A stretch of 64,000 bases of DNA, taken from contig NZ_VOLT01000012.1 of assembly GCF_007954275.1 (NCBI RefSeq), forward strand, positions 1-64,000. Reading direction: 5' to 3'. This document shows positions 1-64,000 of the stretch, piece after piece. Both the position numbers and the translations under genes were made by a program. The notes below the pieces were generated by a model. It ran no database searches, was not told the origin of the DNA, and saw only the letters and a program-made list of their open reading frames with translations. This stretch comes from Colwellia demingiae. GTDB taxonomy: Bacteria; Pseudomonadota; Gammaproteobacteria; Enterobacterales; Alteromonadaceae. Position 1 is the first letter of the stretch, and each line of letters begins with the position of its first letter.

Positions 1-472
1 TTATTTTAAAAAAAATTTAAAACTTGATGTTAACTTACGTTATTTCTCGCTAAAGCGGGTAGATAACGTATCAAAACAGTTCGTTGATGATTCATTTTGC
101 GTGAACCCCTTGGAACTGGAGCGCATTTTAAAGAGTTCTTGGTATAGCACAAGCACTAATTTCACATTTATGTTTGTTCGCATGTTTATTGTACACATAG
201 CTTTCTTATTGGGCTATAAAGCACGATCGTTAATGATCCTTAGTCAATTCATTAGACAATATTGACATTTATAGCTGCTTTTAGCTTGTTAGTTATCACT
301 ACAGAACATGTCAATTTAGCTTTGTTATGGCATTACTTTAGATTCAATTTTCCACCTAATAATGAAAAAACCGACACTAAGGTCGGTTTTTAAAGCTTAA
401 CTAAATGAAAACAGTATAGAACTAACTAGATCACAAGGGTGATCTTTCAGTTTTACCTAGCCAACATTTGAG
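1..472. other. Non-coding stretch downstream of purD
   Basis: I see no convincing gene here. An 8-bp inverted repeat (36-43 and 63-70) encloses a smaller CGC/GCG hairpin, so the segment 36-70 could fold as RNA. The purD terminator occupies the right part. The function of the rest is unknown. Confidence 0.5.
366..391 (-). terminator. Rho-independent terminator after purD
   Basis: GC-rich stem (CCGAC/GTCGG) with A-run and T-run flanks and a 6-nt loop. It lies about 80 bp beyond the purD stop in the direction of transcription. The A and T runs make it usable in both directions. Confidence 0.8.
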
Positions 473-1768
473 TTAACTGTTTTCTTGTTCACGTTCGATA
501 GCGCGATAAGCAATATCAGTTCTAAATTCTACACCTTGCCATGTAATTTGATGTAGCAACTCATAAGCTGTCTGTTGTGCTTGGGTAACTGTATTACCTA
601 ATGCTGTCGCACAGAGTACACGACCACCATTAGTCACAACTTCACCTTGCTCATTTAACTTAGTACCTGCATGGAATGTCTTGGCTGATACATTGTTGTT
701 TGTATCTAAACCTGAAATAACATCACCCTTAGGGTAATCCGCTGGGTAACTCTGTGCAGCAAGCACAACACCAACAGCAGCACGACTATCAAACTCAATA
801 GTTACTTTATCTAACTCACCACGTGTAGCGGCTAAACATAATTCAACTAAATCTGATTGTAAGCGCATCATGATAGGTTGTGTTTCAGGATCACCAAAAC
901 GACAGTTATATTCAATAACGTTTGGTGTTCCGTCTTCAGCGATCATTAGACCTGCATATAAAAAACCACTGTAAGGTGCATCCTCAGCAGCCATACCTTC
1001 AACCGTTGGCATTATAACTTCTGCCATAATACGATCATGGATTTCAGGTGTTACTACTGGTGCTGGAGAATACGCGCCCATGCCACCTGTGTTAGGACCT
1101 AAGTCACCGTTTAATGCACGTTTATGATCTTGACTTGTTGCCATTGGCAACACATTTTTACCATCAACCATTACGATGAAACTTGCTTCTTCACCTTCTA
1201 GAAATTCTTCAATTACTACGCGATGGCCAGCATCACCAAATGCATTACCCGCTAGCATATCTGTAATCGCGTCTTCTGCTTCTGTTAATGTCAGTGCAAC
1301 GATAACGCCTTTACCTGCTGCTAAGCCATCTGCTTTAACAACGATTGGTGCACCTTGTTCACGAACATAAGCCAATGCAGGCTCAACTTCAGTGAATTTT
1401 GCATAGCTACCTGAAGGAATTTTATTACGTGCTAAGAAGTCTTTAGTAAATGACTTTGAACCTTCAAGCTGAGCAGCTTTAGCACTCGGGCCAAAAATAG
1501 CTAAACCTTGAGCTTGAAAAGCATCAACAACACCATCAACAAGTGGTTGTTCTGGACCAACAATAGTTAAGGCAACGTCTTCACTTTGAGCAAAAGCAAC
1601 TAAGGCAGCATTATCACTAACATCAATAGCAACATTTTCTAATTTTGATTCAGTAGCTGTACCCGCATTACCTGGGGCAACAAACACTTTAGTAACCTGA
1701 CTTGATTGAGCCGCTTTCCATGCTAATGCATGTTCACGACCACCGCCGCCAATAACTAAGATTTTCAT
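473..1768 (-). CDS. purD: Phosphoribosylamine-glycine ligase (GARS)
   Basis: Cytoplasmic enzyme of de novo purine synthesis that joins phosphoribosylamine and glycine with ATP to give GAR. The 431 aa match the family length (about 430). The N-terminal glycine-rich motif GGGGREHALAW and the ATP-grasp signature NCRFGDPETQ (near residue 290) are intact. purD and purH are an operon in many gammaproteobacteria. Here they share a strand but are separated by an exported methyltransferase-like gene and about 320 bp, so purD may be transcribed separately. The ATG start at 1768 begins the canonical MKILVIGGGG, so the start is secure. Confidence 0.97.
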   Translation of the reverse strand: MKILVIGGGGREHALAWKAAQSSQVTKVFVAPGNAGTATESKLENVAIDVSDNAALVAFAQSEDVALTIVGPEQPLVDGVVDAFQAQGLAIFGPSAKAAQLEGSKSFTKDFLARNKIPSGSYAKFTEVEPALAYVREQGAPIVVKADGLAAGKGVIVALTLTEAEDAITDMLAGNAFGDAGHRVVIEEFLEGEEASFIVMVDGKNVLPMATSQDHKRALNGDLGPNTGGMGAYSPAPVVTPEIHDRIMAEVIMPTVEGMAAEDAPYSGFLYAGLMIAEDGTPNVIEYNCRFGDPETQPIMMRLQSDLVELCLAATRGELDKVTIEFDSRAAVGVVLAAQSYPADYPKGDVISGLDTNNNVSAKTFHAGTKLNEQGEVVTNGGRVLCATALGNTVTQAQQTAYELLHQITWQGVEFRTDIAYRAIEREQENS

Positions 1769-1807
1769 ATGTTTTTCCTATAAATTTTCTTTACGCTAAA
1801 TCAGCAA

Positions 1808-2656
1808 CTACTTGGCTGGTTTAACAAATTTTAATGTCATGCGATCGCTTTCGCCTATCGCTAAATATTTTGCTCTGTCCGTTTCACCTAAGCGCAATAC
1901 TGGTGGTAAAGTCCAAACACCTTTTGGGTAAATAGCTAAGTCTTTTGTATTAGCATTAACTTCACTTGAGCCAGCAAACCTAAAACCAGCCGCTTTGGCT
2001 TGCTTAATTGTTTGTACTTCAGATACGTAGCCCTTTGCTTTTTCTGGGCTAACACCTACTGGTAATCTGTGTTCAACGATACCTAAAACGCCACCTGGCT
2101 TAAGTGCATTAAAAGCATCTTTAAAAACTTGCTCTACACCCGCATCTTTCCAGTTATGAAGATTTCTAAACGTTAAAATTAGATCAGCTGTACCTTGTGG
2201 TGCTAATTCACTTTCTTGGCGTGGTGTAAAGTCGGTTAAAACAACCTCACTAAACACAACATCGGAAGCAAGTTTCTTTACTAATTTTTTACGAGAATTA
2301 CTGTAATAGTTATCTTCACCGGTATCAGGGTAATGGGCACCATATAGCTTACCAGTACCTTTTAAGGCTGGAGCTAGTATTTCAGTGTACCAACCACCAC
2401 CTGGCGTAATTTCAACAACGGTCATATTTGGTGTAAAACCAAAAAAATTCAACGTTTCAATAGGATGACGGTATTGATCACGCGCTTTGTTTTTAGCGGT
2501 ACGATGATCGCCTGAAACAGCATTTTCAAGTGCTTTTACTGAGGCAGTATTTTCGTGTGCATGGGTGTCATGCGCCATAGCAGATAAACTTAATGCGCTA
2601 CAGCTTAGGGTTACTGCAATAGCAATTGATTTAAGCGAGTTTGATTTAATTGTCAT
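1808..2656 (-). CDS. Exported class I SAM methyltransferase-like protein (COG4798 type)
   Basis: The 282-aa product starts with a typical signal peptide (basic start, hydrophobic residues about 9-28, cleavage near AMA-HD), then a His-rich stretch. The rest resembles class I methyltransferases: VVEITPGGGWYTEIL is motif I, and LILTFRNLHNW and LKPGGVLGIVEHR are later strands. It resembles the predicted methyltransferases of COG4798. SAM is not expected in the periplasm, so either the fold has another role or export is unusual. It sits 39 bp upstream of purD on the same strand. The substrate is unknown. Confidence 0.75.
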   Translation of the reverse strand: MTIKSNSLKSIAIAVTLSCSALSLSAMAHDTHAHENTASVKALENAVSGDHRTAKNKARDQYRHPIETLNFFGFTPNMTVVEITPGGGWYTEILAPALKGTGKLYGAHYPDTGEDNYYSNSRKKLVKKLASDVVFSEVVLTDFTPRQESELAPQGTADLILTFRNLHNWKDAGVEQVFKDAFNALKPGGVLGIVEHRLPVGVSPEKAKGYVSEVQTIKQAKAAGFRFAGSSEVNANTKDLAIYPKGVWTLPPVLRLGETDRAKYLAIGESDRMTLKFVKPAK

Positions 2657-2977
2657 AACTATTTTCCTTCTAAGAATTATTAGTATTTAGTCCAAGATTT
2701 ATAATATCTAGATTAAGATTTATAATATCTAGATTAAGATATTAATTAACGGCATATTTATAACAGATTTAAAACAAACAAGCAGTGTTGATTGTATTTC
2801 CATACTAATTTTCATTGTAAGTAAATAAATCAACACTGCTCTTCTGTACTTCTATCTCACCTTAAGGAAGATTCTTTAAGCTGTTAGTCTCAATTTATAG
2901 AAGAAAGCATGGAGCTGACGTTAGTCAGTGAGTACATTCGACAACTAAATTGTGCCTAACAGCGACAAGAATCAATC
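2657..2977. other. Intergenic region between purH and the methyltransferase-like gene
   Basis: No coding region was recognised. It holds a 21-bp tandem repeat near its left end (listed separately) and presumably the promoter of the minus-strand gene at 1808-2656. I see no clear hairpin terminator for purH. Confidence 0.5.
2694..2740. repeat. 21-bp tandem repeat, 2.2 copies
   Basis: Two perfect copies of a 21-nt AT-rich unit (2694-2714 and 2715-2735) plus five bases of a third. Each contains the palindrome ATCTAGAT. It lies 40-80 bp upstream of the exported methyltransferase-like gene, so copy number could affect its promoter. Confidence 0.85.
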
Positions 2978-4579
2978 TTAATGGCGGAAGTGACGCATAC
3001 CTGTGAACACCATCGCGATGTTATGCTCGTCTGCTGCTGCAATAACTTCGTCATCACGCATAGAGCCACCCGGCTGAATTACAGCAGTAATTCCTGCTTC
3101 AGCTGCAGCATCTAAACCATCACGGAATGGGAAGAATGCATCAGAGGCCATAACTGACCCTTTAACTTCTAAGTTTTCATCAGCAGCTTTAATACCCGCA
3201 ACTTTCGCTGAGTATACGCGGCTCATTTGGCCTGCACCAACACCGATAGTAGAGCTGTTTTTAACGTAAACAATCGCGTTAGATTTAACAAATTTTGCTA
3301 CTTTCCAACAAAATTGCAAATCACGCATCTCTTCATCAGTAGGTTGACGTTTAGTTACTACCGTTAAGTCAGCACTTGTTACGCGACCTTGATCTGTGTC
3401 TTGTACTAATAAACCACCGTTAACGCGTTTAAAATCAAAACCTGTGGTTTTATTATCCCACTGGCCACATTCTAATAAACGTAGGTTAGGTTTAGCAGCA
3501 ACAATTTGTGCTGCAGCATCTGAAACACTTGGTGCAATAATTACTTCAACAAATTGACGAGAAACAATTGCTTCAGCCGTATCTGCATCTAACTCACGGT
3601 TAAATGCGATAATGCCACCAAAAGCAGAAGTAGGATCAGTTTTATAAGCGCCTTCATAAGCCGCTAAAATATCATCACCAATAGCAACACCACATGGGTT
3701 TGCATGCTTAACGATAACGCAAGCAGGTTCATCAAATTCTTTAACACATTCTAATGCCGCATCAGTATCAGCAATGTTGTTATAAGATAAGGCTTTGCCT
3801 TGTAATTGTGTCGCGGTAGAAACTGACGCTTCTTCAGGATTCGCTTCTTTGTAAAAAGCAGCATCTTGATGAGAGTTTTCACCGTAACGTAAATCTTGTG
3901 TTTTAATAAACTGGCTATTAAAAGTACGTGGGAACTTAACTTTGTTTTCTAAAGAAGCTTTAGATTCAGTTTCGCCATACGCTGGTAACATTTTACCAAA
4001 GTAGTTAGCAATCATTCCGTCGTAGCTAGCTGTATGCTCGTAAGCTGCAATCGCTAAATCAAAACGTGTTTTGTATGTTAAAGAATTATTGTTGTTATCT
4101 AATTCAGTTAATACACGATCGTAATCGCTAGCATTTACAACAATAGTCACGTCTTTATGATTTTTAGCTGCTGCGCGAACCATTGTTGGTCCACCGATAT
4201 CAATGTTTTCAATGGCATTTTCTAATGAACAGTTTTCATCACTAACTGCATTAGCAAACGGGTACAAGTTAACCACTACCATATCAATTGCGCTGATACC
4301 GTTTTCGTCCATTACGACTTCATCAATACCACGACGCGCTAAAATGCCGCCATGTACTTTAGGGTGTAACGTTTTAACACGACCATCCATGATTTCTGGG
4401 TGACCAGTGTAATCTGAAACTTCAGTTACTTTGATGCCGTTTTCGGCTAATAACTTTGCTGTGCCGCCAGTAGAAAGAAGATCAACACCTTTCTCACTTA
4501 GACGTTGAGCAAACTCAACAATACCTGCTTTATCAGAAACACTTAACAGTGCGCGTTTAATTGGACGTGGAGTATCCAT
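2978..4579 (-). CDS. purH: Bifunctional AICAR formyltransferase / IMP cyclohydrolase
   Basis: Carries out the last two steps of IMP synthesis in the cytoplasm. The 533 aa are close to the usual 520-530. The N-terminal MGS-like IMP cyclohydrolase domain ([37 protein letters not shown]) covers about residues 1-200. The transformylase domain follows, with the AICAR-site segments [10 protein letters not shown] and [12 protein letters not shown]. All are intact. Its stop is followed by about 320 bp before the next same-strand gene. Confidence 0.97.
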
Positions 4580-4689
4580 CTGTTTATTTACCTTCTTTGT
4601 TGTAACTTACTGCTAACTTGCCGCCGATGTGCCGTTAACTTGCATGGTTACATGATTATTTAAAATGATTTTCAATGTTTTAAAACATA

Positions 4690-4711
4690 AAAAGCACCCG
4701 AGGGTGCTTTT
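4690..4711 (-). terminator. Terminator downstream of fis
   Basis: A 10-bp stem (AAAAGCACCC with GGGTGCTTTT) and a tight loop, 16 bp beyond the fis stop. Poly-T follows the stem on the minus strand. It separates the dusB-fis unit from purH. Confidence 0.85.
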
Positions 4712-4726
4712 CATTAAAATTCGATA

Positions 4727-5014
4727 TTAGTTCATACCGTATTTTTTAAGTTTCTTGCGTAACGTACCGCGGTTGATGCCTAGTAAGTTGGCAGCGCGTG
4801 TTTGGTTACCGCGAGTGTACATCATAACTTCTTCTAACATTGGCGCTTCAATTTCGCTCAATACAAGGTCATACATATCATCAACATCGTTACCATTCAA
4901 TTGTGATAAGTAGTTGCTGATTGCGATTTTAGCTTGGCTACGTAATGGAGAAGTTTTTGTTTGTGTTTGAATATCGCCAGTGATAAATGGAGAAGAAACA
5001 TTTTGTTCGAACAT
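4727..5014 (-). CDS. fis: DNA-binding protein Fis
   Basis: Small nucleoid-associated dimer that bends DNA and controls rRNA promoters, recombination and growth-phase genes. The 95 aa are close to E. coli Fis (98 aa). The C-terminal helix-turn-helix ([21 protein letters not shown], residues about 70-92) looks essentially identical to the family. It lies 62 bp downstream of dusB on the same strand, the standard dusB-fis arrangement. Confidence 0.97.
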
Positions 5015-5076
5015 ATGATATAACTCTTTCTTTTGTTAATAAAAATAAAATAAAACTACAACAACTTGTACTAGCC

Positions 5077-6093
5077 CTAATAAGAGCCAGTCGCAAAGTC
5101 ATCAAAAAATTTGTCTAACGTCACTAATTGTTCATCAGTAGACGTTAAACCATTAAAAATAGCCCTAAACGCTTTGCCTTGGTCAATAGTAAACGCTGTG
5201 CTAAAACCGTCTGTGGTCTCAACCAGGTTTTGTACATACCAAGAAACATGTTTTCTGGCGATCATCACACCTTTGAAATCGCCGTAAAACTGATGTAACT
5301 CCATAACGTGTGCCAATACAATTGAACGAACTTCGCTCAATTCGGGTGCAGACATCTTATTACCCGTGGCCAAGAAATAATTAATTTCTCGAAAAATCCA
5401 CGGACGACCCTGTGCACCACGACCAACCATTATGGCATCCGCGCCCGTATGGTCTAAAACCTGTAGTGCTTTTTCAGGTGACGTAATATCACCATTTGCC
5501 ACTACCGGAATTGAAATAGCCGATTTTATTGCTTTAATAGTGTCGTATTCCGCATTGCCTTTATAAAAGTCATTACGGGTACGGCCATGCACTGCGAGTG
5601 ATGCTATACCATTGTTTTCAGCAATTTTTGCTATTTCAATACCATTACGGGTATCTTCACACCATCCTGTGCGAATTTTTAGCGTGACCGGTATATCTAC
5701 CGCATTCACCACTGACTGAACAATACGCTCAACCTGTGCTGGTTCTCTTAACAAAGCAGAACCCGCTAATTTCTTATTTACCTTTTTTGCTGGGCACCCC
5801 ATATTGATATCAATAATTTGTGCGCCGTTATCAGCATTTACTTTAGCAGCAAACGCTAACTCATCAGGGCAACTTCCAGCAATTTGTACGCTGCGAATAC
5901 CCGCAGCATCACCATGTAGCATTCTCAATTTAGACTTTTCGGTGTTCCACACTTTCGGATTTGACGAAAGCATTTCAGACACGGCTAAACCCGCCCCCAA
6001 TTGACAACATAATTGTCTAAAAGGTTGATCGGTTATCCCTGCCATAGGGGCAAGCATTACCTGCGAATTAAGTTGATAAGTACCTATTTTCAT
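5077..6093 (-). CDS. dusB: tRNA-dihydrouridine synthase B
   Basis: FMN enzyme that reduces a D-loop uridine of tRNA to dihydrouridine. The 338 aa form a TIM-barrel with the Dus signature at its N-terminus ([14 protein letters not shown]) and the catalytic cysteine in NMGCPAKKV (Cys100). [16 protein letters not shown] near residue 220 is the phosphate-binding part. In E. coli the order is prmA-dusB-fis. Here the gene upstream of dusB is an opposite-strand 11-kb cluster, and prmA follows beyond it, so dusB must now use its own promoter in 6094-6384. Confidence 0.97.
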
Positions 6094-6384
6094 ACTGCTG
6101 TTTTTTTGAGCTACCTTTCAAAAGGGCGCTAAGTTTACTCGTTTTTATTTCAATTGAAAAGCATAGAATTTGAACAATATTTGATTTTTTTCACCTTTTT
6201 GATATTGACATTTATTAAAATATTAAAGTGAGCGTAAAATGTACAATTTACGAATAATTTTGTTGACAAAGTTGATAAAAAAGATAAAGCCAAATATGTC
6301 GTAAACTTAGCTCGAACAACGCCTACAACTGTGGCAAAGTAAAATTACTAACTCTTACCTAAACTAATAATAATTATAAATATA

Positions 6385-7725
6385 ATGACAACCATTTTAA
6401 GAATGCCCATTACGAATGTATTTGGACAAGGTGATTACAGCGCAACTTTGCACCTTGGTAGTGAAAAATCCCCTGTTAATCTTCTGCTCGATACCTGTAG
6501 TAGTACTCTATTGGTAAAAAGTACAACTTACCAAGCTACGCTGGATAAAAAGTTGACACCTAGTACTGCAGTTCAAGAAGTTAATTACGGTGTTGGCGGT
6601 TGGAATGGGCCAGTTATATTTACCAGTATTAATATTCATGAGCATTGCCATAAATCTGATCACCCACAAAGCATAGCGAAAAGCCCAAGCATGAATTTAA
6701 GTAATGCGCCCGTTGCGCTGGTACATTCTGTAAAACAAAGTAAAACATTTGGCGATGCCGACGGGATTTTAGGTTTGGCTTACCATCACCTAAATAAAAG
6801 CTTTGATTTTAGCGATTATTTTACTGAGCATAAAATTACCCCTGCGCTGAGTTACCCGTGGCCTTTTAGTGGTGAGGTAAGTGAAGACTTGGTTAGTTTT
6901 AAAAAACTGATGTGGAAATACCCTGAGCATGATGTAACGCCCTACTTCACCTTATTGGAAGAACAACAGCTGAGCGCTAATAAATTTGCTTTCTATAGTA
7001 AACGTTCTGCAATACATATTAATGAAAGCCACTCAAATAAGATTCACAAAACACCACTAGACGAATTATCCAAAGATCCACTAAACAAAGGTTTATTAAT
7101 ATTAGGGGGAGGTGAAGAACAAACCGACTTATACCAAGGTGAATTTCAAAGCATCAAGGTTGAGCACGATGTTTATTACAATGTAGATCTTAAATCGGTT
7201 CAAGTAGACACGAGCAAACCAATAATCGCAGCACCGCTTGAGCAAAAGCACCTTAAAGGTTATTTCACCAATGCCATTATCGATACCGGTGCCGGTGGCA
7301 TAGTACTAACCGCCGATATTTATAAACAAGTAATTAACGACCTTATTACTTATAACGCCAACTTTGCCCAATGTTTAGCGCCGTTTAAAGAGATGAGCGC
7401 GCAACTTGTCGGTATAGATATAGAAGAGTTAGAACTAACGCAATGGCCAACATTGTATTTCAATTTTGTTAGCGAGCCTGCAACCGATAAAACGGCAGAA
7501 CACGTAGTACAACTTGCTTGTACACCAGAAACGTATTGGCAAATTAACACGCCTAATTATAACAAAGCGTGTTTTCGTTTACTGAGCCAATTACCCCAAT
7601 GGCCAAATCAAAGCATTATTGGCTTACCACTGATAAATAACTATTACGTGGTGTTTGATCGATCTAAAGATAAAACAGGCGTAGTGAAATTTGCACAGCA
7701 AAGAATAGATCGTGCTAGTGCATAG
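6385..7725 (+). CDS. Pepsin-like aspartic protease (family A1, shewasin type)
   Basis: A bacterial homologue of eukaryotic pepsins, 446 aa. The first catalytic aspartate is D36 in LLLDTCSSTLL (Cys where most pepsins have Gly). The flap tyrosine is Y68 in VNYGVGGWNG. ADGILGLAYHHL matches the pepsin DGILGLAY block, the second aspartate is D300 in IIDTGAGG, and the C-terminus SIIGLPLINNYYVVFDR is also pepsin-like. There is no signal peptide or propeptide, so it probably works in the cytoplasm, as known for some Shewanella pepsin homologues. Its stop overlaps the start of the first GNAT gene, tying it to the peptide cluster. A role in removing leader or tail of the borosin precursors is my inference. 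No strong ribosome-binding site is seen. Confidence 0.85.
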   Translation: MTTILRMPITNVFGQGDYSATLHLGSEKSPVNLLLDTCSSTLLVKSTTYQATLDKKLTPSTAVQEVNYGVGGWNGPVIFTSINIHEHCHKSDHPQSIAKSPSMNLSNAPVALVHSVKQSKTFGDADGILGLAYHHLNKSFDFSDYFTEHKITPALSYPWPFSGEVSEDLVSFKKLMWKYPEHDVTPYFTLLEEQQLSANKFAFYSKRSAIHINESHSNKIHKTPLDELSKDPLNKGLLILGGGEEQTDLYQGEFQSIKVEHDVYYNVDLKSVQVDTSKPIIAAPLEQKHLKGYFTNAIIDTGAGGIVLTADIYKQVINDLITYNANFAQCLAPFKEMSAQLVGIDIEELELTQWPTLYFNFVSEPATDKTAEHVVQLACTPETYWQINTPNYNKACFRLLSQLPQWPNQSIIGLPLINNYYVVFDRSKDKTGVVKFAQQRIDRASA

Positions 7726-8287
7726 CTTTACCACTGATCGCTTGTTAATAAGACCATTACTTGCTGAAGATAAAATATTTTTTTGTCAGCAATATACTAA
7801 TGAAATAGTGATGAAAAAAACTGGTGGCGCCATTAACCAAGTAGAGGCAAAAAAACAATTCCAACGCTCACTCAAGGCAAATGAACGCGCAAGCCGTGGT
7901 GGAAAAAAGTCAGTACTTACTTGGGCAATAGTGTGTCTAAGTACAGGAAAAATTATTGGCAGCCAAACATTTTCATTTTTGACTCTGCCTCATAACATTG
8001 AGGTGATAAAGCAAACTGAGCTTAATGGAAGAGTTCAAGCAGAGATGGGTATCGTGCTATCTATAGAATCACAAGGAAAAGGGTTAGGCAAAGAAGCGCT
8101 CACTGCTTTGGTGGAGTATGGTTTTAACTCATTATCACTTGATAGGATAAATGCGTTTTATGTAAAAAGTAACCTTGCCTCTGCCCGTGTTTTTGCTCGC
8201 TTAAATTTTATTTGTGACTCTGCGTCACAATTAAAAAATACTGAAAACACCGAGCATAGCTACTTACAGATAGAAAGTTATGGATAA
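7718..8287 (+). CDS. GNAT N-acetyltransferase, RimJ/RimL type (copy 1)
   Basis: 189 aa. I place the start at GTG 7718, because the product then begins VHSFTTDRLLIRPL and lines up with copies 2 (MHSFTTERLLIRPL) and 3 (MHAFTTERLLIRPL). This overlaps the protease stop by 8 bp, which suggests translational coupling. The acetyl-CoA loop is canonical (ESQGKGLGKEAL), unlike the two other copies. RimJ/RimL-type enzymes acetylate protein N-termini or small amines. Inside a RiPP cluster it might acetylate the peptide, but nothing in the sequence proves the substrate. Confidence 0.85.
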   Translation: MHSFTTDRLLIRPLLAEDKIFFCQQYTNEIVMKKTGGAINQVEAKKQFQRSLKANERASRGGKKSVLTWAIVCLSTGKIIGSQTFSFLTLPHNIEVIKQTELNGRVQAEMGIVLSIESQGKGLGKEALTALVEYGFNSLSLDRINAFYVKSNLASARVFARLNFICDSASQLKNTENTEHSYLQIESYG

Positions 8288-8403
8288 GCACGTAAATTCA
8301 CTGCAAAGGACAACTAATAATCATTGCCTAGCTTACTAACTCTCTGATAACTTAGTTACTGCGATTAAATGTACTATTAATAAGGATGATAATGGACACG
8401 CTT

Positions 8404-8679
8404 ATGAGTAAAGTAATACAAGTATTAGAAAAATTGGCAAGAGATGCTTCACTATTAAGTGAGGAAAACAGAACAACTATGCTAATTGATGCTGATATCA
8501 CTGATAGCCAACGACAAGCCATTGTTGCTAAGGATATCAATAAATTGGCTGGCAGCCTTGGTGACTTAGCTAAAATTAAGTATGTCATTCCGCTTATTCC
8601 AGCAGAAGATGACGAGCAGGAAGAAGAACAAAGTGATGAGAAAAGTAATGCACATTCTCAGCTAACTTCTAACTTCTAA
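8404..8679 (+). CDS. Putative split-borosin precursor peptide 1
   Basis: 91 aa from ATG 8404, chosen because MSKVIQVLEK is shared with the two paralogues. ATG 8392 (6 nt after AAGG) and ATG 8386 are alternatives. Residues 1-50 form a helical leader with ITDSQRQAIVAKDINKLAG, resembling the borosin-binding domain of the Shewanella precursor SonA. Then follows a short hydrophobic core KIKYVIPLIP (57-66) and a very acidic tail (AEDDEQEEEQSDE). The 3' end runs into a heptanucleotide repeat that includes the stop codon. Precursor function is inferred from the SonA resemblance and the methyltransferase in the cluster. Confidence 0.8.
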   Translation: MSKVIQVLEKLARDASLLSEENRTTMLIDADITDSQRQAIVAKDINKLAGSLGDLAKIKYVIPLIPAEDDEQEEEQSDEKSNAHSQLTSNF

Positions 8680-8714
8680 CTTCTAACTTCTAACTTCTAA
8701 CTTCTAACTTCTAA
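8662..8714. repeat. Heptanucleotide tandem repeat (CTAACTT), 7.6 copies
   Basis: Seven perfect CTAACTT units and a partial eighth. The repeat begins inside the last codons of precursor 1, contains its TAA stop, and fills the gap up to 8 bp before the GGDEF gene start. The unit is not a multiple of three, so slippage would change both the peptide's C-terminal residues and the spacing to the next start codon. In every frame a TAA appears within 21 bp. Confidence 0.95.
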
Positions 8715-8721
8715 TAAAGTT

Positions 8722-10578
8722 ATGATATTTAACATAACAAAAAAAAACCTTTACTATGTACTAGGTTATACGGTGCTGCTCTTTTGTCTATTACTTGTCA
8801 TCAGTGAAAATGTACAAGCAGTTGAAGTAAAAAGACAAGAACAAAAAAAATTAATCAAAAATACACTTTCAGATAAAAAGATTTCAGAAAAACTTCAGCT
8901 TGCTGAGGACAATAAACGTTCCCACTATATTATTTTTAAAAAATTAATCTCCGAAATAAATCAACAACCATATATCAAAAAAACACAACAACACTCATTA
9001 GATTTTTTAAATGCTTATGATTTATTGTATAGAGGTCAATATGATAAAGCGAAACCTATGTTTGAAGCGTTATTACAACGTAATATCAGTAACTTAATGC
9101 AATTTAAAACTAATTATCTTCTTATATATATCGCTACAGTAACGCAGAACTGGCGAGATGGATTACAGTACATAGCAAGCAACACTAAATTGTTAACAAG
9201 GTTCCCCAACGGAGAACCCTATCAAAATAATATGTTGGCAACCATTATATTTTACAATCAAATAGGGCAATATCAATTAGCGCTCAGTTATATAGATAAC
9301 CTTTCTAAACAGGAGTTATCAGCTAAAAATAGCTGCGCGCTTTTGCAACTTTCCTTAGAAGCACAATTTAATCTGAAAAAGTTGAAGCATACCGATAGTA
9401 TTTTTCCACAGGCTATTAATAAATGTATAAATGCTGATTTTATAATTGCTGCAAACTTCATACGTTTTTATAAAGCGAAACTCTACTTACAAGTTGAGAG
9501 TCCTGAAAAAGCGGTGACTTTACTTTCATCCCTTAAAGAAGAGGTAATAAATACTCATTACCCTATGTTAATAGCAGATATGAGCAATATATTTGCCGAA
9601 GCCTATTGGCAGATGAGTGACATTTATAATGCAAGAAAATACGCAACTGAATCACTAGAAAGCAACCCAAACAATGCTAACCTTATACAAGCTGTAGATA
9701 GTTATTTTTTACTGTACCAGATTGCAAAAAAACAGCATGACTTAGCGCTTGCTCTTGAGTATTTTGAGAAATATTCAGATATTGAAAAGTCTAGCTTAGA
9801 AGGAGAAGAAACTAAAAAATTAGCTCTTCAATTAGCCAAGCATAAAAACGTTGAGCAAGAGAGCCAGATAAAGTTACTTAACGAAAAAAATAACGTTTTA
9901 GCTGCTAAGCAATCTCTAGCCGAAACAGAAGTTGCTAACAGAAAGCTAATTATTGTGGCGCTAACACTTATTATTATAGCCTTAGCCACACTAGCTACAC
10001 GTTTATGCCGTGATCATAAACGTGTGAAAGAGTTAGCAGAGTTCGACCCGTTAACCGGCATATTTAATCGAGGTCATTTTACCCAAGTGGCTCATAGTGC
10101 ATTAAAATATTGTCAAAATTCACAGCAAGATTTATGCGTGATTATGTTTGATTTAGACTACTTCAAAAGGGTTAATGACTCTTTTGGTCATGCTTGTGGC
10201 GATTGGGCACTAAAAGAAACAACAAAAGCGTGTGAAAGTATTGGCCGAAAAAATGATATTTTTGCTCGAATAGGGGGAGAAGAGTTTTGTATCGTATTAC
10301 CTAGCTGTAATATTGAAACCGCGATGTCACGCGCAGAAGATTACCGTGCAATCATTGAAGCTATTGTAACAAAAGCATCTGGTTATGATTTTACTCTCAC
10401 CGCGAGTTTTGGTGTTACCGATGTAAAACGCTCAGGTTATGAATTAGATCAACTCCTAGCTGATGCTGACTTTGCAGCTTATGCATCAAAAGATGACGGC
10501 CGCAATAGAGTTTCTATGTTCCAAGCTGCTTCCGATAATGAGACCGAAAAATTAGATGCTTCATGGGAATATAATTAA
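8722..10578 (+). CDS. Membrane TPR-GGDEF diguanylate cyclase (copy 1)
   Basis: 618 aa. An N-terminal membrane/signal segment (about 10-28) is followed by a periplasmic helical-repeat region with TPR-like hairpins (AYDLLYRGQYDKAKPMF, YNQIGQYQLALSYI). A coiled coil leads to a second membrane segment (about 409-428) and a cytoplasmic GGDEF domain. The active site is GGEEF (518-522), with the inhibitory I-site RKND (509-512) at the canonical distance, so it should make c-di-GMP from GTP with product inhibition. It starts 43 bp after precursor 1. The periplasmic TPR part is a plausible peptide sensor (inference). The ribosome-binding site is weak. Confidence 0.9.
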   Translation: MIFNITKKNLYYVLGYTVLLFCLLLVISENVQAVEVKRQEQKKLIKNTLSDKKISEKLQLAEDNKRSHYIIFKKLISEINQQPYIKKTQQHSLDFLNAYDLLYRGQYDKAKPMFEALLQRNISNLMQFKTNYLLIYIATVTQNWRDGLQYIASNTKLLTRFPNGEPYQNNMLATIIFYNQIGQYQLALSYIDNLSKQELSAKNSCALLQLSLEAQFNLKKLKHTDSIFPQAINKCINADFIIAANFIRFYKAKLYLQVESPEKAVTLLSSLKEEVINTHYPMLIADMSNIFAEAYWQMSDIYNARKYATESLESNPNNANLIQAVDSYFLLYQIAKKQHDLALALEYFEKYSDIEKSSLEGEETKKLALQLAKHKNVEQESQIKLLNEKNNVLAAKQSLAETEVANRKLIIVALTLIIIALATLATRLCRDHKRVKELAEFDPLTGIFNRGHFTQVAHSALKYCQNSQQDLCVIMFDLDYFKRVNDSFGHACGDWALKETTKACESIGRKNDIFARIGGEEFCIVLPSCNIETAMSRAEDYRAIIEAIVTKASGYDFTLTASFGVTDVKRSGYELDQLLADADFAAYASKDDGRNRVSMFQAASDNETEKLDASWEYN

Positions 10579-10591
10579 ATGGTCAATTTTC

Positions 10592-11161
10592 ATGCATAGT
10601 TTTACCACCGAACGATTGTTAATAAGACCTTTAGCTGTACAAGACAAAGCTCTTTATCTGAGCCTTTATTGTAATGCCAAGATTATGAAAAATATTGGCG
10701 AGCCTTTATCACTTGAGTCAGCCCAAAAAGCTTTTCATAACACTTTAAAAGCAATGGATAAAACCATGCCAAAAGTACTAACTTGGGCAATTGTAAATAA
10801 AATTACAAATGAAACAATAGGTATACAAGCATTGAGCGAATCATCACAAGATGATTTTAAAATTGCTGAAATAGGGATTATGCTTTCGACAAAAGCTAAT
10901 GGAAAACAATTTCCTGAGGAGGCTATGGGCGCTCTCATGGAATACGGTTTTCATCATCTATTACTTATGCGTATTAATGCTGTTTATGCCTGTAAAAACC
11001 TTGCGACTAAACGTTTTGTTAATAAGCTTGGCTTTCGTTTTAACAACCAACCGCAAGGTGACGAAGATAACAATGAATACCAATACTTCGATCAGAGGCA
11101 ATGGAACAAATCATTGATCACCAAAATACTTCCTAATAAATATGATAACCCATTGCCCTAA
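10592..11161 (+). CDS. GNAT N-acetyltransferase, RimJ/RimL type (copy 2)
   Basis: 189 aa from ATG 10592, which gives MHSFTTERLLIRPL and matches the other copies. A longer frame from 10556 would overlap the cyclase gene. The fold is GNAT, but the acetyl-CoA loop reads KANGKQFPEEAM: the last glycine of the usual Q/R-x-x-G-x-G/A is replaced by proline, as in copy 3. Activity is therefore uncertain; it may have changed substrate or act as a binding protein. It lies 13 bp downstream of the first GGDEF gene and 82 bp before precursor 2. Confidence 0.85.
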   Translation: MHSFTTERLLIRPLAVQDKALYLSLYCNAKIMKNIGEPLSLESAQKAFHNTLKAMDKTMPKVLTWAIVNKITNETIGIQALSESSQDDFKIAEIGIMLSTKANGKQFPEEAMGALMEYGFHHLLLMRINAVYACKNLATKRFVNKLGFRFNNQPQGDEDNNEYQYFDQRQWNKSLITKILPNKYDNPLP

Positions 11162-11243
11162 TAGGTTATTTCCTGCTAGTTTATAGGCGCAATAATGGAT
11201 CGCACTATAAATAAAATTAAAAACAATAAAACGGAGTAAATCT

Positions 11244-11498
11244 ATGAGTAAAGTAATTCAGGTTCTAGAGAAAATAGGTCAGATGGCTGATGCCGACATC
11301 GCACAGATACTATTAGATAATAAGCTAAATGCGGCGCTATCTGAAGCAGTTATAAATAAAAATGTAGTATCCCTTGAACGTCAATTAGATATATGTCCTG
11401 AAATTGTTTGTTTTTTATTGCCAGCTAAAGATGAAGATGAAGAAGAAAGTAATACAGAAGAAGAGCAAAGCGAGGCTCAATCAGTAGTTAACGAGTAA
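11244..11498 (+). CDS. Putative split-borosin precursor peptide 2
   Basis: 84 aa, preceded by a good ribosome-binding site (CGGAG, about 8 nt before ATG). MSKVIQVLEK is identical to precursor 1. The leader is shorter by a few residues. The predicted core is the hydrophobic stretch PEIVCFLLPA (52-61), including a cysteine, followed by an acidic tail (KDEDEEESNTEEEQSE). The helix LNAALSEAVINKNVVSLE corresponds to the borosin-binding helix of the other two. It is followed after 7 bp by the second TPR-GGDEF gene. Confidence 0.8.
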   Translation: MSKVIQVLEKIGQMADADIAQILLDNKLNAALSEAVINKNVVSLERQLDICPEIVCFLLPAKDEDEEESNTEEEQSEAQSVVNE

Positions 11499-11505
11499 CT
11501 GCCCA

Positions 11506-13320
11506 TTGTTTAATGTTCATAATATAAAGGATAAATTAAAAAATATTAAAATTTTTCACTTTAGTATTTTTATTTTGTTCTTTTTGTTGGCACAAGATGC
11601 CATAGCTACTTCTCCCAATAATATAGATAAATTATTGGGAGAAGCGAATGAAAGCAGATCAAGCGATCCTGTCAAATATTCATTTTTATTAGAAGAACTT
11701 AACTCTCAGCACAAAAGCATGTCGCTGCAGCAAAATTATTATTTTGACTATTTGACAGCTTATCAACTTATTTATAATGGTAAACCCAAAAAAGCAACTA
11801 GCAAGCTTATAACCTTATTATCCTCAGAAGCTAGTGCATTAACAAAATTAAAAGCACGACTCACCCTGGTTAACATTTTTGCGATTGAACAAAACTGGAG
11901 TGATGGTTTATCTCACTTATCAACAGCATTAAAGCAGTTACCCAAAATAAAGAAAAATATGGATATTAAAGAAAAAGTATTGGGCATGGCTGCCATTTTT
12001 TATAACCAATTGGGACAATATAGCCTAGGACTTAAATATGCAGAAAGACTTATAATTACTTCTACAAAAAACAGAGTTCTTTGCGTAGCTTCAATGAATA
12101 TTATTGAATCCAAGCTATATTTAAAAAAATTAAATACTAGTAATACCGAAATACAAGACGCTATAACGTTATGTAAAAATGAACCCATTGCAGTTAATTT
12201 CATTCGCACATATAAAGCAAAATATGATCTTGAAAATAATGATGCATCTAAAGTTATAGTATCGCTTCCCTCTTATTTAACGCAGGTTGAAGCAACTAAG
12301 TATCCGAGACTTATAGTGGAAATTTATGCCGCTCTTGCTCAAGCTTATTTAATGCAAGGAAACCTAAAAGAGGCATCAGTTCTAGCCTTAAAAACAATAA
12401 CAATCGGAGAAAACATTCAAACAACACAAGCAGTTGTTTCTGCCTATAAAACCTTATATCAATTAGAGCTTATTAAAAAAAACCATCAAAAAGCACTTGA
12501 TTATCATCAAAAATATTCACAATTAGATAAAGCATACCTTGATGAAACAACAGTAAAATATCTTGCCTTTCAATTAGCTGAACACCAAACCTTTGAGCAA
12601 GAAAGCCAAATAGAGTTACTCAATGAAAAGAACAATTCATTAGCTACCGAACAAGCTTTAGCCAAAACACAAGTAGCTAATAGACAACTCGTAATATTAC
12701 TTCTAATTGTTATTATTTTAGTACTCGCCTTTATTGGCACCCGCTTTTACCGTGCTCATAAACGCGTCAAAGAATTAGCCGAGTATGACCCGTTAACCGG
12801 AATTTATAATCGTGGTCATTTTACCCACGTGACCAATAGCGCCTTAAAATACTGTAAGAATGCGCAACAAGACATGTCTGTGATTATGTTCGATTTAGAT
12901 CACTTCAAAAAGGTTAACGACTCTTTTGGTCATGCCTGCGGTGACTGGGCATTAAAAGAGACCATAAAAGTTTGTCAACGTATTGGCCGTAAAAATGATA
13001 TTTTTGCCCGCTTAGGTGGTGAAGAATTTTGTCTAGTATTAACAAGTTGTACTATTGATATGGCAATGCTACGCGCCGAAGCTTGTCGTGCGGCAATTGA
13101 AGAGATAATTACCGAAGAGTCTGGACATGATTTTTCAATCACTGCTAGTTTTGGCGTAACCGATATCAAACGATCAGGTTTTAATTTAGATAAACTATTA
13201 GCAGATGCTGATATGGCCGCTTATGCATCAAAAAATACCGGTCGTAACAGAGTTACTATGTTCGAAGTTCCTCAAACAGATCAAGCAAAAAAATTGGATA
13301 GCTCATGGAACTATAACTAA
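11506..13320 (+). CDS. Membrane TPR-GGDEF diguanylate cyclase (copy 2)
   Basis: 604 aa with the same plan as copy 1: N-terminal membrane segment (about 18-32), periplasmic TPR-like repeats (AYQLIYNGKPKKATSKL, YNQLGQYSLGLKYAERL), coiled coil, second membrane segment, GGDEF domain. GGEEF is at 504-508 with RKND upstream, so both active and inhibitory sites are present. No ATG precedes the membrane segment in this frame. TTG 11506, 7 bp after the precursor 2 stop, is the only conventional start, suggesting weak or coupled translation. The periplasmic region has diverged far more from copies 1 and 3 than the GGDEF domain. Confidence 0.9.
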   Translation: MFNVHNIKDKLKNIKIFHFSIFILFFLLAQDAIATSPNNIDKLLGEANESRSSDPVKYSFLLEELNSQHKSMSLQQNYYFDYLTAYQLIYNGKPKKATSKLITLLSSEASALTKLKARLTLVNIFAIEQNWSDGLSHLSTALKQLPKIKKNMDIKEKVLGMAAIFYNQLGQYSLGLKYAERLIITSTKNRVLCVASMNIIESKLYLKKLNTSNTEIQDAITLCKNEPIAVNFIRTYKAKYDLENNDASKVIVSLPSYLTQVEATKYPRLIVEIYAALAQAYLMQGNLKEASVLALKTITIGENIQTTQAVVSAYKTLYQLELIKKNHQKALDYHQKYSQLDKAYLDETTVKYLAFQLAEHQTFEQESQIELLNEKNNSLATEQALAKTQVANRQLVILLLIVIILVLAFIGTRFYRAHKRVKELAEYDPLTGIYNRGHFTHVTNSALKYCKNAQQDMSVIMFDLDHFKKVNDSFGHACGDWALKETIKVCQRIGRKNDIFARLGGEEFCLVLTSCTIDMAMLRAEACRAAIEEIITEESGHDFSITASFGVTDIKRSGFNLDKLLADADMAAYASKNTGRNRVTMFEVPQTDQAKKLDSSWNYN

Positions 13321-13374
13321 TCTTTTGTTTCTAATGTATTTCCCATAAGATGTATATTCAATTGATGAGTTTTT

Positions 13375-13959
13375 ATGCACGCCTTTACCACTGAACGGTT
13401 ATTAATCAGGCCGTTAATATCGGAAGATGAATACTTTTATTGTTATCAGTATACTGACAAAAAAATGATGCGCATCGTTGGCGAGCCACTAACCCAAGAA
13501 CAAGCCAGCGTTGCATTTCATCGTGCATTAAAGGCCAATAACCTAGAACAAGATACGGTTCGTACTTGGGCAATTGTCGATAAAAAAGCTAACGATATCA
13601 TAGGTACTCAAGCATTATCTTGGTTAGCAGCAAGACAAGCGACCAAACCAAGCATCTCCCCAATTGAACAAGTAGAAATTGGCATTATGTTAGCCACTAA
13701 AGCTAACGGAAAATTATTACCTGAAGAAGCAGTATCCGCCATAATGGAATACGGATTTAAACAGCTTAATATTGGTAGAATTAATGCTTTTTATGCTAAC
13801 AAAAATAGAGCTACACAACGAATATTGAAAAAAATTGGTTATATATTCGAACCCAGTTTGCAAGATAACACTACCAACGATGGTTACCAATACTTTGACC
13901 AAAACCAGTGGAGTAGTGTAATAATCACTCAACTTTTTTCCGCCGCGACTTGTAAATAA
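13375..13959 (+). CDS. GNAT N-acetyltransferase, RimJ/RimL type (copy 3)
   Basis: 194 aa beginning MHAFTTERLLIRPL. Homologous along its length to copies 1 and 2. The acetyl-CoA loop is KANGKLLPEEAV, with the same Gly-to-Pro change as copy 2, so copies 2 and 3 probably descend from one duplication. Lies 54 bp after the second GGDEF gene. The next gene, the methyltransferase, follows after 188 bp, so a separate promoter there is possible. Confidence 0.85.
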   Translation: MHAFTTERLLIRPLISEDEYFYCYQYTDKKMMRIVGEPLTQEQASVAFHRALKANNLEQDTVRTWAIVDKKANDIIGTQALSWLAARQATKPSISPIEQVEIGIMLATKANGKLLPEEAVSAIMEYGFKQLNIGRINAFYANKNRATQRILKKIGYIFEPSLQDNTTNDGYQYFDQNQWSSVIITQLFSAATCK

Positions 13960-14147
13960 TTATCCATTATTGCTGATTAGCTATTATCAGTAAAAATAAG
14001 ATTATAAACCAATATACTCGTTGCCCCCTGTGCTCGCTTCTGCTAATTTAGTTACAAAATTATAACAACTTTACCGCTTTCCTTTTTTAGTAAGCATCAC
14101 ACAGTAGTTATCGTCAGATTATCAATAAAAATAAAAAGGAATTTATC

Positions 14148-14969
14148 ATGTCAGGCAGTTTAGTATGTGTTGGCACTGGCATGACGTTAGGTGCGCATAT
14201 TAGCCCTATTTCTCAGAGTCATATTGAACAAGCTGATATTGTATTTTCACTGATGGCCAATGGCTTTGCCCAAAAATGGCTTGAAGGAATGAATGCTGAT
14301 GTTCGCTGCTTGCAAGGCTTCTATCAAGAAGGTAAAAATCGCAACATTACCTACAACGAAATGGTTGAGGCTATTTTAAGCGAAGTATGTAATGGTAAAA
14401 AAGTGGTTGCCGCTTTTTATGGCCACCCTGGTGTATTTGCCTGTGTTGCTCATCGAGCGATTAAAAAAGCCAAATTAGACGACTTCCCCGCTTCAATGGA
14501 GCCTGGCATATCTGCTGAAGATTGCCTTTATGCCGACTTAGGTATAGATCCTGGTAAAACAGGCTGCATGCATTATGAAACCAGCCAGTTTATGTTTTAT
14601 AAGCGTAATATTGATACTTCTGCCCATTTAATATTATGGCAAGTTGCACTTGCTGGCGATAAGTCTTTAGGGAAGTTCTCTACAGGGAAAGCTTATCGTC
14701 AAGTATTAGTCGATTTACTACTTGAACATTATCCCCGTGACCATGAAGTAATACTATATCAAGCAAAAGGCATTGCCATTGAGCCGATGCGTGAAGACAA
14801 AATACTGTTAACTGAACTTGTTGATGCTGATTTGCTAATGCAAACCACTTTGGTGATCCCACCATGTAGTGTAATGCAAGCAAATGAAGAATTGTTAGCT
14901 AAGCTCGCAAAAATTGACAAACAAGAAGAACGTAATAAAAACCGCCCTGCATTAACCTTGGTGTTATAA
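14148..14969 (+). CDS. Split-borosin peptide alpha-N-methyltransferase (SonM-like)
   Basis: 273 aa with a strong ribosome-binding site (AAGGAA). It belongs to the tetrapyrrole-methylase (class III SAM methyltransferase) fold: GSLVCVGTGMTLG at the N-terminus, YGHPGVFACV (91-100), MEPGISAEDCLYADLGIDPG (117-136), SQFMF (146-150). From memory these blocks match SonM of Shewanella oneidensis. Y59, R65, Y69 and Y91 have exactly the spacing (6, 4, 22) of the catalytic Tyr/Arg set reported for the fungal borosin enzyme OphMA. It lacks a fused core, so it should methylate backbone amides of a separate precursor; one lies 53 bp downstream. Automated annotation is likely to call it a tetrapyrrole methylase. 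It is the only methyltransferase for three precursors. Confidence 0.93.
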   Translation: MSGSLVCVGTGMTLGAHISPISQSHIEQADIVFSLMANGFAQKWLEGMNADVRCLQGFYQEGKNRNITYNEMVEAILSEVCNGKKVVAAFYGHPGVFACVAHRAIKKAKLDDFPASMEPGISAEDCLYADLGIDPGKTGCMHYETSQFMFYKRNIDTSAHLILWQVALAGDKSLGKFSTGKAYRQVLVDLLLEHYPRDHEVILYQAKGIAIEPMREDKILLTELVDADLLMQTTLVIPPCSVMQANEELLAKLAKIDKQEERNKNRPALTLVL

Positions 14970-15022
14970 GTAAAAAAATAGCTACGGTAAATAAATTTAT
15001 CATTAAAAATGGAATAAGTTCT

Positions 15023-15277
15023 ATGAGTAAAGTAATTGAAGTATTAATGCAAATGGCGAGTAATGCCGAGATGAGCAATACCAAGTCACTCGCTGAGATG
15101 CTAAGCAACGCTAATCTCACTAAGGCTCAAGAACTCGCTATACAAACTAAAGACATGGATGCTTTAAAAGTAGCTACTTATAACTTACCTGAAATCAGAT
15201 GTTACCCAATATTACTTCCTGACGATAAGAGTGAAGAAGTAAGTACTTTAATTAATAGAACCGTAGCTAACTTTTAA
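15023..15277 (+). CDS. Putative split-borosin precursor peptide 3
   Basis: 84 aa, ATG preceded by TGGAA. MSKVIEVLMQ matches the other precursors. LTKAQELAIQTKDMDALK (32-49) is the closest of the three to the SonA binding helix. Predicted core: PEIRCYPILLP (56-66), then a shorter, less acidic tail ending VANF; precursor 1 also ends in NF. It directly follows the methyltransferase, as sonA follows sonM, so this is the likely ancestral enzyme/substrate pair. Confidence 0.88.
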   Translation: MSKVIEVLMQMASNAEMSNTKSLAEMLSNANLTKAQELAIQTKDMDALKVATYNLPEIRCYPILLPDDKSEEVSTLINRTVANF

Positions 15278-15295
15278 ACTAACCTAAAATAAAAC

Positions 15296-17188
15296 ATGAA
15301 TAAAAACTGCATTTTAAAGGAACTAAAACATAATCTTCATCTTAAGGTGCAGTCATTATTTTTGTGTGTTTTTATTAGTGTTCCCGTAGGACTAATAACA
15401 ACCTCCCCCCAAGTAATTGCTGAATCCTTTCAATATGAGGACGATCAAACAGACATACTGAAGTTAAAGTTTAGTTCAGAGTATATATCTGAAAAATTAC
15501 TACTAGCTGACAGAAATAGACGCGAAAACCCAGTATTATATAAACAAATCTTAGCTGAGCTGGCACTATTAGAAAAATCATTTACTACTGAGCAACAATC
15601 TTATTATCAGTTTCTTCAAGGTTACTTGGCCATTTACCATGGAGATTATGAGCAAGCCGATAAACTCTTGTCTGAGATTCTAAACTCTAGTGCTGATAAG
15701 CTTATTAAGTTTAGAGCTAATTACACATTAATTAATGTTGCCGCTGCCAAAAAAGACTGGTCTGACGGTTTAAGACATATTGCCGTAAATAAAGAAATGC
15801 TGCCATCTATTACGGATAAAGAGCATTACCAACTGAGTATTCTAACCGCTATTATTTTTTATAATCAACTTCAACAGTTTGATTTAGTGCTTAAGAATAT
15901 AGCGCAGGTAAAGCGACATAATCTCCCTCAACAACATAACTGTTTTCTCGAACAATTTACCCTTGAAGCAAAACTTAACTTACAACAAATAAAGCCTGAC
16001 AACGTAAGTATTGATACCGGTTTAGATATTTGTAAACAAGCTGGAAACAAGATCAGTACCAATATAATTCGTGTGTATCGAGCAAAGTTATATTTAAAAG
16101 CGCAGCAACCAGAGAAGGCACTTGCTGAATTATTACCTTATTACGATGAAATCAACACAACGCTATTTCCCTTGTTGATTACTGGCATGAATAACACCCT
16201 AGCGAAGAGCAATTATCAACTAGGTAATTTAAATATCGCTGAAAAATATGCTTTAGCTGCACTCAGAGTTAATAAAAACAATACAATTCTTAAGCAAAGT
16301 GCTGATAGCTATAAATTACTTTACCAAATAAACAAATCACAAAAAAATATTGACCTAGCACTGAGTTACCATGAGAAATATAACGCCTTAGAAGTGGCAC
16401 ATTTAGAGGATGAAAAGTCTAAGCATGTTGCATTTCAATTGGCTGAATTAAAAACCTTTGAACATGAAAACCAAATAACATTATTGAATGAACAAAATAC
16501 TTTTTTAGCTGCAGAGCAAGCGTTATCAAATATTAAAGTTGCTAATATTCAGCTGATTATAACAGTGATGACGTTGATCATTATTATGTTAACTATTTGG
16601 GGTGCACGCTTATGGAGGTCTCATAAACGCGTAAAAGCATTATCTGAATATGATGAATTAACAGGTATATATAACCGCAGACACTTTGCTCAAATTGCCG
16701 TAAGTACGCTGAAGTATTGTCAAAGCGCTGACCAAGATTTAAGTCTGATTATGTTTGATTTAGATAACTTCAAAAAGATTAACGATAATTTTGGTCATAT
16801 CTGTGGTGACTGGGCATTAAAAGAAACCATTAGAGTATGTGAAAGCATTGGCCGTAAAAATGATATATTTTCCCGTTTAGGTGGTGAAGAGTTTTGTATT
16901 TTATTACCAAGTTGTAATATTGAAGCGGCAGTTTTGCGGGCTGAAGCTTGTCGTGCGGCTATTGAAAATACGATTACTGAAGAGTCTGGTAATGACTTTA
17001 GTATTACTGCTAGTTTTGGCGTAACTGATGTAACACGTTCTGGCTTTAATTTAGAGAAGTTATTAACTGATGCTGACTTTGCTGCTTATGAATCTAAACA
17101 TGCAGGTCGAAATAGGGTTACTGTTTTTGAACCTCAAAAAGATGAAACAGGAAAGTCGTTAGGTAACTCATGGAGTGTTGCCCCTTAA
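15296..17188 (+). CDS. Membrane TPR-GGDEF diguanylate cyclase (copy 3)
   Basis: 630 aa, 18 bp after precursor 3. It has a signal or membrane segment at about 17-43, TPR-like repeats (GYLAIYHGDYEQADKLL, YNQLQQFDLVLKNI), coiled coil, a second membrane segment and a GGDEF domain with GGEEF at 529-533 and the RKND inhibitory site. The domain start reads YDELTGIYNRRHF, slightly different from copies 1 and 2. It is the last gene of the cluster before the opposite-strand prmA. Location should be inner membrane with the sensor part outside. Confidence 0.9.
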   Translation: MNKNCILKELKHNLHLKVQSLFLCVFISVPVGLITTSPQVIAESFQYEDDQTDILKLKFSSEYISEKLLLADRNRRENPVLYKQILAELALLEKSFTTEQQSYYQFLQGYLAIYHGDYEQADKLLSEILNSSADKLIKFRANYTLINVAAAKKDWSDGLRHIAVNKEMLPSITDKEHYQLSILTAIIFYNQLQQFDLVLKNIAQVKRHNLPQQHNCFLEQFTLEAKLNLQQIKPDNVSIDTGLDICKQAGNKISTNIIRVYRAKLYLKAQQPEKALAELLPYYDEINTTLFPLLITGMNNTLAKSNYQLGNLNIAEKYALAALRVNKNNTILKQSADSYKLLYQINKSQKNIDLALSYHEKYNALEVAHLEDEKSKHVAFQLAELKTFEHENQITLLNEQNTFLAAEQALSNIKVANIQLIITVMTLIIIMLTIWGARLWRSHKRVKALSEYDELTGIYNRRHFAQIAVSTLKYCQSADQDLSLIMFDLDNFKKINDNFGHICGDWALKETIRVCESIGRKNDIFSRLGGEEFCILLPSCNIEAAVLRAEACRAAIENTITEESGNDFSITASFGVTDVTRSGFNLEKLLTDADFAAYESKHAGRNRVTVFEPQKDETGKSLGNSWSVAP

Positions 17189-17302
17189 TTGCTAAGAGAG
17201 TAAAGCGAAGGATCCCACTTACAATGAATAAATGAAAACGTCGGCGATGACCTATAGAAAAAAAACTTCGGGATGATACTTGGGAATAACCCTTCAGGGA
17301 TT

Positions 17303-17336
17303 TCACCACAGAACTGAGACTACATTACTGTGGTGA
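17303..17336. terminator. Possible terminator between converging cluster and prmA
   Basis: Perfect 9-bp inverted repeat (TCACCACAG/CTGTGGTGA) with a 16-nt loop, between the converging third GGDEF gene and prmA. There is no T-run, so the terminator call is tentative. Confidence 0.45.
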
Positions 17337-17357
17337 TAAAGCTATTCCCCTCTATGA

Positions 17358-18239
17358 CTACTTACGTTGTCCGTTTAGGCGAACCCATTCTTCTTGTACG
17401 CTCACTGGATCCATATCACACCATTGTCCGTACATTGTTTGTAAGACTTCAGCTTGTTCTTCTAATACACCAGACAAAGCTAACAGTCCCTTATCACCAA
17501 CATATTCCATAATAGTTGGTGCTAACTCGCGTAATGGTCCTGCTAGGATATTTGCCACCACAACGTCAGCTTTAAATTCAGGCTGATCTTTAGGTAAATA
17601 TAACTCAAGTCTATCGGAAACATTATTACGCTCAGCATTGGCAAGACTTGCCTGCAGTGCTTGCGGGTCAATATCAATACCAATGACTTTCTTGGCACCT
17701 AATTTAAGCGCTGCTAATGATAAAATACCTGAGCCACAACCAAAATCGACCACGGTTTTATCTTGTAGGTCTAAGCCGTCTAACCAAGTTAAACATAATG
17801 CTGTGGTTGGGTGAGTTCCGGTACCAAAAGCAAGGCCTGGGTCTAACATTACATTAACGGCTTCAGGATCTGGAACATCGCGCCAGCTAGGACAAACCCA
17901 TAAGCGTTCACCAAACTTCATTGGGTGGAAGTTATCCATCCATTCACGTTCCCAGTCTTTATCTTCTAATTGCTCTAGCTTATAGCGCATTTGCTCTTTA
18001 TCAGGATGAATACTTTGCAAATAACTGATCACTTTGTCCATATCGTGGCTAGCTTCAAATAAGCCCATGACGACAGTACTCGACCAGTAGATAACTTCAT
18101 CACCGGGTAGTGGCTCATATATTGGGGTGTCTTTAGCATCGATAAAGGTAACGGCTTGTGAACCACAGGCTGAAAGCCAGTCACTATATTTTTCGGCGTT
18201 ATCTTCGTTGGCGCTTAATCTAAGTTGTATCCAAGGCAT
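17358..18239 (-). CDS. prmA: Ribosomal protein L11 methyltransferase
   Basis: 293 aa, the family length. SAM-dependent trimethylation of ribosomal protein L11 in the cytoplasm. An N-terminal substrate-binding domain is followed by the methyltransferase core, with motif [31 protein letters not shown] and NILAGPL. In E. coli prmA is directly followed by dusB-fis. Here those genes lie 11 kb further on the same strand, with the borosin cluster in between. Confidence 0.97.
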
Positions 18240-18565
18240 TTGATTTTCTCTACTGGTATTTTGTGTTTGCTGCTACTGGTTGTCGCTGTCTCTGTCGTTT
18301 GTGCAAAGAGCTGATGTAATTGGCAAATAGTAGCAATAAATAAGCTTGATGCTAGTTTACCATTCATTACTGCTAGAGTAGGCATAAATAATACCACTTT
18401 CATTAAGTTTGACATGTTTGGTACGTAGTAAAATAAATTAAGACAAGGCGAACGATTAAGCAATAGCCGACTATTGAGATTGAGAGCAATGTGATCTTAG
18501 CGTGTTTTGATACGTACAGAATAATAATTTAATGAGGTAGTTCTAACCATAAAAAGGAACATAAT
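18240..18565. other. Intergenic region upstream of prmA and rraA, with a possible palindromic repeat element
   Basis: No gene is convincing; an 82-codon minus-strand frame has no family features. Imperfect direct repeats (18417-18427 and 18506-18516, both containing TACGTA) flank about 80 bp with a small hairpin (CAATAG/CTATTG at 18461-18476). This looks like a dispersed extragenic element, but only one copy is in the window. Divergent promoters for prmA and rraA must lie here. Confidence 0.35.
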
Positions 18566-19057
18566 ATGCTAGATCTTCTCCCTGACTTATTTGATCAATA
18601 TCCAGAGCAACTTAGCCTCGCTAACCGAGCTTTTATTGATTACGGAAAGAACACAATTTTTCATGGTGAGATTGTCACCGTTGCATGCTTTGAAGACAAT
18701 TCAAAAGTTAAAGAGATATTAGCTACTGATGGCAGAGGTAAAGTACTGGTTGTCGATGGTAAAGGCAGTATGAATCGTGCGCTTTTAGGCGACATGATAG
18801 CTGAGAATGCAGTTAAAAATAATTGGCAGGCTGTCGTAATAAATGGTTGTATTCGCGATGCAGGTACTATCAGTACTTTAGACATTGCGGTAAAAGCTAT
18901 TGGCTGTAACCCGATAAAAACAGAAAAATTAGGTGTGGGTGAAACTAACATTGTCGTTAATTTTGCCAATATTGAGTTTATACCTGGTTGGTTTGTTTAT
19001 GGTGACACAAATGGCTTAGCAGTAAGTGAGTCAAAGTTAAGCGTTACAGCGGGTTAA
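18566..19057 (+). CDS. rraA: Ribonuclease E activity regulator RraA
   Basis: 163 aa, matching E. coli RraA (161 aa). RraA binds and inhibits RNase E. The conserved segments TVACFEDNSKV, GRGKVLVVDGKGSMNRALLGD, GCIRD and GVGETNIVVNF follow the family pattern. A ribosome-binding site (AAAGGAA) stands 9 nt before the ATG. Monocistronic, followed by a CysG-like gene after 125 bp. Confidence 0.93.
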   Translation: MLDLLPDLFDQYPEQLSLANRAFIDYGKNTIFHGEIVTVACFEDNSKVKEILATDGRGKVLVVDGKGSMNRALLGDMIAENAVKNNWQAVVINGCIRDAGTISTLDIAVKAIGCNPIKTEKLGVGETNIVVNFANIEFIPGWFVYGDTNGLAVSESKLSVTAG

Positions 19058-19182
19058 GTATAAAACTCTCCACTAAATTAAGTGCTAATTTCAGAGTACG
19101 CATAATACAGATTAAGGTTTTATCTTTTCTGCTATGTTAATCTGACCCCACAAGATTTGTAAGTAAAAGAGTTGACATGTAG

Positions 19183-20148
19183 ATGAAGTATTTTCCCGTT
19201 TTTCTTGATGGCAGTAAAATTAATGCCATGGTGGTTGGTGGTGGTGATGTTGCCGCCCGTAAGATCGAATTACTGTTAAAGACCACAACAAACATTACCG
19301 TAATGGCGGAAAACGTTACGGATGGTGTTGAGCGCTTAATTAACGAAAATCAATTAAGCTGGTTAAAACATAACTATCAAGCGGGCTTGTTAACTAAAAT
19401 TACCTTAGTGATTGCTGCCACAGATGATACTGCAGTTAATGAGCAGGTTTATCATGAAGCCGTAGAGTTTAATATTCTTGCTAATGTGGTTGATCAACCT
19501 GCCCTTTGTACTTATATCACGCCAGCGATTATTGATCGATCACCGATGATTATTGCGCTTTCAAGCTCAGGCAGTGCGCCGATTCTAATTCGTATGTTAC
19601 GAGAGCAAATTGAGAAAATATTACCGCAAGGTTACGGGCGCTTAGCTGATTTTTCATTAAAGTTTCGAGATCATGTAAAAGCACGTATTAAAGGTATACG
19701 TAATCGCCGAACCTTCTGGGAAAACACCTTACGTGGTTCAATAGGGCAAGCATTACTCGATGGTAAGCATCAAGAGGCTGAGCAATTATTAATAGTGAGC
19801 TTGAAAGAAAAAATTGCGCCTCCTCAAGGTGAAATTATTTTTATTCAAACACTTGAAGGTAATCCTGATAATTTAACATTGAAAGCCCACCGCGCTTTAC
19901 AGTTTGCCGACGCTGTTTTTTATGATGGTGAGGTCAATATTGAGTTGATTGAATATGTTCGCCGCGATGCAGAAAAATATCCTCAGAGTGTCAGTTCAAC
20001 CCTTATGCTTAATTACCAACATGCGTTAGAGCTTGCCCAAGAAGGGCAACAGGTTATTTACTTACTCAGCGGTAATGAAGAATTACCCGGTAATGCAGCC
20101 TTAATATCTAGTGGTATTAGCACTACAATCATCACCAATGGTAGCTAG
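19183..20148 (+). CDS. Siroheme synthase-like protein with a degenerate C-terminal domain
   Basis: 321 aa. Residues 1-210 are the CysG N-terminal half (precorrin-2 dehydrogenase/sirohydrochlorin ferrochelatase): MVVGGGDVAARKIELLL is the NAD site and IIALSSSGSAPILIRMLREQIE the conserved second part. Full CysG continues with an approximately 240-aa uroporphyrinogen methyltransferase. Here only about 105 aa follow, and the SAM-binding GAGPGDPxLLT motif has become IQTLEGNPDNLTL, so methyltransferase activity is unlikely. It probably makes siroheme from precorrin-2 supplied by a separate enzyme. Confidence 0.85.
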   Translation: MKYFPVFLDGSKINAMVVGGGDVAARKIELLLKTTTNITVMAENVTDGVERLINENQLSWLKHNYQAGLLTKITLVIAATDDTAVNEQVYHEAVEFNILANVVDQPALCTYITPAIIDRSPMIIALSSSGSAPILIRMLREQIEKILPQGYGRLADFSLKFRDHVKARIKGIRNRRTFWENTLRGSIGQALLDGKHQEAEQLLIVSLKEKIAPPQGEIIFIQTLEGNPDNLTLKAHRALQFADAVFYDGEVNIELIEYVRRDAEKYPQSVSSTLMLNYQHALELAQEGQQVIYLLSGNEELPGNAALISSGISTTIITNGS

Positions 20149-20192
20149 TTTTTATAAAAATATGACAGCCAAAATTAAAATTGTACAAAAGT

Positions 20193-20215
20193 ACTGTCAG
20201 GTTTTTTTACAATTT
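20193..20215 (+). promoter_or_regulatory. Candidate activator site upstream of PEP-CTERM gene 1
   Basis: A 23-nt element ending TTTTACAATTT, 83 bp upstream of a sigma-54-type promoter. The same element (about 18 of 23 positions) lies 82 bp upstream of the corresponding promoter of the second PEP-CTERM gene at 43061. Conserved sequence plus spacing suggests binding of a sigma-54 activator. Confidence 0.6.
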
Positions 20216-20275
20216 GAATAATAGCTCTAACTTTTAAAAACACAAAAAGGTTATAATTTAACCACATAGCTATTA

Positions 20276-20291
20276 TGGCGCGCTCTATGCA
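20276..20291 (+). promoter_or_regulatory. Candidate sigma-54 promoter of PEP-CTERM gene 1
   Basis: TGGCGCGCTCTATGCA agrees with the sigma-54 consensus TGGCACRNNNNTTGCW at all but two constrained positions. It lies about 125 bp upstream of the ATG. Confidence 0.65.
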
Positions 20292-20416
20292 GTTTAATCT
20301 GTGAACACGCTACAAGGATGTATCAATTAGTGATCTACTTAATGGCTTAAGTTGTTTTTTCACTCATTACTAATTTTAAGGTGTATTTTAATTTTATACT
20401 GACAAGGACTAAACAA

Positions 20417-21247
20417 ATGAAAACACTTAAAAAACTTATAACAGTATTAACACTTTCAACACTGGGCTTTGCTTTTACCGCTACTGCAATGCCTATAAAC
20501 CTATGGGATTGGCAGGTTGATACAGCTTTCACCGGCTATACACCTGCAGCTCCTAATACAACGGTTACTCCAAGCAATGATAATGTCTATTGGGCTAGTC
20601 AAGGACCAATAGCCGCTACTAAGCTTGCTTGGGGAAGCCCGTTTGCTCCTGGAATTATTCAAAGTTCTCTCGAAAGAACAGTTGGAAACAATGGCTTTGG
20701 TAGTGACATCGGAACTGGTTTAGCACTTGGTGCTTTAGCGCAAACCACAACGCTAGTACATAATAATTTTATAATTACAGGCAATACGCTACAGGGTGCG
20801 ACGTTAAGTACGAGACTATTACTTGATCCTAATCCCACAGATGGTATTTATGATGTAGCGCCTACAGCGCTCAATTTTAATATTGATTTCTTAGAAACGA
20901 GTAACGATGACTCTTGTGAAGTAGTCTCCCCTGTGCCTTGTAATGATATCTTTGTTATTTCGCCAGTAGCAAATTTAAATCAAGGGTTTATGCTTAATGG
21001 CTATGATTATAACATAGAAATTTTAGTGGATGGTTTAGGTGTACTCACAGATGCCGCTTGTGCTGCTGCAGGCGCAGCAAGTGGTTGTTCAGGGTTCACA
21101 ACGATAGAAGGCGAAGAAAACGATTTTGATGTGAATATAAGAATAACATCTTTAGGAATAACAGAGGTCCCGGAACCATCAACAATTTTACTATTAAGCT
21201 TAGCAATGTTTGGCATAGTAGCGAGTTCGCGTAGTAAACATAGTTAA
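20417..21247 (+). CDS. PEP-CTERM sorting-domain protein (THxN-like family)
   Basis: 276 aa from ATG 20417, which has AAGGA 9 nt upstream; a longer frame has no such site. A signal peptide (1-26, ending TATA-MP) is followed by a secreted region with NLWDWQVDTAF, WGSP and LVHNNF, reminiscent of THxN-family PEP-CTERM proteins. The sorting tail is VPEPSTILLLSLAMFGIVA plus basic residues (RSK). An exosortase, not in this window, should cut at the PEP motif. Surface or matrix protein; ligand unknown. The candidate sigma-54 promoter upstream fits known regulation of such genes. Confidence 0.85.
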   Translation: MKTLKKLITVLTLSTLGFAFTATAMPINLWDWQVDTAFTGYTPAAPNTTVTPSNDNVYWASQGPIAATKLAWGSPFAPGIIQSSLERTVGNNGFGSDIGTGLALGALAQTTTLVHNNFIITGNTLQGATLSTRLLLDPNPTDGIYDVAPTALNFNIDFLETSNDDSCEVVSPVPCNDIFVISPVANLNQGFMLNGYDYNIEILVDGLGVLTDAACAAAGAASGCSGFTTIEGEENDFDVNIRITSLGITEVPEPSTILLLSLAMFGIVASSRSKHS

Positions 21248-21306
21248 TAAATAAAAGAGCTAGTTAAAATTATCTACACCGAAAAATGTAGTAAGTAAAC
21301 ATTATC

Positions 21307-21333
21307 AAAAGCAGCTGAAAGGCTGCTTTTTTT
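21307..21333 (+). terminator. Terminator after PEP-CTERM gene 1
   Basis: GCAGC/GCTGC stem with flanking A/T pairs, 6-nt loop and seven Ts, 60 bp beyond the stop. Confidence 0.88.
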
Positions 21334-21536
21334 GTTTCTAGTTTGAGAATAATAATTTATAAAATACAAACGAAACAATGAAATAACTTTCGCTTACTAT
21401 TAATTGACTAAAATAGTGTTATTTTAAAAGTGCGTATTATATTAATTGCGACTAGAATACGCACAATTATCAATAAAGTAACCATGCTAAAGCCAAGGTT
21501 AATATTTAAGGTTACTCCGCTGTAACAATACCGTTT

Positions 21537-23240
21537 ATGTCTAATACTTCTATTTCAACTTATCTTTCCACTTTTGTTAGTGATATTTCAAACTATTCAT
21601 TACCCGACTCCTTACCCGGTAAGTTTACCTACCCTTTTTGTTATCAACCACACCCGTTAGCATTAGCGGCAAGTGAAGAATTACAACAAAAATTGGAAAA
21701 GTTCCATCCTGTTGAAACTGAACAACAGGGAAGAATGTATGGGGTATTAATAGTTAAAGATACTCAAGGCACGCTTGGCTACTTAGCAGCACTTTCAGGC
21801 AATGCGAATGAGAGTAATACCGATAAAAGTAAAACCGACGACGATTCTTCCATTAACTTTGTTCCCACTATCCATCAAGCGTATAACCAGAGTGAATTTG
21901 AGAAACAACAACAAGTTGAAATCAATGGAATCAACAAACAAATCACTCTATTCGCTGCTAACCCTGAGATTGATAAGTTAACGGTTTTATTGGAGACAGA
22001 ATTCGCTAAGTCTGATGATGAAATACAAAGTCTGCAGCAACAAATGCGAGATAATAAAAAAGCACGTAAAGACCAACGTACTTGGCTAAATACTGCGGCT
22101 TTACCTGAAGATGAACACAGAGACATTAGTATTGCGCTATCTCGCGCCAGCGTAACGGATAAAAAAGCGTTGCAAGCACTAAAGCTACATCATCAAACAA
22201 ATATTAGCTTAACCTCAAATAATTTACAGCAACTTACTGATGAAATAGAGTCGTTAAAAAAGCTCAGGAAAAAGCTGTCCGCAAAACTGCAAAAGCATTT
22301 TTTCAAGCAATATCAAATACTAAACAGTAAAGGTGAGAGAAAAGACTTAATTAAAATTTTTGCCGATACCATTGTACAAAAACCACCAGCGGGATCTGGT
22401 GATTGCGCAGCACCAAAATTATTACAATATGCCTTTGAACATAAATTAACACCCGTTTGTATGGCTGAATTTTGGTGGGGAAAACAGCCTACATCAGAAA
22501 TAAGAAAACACAAACATTTCTACCCTGCTTGCCAAGGTAAGTGCCTCCCTATTTTAGGTCACATGCTTGAAGGTATGGCCGTAGATAAAAACCCTTTATT
22601 GGAGAATCCTGCTGAAGGTATAGATCTAGAGATTGTTTTTCAAGATGAGCATATCGTGGTGGTAAATAAACCCGCTGGTTTATTATCTGTTCCTGGAAAG
22701 TCTATTAAAGACTCAGTTTATACACGTATTAAGACACTATTCCCTCAAGCAACCGGTGGTTTGATTGTCCATCGATTAGATATGGCCACTTCAGGGTTAT
22801 TAATGCTGGCACTCAATGAACGTGCCCACAAACATTTGCAACAACAGTTTATGAATAAAGAAGTTAACAAACGTTATGTGGCAACTATTCAAGGTAAATT
22901 AGAAAAAACGACTGGCGAGATATGTTTACCTCTTCGTGGTGACTTTGAAGATAGACCAAAACAAATGGTGTGTCATGAGCATGGAAAGTATGCTGAAACG
23001 CATTGGCAGCTTATTGAAGAAGTAGATAACACCAGTAAGTTATTTTTATACCCTATTACAGGCAGAACACATCAACTACGCATGCATTGCGCTCATCCTG
23101 ATGGACTTAACCTACCCATTATTGGCGATAGCTTATATGGCCATAGTGCTGATAGACTTCATTTACATGCTCAACGTTTAAGCTTTACACACCCCATAAC
23201 TAAAGAGTTATTAACCTTTGAAGTAGCAGAAAACTTTTAA
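21537..23240 (+). CDS. RluA-family pseudouridine synthase, long form
   Basis: 567 aa. The C-terminal third (from about residue 355) is a complete RluA-type catalytic domain: HIVVVNKPAGLLSVPG, the aspartate motif VHRLDMATSG, NKRYVATIQG and PITGRTHQLRMHCAHP. The N-terminal 350 residues contain a coiled-coil stretch (about 120-270) and a Cys-bearing segment (FYPACQGKCLPIL) typical of the long RluA-like proteins of marine gammaproteobacteria. It should isomerise uridine in rRNA or tRNA; the target base cannot be read from sequence. A MITE begins 10 bp after its stop. Confidence 0.88.
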   Translation: MSNTSISTYLSTFVSDISNYSLPDSLPGKFTYPFCYQPHPLALAASEELQQKLEKFHPVETEQQGRMYGVLIVKDTQGTLGYLAALSGNANESNTDKSKTDDDSSINFVPTIHQAYNQSEFEKQQQVEINGINKQITLFAANPEIDKLTVLLETEFAKSDDEIQSLQQQMRDNKKARKDQRTWLNTAALPEDEHRDISIALSRASVTDKKALQALKLHHQTNISLTSNNLQQLTDEIESLKKLRKKLSAKLQKHFFKQYQILNSKGERKDLIKIFADTIVQKPPAGSGDCAAPKLLQYAFEHKLTPVCMAEFWWGKQPTSEIRKHKHFYPACQGKCLPILGHMLEGMAVDKNPLLENPAEGIDLEIVFQDEHIVVVNKPAGLLSVPGKSIKDSVYTRIKTLFPQATGGLIVHRLDMATSGLLMLALNERAHKHLQQQFMNKEVNKRYVATIQGKLEKTTGEICLPLRGDFEDRPKQMVCHEHGKYAETHWQLIEEVDNTSKLFLYPITGRTHQLRMHCAHPDGLNLPIIGDSLYGHSADRLHLHAQRLSFTHPITKELLTFEVAENF

Positions 23241-23250
23241 TGTTAATCTT

Positions 23251-23516
23251 AGGGCCTGTTGATCTTTCGAGATTGTTTTTGCAGCGATTTTTTGGGTATT
23301 TATACAAGGTAGAGCCTTTGTCATGTGGTTATTCCACATAAAAAGGCGATAACGCCGTAAAAATGACCAAAAAATGCTGTCCGAAGGATTCGGCTAAAAG
23401 CGTTTTACTCTTTGTTGAGTAGTATTTGCTTAGAGTGACTAGGCTACACACCACTCGCCGCGATTAAAATGCTTTTATCTCGAACAAAATTTAACCGCGA
23501 AAGATCAACAGACCCT
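23251..23516. mobile_element. MITE with 19-bp terminal inverted repeats
   Basis: A 266-bp element whose ends AGGGCCTGTTGATCTTTCG (23251-23269) and CGAAAGATCAACAGACCCT (23498-23516) are inverted repeats with one mismatch. There is no open frame of useful length inside, so it is non-autonomous and needs a transposase elsewhere. It lies between the converging pseudouridine synthase and amidohydrolase genes and fills most of that 363-bp gap. A target-site duplication is not clear. Confidence 0.8.
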
Positions 23517-23603
23517 AGTTTACATACTAAAAACAATGTCAGATCGTTGAGTGAAAGACACACTGTAATTTCAACGTGTCTTACACTCGTCCTGATGCGT
23601 GCG

Positions 23604-25622
23604 TTATTGCAAACGGCTTGATGGCGTAAAGGGCTTTACTCCAAGTATTTTGTACAATTCTTCTGGTTTATAAAAATGGTTATCTTTTATCACCAAAGAA
23701 GTTTTTCTTAAAACTGACATGTCTTTGAGTGGGTCACCATCAATCAAAAGCACATCAGCTGACTTACCTTCGGTGATAGACCCCAAATAATGTGCTGCCC
23801 CAACAAGTCTGGCTGAGTTTATACTCGCAATTTTAAGAACATCCATTTCAGGAATACCGGCATCAGCATATATTTCAAGTTCACGATGGAGTGTGAATCC
23901 AGCAATGTTATCGGTACCAGGAACAATAGGCACCCCTTTGTCGTATAACTTCTTAACCAAAACTGACATGGCATCAGCTCCTGCTTGGTAGTTATCCTTT
24001 AAATCATCAGTCACATTCATTTCAGCACCTTTTAACTGACGTAATACATTAGGTGGTAAATGCTCAGCAACAGCAAGGAACTCAGGATCAATTTTCTTTC
24101 TTTCTTTTAGTAGCAAACTTCTAAATGTTGATACTGTGGGGTCAATAACTATTTGGTTATCGGCGAGTAACTGAATAAAGTCATTAAACTCTTTGCTATT
24201 GATGTCTACGTCTCCTGCTTTTTCACCTATTAAGGTGAAGCGGAGTTGCTGACGAGTATCTACTTCTGTTCCAGCCAAAAAGTTTAAAAATAGCATATTA
24301 ATGTGCTGAATTTCATCATAACCTGCTTTAACAGCTTGCTCTGCTGTCATGAATGCAGGTATATGACCACTTAAACGCAAACCTCGTCTATGTGCATGTT
24401 TTGCAATGGGCTCAACCCACGTAGGGTCGATAGAGCTATATAGTTTGATTTGTATGTAACCATTATCAGCAAACCAATCTATCTTCTCATGGGCTTCGGC
24501 TAATGACTTCACCGATAAGCCCGCAGAAAACTCACTCATTTGGTCAAAAAAACCCGCTCTAAAAACGCGATTACCAATTACCTGGTTAGTATTAAATAAC
24601 CGCTCTATCTCCATTATATTGTCATGACTGTTACCAACATCTCGAACATTTGTTACCCCCGCAGCCATATTAAGCAAGCCATCATCTTTACTTAAGTGAC
24701 CGTGCATATCCCACAACCCGGGTATCAAGGTCTTTCCCGAACCATCAATAGTTGCTGTGTTTTCAGGCACATTAATATTTTTAGCAACTTGAGACACCTT
24801 GCCATTTTTAAATAAGACATCTGTATTTTTAAGAACCACTGAGTTAATTACATCGACTACTTGGGCGTTTTTAATCAACAAGGTTGTATAAGAATGACTT
24901 AATTTACGAGCAACACCTTCGAGATATTCTTGTTCAGCCGAGTTTTGAATTACTTTTAGTTTTTCAAAATCATCTAGTGTAAAACCTTCACGAATTACTT
25001 TCATAAAACCCGAGTGATCTTTAGCAAAAAAGTTTCCTTGGCTGTCATACCAGCTAAAGTCTGGGGTAAAGCCTAAACCACTGATGGCGTATAAGGTAAC
25101 TTGCTCTGAGCCACTATCTGCTGATAACTTGACAGTTTTTAATTCTGTTAATCTTGCAGTACCTGACGGTAATAGCTCTATAGAGTTTACTATATTCTTT
25201 AACATGGCTTGCACCATTAAGTTTTCAGCAACAACGGCACTATTAACCGGGAGATAAAATTGTTCACCTGAAGATTTGATTCTGCCATCTTCTTTGTTAC
25301 TTTCCCAACTAGCAATGCCGTCTTGCCACTTAAACGATTCTGCAATAGCAGCACCAAATGGCGACAGGCCCGTAGACTCAAAGCTTAAAATCTGCCCTTT
25401 TCCATTAAGCTTTATTTTTTCATCAATTTTGAAAACACGATTGTTCCAACGCAAGTCCAAACTACCACGGTATTGAGTATCTGAGACCTTTGTCATGATC
25501 TGTTTACCTGCTAATCCTTTCTCTGAATAAACAAGATTAGTAATTGATGTATTATTGGCAAAAACGACAGCAGATACCATTGATGAGAGCGCGAATAGTA
25601 ATCGTAAAAGTGACCAATTCAT
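23604..25622 (-). CDS. Exported amidohydrolase (imidazolonepropionase-like)
   Basis: 672 aa with an N-terminal signal peptide (cleavage near VFA-NN). Residues about 20-270 form an uncharacterised beta-rich domain. A metal-dependent amidohydrolase domain follows, with all ligands visible: HxH in WDMHGHLS, lysine in IQIKLYSS, His in SGHIPAF, His in EIQHIN and Asp in PGTDNIAG. It resembles periplasmic Xaa-Pro dipeptidase or prolidase-like members. A paralogue lies at 39070-41154. The substrate is unknown; a peptide or cyclic amide is likely. Confidence 0.88.
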   Translation of the reverse strand: MNWSLLRLLFALSSMVSAVVFANNTSITNLVYSEKGLAGKQIMTKVSDTQYRGSLDLRWNNRVFKIDEKIKLNGKGQILSFESTGLSPFGAAIAESFKWQDGIASWESNKEDGRIKSSGEQFYLPVNSAVVAENLMVQAMLKNIVNSIELLPSGTARLTELKTVKLSADSGSEQVTLYAISGLGFTPDFSWYDSQGNFFAKDHSGFMKVIREGFTLDDFEKLKVIQNSAEQEYLEGVARKLSHSYTTLLIKNAQVVDVINSVVLKNTDVLFKNGKVSQVAKNINVPENTATIDGSGKTLIPGLWDMHGHLSKDDGLLNMAAGVTNVRDVGNSHDNIMEIERLFNTNQVIGNRVFRAGFFDQMSEFSAGLSVKSLAEAHEKIDWFADNGYIQIKLYSSIDPTWVEPIAKHAHRRGLRLSGHIPAFMTAEQAVKAGYDEIQHINMLFLNFLAGTEVDTRQQLRFTLIGEKAGDVDINSKEFNDFIQLLADNQIVIDPTVSTFRSLLLKERKKIDPEFLAVAEHLPPNVLRQLKGAEMNVTDDLKDNYQAGADAMSVLVKKLYDKGVPIVPGTDNIAGFTLHRELEIYADAGIPEMDVLKIASINSARLVGAAHYLGSITEGKSADVLLIDGDPLKDMSVLRKTSLVIKDNHFYKPEELYKILGVKPFTPSSRLQ

Positions 25623-25868
25623 TAGACTAATTTCCGTATCTATATGGGTTTGCCAAGTATAGTTGACTAACTAACAAATACAAAAATGACGCCAAAGTCT
25701 ACATAAATATAATGTTGACTTCAAAAAATGAGTCCACTAGAATCATCACTAGGTTGCAGAGACGCCTTTTCCGCTCAAGATGAATTCACTCTGATATCAA
25801 TGATTAATCAGTTCAATACGAACTAAGTAGGCTTTGCGGAATGCCAATTTACTTAGAGGAATTGAATT

Positions 25869-26111
25869 GTGACTTTTCAAGAAAATCAACGGGTTTCCCC
25901 CGACCACTCCAAAACAGCTAAATCAACAGCAAAAAACAAACTCACTACAATCAGCCAATGCACTTCTACATTCTGTAAGCTCATTTTCTTAATACTGTGC
26001 TTTGTTATATGTGATCTGTACAACCTATTGTCAATGAGCACTTTTACTGCAAGCTTTGAGTTATCTTTGGCGAATGCTTTTTCATTTCATACAACAATTG
26101 AATTGAAGTAG
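25869..26111 (+). CDS. Possible small membrane protein
   Basis: 80 codons from GTG 25869, with AGAGGA 8 nt upstream. One hydrophobic segment (about residues 36-58). No family recognised. It ends 9 bp before the next gene, so it could be its leader cistron. The good ribosome-binding site is the main support; it may be spurious. Confidence 0.35.
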   Translation: MTFQENQRVSPDHSKTAKSTAKNKLTTISQCTSTFCKLIFLILCFVICDLYNLLSMSTFTASFELSLANAFSFHTTIELK

Positions 26112-26120
26112 GGGTATAAA

Positions 26121-26651
26121 ATGGAATATGCATTACAAGAAGTAAAAACCCAAGCAAAGAAGTTATTAAAAGCATTCAAGTCAGATCCTAGCTTAGTCAA
26201 AGGCATGCAAATACCTTTAAAGAAAATTGCAGTGTCTTCACTCGAAGAGTTAAAGCTAAAACATTGCCTAGGGCTAGTTGCAATGGAATTAGGCTTTAGA
26301 GATTGGCATGAAGCACAACAGCTTTTATCTGGTACTAAACCGTCATTGGTGACGATAAATATGGGTAATTTTTTTTACCCTAAAGGCTGTGGCGGATTTA
26401 TTAATGAGTGGTTTGCCGATTACTCACAAGCTAGAGACACCTTGCTTAACAGTGCGACGTCAAAATGGCTATTGCCCTATAGAAATCAATTTATTGTGGT
26501 AGAGCGAGAATACATTGCAGTATTTAAGTTGAATAAGGAGCTAATGTCATCATGGACAGAGATACAGCATGACATGGTGGTCAGTTATAACAGTTTAGCT
26601 TGGGATAAAATAGCCTGTGCAGTTATCAGGAATAGACAAAGAGACTATTAA
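26121..26651 (+). CDS. Hypothetical protein
   Basis: 176 aa. The first 75 residues are helical; KHCLGLVAMELGFRDWHEAQQLL resembles the small helical domain attached to some glyoxalase-superfamily and hypothetical proteins. The rest (NMGNFFYPKGCGGFINEWFADY...) is not recognised. There is no signal peptide or membrane segment, so it is cytoplasmic. A GGGG stretch precedes the ATG. Confidence 0.7.
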   Translation: MEYALQEVKTQAKKLLKAFKSDPSLVKGMQIPLKKIAVSSLEELKLKHCLGLVAMELGFRDWHEAQQLLSGTKPSLVTINMGNFFYPKGCGGFINEWFADYSQARDTLLNSATSKWLLPYRNQFIVVEREYIAVFKLNKELMSSWTEIQHDMVVSYNSLAWDKIACAVIRNRQRDY

Positions 26652-26745
26652 GAACTGAGTTATATGTACTGAGTTATTAACTCAAATAGCGATGATGAAA
26701 AGAATCATTGATGAGATTTTAATGATTTTTTAATTAGCACTGGTA

Positions 26746-26783
26746 AGTTAGCATTAACACTTTATAGGGTGTTAATGCTAACT
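26746..26783. terminator. Perfect 15-bp inverted repeat between converging genes
   Basis: Arms 26746-26760 and 26769-26783 are perfectly complementary with an 8-nt loop. It stands between a plus-strand hypothetical gene and the minus-strand VOC pseudogene, where a two-way terminator is expected. There is no strong T-run. Confidence 0.5.
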
Positions 26784-26819
26784 ATGTGCGTTGTATTATT
26801 TATGCAACCTAAGCAGTGT

Positions 26820-27320
26820 TCAATAAGCGCCTGCAGCATAAGTTAACTCGTAACTATGGCTATATATTTCTAGAATATTTCCAAACGGGTCTTACATGTA
26901 AATCATGCGGTAAGGTTTTTCACCCGGATAGTAATAACGAGGCTGTGTCATACGTTTTTTACCACCAGCTGCCACTATTTTTTCAACCAGTTTTTCTAAA
27001 TTAGGGTCTTGTACGCAGAAGTGAAAAACACCTGTCTTCCAGTATTCAAAATTATTTTCTGGGTTCTGTTGGTTTTTAAATTCAAATAATTCAACACCGA
27101 TACGATCGCCAGTAGACATATGAGCAATTTTAAACTTCCCCCAGTTAGCCCCGAATACATCGGTACACATTTTGCCAATAGGGCTATCGTCTTCTTCTAT
27201 TTCGGTAGGCTCCATAATCAAATACCAACCCAGTACTTCAGTATAAAATTTAACGGCTTTTTCTACTCAAGGTACAGAGATCCCAATGTGAGAGAATGTT
27301 CTAGGGTATGCTTTGCTCAA
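26820..27320 (-). pseudogene. VOC (glyoxalase/bleomycin-resistance) family pseudogene with two in-frame stops
   Basis: Read from TTG 27320, the frame gives SKAYPRTFSHIGISVP, then TGA (27267-27269), then VEKAVKFYTEVLGWYLIMEP and the body of a VOC protein. After PYRMIYM comes TAA (26892-26894), then DPFGNILEIYSHSYEL and the final TGA at 26820. Both internal stops replace residues inside well-conserved blocks (SVPxVEKAV, MEDPFGN), with no frameshift. The start also reads TTG rather than ATG. Homologues are cytoplasmic metal-dependent lyases or dioxygenases of about 160 aa. The divergent LysR gene was probably its regulator. Confidence 0.85.
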
Positions 27321-27400
27321 TTACTTAGATGGGTGTAGTTTACGATGGAAGATAACTTACATATAATTATCATAAACCACAATTATGAGTACACTTTGTA

Positions 27401-28273
27401 ATGATTAATCTTGTATGGTTAAAAACATTTTGCTCCCTTGTCGATATCGGCCACTTTACACGAACCGCTGAGACGTTATTTATGACTCAATCTGGAGTCA
27501 GTCAGCATATAAAGAAATTGGAGCAACACCTAGACTCCTTATTACTTGTGCGCGAAGGTAAATCTTTTTCACTCACCGATGCAGGTGATAAACTTTACCA
27601 ACAAGGTCAAATTTTATTAAGAACCTCAGAAGATATCGAAGCATCGATTAAACATGATGATCCTTTAATAGGCACAGTAAAAATAACCACGCCTGGCATT
27701 GTCGGTTTAAAGTTATATCCCCAGCTATTGGATATACAGCAACGCCACCCAACACTAATTATTGATTATATGTTTGCGCCAAATTCAAGCATAGAACAAG
27801 ACTTAATCGATAGAAAGGTCGATATAGGTTTACTCACAGAGCAGACAAAAAGCCTCTCCTTAATGAGTACCCCGATAGCGGTAGAGCCTTTAGTATTAGT
27901 TACATCAAAGCAAACTCAAGTAACTAACTGGCAAACATTACTTGATCTTGGTTTTATCGGCCATCCTGATGCCGAGCACCATACACAGCAATTATTAAGT
28001 GAAAATTATATTGAGTTTGAACATATCAGCCAGTTTGAACGTAACGGATTTTCAAATCAAATCAGCTTGATTTTAGAGCCCGTTAGTCGCGGTTTAGGTT
28101 TTACTGTGCTACCTCTACATGCTGTGAATGCTTTTCATAAGCAGGACGACATTGCTGTACACTTTTTAAAACATACGGTTAATGAAACCTTATATCTTTG
28201 CCAAAATCGTCTTTCTTTTGAAAATAACCGTACACAATATATTAAATCTCTCATCACTGATTTTATTGGTTAA
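27401..28273 (+). CDS. LysR-family transcriptional regulator
   Basis: 290 aa. Winged helix-turn-helix at residues 1-60 (SLVDIGHFTRTAETLFMTQSGVSQHIKKLE), then the periplasmic-binding-protein-like effector domain. It is divergent from the VOC pseudogene, the usual layout for a LysR regulator and its target, with an 80-bp shared promoter region rich in AT palindromes (about 27360-27390). With the target broken, it may still control the following DCC/SDR genes. Confidence 0.92.
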   Translation: MINLVWLKTFCSLVDIGHFTRTAETLFMTQSGVSQHIKKLEQHLDSLLLVREGKSFSLTDAGDKLYQQGQILLRTSEDIEASIKHDDPLIGTVKITTPGIVGLKLYPQLLDIQQRHPTLIIDYMFAPNSSIEQDLIDRKVDIGLLTEQTKSLSLMSTPIAVEPLVLVTSKQTQVTNWQTLLDLGFIGHPDAEHHTQQLLSENYIEFEHISQFERNGFSNQISLILEPVSRGLGFTVLPLHAVNAFHKQDDIAVHFLKHTVNETLYLCQNRLSFENNRTQYIKSLITDFIG

Positions 28274-28375
28274 TACCTTTAAGTGATCGTTAAGCGCACT
28301 CTTTACGTATAAACCCATAATGCTAAAGGTGTTTTGGAGAACTACAGCAATGTAACAATATTTAGGTGTAATTTA

Positions 28376-28801
28376 ATGATAACGATATTTTATGATGGTA
28401 ACTGCCCTATGTGTACAGCAGAGATGAATCACTTAAAAGGATACGATGTCGATAATCAGATCAACTTGGTTGATTTACACCAAGAGAATTTTAAAACGCT
28501 TTACCCAGCAGTAAACGTTGACGATGCAATGAAGATTTTACATGCTTTTTATAACGGACGCGTTTTACTCGGGTTAGAAGTAACTCATAGAGCTTGGACT
28601 ATCGTAGGTAAAGGTTTTTGGGTTGCCCCATTAAACTGGCCTGTGATTAAAACAGTAAGTCACTGGGTTTATTTAGGCTTAGCTATATACCGTCATCAAC
28701 TATCAGCTCTGCTGGCCAAAATATTCGGCTTACCAAACAATCAATGTATTTCAGGAACTTGTTATGATAACCCAACAAACACTGATCATCGGCGCAAATA
28801 G
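28376..28801 (+). CDS. DCC-family (DUF393) thiol-disulfide oxidoreductase-like protein
   Basis: 141 aa from ATG 28376 (AGGT upstream; a TTG at 28334 is unlikely). The N-terminus MITIFYDGNCPMCTAEM carries the YDGxCPxC redox motif of the DCC family. The rest is helical, with a conserved W/H pattern. It overlaps the next gene by 38 bp, showing one transcript. Such proteins often sit beside photolyase genes in marine gammaproteobacteria. Confidence 0.88.
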   Translation: MITIFYDGNCPMCTAEMNHLKGYDVDNQINLVDLHQENFKTLYPAVNVDDAMKILHAFYNGRVLLGLEVTHRAWTIVGKGFWVAPLNWPVIKTVSHWVYLGLAIYRHQLSALLAKIFGLPNNQCISGTCYDNPTNTDHRRK

Positions 28802-29510
28802 TGATATTGCTAAGGCTTTAGCTTTAAAAATAACAGCGAGTGAAACTGCTGGTGTGATTCTTATTAGTCGTGATGTTAGCGTTTATGATTCACTTTACCG
28901 TGATAACAATAATAGCCATGTGCATGCTATTACCATTAAAGATTATCAGTCACAATCTATCGAACAGGCCATTACAGATATATCGACTTTTAATCACGCT
29001 CCTATTACCCGTATTTTTATCTGTAACGGCATATTACATAACAAGCATATTAAACCCGAAAAGCGAATAGAAGATTTTGATGTTGAATCCTTTAATCAAG
29101 TAATGGCATCAAACGCATTAACACCCATGTTATGGATTCAAAAGTTAATTCCTACGTTAACGGGAAAGTCCCCCTGTAAGATTGTCGTATTTAGTGCAAG
29201 AGTTGGTAGCATTAGTGATAATCGCTTAGGTGGCTGGTATAGCTACAGAGCATCTAAGGCAGCCTTAAATATGATGCTAAAAACAGCTGCGATTGAAGTA
29301 GCTCGTCGAGACAAAAATATAAAGCTCATTGCTTTTCATCCGGGCACGACAGATACGCCCTTATCTAAACCATTTCAAAAAAACGTCCCTGAAAATAAAC
29401 TTTTCACCTGTGATTTTGTTGCCAGCCAACTATTAACAATCGTTGAAAATAGCTCATACGATCAAACCGCCAGTTATCTCGATTGGCAAGGTAAATCTAT
29501 CAATTGGTAA
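28764..29510 (+). CDS. Short-chain dehydrogenase/reductase (CsgA-like SDR)
   Basis: 248 aa. Rossmann fold with the nucleotide motif LIIGANSDIAKALA, the ICNG strand (NNAG equivalent), serine in VVFSARVG and catalytic YSYRASK. NAD(P)-dependent cytoplasmic oxidoreductase; substrate unknown. Translation starts inside the preceding DCC gene (38-bp overlap), so the pair is co-expressed. Confidence 0.9.
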   Translation: MITQQTLIIGANSDIAKALALKITASETAGVILISRDVSVYDSLYRDNNNSHVHAITIKDYQSQSIEQAITDISTFNHAPITRIFICNGILHNKHIKPEKRIEDFDVESFNQVMASNALTPMLWIQKLIPTLTGKSPCKIVVFSARVGSISDNRLGGWYSYRASKAALNMMLKTAAIEVARRDKNIKLIAFHPGTTDTPLSKPFQKNVPENKLFTCDFVASQLLTIVENSSYDQTASYLDWQGKSINW

Positions 29511-29637
29511 ATGAGTAATGTGCTCATTTACTTCTGAAATATTAAGCTATTTATTGCTATAAACACATTTTTTGTGAACTGAAGTAGGTTAAGACACGTA
29601 TAAGTTTTTAATTGTATTAATCAACGAGTACTTATAA

Positions 29638-30162
29638 ATGCGTCTACTTACCTTATTGTTTTTCATCAGCCTAGTTTCTGCGTGCAGCACTAACCACCCT
29701 AATCAAGATATTACTGGAAAAGTCTTTCCATCAATTAGTGGTCAAACACTTGAAGAGAAGACAATGAGCATACCTGGAGATTTTGATGACGACTTAACCC
29801 TTCTGCTCATTGGTTACAAACAAAACTCACAATTTGATATCGACCGATGGTTAATTGGTTTAGACATGACTGAAACTAACGTGCCTACTTATGAAATACC
29901 GACAATTCAGGGGTTATTCCCTAGAATGTTCAGTACAGTTATTGATAATGGTATGCGTGCAGGTATCCCTAAACCTTTATGGAAAGGCGTAGTTACTGTT
30001 TATAAAGATGGTGAAAAAGTACAAACCTTTACCGGTAATGAAAGGCCTAATAACGCTAGAGTGGTATTACTCACTAAAGACGGCAGCATAGTACATTTTT
30101 ACGATAAAGGATTTTCGGTAGATGCCCTAAACCAATTAAGAAGTCACTTAGTAACTGAGTAG
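29638..30162 (+). CDS. Putative lipoprotein with thioredoxin-like fold
   Basis: 174 aa. Signal sequence with lipobox SLVSAC (Cys16). The mature part (ITGKVFPSISGQTLEE, DDLTLLLIGYKQNSQFDIDRW) resembles conserved lipoproteins distantly related to thioredoxin/AhpC folds, but no CxxC is present. It may anchor to a periplasmic membrane face. Follows the SDR gene after 127 bp and may have its own promoter. Confidence 0.75.
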   Translation: MRLLTLLFFISLVSACSTNHPNQDITGKVFPSISGQTLEEKTMSIPGDFDDDLTLLLIGYKQNSQFDIDRWLIGLDMTETNVPTYEIPTIQGLFPRMFSTVIDNGMRAGIPKPLWKGVVTVYKDGEKVQTFTGNERPNNARVVLLTKDGSIVHFYDKGFSVDALNQLRSHLVTE

Positions 30163-30286
30163 CGAGATGAAAGGCTTATTAATAGTTATTACTTGCCTGA
30201 TTTCTAACATCAAGATTTAGTTTCAATAAATAGCACTATCTCTCAGAGAGTATAGAGAAGAATTTTTACTAAGCTTTATTCTTAGT

Positions 30287-30547
30287 ATGAGTTTTTTTTG
30301 GGTGCCGTCTTACCCAAAACTTTGGTGCTTTGATAGCAACATCCTCTGCTATTTTTTAGTGTATTTCATTTGGCTGAAAGTAAGAGGTATTAAAGCAAGA
30401 AAACAAAAGACTTATAGAATAAAACCAAGATTAACTCTTGTTAATACTTGGTTATTCCCCCTAACTCATTTTAGTATTGTAGGGATGGCTTTTAATTCTC
30501 TATTTTTAATTTTCTATATAGCTCATCACCTAAAAGCGAGCCAATAA
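30287..30547 (+). CDS. Possible small membrane protein
   Basis: 86 codons with two hydrophobic segments (about 18-34 and 56-80) separated by a basic stretch. No family recognised and no clear ribosome-binding site. The membrane-like pattern is the only support. Confidence 0.35.
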   Translation: MSFFWVPSYPKLWCFDSNILCYFLVYFIWLKVRGIKARKQKTYRIKPRLTLVNTWLFPLTHFSIVGMAFNSLFLIFYIAHHLKASQ

Positions 30548-30595
30548 CATAATCAAAATGTTCACGAAGAGACAAGAATATTATTGACTATGTTA

Positions 30596-30865
30596 CTACA
30601 AGTTAATAATTTGCCTACATGATCCAACCGTATCTGTGCCGCACATTTCATCATATGCTGACTGAAACTCTAACGTTGCCGTCACTATATTATGACTACG
30701 TAAATATTGTTTAGCATCTGCTAAGGAATTGAGCACTTCAACATCTCTGACTTCATTTAAGCCAATAAAATTATTTGATGAGTCAACAGCGCCAACAAGG
30801 TAATGACTTGACTCTGCGATAGCCATAATGGTCGGCATCATTTCTGTATTTAATATATTGCTCAT
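30596..30865 (-). CDS. Small conserved protein, DUF6482-like
   Basis: 89 aa, cytoplasmic. SSHYLVGAVDSSNN, the middle LADAKQYLRSHNI and the C-terminal SAYDEMCG resemble DUF6482 proteins of Vibrio and Shewanella, which usually end with a YDEM-G motif. Function unknown. GGAG lies about 10 nt before its ATG. Confidence 0.65.
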   Translation of the reverse strand: MSNILNTEMMPTIMAIAESSHYLVGAVDSSNNFIGLNEVRDVEVLNSLADAKQYLRSHNIVTATLEFQSAYDEMCGTDTVGSCRQIINL

Positions 30866-31083
30866 AGTAAATCTCCGTAATGTCTGTATCTAGATATATA
30901 ACTTACGAGCAATTAAGGTGGTTAGATCAATGATAATAAAACTATTCATATTTGAGTTATCGGTGAACAATATAAAAGAAAGAAATCTCACTCGTGAGTG
31001 ACTCATGAGAAGCGTGAGGTGATCGCTAAGTGTTTTCTTTACGTATAAATAACTACTAATATTCATTATACGACCACACTTAA

Positions 31084-31743
31084 ATGCAATATATACATCA
31101 AAACGATCTAACAAAGATGACATCACGCTACAGAGCTCAAGTTATAAACAGCCTATCTGGATTTAAAAGTGCGAATCTTATTGGCACACTTAGTAATGAT
31201 AATATAAATAACTTAGCCATTTTTAGTTCCGTATTTCACCTAGGTTCTTCACCTGCCTTAGTCGGTTTTATAACTCGCCCCAACAGTGTTGAACGCCATA
31301 CCTTAGAAAATATTCAACAAACCAAGCAGTTTACTATCAACCAAGTAAATGAAGATTTTTGGCAAGAAGCTCATCAAACGTCTGCTCGTTATAGTGCTGG
31401 TGAATGTGAATTTAAAGCAACAGGTTTAACCGCGGAGACTATCGACGGAATTAAGGCACCTTTTGTAAAGGAAAGTCGACTTAAATACGCTTTAACGTTA
31501 AAAGAAATAACGCCAATTCAGCTGAATGGGACCTTATTAGTTATTGGCGAAATAACTCATATTATTTGCGATAAAGCAGCGATGAAAAATGATGGTTATA
31601 TTGATATAGAGTCATTAAATACGGTGATGGTTTCAGGGCTAGATAGCTACCATACGAGTAAAAGGTTATCCCGTTTAAGTTATGCTAAACCTGATAATAA
31701 GCCAATACCACTTTCACTGAATGGCGAACTAGGAAATACCTGA
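31084..31743 (+). CDS. Flavin reductase-like protein
   Basis: 219 aa. RYRAQVINSLSGFKSANLIGT at the start, SSPALVGFITRPNSVERHTLENI and the FTINQVNEDF segment match FMN-binding flavin reductase-like (split-barrel) proteins. It should bind FMN and may reduce flavin with NAD(P)H. The family is often found beside photolyase and the DUF3429 gene that follows it here after 43 bp. No photolyase gene is in the window. Confidence 0.85.
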   Translation: MQYIHQNDLTKMTSRYRAQVINSLSGFKSANLIGTLSNDNINNLAIFSSVFHLGSSPALVGFITRPNSVERHTLENIQQTKQFTINQVNEDFWQEAHQTSARYSAGECEFKATGLTAETIDGIKAPFVKESRLKYALTLKEITPIQLNGTLLVIGEITHIICDKAAMKNDGYIDIESLNTVMVSGLDSYHTSKRLSRLSYAKPDNKPIPLSLNGELGNT

Positions 31744-31786
31744 TTATAACAATAGAAAAAATGTTTAAAAGCACTAAGGAGGTTAA

Positions 31787-32200
31787 ATGAAAACGTGGAA
31801 AGCACTTGGGTATCTAGGTTTAATACCGTTCATAGTTTGTCTCTATTTGAGTAGCGAAGCAGAGTTTTGGGGGATATCCACAAAACAAGCCTTTGTTGCT
31901 TACAGTGCTGTAATCTTAAGCTTTATCGCTGGCACGATATGGCGCAGAGATGTATCCACTCATCACGACAAACGATATATCATCAGTAACATTTTTAGTC
32001 TGATAGCTTTTGCTTCTTTGTTGGTTGCACAAGAGGTTGCTTTAATCATATTAGCGCTGAGTTTTATGCTGTTATTTGTCTACGAAAACTCAATAGGCAA
32101 ACAACATAAATTACCAACTGATTATATGAACATGCGCTTCTGGTTAACCCAGATTGTGGTATTACTTCATATCACCGGATATTTCCTGTGGTTTGGATAA
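31787..32200 (+). CDS. DUF3429 inner-membrane protein
   Basis: 137 aa with about five transmembrane helices. The family pattern ALGYLGLIPFIVCLYL, YSAVILSFIAGTIWRR and MRFWLTQIVVLLHITGYF is clear. A perfect ribosome-binding site (AAGGAGG) precedes the ATG. Function unknown; probably co-transcribed with the flavin reductase gene. Confidence 0.88.
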   Translation: MKTWKALGYLGLIPFIVCLYLSSEAEFWGISTKQAFVAYSAVILSFIAGTIWRRDVSTHHDKRYIISNIFSLIAFASLLVAQEVALIILALSFMLLFVYENSIGKQHKLPTDYMNMRFWLTQIVVLLHITGYFLWFG

Positions 32201-32304
32201 TATGCTTTCATCATCATGATTAGCAATGGTACTTAATTGAGTAATATTCGATGCTCTGTGTTCAAAGACGGTTATGGCCTAAAGTAAGAAATATAAATAG
32301 CTTA

Positions 32305-32559
32305 CTACTGCCACCCTATTCCCCACCTATTATTGTCCTTCAGTTCACGCCAGTCGATAGCATATTCATTTTTGGTCATTACCGCTTCAATCACACATTC
32401 AATGACATTTTGTTGTTCATCGAATTTAACAACAGTGATGATAAAATGCTTTTCTTTGTTGCTTACTTCAACTTTGGTCCACTTACTGTGAATGAGTGCT
32501 TTAGGGGTTATTCTATTGATATCTTTATGGGTATTTTTATTCATACTGTTTATCTTCAT
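32305..32559 (-). CDS. Trp-rich conserved protein (TIGR02450/DUF2389 family)
   Basis: 84 aa. RITPKALIHSKWTKVEVSNKEKHFIIT and the C-terminus WRELKDNNRWGIGWQ match the short tryptophan-rich family found near photolyase genes in proteobacteria and cyanobacteria. Start may be ATG 32559 or 32544. Function unknown. Confidence 0.8.
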   Translation of the reverse strand: MKINSMNKNTHKDINRITPKALIHSKWTKVEVSNKEKHFIITVVKFDEQQNVIECVIEAVMTKNEYAIDWRELKDNNRWGIGWQ

Positions 32560-32619
32560 TGATTTGATTATTTAGCTAGTTTTGGCGTATATACATTGTT
32601 TATTTATTAAAAGACAAAC

Positions 32620-33219
32620 TTAAAAAATCAGACTAAAAATGGATAAATAAAATTTTCCAGCCGTTTTTTTAGTAACTAAAAATCCGACTTCTCGAATATC
32701 TTCCGATTTAAGTACCGGTGCATTATTTATATTACGCCCTCGAAACGAGGCTTGAAAATCAGCCAATGCAAAACTTAACTTTTCTCTTTTTCCAGCAATA
32801 GTATTGACCTTGTGTTTATAAGCCAACCGATAACCATTAAGGCTTACTATCATTCTTAATTGGTAGGTTAAGCCGTCACCCTGAATATCAATAGTGACCG
32901 TTTCAAGATCTTCAGGTAAGGGATTAATCATTCGAAATACCGAACTGAAACCACCGTTATTATCAAGTGAAATGTTGCCAAAAAAAATACCTTTTCCTTG
33001 TTCCACTAGAAAACGCCCAGTTGACTTACCTCCCATTACAGCATCGTCGGTTATGCGCCAATGATTAACGCTCTGTTGCTCAGTAAAATTAATCATATTG
33101 TATGACTCGTTTTTGGCTGTTATAACCAGCTGATTTTTTTTATTAGAGATATCGGGAATAGCCCCGGCATCGTGAGCAATAAAAATAAATAATAAAAATC
33201 CGAAAGGAATAAAATTCAT
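32620..33219 (-). CDS. Exported CIA30-domain protein
   Basis: 199 aa with a signal peptide (1-20, AGA-IP). The CIA30 (NADH:ubiquinone oxidoreductase intermediate-associated protein 30) signature WRITDDAVMGGKSTGRF is at about 54-70, followed by the galactose-binding-like beta-sandwich (GGFSSVFRM, DGLTYQLRM). Bacterial members are of unknown function and probably bind carbohydrate or protein in the periplasm. It is 27 bp downstream of the HAD gene on the same strand. Confidence 0.85.
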   Translation of the reverse strand: MNFIPFGFLLFIFIAHDAGAIPDISNKKNQLVITAKNESYNMINFTEQQSVNHWRITDDAVMGGKSTGRFLVEQGKGIFFGNISLDNNGGFSSVFRMINPLPEDLETVTIDIQGDGLTYQLRMIVSLNGYRLAYKHKVNTIAGKREKLSFALADFQASFRGRNINNAPVLKSEDIREVGFLVTKKTAGKFYLSIFSLIF

Positions 33220-33246
33220 AAGCTTATTTACTCTGTGTATGACTTA

Positions 33247-33864
33247 TTAGCCACAGACGTTAACGTTATTAACTGAAAATTTTTGTTTAATAGCTTCACT
33301 TAACTCACTAAGGTCATTCACAACAATATTCGCTAAGCTCGCATAACTTAACGCTTTAGCGTAAGTAACAAGGCAAGACATAGTATTGGCATTTTGTGCC
33401 GCTTGCAGATCATATAAATAGTCGCCCACATACAACAGGTTTTCAGGAGGAGTATTCCAATATTGGGCTAAATGTAATAAAGCATCAGGAGCGGGTTTAG
33501 CTTTATGATCTTCCCGTGTTAGTAATATGGGAACATCAATATTATTATTGTTAAGTTTTATCAAAGCAGCTTGTTTGCAATTACGTGTGACAATTGCACA
33601 AGGTATTGAGAGCTTGGACAATAACGCTAATAACTCATCAGTACCAGCCAATTTACTAGCACTAAGGGCATCACTTATTTCATAGTCCACTAACACTTTG
33701 TTGGCAGCAATTTTTTTATTTTCTGGTAATGAATCAACAAAATCCAATAAATCTATTTCTTTTGCACAGCCTAAAGATTCTCTAATACAGTCAAAGTTTA
33801 AAGATGAAGAGACCAAGGTATTGTCGAGATCAAAGATAACGCCCAGCAATTTATGTGTTAACAA
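33247..33864 (-). CDS. HAD-superfamily hydrolase (phosphoglycolate phosphatase-like)
   Basis: 205 aa. HAD motif I GVIFDLDNTLV (nucleophile Asp12), motif II AIVTRN, motif III lysine in KAKPAPDAL and motif IV VGDYLYDLQAA are all present. A helical cap lies between motifs I and II. Small-molecule phosphatase. The gph gene that normally stands between rpe and trpS is absent there in this window, but whether this protein replaces it cannot be told from sequence. Confidence 0.88.
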   Translation of the reverse strand: MLTHKLLGVIFDLDNTLVSSSLNFDCIRESLGCAKEIDLLDFVDSLPENKKIAANKVLVDYEISDALSASKLAGTDELLALLSKLSIPCAIVTRNCKQAALIKLNNNNIDVPILLTREDHKAKPAPDALLHLAQYWNTPPENLLYVGDYLYDLQAAQNANTMSCLVTYAKALSYASLANIVVNDLSELSEAIKQKFSVNNVNVCG

Positions 33865-33920
33865 TATTTAATTCTCCTATCAAGGTCGTCAATCAGTCTA
33901 TAACTATCAATTTATAATTA

Positions 33921-34187
33921 TCAATTAAGTGCGATCAGTGAGTTAGCTTTCTTGTAAAATTCATTAAAGGTATCTTTTCTATCAAATTGAACCTCGAACT
34001 TCCCGTGAAATAATAAGGTAACGGTTAGATCTTTGTACGCTATCCAACAAGTATAACCATCAAAATCATGCTGAGCTCGAATACCAGCAAACTCATTTTC
34101 ACAGCCTAACTTAGTACCTTTAGTTGATATTAAATCAAAAATTCGTAAATAATCCCGATATTTTAATATGTTATTAGTCATAGACAT
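33921..34187 (-). CDS. DUF3081 family protein
   Basis: 88 aa. YLRIFDLISTKGTKLG, GIRAQHDFDGYTCWIAYKDLTVTLLFHGKF and the final DTFNEFYKK reproduce the DUF3081 pattern. Small soluble protein of unknown function, common in Vibrio, Shewanella and relatives. It precedes the HAD gene by 56 bp on the same strand. Confidence 0.85.
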   Translation of the reverse strand: MSMTNNILKYRDYLRIFDLISTKGTKLGCENEFAGIRAQHDFDGYTCWIAYKDLTVTLLFHGKFEVQFDRKDTFNEFYKKANSLIALN

Positions 34188-34415
34188 AAAACTCTATCAT
34201 TTGGTGGTAACAACAGGTAAAACATATAATAACTCTTATGGTTAAATTCATAATAGCATTACGTAAGAACAACAAAATAAGATCATATTGTGCCGCGCTA
34301 TCATCAAATAAACACATCGACACTCAATAAGTACTTATAAGCAATAGTTGGATGTATTTAAAGTGGCCTAAGAATTAAAACCATAATAATGCTTATTATT
34401 TATCAAGGGTGAAAA

Positions 34416-35297
34416 ATGCTTTCAGACTTTATTAAACAACATAAATTACCTGAAGAATTCAGGCTCACAGTTAAAGAGCACTACAAACCACTTGCTGATC
34501 GAATAGTGAATCTATTTAACAAAAAAAATAATACATATTTTGTCGGTGTAAATGGCTGCCAAGGTAGCGGTAAGTCAACACTCACTGACTTTATTTCTGA
34601 GTATTTAATGGCGCAATATCAACTTAATGTTGTCGTTATGTCTTTAGATGACTTTTACTTATCAAGTGAAAACCGTAATCAATTAGCAGATAAAATTCAC
34701 CCACTTTTAGCAACTAGAGGCGTTCCTGGTACTCATGATATGGCAGCCCTTGATCATATTATAACCCAACTATCAGAGCACAGAACTGGATTCACTATCC
34801 CAAAGTTCAACAAAGCTACCGATGAACCCTTTCCTCAAAGCCAATGGACATTAATTGAAAAACCGGTAGATATTATTTTATTAGAAGGTTGGTGCTGGGG
34901 CGTACCACCACAAACAGATGAACAACTACAAATCCCAGTCAATGAACTTGAATTAGAGCATGACATCACTGGAGAATGGCGCAATTACGTTAATCAACAA
35001 CTCAAAATAGCTTATCAACCACTGTACAAAAAAATGGATTTTTGGTTAGCATTACAAGCGCCGTCTTTCGATTGTGTTTACCAATGGCGATTAGAGCAAG
35101 AGCAAAAATTACAGGACAAAAACATAGACTTATCAGGTTCAAAAGTGATGTCTCCCGCGGAGGTTTTAAACTTCACTCAGTACTTCCAAAGACTTAGTTT
35201 ACATGGGGAAAATACCCTTTCAAAATTTGCAGATACTGTTTTTCACTTAGATAATGATCGTCATATTATAGATAGTCCCTTAGTGACAAAGATATGA
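34416..35297 (+). CDS. P-loop kinase (D-glycerate 3-kinase / YggC-like)
   Basis: 293 aa, cytoplasmic. Walker A GCQGSGKST at 47-55, then VVVMSLDDFYLSS, and LLATRGVPGTHDM, which is characteristic of the Tda10/glycerate 3-kinase-like family. LLEGWCWGVPP is a further conserved block. It probably phosphorylates glycerate or a related small molecule. It stands alone. Confidence 0.85.
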   Translation: MLSDFIKQHKLPEEFRLTVKEHYKPLADRIVNLFNKKNNTYFVGVNGCQGSGKSTLTDFISEYLMAQYQLNVVVMSLDDFYLSSENRNQLADKIHPLLATRGVPGTHDMAALDHIITQLSEHRTGFTIPKFNKATDEPFPQSQWTLIEKPVDIILLEGWCWGVPPQTDEQLQIPVNELELEHDITGEWRNYVNQQLKIAYQPLYKKMDFWLALQAPSFDCVYQWRLEQEQKLQDKNIDLSGSKVMSPAEVLNFTQYFQRLSLHGENTLSKFADTVFHLDNDRHIIDSPLVTKI

Positions 35298-35442
35298 CTT
35301 AAATTTAGATGATAATGTTGTCAATCAACAAGTTATGCCCCTCCTGCAGACACCTAACTTTGCCCCTATTGATTTTTAGTACAACATCTGTAAAGTGGTC
35401 ATACCAGATTAATACTTATTAAAACTAGAAACATCAATTTTT

Positions 35443-36306
35443 ATGCCTGACTTTTATGCTACTGAATCAAAAATTACCTGCGCGGACAAGTTCGCTATTG
35501 CAGCAACTACCTACACGCCAAAAAAAGCGTTGAAGGGTGCTATTTTAATAGGCCCTGCTACAGGAATAAAAAGGCAGTTTTATGCTAGTTTTTCTTCTTT
35601 CCTTGCAGAGAAAGGCTATGGCGTGGTCACCTTTGATAATAGAGGTATCGGAGGCTCTTTACTTGGAAGCGTGAAAGAAAGTGACGCATCATTACAGTGT
35701 TGGGGTGAAAAGGATATGCCTGCAGTGTTTGAGCAACTAAAAGCAAGTTTCCCTAATACCAAGTATCATTTAATAGGGCACAGCGCTGGGGGACAACTTG
35801 TTGGATTGATGCATAATGCGATGGAGTTAACTTCTATCTTTAATTTTGCAAGCTCATCGGGGCAATTAAAGAACATGAGAGCTTCGCATGCAGTTAAAGC
35901 ACATTTTTTTATGAATTTTTTCATACCATTTAGTAATACTTTTTTTGGACACACCAAATCTCAATGGCTAGGTATGGGAGAGCCTTTACCTAAAGCAGTA
36001 GCTCAGCAATGGCGAGAATGGTGCAATAGTGAAGGTTATGTAAAAGCTTCTTTTGGGAAAACGGTTCATACTCATTTATATGATGATTTATCAATCCCAA
36101 CAATGTGGGTTAATGCAGTAGATGATGAGATCGCAATTGATGCAAATGTTGAGGACATGCTCAAAGTCTTCACAAAAGTAAATGCGGAAACGCTCACGTT
36201 ATCTCCTGACGATTATGCCTTAGATGAAATAGGCCATATGAAATTCTTTAGTCGAAAATCTCAGGTATTATGGATTCATGTTTTAAACTGGTTAGAAAAA
36301 CAGTAA
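35443..36306 (+). CDS. Alpha/beta hydrolase
   Basis: 287 aa. The nucleophile elbow is GHSAGG (serine near residue 112). Oxyanion region GPATGIKRQFY and the aspartate in the VDDEIA segment are visible, and the final His lies in DEIGHMKFF. It resembles the YheT/COG4757-like predicted hydrolases. Cytoplasmic; ester or thioester substrates are likely. It is the gene just left of the oldest YjbR fragment. Confidence 0.87.
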   Translation: MPDFYATESKITCADKFAIAATTYTPKKALKGAILIGPATGIKRQFYASFSSFLAEKGYGVVTFDNRGIGGSLLGSVKESDASLQCWGEKDMPAVFEQLKASFPNTKYHLIGHSAGGQLVGLMHNAMELTSIFNFASSSGQLKNMRASHAVKAHFFMNFFIPFSNTFFGHTKSQWLGMGEPLPKAVAQQWREWCNSEGYVKASFGKTVHTHLYDDLSIPTMWVNAVDDEIAIDANVEDMLKVFTKVNAETLTLSPDDYALDEIGHMKFFSRKSQVLWIHVLNWLEKQ

Positions 36307-36369
36307 AGGCTGATATAAACGCCTAAGTAACTATAATTGAATTTTTACCTTTGTAATAAAGTAGATACT

Positions 36370-36465
36370 TGATGTTTATTGAGCATTCAACTGACGACTA
36401 ATTCGATCCATTACCTATGCCAAGAACCTCATTGCTCAAGCTATCCTTGAGGAGTTGAGCCAGTG
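36370..36465 (-). pseudogene. Decayed 3'-end fragment of a MmcQ/YjbR gene (fragment 0)
   Basis: Aligns with fragment 1 at 38755: a TTTATTGA-CATT--ACT-A-GACTAA pattern, then ATCCAT and GCTCAAGCTATCCTTGA. It carries about 20 bp of extra sequence and many substitutions. The reading frame is lost. It is the most decayed of the four copies and the farthest from the intact gene. Confidence 0.6.
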
Positions 36466-36587
36466 TAAATACCGCGACTCAATAACCTTTTAATCGTTAG
36501 TACTACTTATTAAAACCAATAATATTGGCTTCTGTTACAGCCTTATTAGCTGCAATCATCTATTTTTTATCATTTATTTGGTTACGT

Positions 36588-36614
36588 GTAAAAAGTCAAA
36601 GCGCCTTAAGCGCT
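36588..36614 (-). terminator. Probable terminator of the TDT transporter gene
   Basis: AGCGC/GCGCT stem with a 5-nt loop, followed on the minus strand by a T-rich tract (TTGACTTTTT). About 40 bp beyond the stop. Confidence 0.5.
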
Positions 36615-36651
36615 CTGATTTATTCTTATATTTCTCAAAGTGTTGCTAATC

Positions 36652-37638
36652 TTATACTTGAGCCTTGTTAATGAAACTAGGTGAATAGAAATGTAAATAT
36701 CGCACTGCAACATACATTACAACAATGCTAGCAATAGATAATTCTGCAATGGCTAACAGCTGTATTTGATTAATATACTCAACGGTCATGTTAATACTTT
36801 GCATCCAGTCCATCATTTTAAAAAGTGCCGTTGCGCTAATAACTAAGGGAAAAGTAAAAGCGGCATAACCGGGACTAAAGGGTAAAGTTAATAACTTAAA
36901 TAAAGCTAAGTATGTAACGCTAGTCATCAACACCGCAATACCAAACAATAAAGCAATAATAAGCGGTGATGGACTTGCGGTAACCGTTAAATACCCCGCT
37001 AGAGATAAGCTTGCTGGTGCAGCTAAAATAGCTAACGTTGGCTTAGATGCATCAGGAACTTCATGAGAGAAAATCAAACGATAAATCATCAATGGCAACA
37101 TAACAGCATAAGCCAACATCCCAAAGATTAGCGCTATGTAGGCAACAACCTCTAATTGAGGGTTACCAGAAAAAGATACACAGGCAACAATAATACCTAC
37201 AGGCGGTACAAACCAACTCGGCACCATATGGTGTAATTCAAAAGCTTTAGCGCGGTGATATACAAAGCTCACTAAGAAGACAATGTGTAAACCAACTGCT
37301 AATAACCATAACGCATCTCCTGCTTGAGGGTAAAATTGCCCTAAAGAGTTAGACACTATCATTGTTGCCATTGCAAATGTTGGCACAACACTACCCACAA
37401 CAGGGTGTGCAAGATCTTCTTTTAATGTATGAGATAACAATAAAAATTTTACTGTTAAAATTACCAAAAGCACACTGGCAATAATTGCACCAAACCATTG
37501 TCCGTAGCCATGTAAGTTAGCTATATTTTCCCAGCTCCAGCCTAGACTAGCAATACCAAGTGCTAATCCCGCCATAGGCGCTGGTGCAGTAATTAATTTA
37601 AGTTTCGCTGTGTGTATCATCATTGCCTCACTTAACAC
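36652..37638 (-). CDS. TDT/SLAC1-family membrane transporter (TehA-like)
   Basis: 328 aa with about ten transmembrane helices. LITAPAPMAGLALGIASLGW at the N-terminus, HPVVGSVVPTFAMATMIVS and the C-terminal FSPGYAAFTFPLVISATA match the tellurite-resistance/dicarboxylate transporter family of passive anion channels. Starts at GTG 37638, which has GGAG at proper distance; ATG 37623 or 37620 are alternatives. It is divergent from a LysR gene, probably its regulator. The substrate may be sulfite or another small anion. Confidence 0.9.
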   Translation of the reverse strand: MLSEAMMIHTAKLKLITAPAPMAGLALGIASLGWSWENIANLHGYGQWFGAIIASVLLVILTVKFLLLSHTLKEDLAHPVVGSVVPTFAMATMIVSNSLGQFYPQAGDALWLLAVGLHIVFLVSFVYHRAKAFELHHMVPSWFVPPVGIIVACVSFSGNPQLEVVAYIALIFGMLAYAVMLPLMIYRLIFSHEVPDASKPTLAILAAPASLSLAGYLTVTASPSPLIIALLFGIAVLMTSVTYLALFKLLTLPFSPGYAAFTFPLVISATALFKMMDWMQSINMTVEYINQIQLLAIAELSIASIVVMYVAVRYLHFYSPSFINKAQV

Positions 37639-37820
37639 TCCATCTCCCGTCCCGTTGGACTAAATTTGAAGTTATTTTTATATTAAGTGTATTTTACCCT
37701 TGCATAGCGTTCATTTATATCCAATTATAATGAACAAGGGTTAATAAAAACTAAACGTCTGTGAATAAAAGTAATTCACTTTCACATAAAATATCAAACA
37801 TAAAGTATAAATATAAAACT

Positions 37821-38711
37821 ATGACCACTCACATTTCACTAAAGCAGCTCAATGTGTTTAATTCGATTACTCAGCATAAAACACTCACCCTAGCTGCCGA
37901 AAAACTTTTCCTGTCGAAAGCGGCTGTGAGTATGGCGCTTGCTGAGCTCGAAAAGCAATTAGGACATCCTTTATTCGATAGAGTAAATAATCGGCTTATA
38001 CTTAATCAAGAAGGTAAAATATTATTACCTTTAGCTGATGAATTACTCAGCAGAGCAGACTATATCAATGACTTATTTGAACAAGACCAAGCATTGAATG
38101 GTCAATTAAAATTAGGCAGTAGTAACACTATTGGCAACCACATCAGCCCTTATTTATTGAGTGATTTTAGAGAACAACAGCAACACTTCTCTCAAAGCCT
38201 TTATATTTCAAACTCAACAATTATTTGTCAAAAACTGCTAGATTTTGAGCTTGATCTAGCGCTTATTGAAGGAGAAAACCATCACTCAGATCTAATTTCA
38301 ATACCTTTCAGTCACGATGAGATGTGTATTATTAGTTCAAAAAATCATCCCTTAACAAAACTAAAAAAAATTAAGACAAGTGACTTGGAAAATACTGAAT
38401 GGCTATTAAGGGAATTGGGTTCTGGCTCAAGAGAGTGTTTTATCAATACTTTAGCTCCTGAACTTAAGCGATGGCATTTATCGTTTGAACTTAATACCAC
38501 AGAAGCGCTCATTAACAGTGTATCTGCAGGACTAGGTTTAGGTTGTTTGTCAAAGTTAGCGGCTAAATATGCTATAGAAGCAGGTCGAGTCAGTTTACTC
38601 AAGACCCCCATTGAAATGCCCAGAACCTTTTATTTAGTCATACATAAAAATAAATATCGAAGCCCTCTGATAAAGAGTTTTATGCTTTTTTGTGAAAAGT
38701 GGCAGCAATAG
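37821..38711 (+). CDS. LysR-family transcriptional regulator
   Basis: 296 aa from ATG 37821 (a longer frame from 37761 lacks support). HTH: LKQLNVFNSITQHKTLTLAAEKLFLSKAAVSMALAELE in order. The effector domain includes LRELGSGSRE, seen in CysB/CbbR-like members that control sulfur or anion uptake. The divergent TDT transporter gene is the likely target. The pair stands between YjbR fragments 0 and 1 and may have arrived as one unit. Confidence 0.9.
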   Translation: MTTHISLKQLNVFNSITQHKTLTLAAEKLFLSKAAVSMALAELEKQLGHPLFDRVNNRLILNQEGKILLPLADELLSRADYINDLFEQDQALNGQLKLGSSNTIGNHISPYLLSDFREQQQHFSQSLYISNSTIICQKLLDFELDLALIEGENHHSDLISIPFSHDEMCIISSKNHPLTKLKKIKTSDLENTEWLLRELGSGSRECFINTLAPELKRWHLSFELNTTEALINSVSAGLGLGCLSKLAAKYAIEAGRVSLLKTPIEMPRTFYLVIHKNKYRSPLIKSFMLFCEKWQQ

Positions 38712-39069
38712 AAAAAAGGGTATTTTAATACTCATAAATGCGCAGAGTAGAATGCTAATCTTTATTGAACATTTTACTTAAGACTAACTTAAATAAGTTA
38801 TCCATCATACGCTCAAGCTCTCCTTGGGAAATTGAGCTATCGAGAATGATTGTATTCCATAATCGCTTATTCATATGTAACAACCACCCCCTAAAATACA
38901 AAACTGATTTTTATAAATTTAGTTAGCGCCTAAAAAACCATTGAACAATAATTCTAACCAGAAGCCTTACATTACAGTCTGTGGCTAGTTATATATCAGT
39001 CAGTTGCATAGATCATTTATAGTGTCTATTCTTCCTATTCTCAAAGTTATAATAATAAAAGGCATAGCC
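38712..39069. other. Intergenic region with YjbR fragment 1
   Basis: Apart from the fragment at 38755-38886 there is only AT-rich leader sequence for the amidohydrolase gene, with no clear promoter. Confidence 0.5.
38755..38886 (-). pseudogene. 3'-end fragment of a MmcQ/YjbR gene (fragment 1)
   Basis: On the minus strand ATG 38874 opens MNKRLWNTIILDSSISQGEL and continues with ERMMDNLFKLVLSKM, clearly the C-terminal segment of the gene at 44110. It ends early in FNKD and a stop, so the last ten or so residues are lost. Similarity begins about 12 bp upstream of this ATG, the same break as in fragments 2 and 3. Confidence 0.85.
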
Positions 39070-41154
39070 ATGCACATTAAAATACCGATAAAAACCATCC
39101 ATTCATTTATCTGTGCCTTCGTGCTGATGACCACTTTAGGATGTTCTCAACAGTATGAGCCAGTAAAAACATTACAAGTACCACTTCCTGCGGAAGAAAA
39201 ATTTAGAATGATATTAGGAGGTACTGATGTAGGTGGAATGTTAGTTAATCGCGATGGTGACAATATCAACATCGACTTTTCATTTAGTAATAATGGTCGC
39301 GGTGCTAGCAGCAAAGAAGTTCTAAAGTTATCAGAAACAGGTTTACCAATTGATTGGCGCATTACAGGAAAAACGGTTTTTGGGAATGAGGTTACTGAAC
39401 AGTTTACCCTCCAAGACAATTTGGCGAAATGGCAGAGTTCAACTGAAAGTGGTAATGCCAAATTTAACAACAATGCTTTGTATATTGCACAGAACGCGAG
39501 TCCGTATGCGCTTTACATATACGCTAAAGCCTTGCTAGAACAACCCAGCAAGTCGATATCCGCATTACCTTCTGGCGAACTCACAATCACCCAAGTCGAA
39601 AAAATTGAGCTTAGAGATATTAACGACGCTACGGTCAATGCGACGATTTATGCAATCAACGGCATAGAACTCGACCCTAGCTATATTGCGCTTGATGACA
39701 ACCATCATATGCTTAGTTATTTGTCGCCACGTGCTGTTGTTATTCGTGAAGGATTAGAGAAACAAAATAAGACCTTGAGCGATTTAGCGGCTAGCTTGAA
39801 CGCAAGTCGATTTGAAAAAATAGCGAAGAAAGCGATGCACCACTATGAAAAACCCGTGCGTATTAACAATGTCAGAATATTTGATCCCGTTAACATGCAG
39901 CTCACGGCTTCTAAATCGGTGCTGATTGAAAAGGACAAGATTACGGCTATCGAATCACCAGTCGATATAGCTAAAGACGGAGAAATTCTGATTGATGGTA
40001 ATGGCGGTACATTAATCCCCGGTTTATATGAAATGCATGGCCACATGAGCGATAACGACGCCCTACTTAATGTGATGGCAGGCGTAACCTCATCAAGAGA
40101 CATGGGTAATGAGATAGAATTACTCGATCCTTTAATTGAAAAAATTGAAAGTAATAAAATTATTGGTCCACGCATTACTAAGAGTGGTTTTATAGAAGGT
40201 AAAAGCGAATTTTCCGCTGCCACTGGTGAAATTGCTTCTACTGAGCAAGAAGCCGTTGATCTTGTCAATATGTATGGTGAAAAAGGCGGTTATTTCCAAA
40301 TCAAGATATACAGTTCGATTAATGGAGAGTGGGTGCCAGCTATGGCTAAAGCAGCTAAAAAATACGGTATGCGCGTGACTGGCCATATTCCCGCTTTCTC
40401 AACAGTTGATGAAATGGTCGCTGCCGGCTATGACGAAATCACTCACATTAACCAAGGTATGCTCAGCTGGGTATTAGATAGAGATGAAGATACCCGCACA
40501 CTTTATCGCATTACCGGCATGAAACGTTTTGTCGGCTTGGACCTTACTAGCGAAAAAGTACAGAAGACTTTGAACACCATGGTCGAAAAAAATATAGCTG
40601 TTGATCCCACCATTGTCATTCATGAATTTGGCTTAACGGCTAGAAATGGTGAGACTCGCATTGGCACAAAAGATTATATCGACAATATGCCCGTAGGTGT
40701 TCAAAGAAGTGCGAAAGTCGCCTTATTAAATGTTGCTGATCAGGAAGAAGATGACGCTTACCGACTGGCTTTTGATAAAATTATTGAAACACTCGCATTG
40801 ATGCATAAAAAAGGAATTTTCCTAGTTCCAGGTACCGATCTAGGTGGCGCTTTTGAGCTGCACAGAGAGTTAGAACTATTTAAAAAAATAGGTATGTCTA
40901 ACGCTGAAGTATTGCGCAGAGGTTCGTATGATATGGCCAATTACTTAGGTTATGGTGATCAACTTGGCAGTATTGAAGTAGGCAAACTTGCTGACTTTTT
41001 CTTAGTACCTGGCGACCCAATATCTGAGCTTCGCGCTATCAAGACTGTGTCGATGGTTTCAAAAGGTGGTGTAATTTATTTCCCTAGTGAAGTTTACCCT
41101 GAGTTTGGAATAAAGCCCTTCACGACAATACCCAAGATCGTCGAGAGCAATTAG
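39070..41154 (+). CDS. Lipoprotein amidohydrolase (imidazolonepropionase-like)
   Basis: 694 aa from ATG 39070 (AAAGG upstream). Type II signal with the lipobox TTLGC, so membrane-anchored. An N-terminal beta-rich domain is followed by the amidohydrolase barrel: HGH in YEMHGHMS, lysine in FQIKIYSS, His in TGHIPAF, His in EITHIN and Asp in PGTDLGG. It is paralogous to 23604-25622 along its whole length, including the N-terminal domain, but moderately diverged. It is the cargo between YjbR fragments 1 and 2. Probably a metal-dependent peptidase or amidase of the envelope. Confidence 0.88.
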   Translation: MHIKIPIKTIHSFICAFVLMTTLGCSQQYEPVKTLQVPLPAEEKFRMILGGTDVGGMLVNRDGDNINIDFSFSNNGRGASSKEVLKLSETGLPIDWRITGKTVFGNEVTEQFTLQDNLAKWQSSTESGNAKFNNNALYIAQNASPYALYIYAKALLEQPSKSISALPSGELTITQVEKIELRDINDATVNATIYAINGIELDPSYIALDDNHHMLSYLSPRAVVIREGLEKQNKTLSDLAASLNASRFEKIAKKAMHHYEKPVRINNVRIFDPVNMQLTASKSVLIEKDKITAIESPVDIAKDGEILIDGNGGTLIPGLYEMHGHMSDNDALLNVMAGVTSSRDMGNEIELLDPLIEKIESNKIIGPRITKSGFIEGKSEFSAATGEIASTEQEAVDLVNMYGEKGGYFQIKIYSSINGEWVPAMAKAAKKYGMRVTGHIPAFSTVDEMVAAGYDEITHINQGMLSWVLDRDEDTRTLYRITGMKRFVGLDLTSEKVQKTLNTMVEKNIAVDPTIVIHEFGLTARNGETRIGTKDYIDNMPVGVQRSAKVALLNVADQEEDDAYRLAFDKIIETLALMHKKGIFLVPGTDLGGAFELHRELELFKKIGMSNAEVLRRGSYDMANYLGYGDQLGSIEVGKLADFFLVPGDPISELRAIKTVSMVSKGGVIYFPSEVYPEFGIKPFTTIPKIVESN

Positions 41155-41731
41155 TTTTTGAGAGACTTAACGAACTATTGACCAAATGCTTAAGCGCCCT
41201 ATTAAGGTGGTATTCACCAATACCTTATTCTTTATCATTCGTAAGAGTGTGCGCTTTCAGCATGCTCATACGATAAATAACAAATCAAAGATTCAAAGGT
41301 TATGTACCTAGATGTAAAAGAATTGACTGCTGATCTTTCTTGGTCATTTTACTGACCACTAACTTGAATGAGTTATCCATCATGCGTTCTATCTCACCTT
41401 GTGGGATAGAACCATCAAGAATTACTGTATTCCAGAGTTTTTTATTCATGTGCAACAATCAACCTATAAAATATAGATTAATTTTACTAAAAAGATTCTG
41501 AAATCTGAAAATCCTTCCCCTGTTTTATTTTGGCTATAATTCAGGAAATCGCTCCTTATATTTGAGATATTCTTTACATAGCCAATACCAAAAACATCAT
41601 ATTTACCTACTTCATAATTTCTCTATAGTATAATTAATTAACATGGCTATCAGAGACGTAACATGCTAAAAATAAGCTGTATTACCATGATTTATCACAT
41701 CTATTTATCTAATTATATTTTGGAGAAAAAA
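41155..41731. other. Intergenic region with YjbR fragment 2
   Basis: Contains fragment 2 (41300-41468). The rest is AT-rich; the leader of the carbonic anhydrase has GGAG at 41722-41725. No clear terminator for the amidohydrolase gene. Confidence 0.5.
41300..41468 (-). pseudogene. 3'-end fragment of a MmcQ/YjbR gene (fragment 2)
   Basis: Minus-strand ATG 41449 opens an intact 49-codon frame: MNKKLWNTVILDGSIPQGEI, ERMMDNSFKLVVSKMTKKDQ, QSILLHLGT. This equals the last 49 residues of the intact protein at 44110 with few changes. Similarity stops exactly at the stop codon on one side and 15-20 bp before the ATG on the other. Differences from fragment 3 are mostly synonymous, meaning it was under selection as part of a working gene before being cut off. 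Confidence 0.9.
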
Positions 41732-42477
41732 ATGAAATTTAAATTAGCACACCTAATTATAGCTAGCATGCCGTTTACAGTTATGGCGGGTGATGGAAGT
41801 TGGGGATATACAGGTAAACAGGTAAACAGGCTGCTATTTATTGGGGGGACTTGTCAAGTGAGTATGCTTTATGCAGTAGCGGCGTAAACCAATCTCCAGT
41901 AAATATTGTTACAGATAATGTAATAGAAGCAGACCTACCCCCCCTTGTACTGAATCCTCATATTAGTGAGATTGATATGGTCAATAATGGACATACTATC
42001 CAAGCAAATATCAAAGGTAATAATACATTCACTAACGATGCAGGTAGCTTTAATTTATTACAGTTTCATTTTCATGCACCCAGTGAACATACAATAGATA
42101 GTAAGTCGTTTCCATTAGAAGTACATTTTGTTCATGCTGATCAAGATGCGCGTTTAGCAGTTATTGGAGTAATGTTTGAAGTAGGTAAAAGCAATCCTGA
42201 ACTGGCTCAAATGTGGAAAGACATGCCAGAAGCTAATCAAAGTAAGAAAATGCTCATTAATGCATTAACAAAAGTAAAGTTATTGCCAGAGAAAAAATCT
42301 TATTACCGCCTAAATGGTTCATTGACCACACCGCCTTGTACAGAAGGGGTTAGATGGTTTATTTTAAAGGACACCATCGAAGCTTCTCAAGAACAAATAG
42401 ATAAATTTCATAATGTTATAGGTACTGATACCAACCGCCCAACTCAGCCGATTAATGCCAGAGTAATTTTGCAGTAA
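41732..42477 (+). pseudogene. Alpha-carbonic anhydrase, frameshifted by an 8-bp duplication
   Basis: The frame from ATG 41732 (GGAG upstream) encodes a signal peptide and GDGSWGYTGKQ, then shifts. Taking out one copy of the CAGGTAAA duplication at 41811-41830 joins it to QAAIYWGDLSSEYALCSSG and gives a complete 245-aa alpha-carbonic anhydrase. The zinc histidines lie in QFHFHAPSEH and LEVHFVH, and LNGSLTTPPCTEGV is intact. Periplasmic CO2 hydration would be the role. As written the product is truncated. It is cargo between YjbR fragments 2 and 3. Confidence 0.9.
41811..41830. repeat. 8-bp tandem duplication (CAGGTAAA x 2.5)
   Basis: Two and a half direct copies inside the signal-proximal part of the carbonic anhydrase. 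One copy fewer restores the frame, so it is the inactivating event and could revert by slippage. Confidence 0.92.
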
Positions 42478-42745
42478 CTTAATAGGCTCTTATGTATATG
42501 TAAATACTGTAAAAGGTGAAGTAGTAATCGTGCCGATCCTTTTCCATCGTTTCTCTGAGATATCCAGGTTCAAAATCAACTAAACCTTGTCACTTATTAA
42601 AATATAAATAACGAGGCTTATTATCTAACTTTAAAGGTAAACCTTTTTATTCTCTCTATTACGAGAAAACCAAAAAAATACTAATCCCATACAGAAACCA
42701 TTACTTTTTGTGAAACTAATAATAGTAAAGCTCATCGAATAGAAA

Positions 42746-42915
42746 CTATGTACCTATATGTAAAAGAATTGACTGTTGCTCTTTCTTGGTCATTTTGCTC
42801 ACTACTAGCTTAAACGAGTTATCCATCATGCGCTCAACTTCACCTTGGGGGATTGAGCCATCAAGGATGATCGTATTCCACAATTTTTTGTTCATAAACA
42901 ACAATCAACTTATAA
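42746..42915 (-). pseudogene. 3'-end fragment of a MmcQ/YjbR gene (fragment 3)
   Basis: Minus-strand ATG 42895 opens an intact 49-codon frame (MNKKLWNTIILDGSIPQGEV, ERMMDNSFKLVVSKMTKKEQ, QSILLHIGT) ending in TAG. It breaks at the same places as fragment 2, and the upstream TTATAAGTTGATTGTTG is close to the matching part of fragment 2. Confidence 0.9.
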
Positions 42916-43060
42916 GATTAAAGTCATTTTTTGCCATAAAGCCTGCTTATTTCATCATTCAATATTATAAGTTCTAATACTCACTTTGATATGGAAGCGG
43001 ATCTTACTGATCAGTTTTATACCTTATCTATACGCAAAACTAACTGGCTATTATATTTTT

Positions 43061-43083
43061 AGTGTTCGATTATTTTACAATTT
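43061..43083 (+). promoter_or_regulatory. Candidate activator site upstream of PEP-CTERM gene 2
   Basis: A 23-nt element ending TTTTACAATTT, matching the one at 20193 at about 18 positions and placed 82 bp before the sigma-54-type promoter (83 bp for gene 1). Confidence 0.6.
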
Positions 43084-43142
43084 CATATAGAAAATGATAG
43101 CCTATAAGCTTATCTATATGAATTTACTGATTATTAATATAC

Positions 43143-43158
43143 TGGCCTATTTTTTGCT
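43143..43158 (+). promoter_or_regulatory. Candidate sigma-54 promoter of PEP-CTERM gene 2
   Basis: TGGCCTATTTTTTGCT keeps the invariant GG and GC with correct spacing and misses two constrained positions of the consensus. It is 82 bp upstream of the ATG. Confidence 0.65.
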
Positions 43159-43239
43159 TTTTAATGAGTTAAGTAACAAATTTTAACTTTAAGTATTACC
43201 TTTAAAATTTATTTTTAAAGGGTTTATAAGGAACATCAA

Positions 43240-43842
43240 ATGAAATTTAATTTTTTGAAAATGGCTTGTGCAGTACTTATTTTGACAGTGAGTGGATTGG
43301 CTAATGCAACCTTAATTTTAGAAGGCGGCACTGGTTCAACAGGTGCAGGAAATATCATTCTAAATGGTGGCACTTCAGTTGATGTTGCCCACAGCGCTTA
43401 CTTCGATGGCGCAACGACACCGGCTTCGGATTGGGTCTGGGATTTAGCTAATTCAGATGGCATAGCGAATCCATTGGATTTTACTTTCTCATTTTCACTC
43501 GCAGGCTTTGATGTCTTGACAGCCGAACTCTCTGGTCTTTGGGGTGTTGATAACGTCGGAAGTGTTTTTCTAAATGGGAATTTGATTTCGAGTTTACCTG
43601 ACGTTGTTACAAATAATTTTAATGTTTTACATGCTTTATCAGCAGGGCCTGGGTCGAGTGCTTTTGTTGCTGGCCTTAATGTTCTTTCATTCAATGTAGG
43701 AAATCGCGGTGGACCAGGTGCATTTCGCGCCTCAGTAAAAGTAACTGCGGATGTAAAACCAATACCTGAACCATCAACACTTGCTATTTTTGCATTAGGA
43801 ATGATTGGTTTAGCATCACGTCGATTTAAGAGACAGTCTTAA
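43240..43842 (+). CDS. PEP-CTERM sorting-domain protein
   Basis: 200 aa with AAGGAA before the ATG. Signal peptide 1-23 (ANA-TL), a secreted beta-rich region with many Gly, Ser and Asn, and the sorting tail IPEPSTLAIFALGMIGLASR followed by RFKRQS. It should be handled by an exosortase encoded elsewhere. The middle region shows no recognised domain. It is the cargo nearest the intact YjbR gene. Confidence 0.87.
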   Translation: MKFNFLKMACAVLILTVSGLANATLILEGGTGSTGAGNIILNGGTSVDVAHSAYFDGATTPASDWVWDLANSDGIANPLDFTFSFSLAGFDVLTAELSGLWGVDNVGSVFLNGNLISSLPDVVTNNFNVLHALSAGPGSSAFVAGLNVLSFNVGNRGGPGAFRASVKVTADVKPIPEPSTLAIFALGMIGLASRRFKRQS

Positions 43843-43869
43843 TATAGTTTTTTAATATTTGACTCTAGA

Positions 43870-43898
43870 AAAACATCAATTGTAATGATTGATGTTTT
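43870..43898 (+). terminator. Terminator after PEP-CTERM gene 2
   Basis: An 11-bp stem (AAAACATCAAT/ATTGATGTTTT) with a 7-nt loop, followed by Ts, 28 bp beyond the stop. Confidence 0.85.
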
Positions 43899-44109
43899 TT
43901 TGTATCTAGTGATTGATAATAGAAGTGATTTCTTCACCAAACCATCACTATAGGATAACTACTCCTTTGTTATACGATATGAGTTAAAGTCTTCAGGTAT
44001 TTCAACTGAAAGTTCACACTACTCACGTAGACTTTAGAGTTTTGTGAACAAACATTGATCCTAAAAATGTCCTATTTTAGTGATTAGTAGGCCTTAAAAG
44101 TAAGAAAGC

Positions 44110-44529
44110 TTATGTACCTATATGTAAAAGAATCGATTGCTGATCTTTCTTGGTCATTTTACCAACCACCAACAAATAAGAGTTATCCATCATACGTTCT
44201 ATCTCACCTTGTGGGATAGAGCCATCAAGAATTACTGTATTCCAGAGTTTTTTATTCATGTGATAACCTGGAATAATCGATGGAAATATATCACGTAGCA
44301 TAACGGCTTCATCTGGATCACACTTTAAGTTCATCCACCAGCTTCCCTTCTCTGAAGAAGCAGTTTCATCATCGCCCTTACCCATTTTTCCAATTGCCAG
44401 CGTCGCAAACATTTTATTTTTCACTTTAAATACTTTAACTTCCTCACCAAATGGAAAGTCTAACTTGGCTTCAGGCTTGTTTAGTAAATAGTGCTCGGCT
44501 TGAGTATGATCTAGGCTATCAGTCATCAC
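44110..44529 (-). CDS. MmcQ/YjbR family DNA-binding-like protein (intact copy)
   Basis: 139 aa. The family pattern is clear: KLDFPFGEEVKVFKVKNKMFA, LKCDPDEAVMLRDIFPSIIPGYHMNKKLWNTV, then DGSIPQGEIERMMDNSY. YjbR has a double-wing fold similar to DNA-binding domains; its role is unknown. The last 49 codons recur as fragments at 42746, 41300, 38755 and, decayed, 36370, all beyond its 3' end and in the same orientation. The gene thus looks like the target of repeated insertions. Confidence 0.92.
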   Translation of the reverse strand: MMTDSLDHTQAEHYLLNKPEAKLDFPFGEEVKVFKVKNKMFATLAIGKMGKGDDETASSEKGSWWMNLKCDPDEAVMLRDIFPSIIPGYHMNKKLWNTVILDGSIPQGEIERMMDNSYLLVVGKMTKKDQQSILLHIGT

Positions 44530-44651
44530 TTAATTCCTTAGCTGTTATAGTCCTGACTGATAATTTATCGCAATTCAATAATAGATGAAATATAAATCCC
44601 AGTGTTAGGTTCTTCTATAGTATAAATTCATTTTTTATAGCAGGTGAACTT

Positions 44652-44960
44652 ATGTGTAGTACACCAAAACCAAAGAAAAAAGTTAAAGGTAAAAACTCAA
44701 CCAATGTTGTCAGTATTTTATCTCAGATGGATGCTGAAAAAAGAAAACAGTTTGCTGAACGTGCCAATGAGGCTAGCGAGCGTCGAGAAGTTAAGAAACA
44801 AGAAGCTATATTTCAGCAGGTTCAGTTAAACCTGAATAAAGGTCATGCTTCGCTAAAGATAAGTACCATGACGAGTAAGCCATGGCATTATTGGCTGATA
44901 AGCGCTAGTTTTAGTGAAATATTTCACACGCTATTCCATAAAAAGCAGCCTATAAAATAG
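44652..44960 (+). CDS. Hypothetical basic protein
   Basis: 102 aa. Lys-rich start (CSTPKPKKKVKGK), then a charged helix (MDAEKRKQFAERANEASERREVKKQEAIF). The C-terminal part is W- and F-rich (KPWHYWLISASFSEIFHTLF). No family recognised. The ATG is preceded by AGGTGA. Divergent from the YjbR gene. Confidence 0.6.
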   Translation: MCSTPKPKKKVKGKNSTNVVSILSQMDAEKRKQFAERANEASERREVKKQEAIFQQVQLNLNKGHASLKISTMTSKPWHYWLISASFSEIFHTLFHKKQPIK

Positions 44961-45050
44961 CGGTAAAGTACACTAGCTTTAAAATAGTTAATAACTCTTC
45001 AATGATTAGACTACTTTTACAATGAAATTCTCCCTGTTCACTATACAAAC

Positions 45051-45087
45051 AAAAAAGCCTTTACGTTAAAAAAGTAAAGGCTTTTAT
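45051..45087. terminator. Bidirectional terminator
   Basis: A 12-bp perfect stem (AAAAGCCTTTAC/GTAAAGGCTTTT) with A- and T-runs on the two sides, between the converging hypothetical gene and TonB receptor gene. Confidence 0.9.
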
Positions 45088-45148
45088 AATTTATCTCAGT
45101 CGATTTTGTTAGCTAAATTATTTACATCATCAACTCAATAAAGCGTCA

Positions 45149-47341
45149 TTAAAAAGAGTATGTCGCTTCTACCCATGCGCTCAAACCTTCACTTGGCAAT
45201 CTATCCATTACTGGCGTACCAACTTCTTTAACACGATTATAGCCACCTAAGTGATTTTGATATTCTCTATCAAGTAGGTTATCAACACCACCACGTAAGG
45301 TAAAATCATTCGTGACAAAATACTCAACATCAATGTTAACCAAACCATAGCCAGATGTTGCCTGCTCGGTATTCGTTGCAGAAACATCATCTTGTGCCGC
45401 AACAGCAACTAGCGTTAAGTTGGTGATAACATTTTCATTATGGTAACTAACGCTTACTTGGCCATTAAGTGGTGCAATACGGTATAAGTTATCATCAATA
45501 TCACGGCGTTCACCTTTAACATAGCTGGCGATTCCCGATAATTGGAAGTTATCTGTAAGGTTGTAATACCAATTAACATCTGCGCCGTATAACTTAGCAT
45601 CAACATTGCTAAATTTAAGAGGATTGTTATCTTTAGACATCATCGATGCCATCATTTTCGCTGATGCATCGTCCATATCCAGTGGCGTGCCTTGAATGTA
45701 ATTATCAATACTTTGATAAAATACATGTGGTGCAATCATAAAGTCACTTGATTGCCAAGTTAAACCAAGATCACCTTGATACGCTGTCTCTGATTCAAGG
45801 TCAATATCACCAATATAAGTATGACCATCTGCTAAGCCACCTGTAGATTCCATTGGTGTCCATAAGTAACGCTCTTGGTATGATGGCGCACGGTTTTTCA
45901 TACCCACACCAACATAAAGTGATAAAGTTTCACTTAGTTGCGTTTGAGTACTTAAGGCTATATCTACATTAGTGTCTGAAACTTTGCGCTCTGCATTATT
46001 AAAATCACCCTCAAGATCACTTAATAAACTTCCCATACTTGGCATCATAGCTGAATTCATATCATCCATTCCTGAGTTCATGTCACCCATTCCCGAATTC
46101 ATGTCGTCTATCACCATATTCATCGCCATATTACCACTAACTTCATCAGCATTTGATAGTGCATGTTTTACTCTAACGCCTAACTGAACAGTAGTTTCTC
46201 CATACTGATTTTGCCATTCAGTAAAAAAGCCAAAACGATCATCTTGCACATTGTTAAAGTTGACCACTTCAAACATAGCATTTGTTGGGTTTGTAATAAC
46301 TGAGTCGTGCGTTGCAAGATAGCCATCGACACCAAAACTCAATTCACCAAAGCTGAACTCACGATTAAGTACAAATTTAAAATCTGTCGTGTCTGCAAGT
46401 GCAGTATTGCGACGTTTTTTCATTGGGTCATGGGCACGCATCAAAAAGTTAGTCATGCCATGATCAGCATCTAAATAGCCTACTGACCATTCGCCTTGCC
46501 ATTGTCCTAGTTGAAAATCACCATCTAAATTAATTCGACTACTTTCTATATATTCAATATCCATTGGTAGCGCTGGCGTGCCTGAGTCAGTCGTTTTGGT
46601 ATAGTGATAACTCAAACCCACAGTATTATTTTCTGTAGAATGTCTTACATCAAAGCCTGCTTGAGTTTTATCAAAATCAGTTGGTTCAATAACCGTTCCG
46701 TCACCGCTTTCCATGCTATCGCCGGCTTGTGTATTACCATAAAGTAATACCGCAACATCACCTTTAGCGATGTTGGTTACACCTGAAAGTGTGCTCGCGC
46801 TATTATTACTGCGATAGCCTGCTTGCAAGTCACCTGATACGTGGACATTTTCTGAATTCAGGACTTCTGCTTTACGCATTGAAATATCGATAGCACCGCC
46901 TATCGTACTCATGCCAGCAGAAACTGGCGCAATGCCGCGATATACAGTCATTGAATCGACAATGAGTGGTGCTGAATAACTTAAGGGGGTGTCCATAGCG
47001 TTAGGACCCGCACCAATAATAGGATGACCATCCAGTGTAGTAGCAACTCTGTCGCCGAATAAACCACGGTACTGAGCTATGCCTGTAATTGGGCCATTAC
47101 TGTTAATATTCGCGCCGGGGACAGAAGCTAACCAATTGGCTAAATCAGCTTCGGTAGTTTTACCTTGCGCATAACTTTGATTGTCTACTAGTGAATTATG
47201 ACGCTGATTTGAGATAGTGATAACTTCAATATCTTTAATCGTGCCTTGAGCATTATTTGCTAAGGCAGGAAGCGCCACAGCACTGCTGCCTAAGACAACG
47301 AGGTTAACAGCAAGAGCAAGAGGGGTTAGAGTAAAATTCAT
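45149..47341 (-). CDS. TonB-dependent outer-membrane receptor with Met-rich loop, probably copper
   Basis: 730 aa. Signal peptide (ALA-NN), plug domain (residues about 60-160, with VPGANINSNGPITGIAQYRG and LDGHPIIGAGPNAMDTPLSY) and a beta-barrel ending in Phe (EATYSF). Residues about 406-438 hold heptad repeats DMNSGMG, DMNSGMD, DMNSAMM in a predicted extracellular loop. Met-rich clusters and the MDTPLSY plug motif recall OprC/NosA copper receptors. The metal assignment is inference. Ends at a strong two-way terminator. Confidence 0.9.
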   Translation of the reverse strand: MNFTLTPLALAVNLVVLGSSAVALPALANNAQGTIKDIEVITISNQRHNSLVDNQSYAQGKTTEADLANWLASVPGANINSNGPITGIAQYRGLFGDRVATTLDGHPIIGAGPNAMDTPLSYSAPLIVDSMTVYRGIAPVSAGMSTIGGAIDISMRKAEVLNSENVHVSGDLQAGYRSNNSASTLSGVTNIAKGDVAVLLYGNTQAGDSMESGDGTVIEPTDFDKTQAGFDVRHSTENNTVGLSYHYTKTTDSGTPALPMDIEYIESSRINLDGDFQLGQWQGEWSVGYLDADHGMTNFLMRAHDPMKKRRNTALADTTDFKFVLNREFSFGELSFGVDGYLATHDSVITNPTNAMFEVVNFNNVQDDRFGFFTEWQNQYGETTVQLGVRVKHALSNADEVSGNMAMNMVIDDMNSGMGDMNSGMDDMNSAMMPSMGSLLSDLEGDFNNAERKVSDTNVDIALSTQTQLSETLSLYVGVGMKNRAPSYQERYLWTPMESTGGLADGHTYIGDIDLESETAYQGDLGLTWQSSDFMIAPHVFYQSIDNYIQGTPLDMDDASAKMMASMMSKDNNPLKFSNVDAKLYGADVNWYYNLTDNFQLSGIASYVKGERRDIDDNLYRIAPLNGQVSVSYHNENVITNLTLVAVAAQDDVSATNTEQATSGYGLVNIDVEYFVTNDFTLRGGVDNLLDREYQNHLGGYNRVKEVGTPVMDRLPSEGLSAWVEATYSF

Positions 47342-47426
47342 GTGATCTTCACTTACAGGTAAAATAGAATTGGTATAGCGCTATTTTGTAAGTGATTACA
47401 TTCGGAAACAAATGGAATTGGGCAAT

Positions 47427-47445
47427 GTGCGACAAAGTGTCGCAC
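47427..47445. promoter_or_regulatory. Perfect 19-nt palindrome upstream of the TonB receptor
   Basis: GTGCGACA-AAG-TGTCGCAC, 86 bp upstream of the receptor start and 59 bp after the beta-lactamase stop. Perfect dyad symmetry suggests an operator, possibly for a metal-responsive repressor; it could also act as a short hairpin. Confidence 0.5.
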
Positions 47446-47503
47446 CTTAAAACTCGCTTAGTTGCGCTAGGTCAAATAAGCAGAAGTTGCTCAATAAAAA
47501 ATA

Positions 47504-48415
47504 TTAAATAACACCTGCTTTTTTCAAATGATTTCTAGCAATTTCAACACGAACGGCTTTCATTTCTGCATAGCTGCCTCGCGTAAAGTTAAAGGCAAAG
47601 TAATGCACACCTTTCGCATTTTCAACAAAGCCAACATACCAACCTAGCATGGCCTTACTACTCTTATCATCGCCATTTGCTCTACCTGCTCCCGTTTTTG
47701 CATAGAGTGAATAGTTAGCATTATTTTCTACTAACATAACTTCTTTTAGCGTATCAATGCTGTGCTGACTTATACCCAATTGTCCGCGATGCATTTTTTG
47801 TAAAAAATGTACTTGCTCTAATGCTGATATTTTCATACTGCCATTAAGCCAAAAGTTGTCTAACCCAGAGGAAATATCCTGATTTCCGTAATTGAATTTT
47901 GAGACATAAGACTGCATTTTATCTTGTCCAATATCCGTCGCTATTTGTCGATAAATGGCAACCATAGAAAATTTAAATGCGGTGGTAAGGTCATACTCTT
48001 TAAGCTTCCAAACTGATGGCCACCAGGCTTGTACTGGATATTTTTCTTTATCAAACGTTAACACTTGTTGCGCGCTAGCTATCTGCTTACTATCCAATGC
48101 GATGAGACTGTTAGTTATTTTGAAGGTCGAGAAAGGAGATAAGCGTTGTTTTGCTCTCTCTTCATTTACCAGTGAAAGCATCTCATTTTCTTCTGTGTAT
48201 GATGAACCTTGAGTCACTTTGGCACTACTGTATGTATTTACATCCTCACTAGTGGTTTCACTGACTACTTGTGTCATCGCCTCACTTTTCTTTTCACTAA
48301 GTAAAACAAAAGTACAATCATTATTACTAGCAAGACAAAGTTCATTGCTGGCAACTGCTTGCTGGGTAAAACTGTTCAGTGCTAATGCACTAACAATACA
48401 GATAACTTTTTTCAC
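47504..48415 (-). CDS. Class D (OXA-type) beta-lactamase
   Basis: 303 aa with a signal peptide (AVA-SN). All class D motifs are present: S96-T-F-K99 (nucleophile and carboxylatable lysine), S-M-V in KFSMVAIY, YGN, WLNGS and KTGAG. The QVHFLQKM helix is also typical. A 50-residue low-complexity segment between signal and catalytic domain (Ser/Thr/Glu-rich, about 40-80) is unusual for OXA enzymes. It should open penicillins in the periplasm. No mobile element flanks it; probably an intrinsic chromosomal gene. Confidence 0.92.
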   Translation of the reverse strand: MKKVICIVSALALNSFTQQAVASNELCLASNNDCTFVLLSEKKSEAMTQVVSETTSEDVNTYSSAKVTQGSSYTEENEMLSLVNEERAKQRLSPFSTFKITNSLIALDSKQIASAQQVLTFDKEKYPVQAWWPSVWKLKEYDLTTAFKFSMVAIYRQIATDIGQDKMQSYVSKFNYGNQDISSGLDNFWLNGSMKISALEQVHFLQKMHRGQLGISQHSIDTLKEVMLVENNANYSLYAKTGAGRANGDDKSSKAMLGWYVGFVENAKGVHYFAFNFTRGSYAEMKAVRVEIARNHLKKAGVI

Positions 48416-48469
48416 ACAAACCTCTTTATAGGAAAACTGAATAGGAAATTATAGCCGATCTACTGAACT

Positions 48470-48494
48470 TGCATCTTGAAGCATAACGGGCATA
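48470..48494. repeat. Solitary end resembling the MITE at 52827-53138
   Basis: TGCATCTTGAAGCATAACGGGCATA differs from the right end of the MITE at 53114-53138 at 4 of 25 positions. No partner end was found nearby, so it is a relic or an independent dispersed motif. Confidence 0.6.
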
Positions 48495-48532
48495 CATAAA
48501 AGAAAAATCATACGCGGCTTCAACATGGGAAA

Positions 48533-48569
48533 CAATGACATAAATCAAGCAAGCAGATTTATGTCATTG
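48533..48569. promoter_or_regulatory. Perfect 14-bp inverted repeat between divergent genes
   Basis: Arms 48533-48546 and 48556-48569 with a 9-nt loop, between the divergent beta-lactamase and serine protease genes and 63 bp before the protease ATG. A terminator is not expected here, so it may be an operator or a 5' UTR hairpin. Confidence 0.5.
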
Positions 48570-48631
48570 ATAAGGTGACAAATACAATTTTAGTGTCACA
48601 ATGGTTAGATAGGTTATCAACAGGAAGATGA

Positions 48632-49903
48632 ATGAAAGCTTTTTTTACCTTAGTTTTTATATTATTAAGTTCTACTACTTTTGCCACTGAGCAAGCTGAA
48701 GAAATATTTGCTCAACTCACCCCATCTCTTTACCAAATAAAATTAATTGATAAAGCCAGTGGAGAGAAGTCCTCTATTGGCTCTGGTTTTCAAATCAGTA
48801 GCGATGGCATTATTGCAACCAACTATCATGTGATATCTAGCTATGCCCGTCATCCTGAAAAATATCGCATTGAGTACTTAGATCACCAAGGAAAAATGGC
48901 TGAAGTGGACTTGGTTAGTGTTGATGTCATTAATGATTTGGCGTTAGTAAAACGCCAAGTGGACGGTGAAATGCCTTATTTCATGCTCTCTGATCAAAAA
49001 CCTACTAAGGGCGAAAAGTTGTTTGCCTTAGGTAACCCTCATGATTTAGGTATGATTGTGGTACCTGGCACTTATAACGGTTTAAAAAAAGAATCGTTTA
49101 ATGAACGCATTCACTTCACTGGCTCTATTAACTCAGGTATGAGTGGCGGGCCAGTCGTTAACAAATCTGAAAAGGTCGTGGGTATCAATGTTGCCACATC
49201 AGGTAACCAAATTGGTTTTTTAGTACCTCATGATAAATTGGTTAAGCTTTTTAATGACTACAACAAAGAAGCACCAACCGATATTAAACAACAAATGGCT
49301 GAACAGTTATTAGCTAACCAAAACAAGCTAATGAAAGCACTACTGAATAATACTTGGCAAAACAAAGAGCTGGCAGGTAAAGCGATGATCCCAATTATCG
49401 AAGTACCTTTTATTCGTTGCTGGGGCGATTCCAATGCAGATAAAAGCGATGCCCTTATTTTAGCAGCCATTGCAAATTGCTCGCTCGATGAAAACACCTA
49501 TCTTTCATCACATTTTTTTACCGGCAGTGTGGAAATTGAATTTCGTTATATGCAGGCAAAGAACTTAAGTGATAATAAGTTTTATCATTTATACCAACAA
49601 CAGATAGCCCGAGCAGGTGCAGGTAATAGAGCAGGAAAAAATGATGTCAGTGAGTATCAATGCCACCATGATGTAGTTACCCCTTCCAGTACCGCTAATA
49701 CAGATAAAACGATTAATAACAAAAGTATTTTCTGTACACGTGCTTATAAAGAGTTCCCTGGATTATTTGATGTTTTGTATTTAGGAGCTAGTGTCGATAA
49801 GAATCAACAAGCGTTAGTGAGTCATTTTACTATCGCTGGAGTCAGCCAAGAAAATGCTATGGCATTTACCAGTAAATTTATGGAGGCTGTGTCATGGAAG
49901 TAA
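48632..49903 (+). CDS. Periplasmic trypsin-like serine protease
   Basis: 423 aa with a signal peptide (TFA-TE). Catalytic triad H66 (TNYHVIS), D102 (NDLALVK) and S171 (SGMSGGPVV), with the oxyanion region GNPHDLG, as in the S1C/Deg proteases. There is no PDZ domain; the C-terminal 200 residues have six or so cysteines and are unrecognised. It overlaps the FHA gene by 10 bp, so they are translationally coupled. Perhaps a stress sensor protease. Confidence 0.9.
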   Translation: MKAFFTLVFILLSSTTFATEQAEEIFAQLTPSLYQIKLIDKASGEKSSIGSGFQISSDGIIATNYHVISSYARHPEKYRIEYLDHQGKMAEVDLVSVDVINDLALVKRQVDGEMPYFMLSDQKPTKGEKLFALGNPHDLGMIVVPGTYNGLKKESFNERIHFTGSINSGMSGGPVVNKSEKVVGINVATSGNQIGFLVPHDKLVKLFNDYNKEAPTDIKQQMAEQLLANQNKLMKALLNNTWQNKELAGKAMIPIIEVPFIRCWGDSNADKSDALILAAIANCSLDENTYLSSHFFTGSVEIEFRYMQAKNLSDNKFYHLYQQQIARAGAGNRAGKNDVSEYQCHHDVVTPSSTANTDKTINNKSIFCTRAYKEFPGLFDVLYLGASVDKNQQALVSHFTIAGVSQENAMAFTSKFMEAVSWK

Positions 49904-50952
49904 CTCAATGTGCTGAAGATTACACTACAGAAACAGAACCAAGGAAACAGAGTAAAAACGATGATTTGTCAATCGAGAAAGGTGATATAATAATTGAAGA
50001 AATCAGTCGTAATCATAAACTGATACATCGTCATAAATTAAGCCAAAATGAAGTGTCTATTGGCCGAAATTACCAGAATGATATTATTTTAACTGACCCG
50101 CATATTTGTCCGAAGCATCTCTCATTAAAGTATTCTCAAGGCATCTGGCACCTTAGCGACAACAACTCAGTTAATGGGACTTTATTAGAGAACAACCTAG
50201 ATGAACGGCAAGATGCTCATCAACAAGTGATTAACGACGGCGATGTCATCATTTTAGGGAAGAGCCAATTAAGAGTACTATTTAGTGATCATCAAGTATC
50301 AGACACTATTGCACTTAGCCCGTTTGAGTCCCTTATTGATTTAATCCGACATCCTATTGCTGTCTTTATTAGTGTCGCTTTGTTTATGCTAATAGCCGGT
50401 AATATTTCCTATTTAAACCAACAAGTAGAAACGAATATAAGTCAGTTATTTGTTAGCGCTTTTAGTATGAGCTTATTATTTTCTCTATGGCCTGCAGGCG
50501 TTGCCTTAGTCTCGCATCTCACTAAGAATGAACCGAGGATATTAGCTCAGTTTGGTATCAGCTTTGTCTTTTTCATCCTTATGTGGTTCAGTGATTTACT
50601 AGAGGAGATTGTTGCCTTTAATTCGGCTAGTAACTCCGCCTTAGGCTTAATAATTACGTTACTGCCTATTTTATTAGCTTTTAGCTTGTTCTGGTTAAAT
50701 AGTTATATTGGTTTTCATATGAGCGCTAAACGAAGAATTGTCGTAGCCATCAGTATTACTGCATTATTGTTCGGCGGCACTTATTTATTGCAATACAGTA
50801 AAAAGCGAGAGTTTAATCCACACCCTAATTATAATGCCACCATAATGGCACCTGTATTTTTAATAGCGCCTAGTAACAGCGTTGACAATTTTGTTAAACA
50901 AAGTAATGCTTTATTTGAACAAGCAAGTGAAGCTGCTTTAGAAGAAAACTAG
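49894..50952 (+). CDS. FHA-domain membrane protein
   Basis: 352 aa. An FHA domain at about 52-120 (VSIGRNYQNDIIL, CPKHLSLKY, NSVNGTLLEN) keeps the phosphothreonine-binding Arg, Ser/His and Asn pattern. It is followed by six or so transmembrane helices. The FHA part should face the cytoplasm. It starts inside the protease gene. The pair could transmit a signal between periplasm and cytoplasm; no kinase lies nearby. Confidence 0.88.
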   Translation: MEVTQCAEDYTTETEPRKQSKNDDLSIEKGDIIIEEISRNHKLIHRHKLSQNEVSIGRNYQNDIILTDPHICPKHLSLKYSQGIWHLSDNNSVNGTLLENNLDERQDAHQQVINDGDVIILGKSQLRVLFSDHQVSDTIALSPFESLIDLIRHPIAVFISVALFMLIAGNISYLNQQVETNISQLFVSAFSMSLLFSLWPAGVALVSHLTKNEPRILAQFGISFVFFILMWFSDLLEEIVAFNSASNSALGLIITLLPILLAFSLFWLNSYIGFHMSAKRRIVVAISITALLFGGTYLLQYSKKREFNPHPNYNATIMAPVFLIAPSNSVDNFVKQSNALFEQASEAALEEN

Positions 50953-50980
50953 CAACTAAATTAAACAATAAAACGACAAT

Positions 50981-51018
50981 AAAAAAGCTTATTTCCTTTA
51001 TGAAAATAAGCTTTTTTT
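50981..51018. terminator. Bidirectional terminator between FHA gene and trpS
   Basis: Stem AAAAAAGCTTATTT/AAATAAGCTTTTTT with A- and T-runs, between converging genes. Confidence 0.88.
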
Positions 51019-51053
51019 GTTTTAATAATTACTGAATAGCTCAGCGTTACAGC

Positions 51054-52061
51054 TTATGGGCGAGGAATAAAACCTACCGCTTCGTATACTGAAGCAAGTA
51101 CTATGTTAGCTCGGGCAGAAGCTTTTTCAGCACCATTACGCATAACTTGCTCTAAGAATGCTGTGTCTGCACGGTATTGATGGAATTTAGTTTGAATTGG
51201 CTCTAACAAAGCTACTACTGCATCTGCAACATCACCTTTTAAATGACCATACATTTTATCTTCATAGGCGGGCACTAAGTCGGCAACACTTTTACCTGTG
51301 GCACAAGACAATAGTGACAATAAGTTTGATACACCTGGTTTTTCTTCAAGATTATAATATATGCGAGCTTGTTCATCAGAATCAGTAACTGCACGTTTAA
51401 TTTTCTTAGCAACCTTTTTAGGGTCTTCTAATAAACCAATGAAATTACCTGGGTTAGTATCAGATTTAGACATTTTTTTAGTGGGTTCAAGCAAACTCAT
51501 TACACGAGCACCGTGCTCAGGAATAAACGGATCTGGTACTGTGAAAATATCACCATAAAGATTATTAAAGCGCGTAGCAATATCTCTAGCTAACTCTAAA
51601 TGCTGCTTTTGATCATCACCGACAGGAACACGGTCAGCACCGTAAAGAAGAATATCAGCAGCCATTAATACTGGGTAAGTAAATAAACCTGAATTCATAT
51701 TGGCTTCAGATTTTTGCGATTTATCTTTGTATTGAGTCATACGATTTAACTCACCCATTTGGGTATAACAGTTCAGCACCCAACTCAATTGTGCATGTGC
51801 TGGAACATGCGATTGAATAAAAATAGTACTTTGCTCGGGATCAACTCCACAAGCTAAGTAGAGTGCTAAGCCGTCTAAGGTTGCATTGCGTAAATCTTCA
51901 GCCTTAGGACGAACGGTAATAGCATGTTGATCTACCAACATGTAGTAACATTCGTGAGTTGACTGCATATTAACCCATTGCTTTAATGCGCCTAAATAAT
52001 TACCAATAGTTAACTCGCCTGACGGCTGACAGCCACTTAATACAATAGGTTTACTTGTCAT
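51054..52061 (-). CDS. trpS: Tryptophanyl-tRNA synthetase
   Basis: 335 aa, the usual length. Class I aaRS: the HIGH-type motif TIGN in [19 protein letters not shown] and KMSKS in KKMSKSDTN are present. Charges tRNA-Trp in the cytoplasm. It follows rpe on the same strand after 58 bp. In E. coli gph sits between rpe and trpS; it is missing here. Confidence 0.97.
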
Positions 52062-52119
52062 TTTTATACCCTTTAAATTCTGAATGCTTTACTTGTTTTT
52101 GCTTATGTTTACTTAATGT

Positions 52120-52794
52120 TTATTGCGAAACTTTCGCTAACTCGCTGCGCATTTCATCGATTGCTACTTTATAGTCATCTTGAGAAAATATTGCCGAGCC
52201 AGCAACAAACATATCAGCTCCTGCATCAGCAATTTCAGCAATATTATTGGCTTTAACACCACCATCAACTTGTAAGCGAATGTCATAGCCACTTTGCTTA
52301 ATCTTTTCTTTTACCAAACGCAACTTATCTAGTGTTGTAGGAATAAAAGATTGACCACCAAAACCCGGGTTTACTGACATTAATAAAATAACGTCAAGCT
52401 TATCCATAACAAAGTCTAAACAATGCAAAGGTGTCGCTGGATTTAATACTAAGCCTGCTTTACAACCATTGTCTTTTATTAGCTGTAAGCTTCTGTCGAT
52501 ATGGTCACTGGCTTCAGGATGGAAAGTGATTATGTCTGCACCCGCTTCAGCAAAGCCTGGAATGAGTGTATCAACATTCTTAACCATTAAATGGACATCA
52601 ATCGGTGCCGTTATGCCGTAGTCACGTAATGACTTACATATCATCGGGCCAAACGTTAAATTTGGGACAAAGTGATTATCCATCACGTCAAAATGAACAA
52701 CGTCAGCGCCTGCCGCTAGGACTTTAGCAACATCATCACCTAAGCGAGCAAAGTCGGCAGATAATATAGAGGGGGCAATTAAAAATGGTGACAT
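52120..52794 (-). CDS. rpe: Ribulose-phosphate 3-epimerase
   Basis: 224 aa from ATG 52794 (AGGAA upstream); a TTG two codons earlier is less likely. TIM-barrel enzyme of the pentose phosphate pathway that interconverts ribulose- and xylulose-5-phosphate. [33 protein letters not shown] and QVDGGV carry the metal and phosphate ligands. A MITE starts 33 bp upstream of the ATG, so the promoter may lie inside the element. Confidence 0.97.
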
Positions 52795-52826
52795 GAGCAA
52801 AATTTCCTAAAAAAATATGCCGCTAT

Positions 52827-53138
52827 TATACCCGTTACCATTCAAAGTGCACGATTTCAGTGGGAATTAAAATGACTTTAGGCAAGGAAAATGATTTAAG
52901 CATAGTTATTCTATGCTTTGATTATTTAACGCCGTATAAAGTCATTTTAAACCCAACGAAGAAGCGCTCGATCAACATCACTTTATCCTTGCTGTGATTT
53001 ATAAGGACGCTACATGGATGTAGCCTATTAGAGAATGCAGGAGCATATTCTCCTGAATAACCATTATTTCATCATAGCGCCTTGAATTGAAATGGCTCAA
53101 GCACTCTGAAACATGCATCTTGATTGATAACGGGTATA
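52827..53138. mobile_element. MITE with imperfect 25-bp terminal inverted repeats
   Basis: Ends at 52827-52852 and 53114-53138 share TATACCCGTTA--A-TCAA--TGCA in inverted orientation (about 21 of 26). Inside is a nested hairpin (AAAATGACTTTA at 52869 with TAAAGTCATTTT at 52937; AAGCATAG/CTATGCTT at 52898-52918). No coding capacity. It separates rpe from the rest of the dam-aro block. Confidence 0.7.
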
Positions 53139-53421
53139 TGCCCAAGCATTATCTAAATGCGAATAGCCCAACTGAGATTAGCTTAAATGAATGCCATAAC
53201 GCACTTCTTTTGAACATGGCTTAAATTAACGCACCAAAAAAGCGCACCTCTGCACTTGTTAAGAAATAACCCAAGCAAGCAAAACCCTTATAGTTAATTG
53301 TTTTTTATAAATAAAATTTTAAATGATATCTAAATTAAACTCAGGCATTAACTTTGCAATTATCAAATTAGCATTAAATTACCCTTAACTAATCTAATAA
53401 CTTTCACACAATGAGAATAAT
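53139..53421. other. Leader region of the TorF-type porin gene
   Basis: No gene. AT-rich sequence that must contain the porin promoter; nothing specific was recognised. Confidence 0.4.
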
Positions 53422-54111
53422 ATGAAAAATACACTATTAAATATCACACTCGCTTCCGCTCTAATAACAGGTTCTCTTGCAACATCTTCAGCATTTGCTG
53501 TTGAAGGGTTGTCTGCAAATGTTGGAGCAACTAGTAACTATTTATGGCGTGGCGTAACACAAACTGATGATGCTGCTGCTATTTCTGGTGGTATTGACTA
53601 TGAACATCAATCAGGATTTTATGCTGGTACTTGGGCTTCTAATGTAGATTTTGGTGATGATGCAAGTGCCGAACTAGACTTTTATTTAGGTTTTGGTGGT
53701 GAACTAGGTCAAGGTGTTGGTTACGATGTTGGTTATATCTATTATGCTTATCCTGATTCAGCACAAACTGACAGCGCTAATGAATATGATTTTGGTGAAG
53801 TATACGGTTCATTGAGCTACTCATATTTTTCAGTTTCGGCTAACTACGGTGTAAATAATGATGATGGCGCTAAATGGGCGGATAGTGCGTTATATATTTC
53901 TGCTGATGCTGAATTTGAAGTTACTGAAGGTTTAACTTTAGGGTTACACGTGGGTGATTACTCTTTCGATGATGACTACAAAAGTGATGATTACAGCGAT
54001 TATGGCGTAAGTTTAAGTAAAGGTGGCTTCACCTTCGCTGTATCAGATACTGATATGGATAACGATGATATGAAGTTTACAGTTTCTTACTCTATCGATA
54101 TCGATTTATAA
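53422..54111 (+). CDS. TorF-family putative porin
   Basis: 229 aa. Signal peptide (AFA-VE), then alternating beta-strands: SANVGATSNYLWRGVTQTDD near the mature start is the signature of the TorF/TIGR02001 family. SGGIDYEHQSGFYAGTWASN and LDFYLGFGGE also match. Very acidic, as common in marine outer-membrane proteins. Probably a small outer-membrane barrel. It stands opposite in strand to the rpe-dam genes it separates. Confidence 0.9.
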   Translation: MKNTLLNITLASALITGSLATSSAFAVEGLSANVGATSNYLWRGVTQTDDAAAISGGIDYEHQSGFYAGTWASNVDFGDDASAELDFYLGFGGELGQGVGYDVGYIYYAYPDSAQTDSANEYDFGEVYGSLSYSYFSVSANYGVNNDDGAKWADSALYISADAEFEVTEGLTLGLHVGDYSFDDDYKSDDYSDYGVSLSKGGFTFAVSDTDMDNDDMKFTVSYSIDIDL

Positions 54112-54220
54112 GAAAGTTCATTGCTTGTTTTTTCGATTAATTGATGAATAAACAGTCAAAGACATAGAGGTGGACTTAAGTTATACTTGTTCACCTCTTT
54201 CAGTACACAGTGAAAAAACC

Positions 54221-54526
54221 ATGTCAAAACGGATTATGACAAACTCTTCTTTTTCAAAGTTTAAGCAATTATCGTTTGCTTTTACTCTTACTATTGTTAT
54301 TTTATTTACTCTGAACAAGCATACCGCCAGTCAAAGCATACAAGCAAAATTACTAAGCTCATGTATGCTCGTAGAGTCAAACTTACCTATGAATCATATA
54401 AATCATCCATGCCATACCACTAATATGTCGAACAAAAGTTGGATATCGTGGTTGTCAGGGGAAAGTAAATCTACGCATTTACACTTTTTAGATTTAGTAG
54501 AGCTTATTCATTATAGCTTCCATTAG
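54221..54526 (+). CDS. Hypothetical small exported or membrane protein
   Basis: 101 aa from ATG 54221. A hydrophobic segment (about 15-30) near the N-terminus looks like a signal anchor. Then a His/Asn/Ser-rich region and a C-terminal SWISWLSGESKSTHLHFLDLVELI. No family recognised. Located between the porin and DUF2970 genes on the same strand; no strong ribosome-binding site. Confidence 0.5.
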   Translation: MSKRIMTNSSFSKFKQLSFAFTLTIVILFTLNKHTASQSIQAKLLSSCMLVESNLPMNHINHPCHTTNMSNKSWISWLSGESKSTHLHFLDLVELIHYSFH

Positions 54527-54557
54527 AGCAAGTTTAGCTTTTATCATCCAAAGCAGC

Positions 54558-54734
54558 ATGAAAAACACTTTCAAAAGTGTAGCCGCTGCTTTCTTTGGTG
54601 TGCAAAATGAAAGTAACCGTAAACGAGACTTCTCAGAAGGTAAACTCTCTCACTTTATTATTGCTGGCATCATCGCTGTACTCATTTTTATAGCTTGCTT
54701 GATAGCTGTTGTCAGCTTAGTTATGCCAAGCTGA
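54558..54734 (+). CDS. DUF2970 family small membrane protein
   Basis: 58 aa, short and easily missed. MKNTFKSVAAAFFGVQNESN, then RKRDFSEGKLSHFIIAGIIA and a single C-terminal transmembrane helix match DUF2970 closely (the FFGVQ-E-NR-RDF and HFII blocks). Function unknown. It follows the hypothetical gene after 31 bp. Confidence 0.82.
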   Translation: MKNTFKSVAAAFFGVQNESNRKRDFSEGKLSHFIIAGIIAVLIFIACLIAVVSLVMPS

Positions 54735-55133
54735 CCCATTACTTTCTACCTCAAATTTTCCCTCTACTTTTCTATTAGCTACTCGGACTACCTTTTCAGT
54801 AAGCAGTAGTGACCAAAATTAAACAGAGGCTTTTCCAGAGTGAACAACTCCTTAAAATCCACATAAAGTCCCCTTACGTCGAATACAGACATTTTGGATA
54901 ACTAACTGCTATCGCGTTGTATGGAACTATCTACGTCTATTTGAACGACTAATAGCGACAAAAGCCTGTAAGGCTCTGACTCAGTTATTTATCGCTTATG
55001 GCTTGCTGTAGGAGCGGAAGGTAGGTGCGGTTCATTACTTAAAGACTAGTAACTAAGCTTGCTAATAGACAACTCTGGCTTGTACTACTTAACTTAACCC
55101 AGTGCTATTGCCTCTTGGTGGTGAGTGTAGCGC
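54735..55133. other. Intergenic region downstream of dam
   Basis: No gene or clear repeat seen. A small GCC/GGC hairpin near 54965 (AAGCCTGTAAGGCT) is weak. Confidence 0.4.
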
Positions 55134-55970
55134 TTATTTATAAAGTGCTAATACTTCTTTAACTTTAACTCGTCCTTGTCCCTTTGGGCTAATTGAGCGT
55201 TGTACTTGAAAAAATTCTCTTTTATCCGCATTTTTATAAAGTTCACGAGTAAAATCGACGTGATGATTAGAAATAATAGTAGCGACACCTTGCTGCTTTG
55301 CTTTTTCAGCACAAGCCACCAATCTGATCTGATCTTCATCCGTAAATGAATTACCAGCATACGCGGTGAAATTTGAAGTTCTATTAATTGGAGAGTACGG
55401 AGGATCACAATAAATAACATCGTCACTTTTAACTTGAGCGAATGCTGTTTCAAAATCACCTTGTACAAATGTTGCTTTTTGAGCCTTCTTTGAGAAAAAT
55501 TCTAATTCTGCTTTGGGGAAATATGGATGCTTATATCTTCCAAACGGTACATTGTAACCACCACTTTTATTGTAACGGCATAGACCATTGTAACCATGAC
55601 GGTTTAAATACAAAAAGAGTAATGAACGTTGGTATGAATCGTTAGTTTCATTAAACTGCTTTCGTAACTCATAATACTTTTCAGCATGATTGTAATCACC
55701 ATTAAAGTACATTTGAGCATCAGCAATAAATTTAGAAGATTGGTTTTTTATGATATTAAATAGAGAGATTAGATCTTTGTTCATATCAATTAACAGATAT
55801 TCATCAAAGTCTATATTCAGAAAAACAGAGCCACCACCAACAAAGGGTTCAACGAGTCTTTTTTTACCTTTTACAGGCAAAACCTTTAGGATTTCACCTA
55901 CAACTCTTTTCTTGCCTCCCGCCCATTTTAAGGGTGATCGCATATTAGTTTGCAATGTATCTTTACTCAC
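55134..55970 (-). CDS. dam: DNA adenine methyltransferase (GATC)
   Basis: About 278 aa. Start taken at GTG 55970 (AAGG 6 nt upstream gives MSKDTLQTNMRSPLKWAGG); ATG 55943 gives the E. coli-like MRSPLKWAGGKKR start. Alpha-class N6-adenine methylase: SAM motif VEPFVGGGSVFLN and catalytic DPPY in VIYCDPPYSP. Methylates GATC for mismatch repair and replication timing. It is downstream of damX, as in E. coli. Confidence 0.96.
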   Translation of the reverse strand: MSKDTLQTNMRSPLKWAGGKKRVVGEILKVLPVKGKKRLVEPFVGGGSVFLNIDFDEYLLIDMNKDLISLFNIIKNQSSKFIADAQMYFNGDYNHAEKYYELRKQFNETNDSYQRSLLFLYLNRHGYNGLCRYNKSGGYNVPFGRYKHPYFPKAELEFFSKKAQKATFVQGDFETAFAQVKSDDVIYCDPPYSPINRTSNFTAYAGNSFTDEDQIRLVACAEKAKQQGVATIISNHHVDFTRELYKNADKREFFQVQRSISPKGQGRVKVKEVLALYK

Positions 55971-56199
55971 TCTAGACCTTATTGCCAATACTGTAATTTA
56001 TGCTGGCGTAATTTTCTGAAGAATAATAGCGGTTGTATTCTTTTGTATAGATCTTAGCAAGAACAATATGTAGAAGTCTAATATCATAAAAATGAGTAAT
56101 AGAAATTTACCTTATGAAACTTTGCTTGTTCTCAATTATTCTTGCTAAAGAGCGAAGCGGTGATCTACTTAATAATTTAATGGCGGATTGTAGCTTGAA

Positions 56200-57609
56200 T
56201 TATTGCTTAAAGGTATTAATTTCGTTGATAACAGACGAAATAGACTTGACCCAAGGTTTGCGCTCAATCAGTTGTATTGGTAACAACTGAATTATTGCTT
56301 TAGCTTCAGATTTATTTGGAAAAACTCTCGATGTGATGACGGTAAATTTTTTCCCTTTCAACTGCTTTTGATAGCTATGAAGGTTTTCTTCAGGGTAAAG
56401 TGACAAAAATCGTTCCGATAATCTTTCATCAGAAAAGCCAGCTATCTGAATAACATATCCATTTTCATATTCCTTTACTTTGCTTTGATAATAATTATTA
56501 GTGATTTCAGCGACAGGATTTTGGTTAACCGTTTTTTTACTTTGAGCATCAATAACATTAGCATCAATTTTATTATCAGCAATAGCTAATGCTTGAAGAA
56601 CATCTCCAGCTTTAGCGGGTATTTTCTGAATAGCATTAACTAACTGAATAGTCATTAAAGCCTGATTAATTTCTTCACTTGTTGCTTGTACTATATTTGA
56701 AGATTCACTGGCATGAACCGATTGCTCAAACAGAGCTGTCTTTTGTTTCTTTTGCATTTGTCTGGTATTTTCATTACCAGAAATATCGTTGACATTAAGC
56801 GATGATAAATCCTGCAAAGTGCTGCTTTCCAGCACCGTTTGCTCTTTTATATTGAACGCTTGTTTATTTACATCTTCAGCTATTAATAAATAAATCCAGG
56901 TGAGTGCCGCACCAATAAGTACAATAGCACTAACCAAACTTATTTTTTGCCATAAAAATATCGGACTAGCACTCTTTGCAATCATCATTTTTTTATCATC
57001 TAAGCCTATTACTTGGCCAGATCCAGCATCAATAATAGCCATTTTGTTCTTAAATAAACTTTTATTAGCTGCTAACTGTTGCGCGGCTTCGGTTAAACCA
57101 AAAAGCACAACATTAATCGTTAATTTGCTTTTTTTAGCTAAACTCACTAATTGACACAATTCATATTTAACTTGTAATGAAAGCGCATGAGCATGATCTA
57201 TAACGATAGAAATAGATTCACCATGTTGCTTGGCGAACCCCAAAACACTTACCGCTAGAGATTTCTCAGGGTCAAACAAAGTATTTACAAATAATTGTTC
57301 AATTAAACGACAACGTATCTGAATATCATTTAATTTTGAAGAAGCTGCAACAAACGCCACATTGATGTGGTTATCTTGAGTATCAGAATGGTTCACATTT
57401 GAGAGGCTGACAAGAAACTGGCTAGCCAGCTGTGAGTATTGCTCGGTATTATCACCAACCACTAACACAGCTTGTTTAGCAAATCGTAAGTTGTAGTCGA
57501 TTCGTGCAGTAACACTAATAGCTACACTTCCATCCGCTAATGAAGATTCGCTCTCAGTTAGCCTTTGTGTTGTTTGATATGTCGAATGAGAGTTTGCGGA
57601 TGCTGACAT
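56200..57609 (-). CDS. damX: Cell-division protein DamX (SPOR domain)
   Basis: 469 aa. The cytoplasmic N-terminal half resembles AAA ATPases (VLVVGDNTEQYSQLASQFL) but lacks a clear Walker A. There is one membrane helix at about 224-246, a low-complexity periplasmic linker and a C-terminal SPOR domain (YVIQIAGFSDERLSERFL, residues about 385-465) that binds denuded septal peptidoglycan. Lies between aroB and dam, the E. coli order. Confidence 0.92.
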   Translation of the reverse strand: MSASANSHSTYQTTQRLTESESSLADGSVAISVTARIDYNLRFAKQAVLVVGDNTEQYSQLASQFLVSLSNVNHSDTQDNHINVAFVAASSKLNDIQIRCRLIEQLFVNTLFDPEKSLAVSVLGFAKQHGESISIVIDHAHALSLQVKYELCQLVSLAKKSKLTINVVLFGLTEAAQQLAANKSLFKNKMAIIDAGSGQVIGLDDKKMMIAKSASPIFLWQKISLVSAIVLIGAALTWIYLLIAEDVNKQAFNIKEQTVLESSTLQDLSSLNVNDISGNENTRQMQKKQKTALFEQSVHASESSNIVQATSEEINQALMTIQLVNAIQKIPAKAGDVLQALAIADNKIDANVIDAQSKKTVNQNPVAEITNNYYQSKVKEYENGYVIQIAGFSDERLSERFLSLYPEENLHSYQKQLKGKKFTVITSRVFPNKSEAKAIIQLLPIQLIERKPWVKSISSVINEINTFKQ

Positions 57610-57670
57610 GCTTAATCCTTTCTATGCTTTAAATTCTTCTCGTAGACAGCATGCCTACGAGAAAAGATTA

Positions 57671-58735
57671 TTATAGAATTTCTTGAAGCGTATCTTGAGT
57701 GACATCGTCACGAATTTCAGATTGACCAATAGCTGTTGGTATTATAAATCTAAGCTTACCGGCGATATTTTTTTTATCTCGACGCATATGACGAATAAAC
57801 TCAGCGAAGCCCATATTTTTAGGAGCTGTTATGGGTAAATCAAACGCTGCAATTAACTCTTCTATGCGTCGAAATTCTGACACTTCAAGCAAATTCATTG
57901 CTACTGCTAACTTAGCAGCAAGTACCATGCCAGTAGCTACGCCTTCACCATGTAACCATTTGCCATAACCTTGCTCGGCTTCAATAGCATGACCAAAAGT
58001 ATGACCTAGATTAAGCAGTGCTCTAACACCTGATTCTTTCTCATCGCTAGCGACTATATCGGCTTTACATTGACAGCACTTTTCTATCATCTGTGCTAAA
58101 ACTTGTTTTTCACCCGCTTTAATGGCTGTAATATTATCTTCAAGCCATAAAAAAAATGCTTTATCACCTAACACACCATACTTGATAACTTCGGCCATTC
58201 CCGCATTAAACTCGCGAACAGGTAAAGTAGTAAGGCTATTAATATCAATAAATACAGCTTTAGGCTGGTAAAATGCGCCCACCATATTTTTACCTAACGG
58301 GTGATTTACCGCTGTTTTTCCACCAACTGACGAATCAACTTGTGAAAGCAAGGTTGTCGGTATTTGTATAAAATCAATTCCACGCTGATAACATGCTGCA
58401 GCAAAACCTGTTATATCACCGATAACTCCACCACCTAATGCAATTAAGGTTGTATCTCTGCCATGCTCGTAAGTAAGCAGGTGGGAAATAATAACCTCAA
58501 AATTAGCTAAGTTTTTCTCAGCTTCTCCATCAGGGAGTATGACTTCATCTACATCAAAGTCGGTTAACTTCGTTTTTAATGAGTCCAGATATAAAGGTGC
58601 AACAATATCGTTTGTTACAATACACACACGTTTCGCACGAATATGAGATGAGAGCAGATCTGTTTTATTTATCAGACCTGAATCAATATAGATAGGATAA
58701 CTGCGTTCGCCTAGATCAAGATTAAGAATTGCCAT
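57671..58735 (-). CDS. aroB: 3-dehydroquinate synthase
   Basis: 354 aa. Second step of the shikimate pathway: converts DAHP to 3-dehydroquinate with NAD and a divalent metal. [40 protein letters not shown] and [12 protein letters not shown] carry the NAD and metal sites. It is 34 bp downstream of aroK on the same strand. Confidence 0.97.
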
Positions 58736-58769
58736 ATTAGGGTACTACTAGACTCCAACGCTGATTAAT

Positions 58770-59288
58770 TTAAAAGTCGAGACGCTCGATAATCTTATGA
58801 GCGACAACTTTGGCGCTTTGATCATCGGTTTGCACGATAATATCAGCAATATCTTCATAAAGCGGATTACGTTCAACAGCTAAATTTTCTAAAACTGTGC
58901 GCGGCTCTTCTGATGTTTGTAAAAGTGGACGACGACGGTCTCTTTGGGTACGAGCTACTTGTTTATCAATTGTTGTTTCAAGATATACAACAATACCGCG
59001 AGCAGATAAGTGATTACGCACATTAGTGCTAATAACTGAACCACCACCCGTAGCTAAAACAATACCGTGTTTCTCACTCAGGTCTTCAATGACAGTTTCT
59101 TCTCTTTTGCGGAAACCTTCTTCACCTTCAAGATCAAAAACCCAAGCAATGTCTGCTCCTGTGCGGCGCTCTATTTCTTGGTCAGAGTCAAAAAACTCAA
59201 GATGTAATCGGTCTGCTATTTCTCTACCGATAGTGCTTTTACCAGCACCCATAGGGCCTATAAGGAATATGTTACGTTTTTCTGCCAT
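58770..59288 (-). CDS. aroK: Shikimate kinase I
   Basis: 172 aa, the usual length. P-loop [16 protein letters not shown], shikimate-binding [19 protein letters not shown] and the lid QRDRRRPLL are all present. Phosphorylates shikimate with ATP. It follows pilQ by 240 bp, with a terminator between, so aroKB-damX has its own promoter in 59289-59470. Confidence 0.97.
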
Positions 59289-59472
59289 TAGATTTACTTA
59301 ATACTCGTTGGGTTAACAGAACAGTCAAAAGTCTAAATACTGTGAAATTGAACTTTTGACGCAAAAGAGGTCTCCCTCGGAAATTTCAAGGGCGTAATTA
59401 TCGCAAGTCTTAAGCATAAATTGCAAGCAACAATAGTACTATCTTAGTTAAAAACTCTCTTATTAAAATAAA

Positions 59473-59514
59473 AAATCCATTAAATGACGAAAAATCACGG
59501 CATTTAATGGATTT
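59473..59514 (-). terminator. Terminator after pilQ
   Basis: A perfect 14-bp stem (AAATCCATTAAATG/CATTTAATGGATTT), 14-nt loop, followed on the minus strand by a T-rich tract. Only 15 bp beyond the pilQ stop. Confidence 0.85.
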
Positions 59515-59528
59515 CCTATGAATAAAGA

Positions 59529-61649
59529 CTAAAAGTGTTCAGTTACAATTCGTGGTGTAACGAAGATCAACAATTCTTTTTTCTCATTTAGCTGACTTGA
59601 ATTTCTAAACAACCAACCAAGGTAAGGAATATCACCTAAGATTGGAATTTTAGAGACTGTGCTGATAATTGCCTGCTGATAAATACCACCTAGTACGATA
59701 GTTTCTCCGTTATTAACTAAAACCTGAGTTCCAATTCGCTGAGTATCAATCGCCGGTGCAAGACCACTGCTAATATCCGATATAGTATCTTGTGTCACTA
59801 CTAAATCTAAGATGATTTTATCATCCGGGGTAATGTGTGGTGTTACCGTTAAACTCAATACTGCTTTTTTGAATTGAGTTGCTGTTGCACCGCTTGAGGC
59901 CGCTTCTTGATATGGAATCTCAACACCTTGTTCTATGTAAGCTTCCTTTTGGTTAGCTGTAGTTATACGTGGACTAGCAATAACTTCACCTTTATTTTCT
60001 TTTTCAAGTGCAGAGAGTTCTAAGTCTAGAATGGTACCATTGGCTAAACGAGCAACCTGAAAAGCAATTGTTCCTGCGGCATTAGCAACAGGAAGGTTCA
60101 CATTTAGTCCATCACCCACAGAAGGAACTTGCCCCACTCCTGGAGTAGTTACTCCTCTTGTACCGTTGGCACTACTAGCACCCTCGATACTACCTGAAGT
60201 TGAAAATTCACCGTCCGTGTTAGTAACACCCCAACGAATACCTAACTCCTCATTCATATTGTCTTTAACAGTTACCATGCGAGCTTCAATAACCACTTGT
60301 CGAACTGGTACATCAAGAATAGTAATCATTCGCTTAATATCTTCAATACTCTTAGCTGTATCGCGTATTAATAGTGTATTCGTACGTTCATCTACTGACA
60401 CACTGCCGCGAGCAGATAAAATGCTAGTATCTTCATTTTTAATAAGTTCTGAAAATTCACTTGCTTTTGCATAATTAATCTGTAGATATTCAGAGTATAA
60501 AGTGGCCAACTCTTCAACTTGTTGCTTTGCTTGCAAGCTTTGTGCTTCTCGAGCAGCAAGTTCATCACTCGGTGCGACCATTAAAATATTACCTTGCATA
60601 CGCTTATCTAGACCCTTCACTTTTAAGATAATACTTAGTGCCTGATCCCAAGGTACGCCATCCAAACGAAGCGTAATATTACCTGTAACGGTATCGCTGA
60701 TAATTAAATTAAATTCATTATAATCTGCAATTATTTGTAAAACAGTACGAACAGGAATATCTTGAAAGCTTAATGAAATACTACGACCATTAAAGTCATC
60801 AGTGTCTCCTAAGTAGGTAGGGGCTTTTTCAGGCTTTTTCTTTACCGTTAATATGAATAAATTTTCTTCTTGTTTTTGAGTAAAAATAAAGCCACTCTCA
60901 ACTTCAATAACCAAGCGAGCGTTTCGCCCTTCTTTAAAAGTTTCAATACTCGTAACGAGTGTCCCAAAGTCAGTAACATCTAACTTATAAAGTAAATCGT
61001 CAATAATTTCAGTGTTATGAAATTCGACATTTAATTTACCTAATTTATCATTTACATCAGCAGCTAGCATGCTGTCTTTTAGGTAAACTAATATTTGCCC
61101 TTCATTATCACCATTTAATCTAAAATCGATTGACTCTATATAATTAATAAAATCATCGCCTGCTGGGCTTAATGTTTCAACAACGTCAGCTGATTGACCA
61201 TAGTTAAAAGTAATAGAAAATTCTTTTTCATTATTCAATGAGACATCAAAAACAGCCAGTTTTTCTAGACTAATTAATGCTACAACTTTACCCGTTTTAG
61301 CATCTAAATTGATTCCTTTTACACCAGCATAGTTAATTAAAGTATCTTTTAGTTCTTTACCAAAACTGTTTGCATCAAAAGTCACTTCTACAAAAGCAGG
61401 AGTCATCGATGTTTTAACTACAGGTAGTGAAGTGATATTTTCTGTAAAACTAAAAACAACTACAATTTGATCATTTTGAATGGTGTTATATGAGATACCA
61501 ATCAATTCATTATTATTTATAGAAACATCATTGTTAGCAGCACTTACTGAAAACGATAGCGTAAATATAGACAATAAAAATAGGTTTAAAAGCCAGAGTT
61601 CTTTTATAGCAGTAAAGCCTTTATAATTTTTCATTCGATTAAATAGCAT
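59529..61649 (-). CDS. pilQ: Type IV pilus secretin PilQ
   Basis: 706 aa; AAAGGAA before ATG. Signal peptide (VSA-AN), two AMIN peptidoglycan-binding domains (about 45-270), N0/N1 domains (ISLSFQDIPVRTVLQIIADY and ILKVKGL) and a secretin core with VIASPRITTANQKEAYIEQG and the closing VSKIPILGDIPYLGWLFRN. Forms the outer-membrane pore through which the pilus emerges. Last gene of the pilMNOPQ operon, 11 bp after pilP. Confidence 0.96.
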   Translation of the reverse strand: MLFNRMKNYKGFTAIKELWLLNLFLLSIFTLSFSVSAANNDVSINNNELIGISYNTIQNDQIVVVFSFTENITSLPVVKTSMTPAFVEVTFDANSFGKELKDTLINYAGVKGINLDAKTGKVVALISLEKLAVFDVSLNNEKEFSITFNYGQSADVVETLSPAGDDFINYIESIDFRLNGDNEGQILVYLKDSMLAADVNDKLGKLNVEFHNTEIIDDLLYKLDVTDFGTLVTSIETFKEGRNARLVIEVESGFIFTQKQEENLFILTVKKKPEKAPTYLGDTDDFNGRSISLSFQDIPVRTVLQIIADYNEFNLIISDTVTGNITLRLDGVPWDQALSIILKVKGLDKRMQGNILMVAPSDELAAREAQSLQAKQQVEELATLYSEYLQINYAKASEFSELIKNEDTSILSARGSVSVDERTNTLLIRDTAKSIEDIKRMITILDVPVRQVVIEARMVTVKDNMNEELGIRWGVTNTDGEFSTSGSIEGASSANGTRGVTTPGVGQVPSVGDGLNVNLPVANAAGTIAFQVARLANGTILDLELSALEKENKGEVIASPRITTANQKEAYIEQGVEIPYQEAASSGATATQFKKAVLSLTVTPHITPDDKIILDLVVTQDTISDISSGLAPAIDTQRIGTQVLVNNGETIVLGGIYQQAIISTVSKIPILGDIPYLGWLFRNSSQLNEKKELLIFVTPRIVTEHF

Positions 61650-61660
61650 TATTAATTCCT

Positions 61661-62215
61661 TTACTTATTTGACTCTTCAGATTGTACGATATTTAATGTA
61701 GCTTCACGCTCTAGCCAACACCCTGCACCATCTGGAGCTAATTCAATTATTTTCACTGTTTTTGCACTCACCTGTGTAATTCGACCATTATATAAACCAA
61801 GATAATTCCCTAGAGCAACTCGATGCAGACTTAAATCTGATGCTTCTAATAAAGCCCATAACATAGTTGCATCACCCAAAGTACCGCGCATAGTTAAATC
61901 ACTTAAGGCATACTTTTCTAACGGTTGCTTACGACGATTAGTATCGGGACTTAAGCATCCTGCCATTTGCTGCATTTTTTGCTGAATAGCTTCAGGCCTA
62001 GGTAACACAAATGGGCTACGCAAGTCATCGGCAGAATAAGCAATGTGATTAAAAGGATTAACCTCTGGCATAGGATCAATGTAATTGGTCGTTGTTGCCT
62101 TAACTTGCGCCATGTGAGTTTTAATTTCTGAAGTATCGTCAAAACACCCCGATACCAAAGTCAGCGCCGTGAGACTGAGAATTATTTTTGTCGATATTTG
62201 TTGAAAATTTGTCAT
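61661..62215 (-). CDS. pilP: Type IV pilus lipoprotein PilP
   Basis: 184 aa. Lipobox LVSGC at the end of the signal sequence. RSPFVLPRP, MRGTLG and VALGNYLGLYNGRITQVS are typical of PilP. It links the inner-membrane PilNO pair with the secretin. Overlaps pilO by 4 bp (ATGA). Confidence 0.95.
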   Translation of the reverse strand: MTNFQQISTKIILSLTALTLVSGCFDDTSEIKTHMAQVKATTTNYIDPMPEVNPFNHIAYSADDLRSPFVLPRPEAIQQKMQQMAGCLSPDTNRRKQPLEKYALSDLTMRGTLGDATMLWALLEASDLSLHRVALGNYLGLYNGRITQVSAKTVKIIELAPDGAGCWLEREATLNIVQSEESNK

Positions 62216-62808
62216 TTGGCTGCCTCCTCTTGATAACGGTATGTTTTAGCTTGTAACTTTAAATTCAAGATTTCACTATCACTTTGTGAAATGCTTATCT
62301 TAAAGTCATGTAAGGTCACAATTCTAGGTAAGCCTGCAATTTTACTCACAAACTGACCAAATGAGTGATATGGTCCTATTACTTCAATATCAATCGGTAA
62401 TTCAATATAAATTTCTTTACTGATTTCTGGTTGCCACTCTAATTTTACAAAATCAAGACCACTCGTGGTACCAACAAAAGTAATATCATCCAATAAGCCT
62501 GGAATCTCATGACTATTTGGTAAACTACGTAATTGATTAGCAAAAGTATCTTCGGCCTCAACCATTTGAGCTCGAAATAAATCTAAATTAGCTGCAACAT
62601 GGTATTTAGCACGGTAAGACTCTTTTAATGTTGTTTCTTCATAGAAGACACGATCAAGTTGTTTCATTTGATCACTAATTAAGCCCATATAACCTAAAAA
62701 CCCGATCACGATCGCTAGAAAAACAGCTAAAATCAATTTTGCGGCTGCTGGCCATTGACCTATATTTTCAAGTTCTAGATTGTCGAATTGGGATGCATCA
62801 AACTTCAT
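62212..62808 (-). CDS. pilO: Type IV pilus inner-membrane protein PilO
   Basis: 198 aa. One N-terminal membrane helix (about 22-43), a coiled coil and a ferredoxin-like periplasmic domain (YHSFGQFVSKIAGLPRIVTLH). Pairs with PilN to form the alignment subcomplex. Its ATG overlaps the pilN stop by 1 bp. Confidence 0.94.
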   Translation of the reverse strand: MKFDASQFDNLELENIGQWPAAAKLILAVFLAIVIGFLGYMGLISDQMKQLDRVFYEETTLKESYRAKYHVAANLDLFRAQMVEAEDTFANQLRSLPNSHEIPGLLDDITFVGTTSGLDFVKLEWQPEISKEIYIELPIDIEVIGPYHSFGQFVSKIAGLPRIVTLHDFKISISQSDSEILNLKLQAKTYRYQEEAAK

Positions 62809-63374
62809 TATTTGCTCCCTTTATTAGCATCATCTAAGCCTTTAATTTTCACTTTCATTTTAAAACTACTAAGTAGTTTAGGAGAGCCATCATCAGCAGT
62901 AATAGACTCTGGGGTTGCATCAACAAATAAATCAGATAATTCAACCGCACGAATCATATTAGCTAAATGGTTGTTCGATTCACTCTTTCCAGTCAGCTGT
63001 AAAGTATTACCTTGTTTTTCTAGCTCAATTATATAAATACCATTAGGGATGATTTTTGCTATTTCATCAAGTACTTGTGTACCTACATTTCGACTACGTT
63101 GTAATTGTTCAACAACATTAATTCGTTTTTGTAACGCCAATTTTTTCGCGTTTAAGGTTTTTATCTCATTTATTTGAATATCAAGTTGCGCTATTTCATT
63201 TTTCAAATATTGATTTTTACTATTTTGACCATCAATATGAGCTTGATAATAAAAATTAATAGCTAAAACCAAAGCTAAAGTAAGTAAGCCAACCGCAGCT
63301 AAAATGGTAAAGTATTCTTTTTGTTGGGCCTTCAGTGCTGCTGCGCGCCAAGGGAGTAGGTTTATATGTGCCAT
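62808..63374 (-). CDS. pilN: Type IV pilus inner-membrane protein PilN
   Basis: 188 aa. The N-terminus AHINLLPWRAAALKAQQKE is the conserved PilM-binding motif (INLLPWR). One membrane helix (about 22-44), a coiled coil and a periplasmic domain. Its start overlaps the pilM stop by 13 bp. Confidence 0.95.
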   Translation of the reverse strand: MAHINLLPWRAAALKAQQKEYFTILAAVGLLTLALVLAINFYYQAHIDGQNSKNQYLKNEIAQLDIQINEIKTLNAKKLALQKRINVVEQLQRSRNVGTQVLDEIAKIIPNGIYIIELEKQGNTLQLTGKSESNNHLANMIRAVELSDLFVDATPESITADDGSPKLLSSFKMKVKIKGLDDANKGSK

Positions 63375-64000
63375 GGGGTAAAACTCCTTAAGGCTAAACC
63401 TGTTGCCACCATTAATTGAGGTGCAACATTAGCAAGTTCATCTTGCTCAATAGATTCACCATATGACATATCATTGAATGGGTTAGCAATAACGGTATGT
63501 ATTCCTAATTCTTCTGTAAGCAAGCTTTCAATGCCTTCTAACGCCGCTGTGCCGCCAGAAATTAATAAGTAGTCAACTTTCTTTTGTCCACTAGTAGTTA
63601 AAAACATCTGAATAGCACGACGTATTTGCTGCATTAATACAGTATGAAAAGGTGCTAATACTTCAAAAGTATAGTTTGGGGGTAAGTCGTTAGAGGTTTT
63701 TGATTCTTCAGCTTGCTCAAAGGATTTATTGTAATAAGATACAATAGAACGAGTGTATTGTTCCCCGCCAAACATTTGATCTCGACTATAAATGTGTTTA
63801 CCTGCATCAGTTGCTGAGAAAAGTGTAACTGTTGAGCCAATGTCGACAATCGCTACGACTTTATCTTTCGCGTCATCGGGAAGCTGCGTTAAACATAAAT
63901 CATAAGCTCGGCCAACCGCATAAGATTCAACATCAATGACTTTGGCATGAAAATCTCCAGCATCTAATGCTGCAACGCGCGCTTCAATAGACTCCGTTCG
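63362..64000 (-). CDS. pilM: Type IV pilus assembly ATPase-like protein PilM (3' part)
   Basis: The frame is open to the right edge; 212 C-terminal residues are visible and the start lies outside. Actin-like fold: VVAIVDIGSTVTLFS (phosphate 2-type motif), FGGEQYTRSI and LISGGTAALEGIESLL are typical of PilM. Cytoplasmic; binds the PilN N-terminus and links the pilus platform to the envelope complex. Confidence 0.95.
   Translation of the reverse strand, partial: RTESIEARVAALDAGDFHAKVIDVESYAVGRAYDLCLTQLPDDAKDKVVAIVDIGSTVTLFSATDAGKHIYSRDQMFGGEQYTRSIVSYYNKSFEQAEESKTSNDLPPNYTFEVLAPFHTVLMQQIRRAIQMFLTTSGQKKVDYLLISGGTAALEGIESLLTEELGIHTVIANPFNDMSYGESIEQDELANVAPQLMVATGLALRSFTPWHI

Follow-up and report, generated by a model that had tools for sequence, protein, structure and literature searches.

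Gene content of the locus

Eleven genes lie between positions 6385 and 17188 of the window, the window being the whole stretch of 64,000 nucleotides of a Colwellia-type genome that was analyzed. The gene set proposed by the first-pass annotation (a protease, three GNATs, a methyltransferase, three precursors, and three TPR-GGDEF proteins) was recovered in full, as follows.

6385..7725, + strand, pepsin-like aspartic protease (A1 family, shewasin type; PF00026, 5.7e-15)
7712..8287, + strand, GNAT 1 (RimJ/L-like acetyltransferase; PF13302)
8386..8679, + strand, precursor peptide 1, with a BBD-like leader (start could be 8386, 8392, or 8404)
8569..8604, + strand, predicted core of precursor 1, AKIKYVIPLIPA, with an acidic tail after it (from SonA alignment)
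8662..8714, + strand, CTAACTT repeat, 7.6 copies, running from the end of precursor 1 into the gap that precedes cyclase 1
8722..10578, + strand, TPR sensor-GGDEF protein 1 (N-terminal hydrophobic segment, TPR, TM, GGEEF; GGDEF 5.9e-39 in Pfam)
10556..11161, + strand, GNAT 2 (PF13302)
11244..11498, + strand, precursor peptide 2
11400..11426, + strand, predicted core of precursor 2, EIVCFLLPA (aligned to SonA 58-67)
11506..13320, + strand, TPR sensor-GGDEF protein 2, TTG start (GGDEF 8.2e-42 in NCBIfam)
13375..13959, + strand, GNAT 3 (PF13302)
14148..14969, + strand, SonM-type alpha-N-methyltransferase (PF00590; Y59, R65, Y69, and Y91 conserved)
15023..15277, + strand, precursor peptide 3
15191..15220, + strand, predicted core of precursor 3, EIRCYPILLP
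15296..17188, + strand, TPR sensor-GGDEF protein 3 (GGDEF 1.2e-39 in Pfam)

The Pfam scan covered 10 of the 11 genes, and the second cyclase (11506 to 13320) was scanned in NCBIfam and PADLOC only. The coordinates place each precursor gene directly before a TPR-GGDEF gene, with gaps of 42, 7, and 18 bp in modules 1, 2, and 3, and all three cyclases carry GGEEF preceded by RKND, which bears out the arrangement and the intact GGEEF and RxxD sites described at first pass. The GG(D/E)EF active site of diguanylate cyclases is thus present in all three window proteins. A defense or phage origin of the locus was rejected, as PHROGs gave zero matches for three proteins and PADLOC, run on four proteins, gave only a weak protease match (1.1e-4). 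A promoter scan retrieved 28 sites versus 42.9 in shuffled sequences, and terminators (4 versus 7.4) were also below the shuffled level.

The methyltransferase scores 274 bits against solved SonM and about 141 bits against OphMA. Residues Y59, R65, Y69, and Y91, on which its earlier description as SonM-like had drawn, do not vary across the 16 aligned homologues and correspond to Y58, R67, Y71, and Y93 of SonM in the portion of PMC8429565 consulted. As in type IV split borosins, a SonM/OphMA-type methyltransferase is encoded apart from its precursor, and the precursor is short, with an N-terminal borosin-binding domain and a hydrophobic core. The window locus fits this class, and backbone methylation of its cores would follow the example of SonM-SonA.

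PDB searches with single precursor sequences gave, in turn, no match, no SonA, and SonA at an E value of 0.99 beneath unrelated matches. A profile built from 32 precursors, all outside the SonA subtype, did match seven SonA chains (E values from 5.2e-5 to 1.1e-4), the best match (5.2e-5) spanning leader positions 1 to 53. The leader model is helical and folded, with four helices versus the five described for the SonA leader in the available part of PMC8429565; SonA chains make up 15 of its 24 PDB fold matches, none of them significant (E value of 2.3 or more). In SonA, L63 and I65 are methylated (PMC11285071), within the stretch to which the core of precursor 2 was aligned. The predicted core motif contains a cysteine in 91 of 124 distinct precursors (E value below 1e-8), and two of the three window precursors end in a long acidic tail.

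In the relatives listed, the first catalytic motif is DTGSS or DSGSS; the window protease has DTCSS there, and its second motif, DTGAG, is intact. No hydrophobic segment was found in this protein, which looks cytosolic. Of 24 genomes of this family, 23 have a shewasin-type orphan pepsin gene next to SonM, as do 27 of 28 in Shewanella, and a protease gene is linked in many SonM loci. The Shewanella sediminis shewasin homologue Ssed_3567 has the coordinates of the protease of genome G592, as far as the parts of PMC4814920 and PMC2761423 at hand indicate.

Pairing of precursor and TPR genes across SonM loci

The neighborhoods of 125 distinct SonM genes were surveyed, comprising the window, all 32 loci of one search, and stretches picked for breadth, with eight picked for the protease; many further SonM matches, and short loci from the same searches, lie outside the 125. 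The precursor and TPR HMMs were trained iteratively on part of the surveyed loci, and their E values therefore lack independence. Five of the fetched kinases served to build the kinase model, and the neighborhood count over the 125 SonM genes was made at an E value of 1e-2. In this nonrandom sample, a TPR-family gene lies within 4 kb of 122 of the 125 SonM genes, the output domain of the partner being GGDEF in 102, a histidine kinase in 15, and none in 5; the neighborhood search suggested at first pass, for SonM homologues beside TPR-GGDEF genes, has thus been run with a positive outcome. Among 102 TPR-family proteins of the first set (not deduplicated), 92 have GGEEF, 3 have another motif, and 7 have none, 5 of these being kinases. 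In the 122 distinct loci with a precursor gene, a TPR gene, or both, a TPR-family gene follows 124 of the 141 precursor genes within 150 bp. The pairing of peptide and TPR genes is far beyond chance.

The constant partner in SonM loci is the TPR sensor and not the cyclase, since GGDEF can be replaced by a histidine kinase or be absent. Peptide and TPR genes are equal in number in 78 of the 122 distinct loci. The other 44 comprise 15 without a detected precursor and a remainder with surplus peptides or surplus receptors, and 25 TPR genes (not deduplicated) have no precursor detected in front of them at an E value of 1e-3. The pairing, for which the first-pass annotation named no parallel among described RiPP systems, is not unique to the window. 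Genome G545 has a close relative of the founding SonM-SonA cluster, with 99% identity of its SonM to the PDB sequence; there a TPR-GGDEF gene abuts two precursor genes, one of which encodes a SonA-like peptide of 71 amino acids. The legend of Figure 1 in a 2024 paper (PMC11395268) names a GGDEF domain among borosin architectures. What stands of the earlier reading is a multiprecursor, type IV-like split borosin locus with TPR-GGDEF proteins. The literature searched gave no earlier description of the TPR partner, its likeness to Rap/NprR, the pairwise codivergence, or the pepsin linkage, and an earlier account may exist.

In favor of mere coinheritance of neighbors with no functional link is the single site, between dusB and prmA, that the locus occupies in Colwellia-type genomes (27 fetched loci with both flanks, not deduplicated). 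Such coinheritance is a very improbable explanation of the pair, which is kept across several families and varied surroundings, before or behind SonM, and with swapped outputs.

TPR-only proteins, which carry signal-like N termini, stand beside 5 of the 125 SonM genes, and loci L232, L236, and L269 have two in tandem. They would suit a TPR domain that helps, in the periplasm, to mature, transport, or store the peptide, with the GGDEF or kinase domain reporting the traffic. Because the partner carries an enzymatic signaling output in 117 of 122 cases, such a role appears unlikely.

Within the genus, SonM was matched in 24 of 39 genomes. A precursor occurs in all 24 of these and in 1 of the 15 without a SonM match, and a strong TPR match (E value below 1e-40) occurs in all 24 and in 3 of the 15; two more TPR matches are weak (5e-7 and 3e-8). 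Genome G571, with no SonM match, has a precursor, and its contig ends inside the TPR-GGDEF gene that follows. Genomes G558 and G564 have neither SonM nor precursor and yet keep TPR-GGDEF at the dusB-prmA site, intact in G558 and broken in G564. G557, one of the 24, has SonM in pieces, with precursor and TPR-GGDEF intact. The first-pass annotation had held that peptide-cyclase loci without the methyltransferase would refute its reading. Such loci exist in three genomes (L159 to L161), with a GNAT-precursor-sensor-sensor layout and no adjacent methyltransferase, but all three genomes have SonM elsewhere.

Sensor genes are common in biosynthetic loci, and the TPR-GGDEF or TPR-kinase protein might accordingly be a pathway regulator that senses another cue, the borosin being an ordinary natural product tied in its production or use to c-di-GMP, say a metal ligand, an antibiotic, or a surface modifier. 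Output swapping is typical of regulators too, and the predicted core motif is conserved across paralogues. This reading is rather unlikely, given that one regulator would suffice, whereas the sensors adjoin the precursors and duplicate along with them, and that loci L159 to L161 lie away from SonM.

Topology, fold, and codivergence of the TPR sensor

Hydrophobic segments are predicted on both sides of the TPR part in the window proteins and, over the full set (not deduplicated), in 81 of 121; the TPR part contains exactly two cysteines in 113 of the 121 (likewise not deduplicated). The TPR domain is predicted to be periplasmic, which would make these proteins sensors and not plain c-di-GMP enzymes. 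In comparisons of the TPR model (pLDDT 84) with the PDB, chains of the Rap/NprR peptide receptors account for 12 of 45 matches at an E value of 0.001 or better. Rap-CSF ranks second (TM-scores of 0.58/0.65), and Rap-phi3T, RapF with an inhibitory peptide, and NprR-NprX are also present. LGN and APC/C chains are among the matches too, and for one APC/C chain the query TM-score is higher (0.62); TPR folds bind many proteins, a point against reading the fold as a receptor for the core. The peptide-binding TPR fold of the RRNPP family is found here as a fold class common to non-RRNPP TPR proteins, and neither a cytosolic receptor nor sequence membership of the family was found. Because of the flanking hydrophobic segments and PDB identities of 11 to 16%, the sensor may be said to work like an RRNPP receptor, not to be one.

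Codivergence was tested on the 80 of 86 pairs with GGDEF present and SonM in the locus. The partial rank correlation between core and TPR domain, given SonM and GGDEF, is 0.46 (95% interval, 0.32 to 0.58), and that between core and GGDEF, given SonM and TPR, is 0.11 (−0.01 to 0.24). When partners were shuffled within 14 multimodule loci, the observed precursor-TPR value was reached in 0 of 2,000 trials; the GGDEF domain passes this test too, less strongly (P = 0.0035). Precursors and TPR domains thus codiverge as pairs. In the Colwellia-like subset (63 of the 80 pairs), the TPR domain correlates at 0.38 with the core and at 0.33 with the leader (interval of the difference, −0.16 to 0.22); for the core, the interval of the difference between TPR and GGDEF, −0.02 to 0.58, barely takes in zero. 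Since core and leader track the TPR domain about equally there and the latter difference includes zero, duplication of the unit alone could explain the codivergence. A closer tracking of the TPR domain by the core than by the leader, true over the 80 pairs, fails in this subset and was not relied on.

The folded leader model and the long acidic tail of two window precursors would also suit a precursor that is itself a small sensor-binding regulatory protein, with methylation tuning the contact and no small peptide released. This is improbable. Over the 80 pairs, but not within the Colwellia-like subset, the leader covaries with the TPR domain less than the core does; many loci have a linked protease gene; and the title of a cited work names a bacterial borosin natural product.

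A candidate peptide-receptor system and its known relatives

The reading favored here, with close to an even chance of being right, is a peptide-receptor system based on a type IV-like split borosin, in which the adjacent TPR sensor has the core, once processed and methylated, as its ligand. By analogy with SonM-SonA, the methyltransferase would dock each precursor leader and methylate backbone amides in the hydrophobic core. The pepsin-like protease and the GNATs, to judge by linkage, may trim and probably N-acetylate the peptide, which would then reach the periplasm or the outside. There it would bind to the sensor encoded by the neighboring gene, at the periplasmic TPR domain, and switch the cytoplasmic GGDEF domain, or the histidine kinase in relatives, if signaling runs in this direction. 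Each precursor-sensor pair would therefore be a signal-receptor cassette, several cassettes sharing one methyltransferase. The computed support consists of the genes, their conserved adjacency and co-occurrence, output swapping, predicted topology and fold, and pairwise codivergence.

Several observations weigh against a ligand role. No exporter was recognized by eye, from first residues, among the gene clusters common to at least 6 of 119 neighborhoods, while the TPR domain is predicted to lie outside the cytoplasm; methylation, together with acetylation, would make the peptide stable and membrane permeable, which could explain this. The unequal precursor and TPR numbers in 44 of 122 loci and the 25 TPR genes without a precursor fit poorly, as do the TPR-GGDEF gene of G558 and the pair kept with a broken SonM in G557, and a conserved core motif with its frequent cysteine (91 of 124) suits private signals poorly.

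More tentatively, these peptides could represent a new class of bacterial peptide signals, backbone-N-methylated borosins that serve as pheromones or self-signals and are each read by a cognate membrane receptor with a Rap-like periplasmic TPR domain and an interchangeable output (cyclase, histidine kinase, or none), the long-orphan bacterial pepsins being the maturation proteases. No biological role of split borosins was found in the literature searched, as far as its accessible text goes, and nothing on borosins and quorum was on topic by title. If the TPR sensor is the receptor, the SonM clade becomes a signaling system and split borosins gain a job, Rap-like TPR peptide signaling extends to Gram-negative membrane receptors, and bacterial pepsins gain a pathway. 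If there is only coregulation, a sensor that may control borosin biology has still been named.

Among known systems, RcbA/RcbB of Vibrio vulnificus resembles the window sensors in that a TPR domain controls the attached GGDEF domain; there the partner is another TPR protein and the site the flagellar pole, and the abstract of PMC12282931 mentions no methyltransferase or precursor. Shewasins share with the window protease their family and the absence of a signal peptide, and the portions of PMC4814920 and PMC2761423 covered assign them no role, whereas the window gene is a member of a borosin locus. SonM-SonA of Shewanella oneidensis likewise combines a separate methyltransferase, with the same catalytic residues, and a short precursor with a helical binding-domain leader (PMC8429565, in part). 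Its relative in G545 has the same downstream TPR-GGDEF gene as the window. Unlike SonM-SonA, the window has its precursors and sensors in three modules, together with three GNATs and a pepsin-like protease. A PAEDDE-type acidic tail, absent from SonA, is present in most precursors of this family.

In the RRNPP family (Rap-Phr and NprR-NprX), a short peptide gene lies beside the receptor gene. The window sensors share this gene arrangement and, by structure comparison, the TPR fold. In contrast to RRNPP receptors, their TPR domain is predicted to be periplasmic within a membrane protein with a GGDEF or kinase output, and the peptide is a putative borosin, the likeness being one of fold and not of sequence kinship.

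The locus in the window and the predicted methylation of its peptides

Gene calls and domain searches bore out the coordinates, gene order and motifs that the first-pass annotation had given for 6385-17188. All genes of this region lie on the same strand, flanked by a dusB-fis block on one side and prmA on the other, in a window with a GC content of 0.37. The genome is of Colwellia type, its closest named relatives being Colwellia. It is confirmed as a well-delimited and new variant of the type IV-like split borosin locus. The features are as follows:

6385-17188, all on the same strand: pepsin-like protease (6385-7725), GNAT, precursor, TPR-GGDEF, GNAT, precursor, TPR-GGDEF, GNAT, methyltransferase, precursor, TPR-GGDEF
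8662-8714: perfect 7-bp tandem repeat (CTAACTT, 7.6 copies), extending over the final codons of precursor 1 and the intergenic gap that separates it from cyclase 1
19183-20148: product presumably a siroheme-synthase-like protein
20381-21247: secreted-looking product, with what we take to be a PEP-CTERM-like motif at the C terminus

Slippage at this repeat might adjust the distance between precursor 1 and cyclase 1. The 19183-20148 product gave a partial TP-methylase match (30 bits), and 18 of 119 SonM neighbourhoods contain a relative of it.

The window methyltransferase scores 274 bits against the solved SonM of Shewanella oneidensis and approximately 141 bits against OphMA. Its four active-site residues, which match positions mutated in SonM (PMC8429565), are invariant in 16 of 16 aligned homologues. 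In PDB searches, single precursor sequences did not convincingly match SonA, and a profile of 32 precursors, with SonA-subtype members excluded, matched it at 5.2e-5 across the leader. The structure model of precursor 2 presents four leader helices (pLDDT 74), and SonA chains account for 15 of its 24 PDB fold matches, none of them significant. Among 124 distinct aligned precursors, the hydrophobic segment preceding PAEDDE aligns with SonA residues 59-67. L59 of precursor 2 aligns with I65, which is methylated in SonA together with L63 (PMC11285071); the column of L63 is sparsely filled and missing from precursor 2. Backbone methylation of the window precursors is therefore predicted to be likely.

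Neighbours of SonM: the TPR sensor and the pepsin-like protease

In a non-random sample of loci, a TPR-family gene lies within 4 kb of 122 of 125 distinct SonM genes, with an output domain that is GGDEF in 102, histidine kinase in 15 and absent in 5. Pfam confirmed the kinase domain in 5 + 3 TPR-family proteins, the remaining kinase assignments coming from our own kinase model, and gave TPR repeats and nothing else in 5 TPR-only proteins. For some of the kinase type the match to the TPR model is moderate (as weak as ∼1e-17), and for these adjacency therefore weighs more than similarity. The TPR sensor is a constant partner in the type IV-like split borosin loci examined, and no description of it as such was found in the literature searched. 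The SonM genes without this neighbour are those of L117, L253 and L242. At the first two (L117, 600-2516, 638 amino acids; L253, 5840-9364, 1174 amino acids) the SonM-type domain lies within a longer protein, and these may be fused borosins. The precursor model found a peptide gene in the vicinity of 107 of the 125 SonM genes; of the ten misses in the first set, seven (six loci) show a 60- to 91-residue open reading frame in the gap, which had escaped the model.

The SonM of G545, a close relative of the founding SonM-SonA system, shares 99% identity with the PDB sequence, and two precursor genes of this genome, the second encoding a SonA-like peptide of 71 residues, are directly followed by a TPR-GGDEF gene. 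The coupling was therefore very probably part of the founding system, as judged from the sequence of this relative.

SonM matches, at the thresholds used, occur in 78 of 196 sampled genomes of the family, 95 of 394 of the order and 15 of 398 of the phylum. Within the genus (39 genomes), SonM was found in 24, a precursor in 25 and a TPR match at 1e-5 in 29 (27 strong, two weak), and all 24 SonM genomes contain both precursor and TPR partner. In G557 (L170), SonM is in several pieces beside an intact precursor and TPR-GGDEF, through either decay or sequencing error, and in G571 protease, precursor and TPR-GGDEF run as far as the contig end. G558 and G564 (L162/L163) have neither SonM nor precursor, and at the same dusB-prmA site they retain a TPR-GGDEF gene that is intact in the former and broken in the latter; these remnants read as decayed islands. 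G109, G155 and G174 carry a second, unlinked GNAT-precursor-TPR-GGDEF-TPR-GGDEF locus (L159, L160 and L161) with SonM not adjacent but present elsewhere in each genome, and thus the methyltransferase could act in trans on such SonM-less loci. Some Shewanella genomes have two SonM genes (L100/L101 in G356, L102/L103 in G514, L104 in G280); in G356 and G514, the two are split between a SonA-type locus and a Colwellia-type one, the latter containing protease and GNAT.

A bacterial pepsin match was obtained in 24 of 192 family genomes (in G111, a fragment), and SonM is present in all 24, at most 6.5 kb away in 23 and on a different contig in G040. Among Shewanella, 28 of 97 genomes contain the pepsin, with SonM within the fetched stretch in 27 of these and a contig end in the 28th (G650). 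Orphan bacterial pepsins are frequent members of type IV-like split borosin loci. The coordinates of the G592 pepsin gene are exactly those of Ssed_3567 of S. sediminis, as given by Rawlings and Bateman. Shewasin D is described as mainly cytosolic, its in vivo function being left open by the authors (PMC4814920). The searched portions of the shewasin papers (PMC4814920, PMC2761423) hold no mention of a borosin link, and the words pepsin, aspartic and aspartyl do not occur in a review of RiPP leader proteases. The first catalytic motif of the window protease is DTCSS, with cysteine for glycine; the listed relatives have DTGSS or DSGSS there.

Precursor-sensor pairing and sensor anatomy

Across 122 distinct loci, a TPR gene follows within 150 bp of 124 of 141 precursors. 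In 78 of these loci there are as many precursors as TPR genes, and in 44 the numbers differ, including 15 without a detected precursor, and one-to-one is therefore the commonest state, not the sole one. L119 (10036-11115) shows four tandem precursor genes ahead of a GNAT-precursor-TPR-GGDEF module.

When partners were permuted within multi-module loci (80 pairs), the precursor-TPR distance correlation of 0.716 exceeded all 2000 shuffles (mean, 0.680; maximum, 0.713), and the precursor-GGDEF correlation also passed, though more weakly (0.670, against a shuffle mean of 0.663 and maximum of 0.671; p 0.0035). Over the same number of pairs, the core correlates with the TPR part at 0.46 (0.32-0.58) given SonM and GGDEF, and with GGDEF at 0.11 (−0.01 to 0.24) given SonM and TPR; the leader correlates with the TPR part at 0.24 (0.10-0.41). 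Co-duplication of precursors and TPR sensors is a firm conclusion. Ligand-receptor covariation is no more than suggestive, since in the Colwellia-like subset core (0.38) and leader (0.33) do not differ in their correlation with the TPR part.

The three window sensors present an N-terminal hydrophobic segment, a TPR part, a second hydrophobic segment, basic residues and GGDEF. Two hydrophobic segments exceed the hydropathy threshold in 81 of 121 TPR-family proteins, and the N-terminal one does so in six of seven TPR-only relatives inspected. In 113 of the 121, the TPR part contains exactly two cysteines, as would be required for a periplasmic disulfide. Compared with the PDB, the first TPR domain as modelled by AlphaFold (pLDDT 84) has Rap-CSF as its second match; 45 matches reach E 0.001 or better, of which 12 are Rap and NprR chains and most of the others generic TPR proteins (LGN, APC/C).

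A putative peptide-receptor cassette system

The reading we favour, at slightly under an even chance, is that of a putative peptide-receptor cassette system in which several cassettes would share one methyltransferase. The precursor peptide would be trimmed and capped in the cytosol, and the mature peptide would arrive in the periplasm, bind the TPR domain of the sensor encoded next to it and thereby switch the output domain. Its weak points are a predicted core that is conserved and an exporter that was not recognised, by eye, among the genes common to at least six of 119 neighbourhoods. PMC8429565 describes backbone methylation as promoting membrane permeability, which could make an exporter unnecessary; that the methylated peptide crosses the membrane in this way is speculation.

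Signalling is the most interesting reading still standing and is directly testable. GGDEF is already listed among borosin architectures in the legend to Figure 1 of a research paper from 2024 (PMC11395268); beyond this, the literature searched gave no description of the TPR sensor as constant partner, nor of a borosin link for the orphan pepsins, which are frequent members of these loci.
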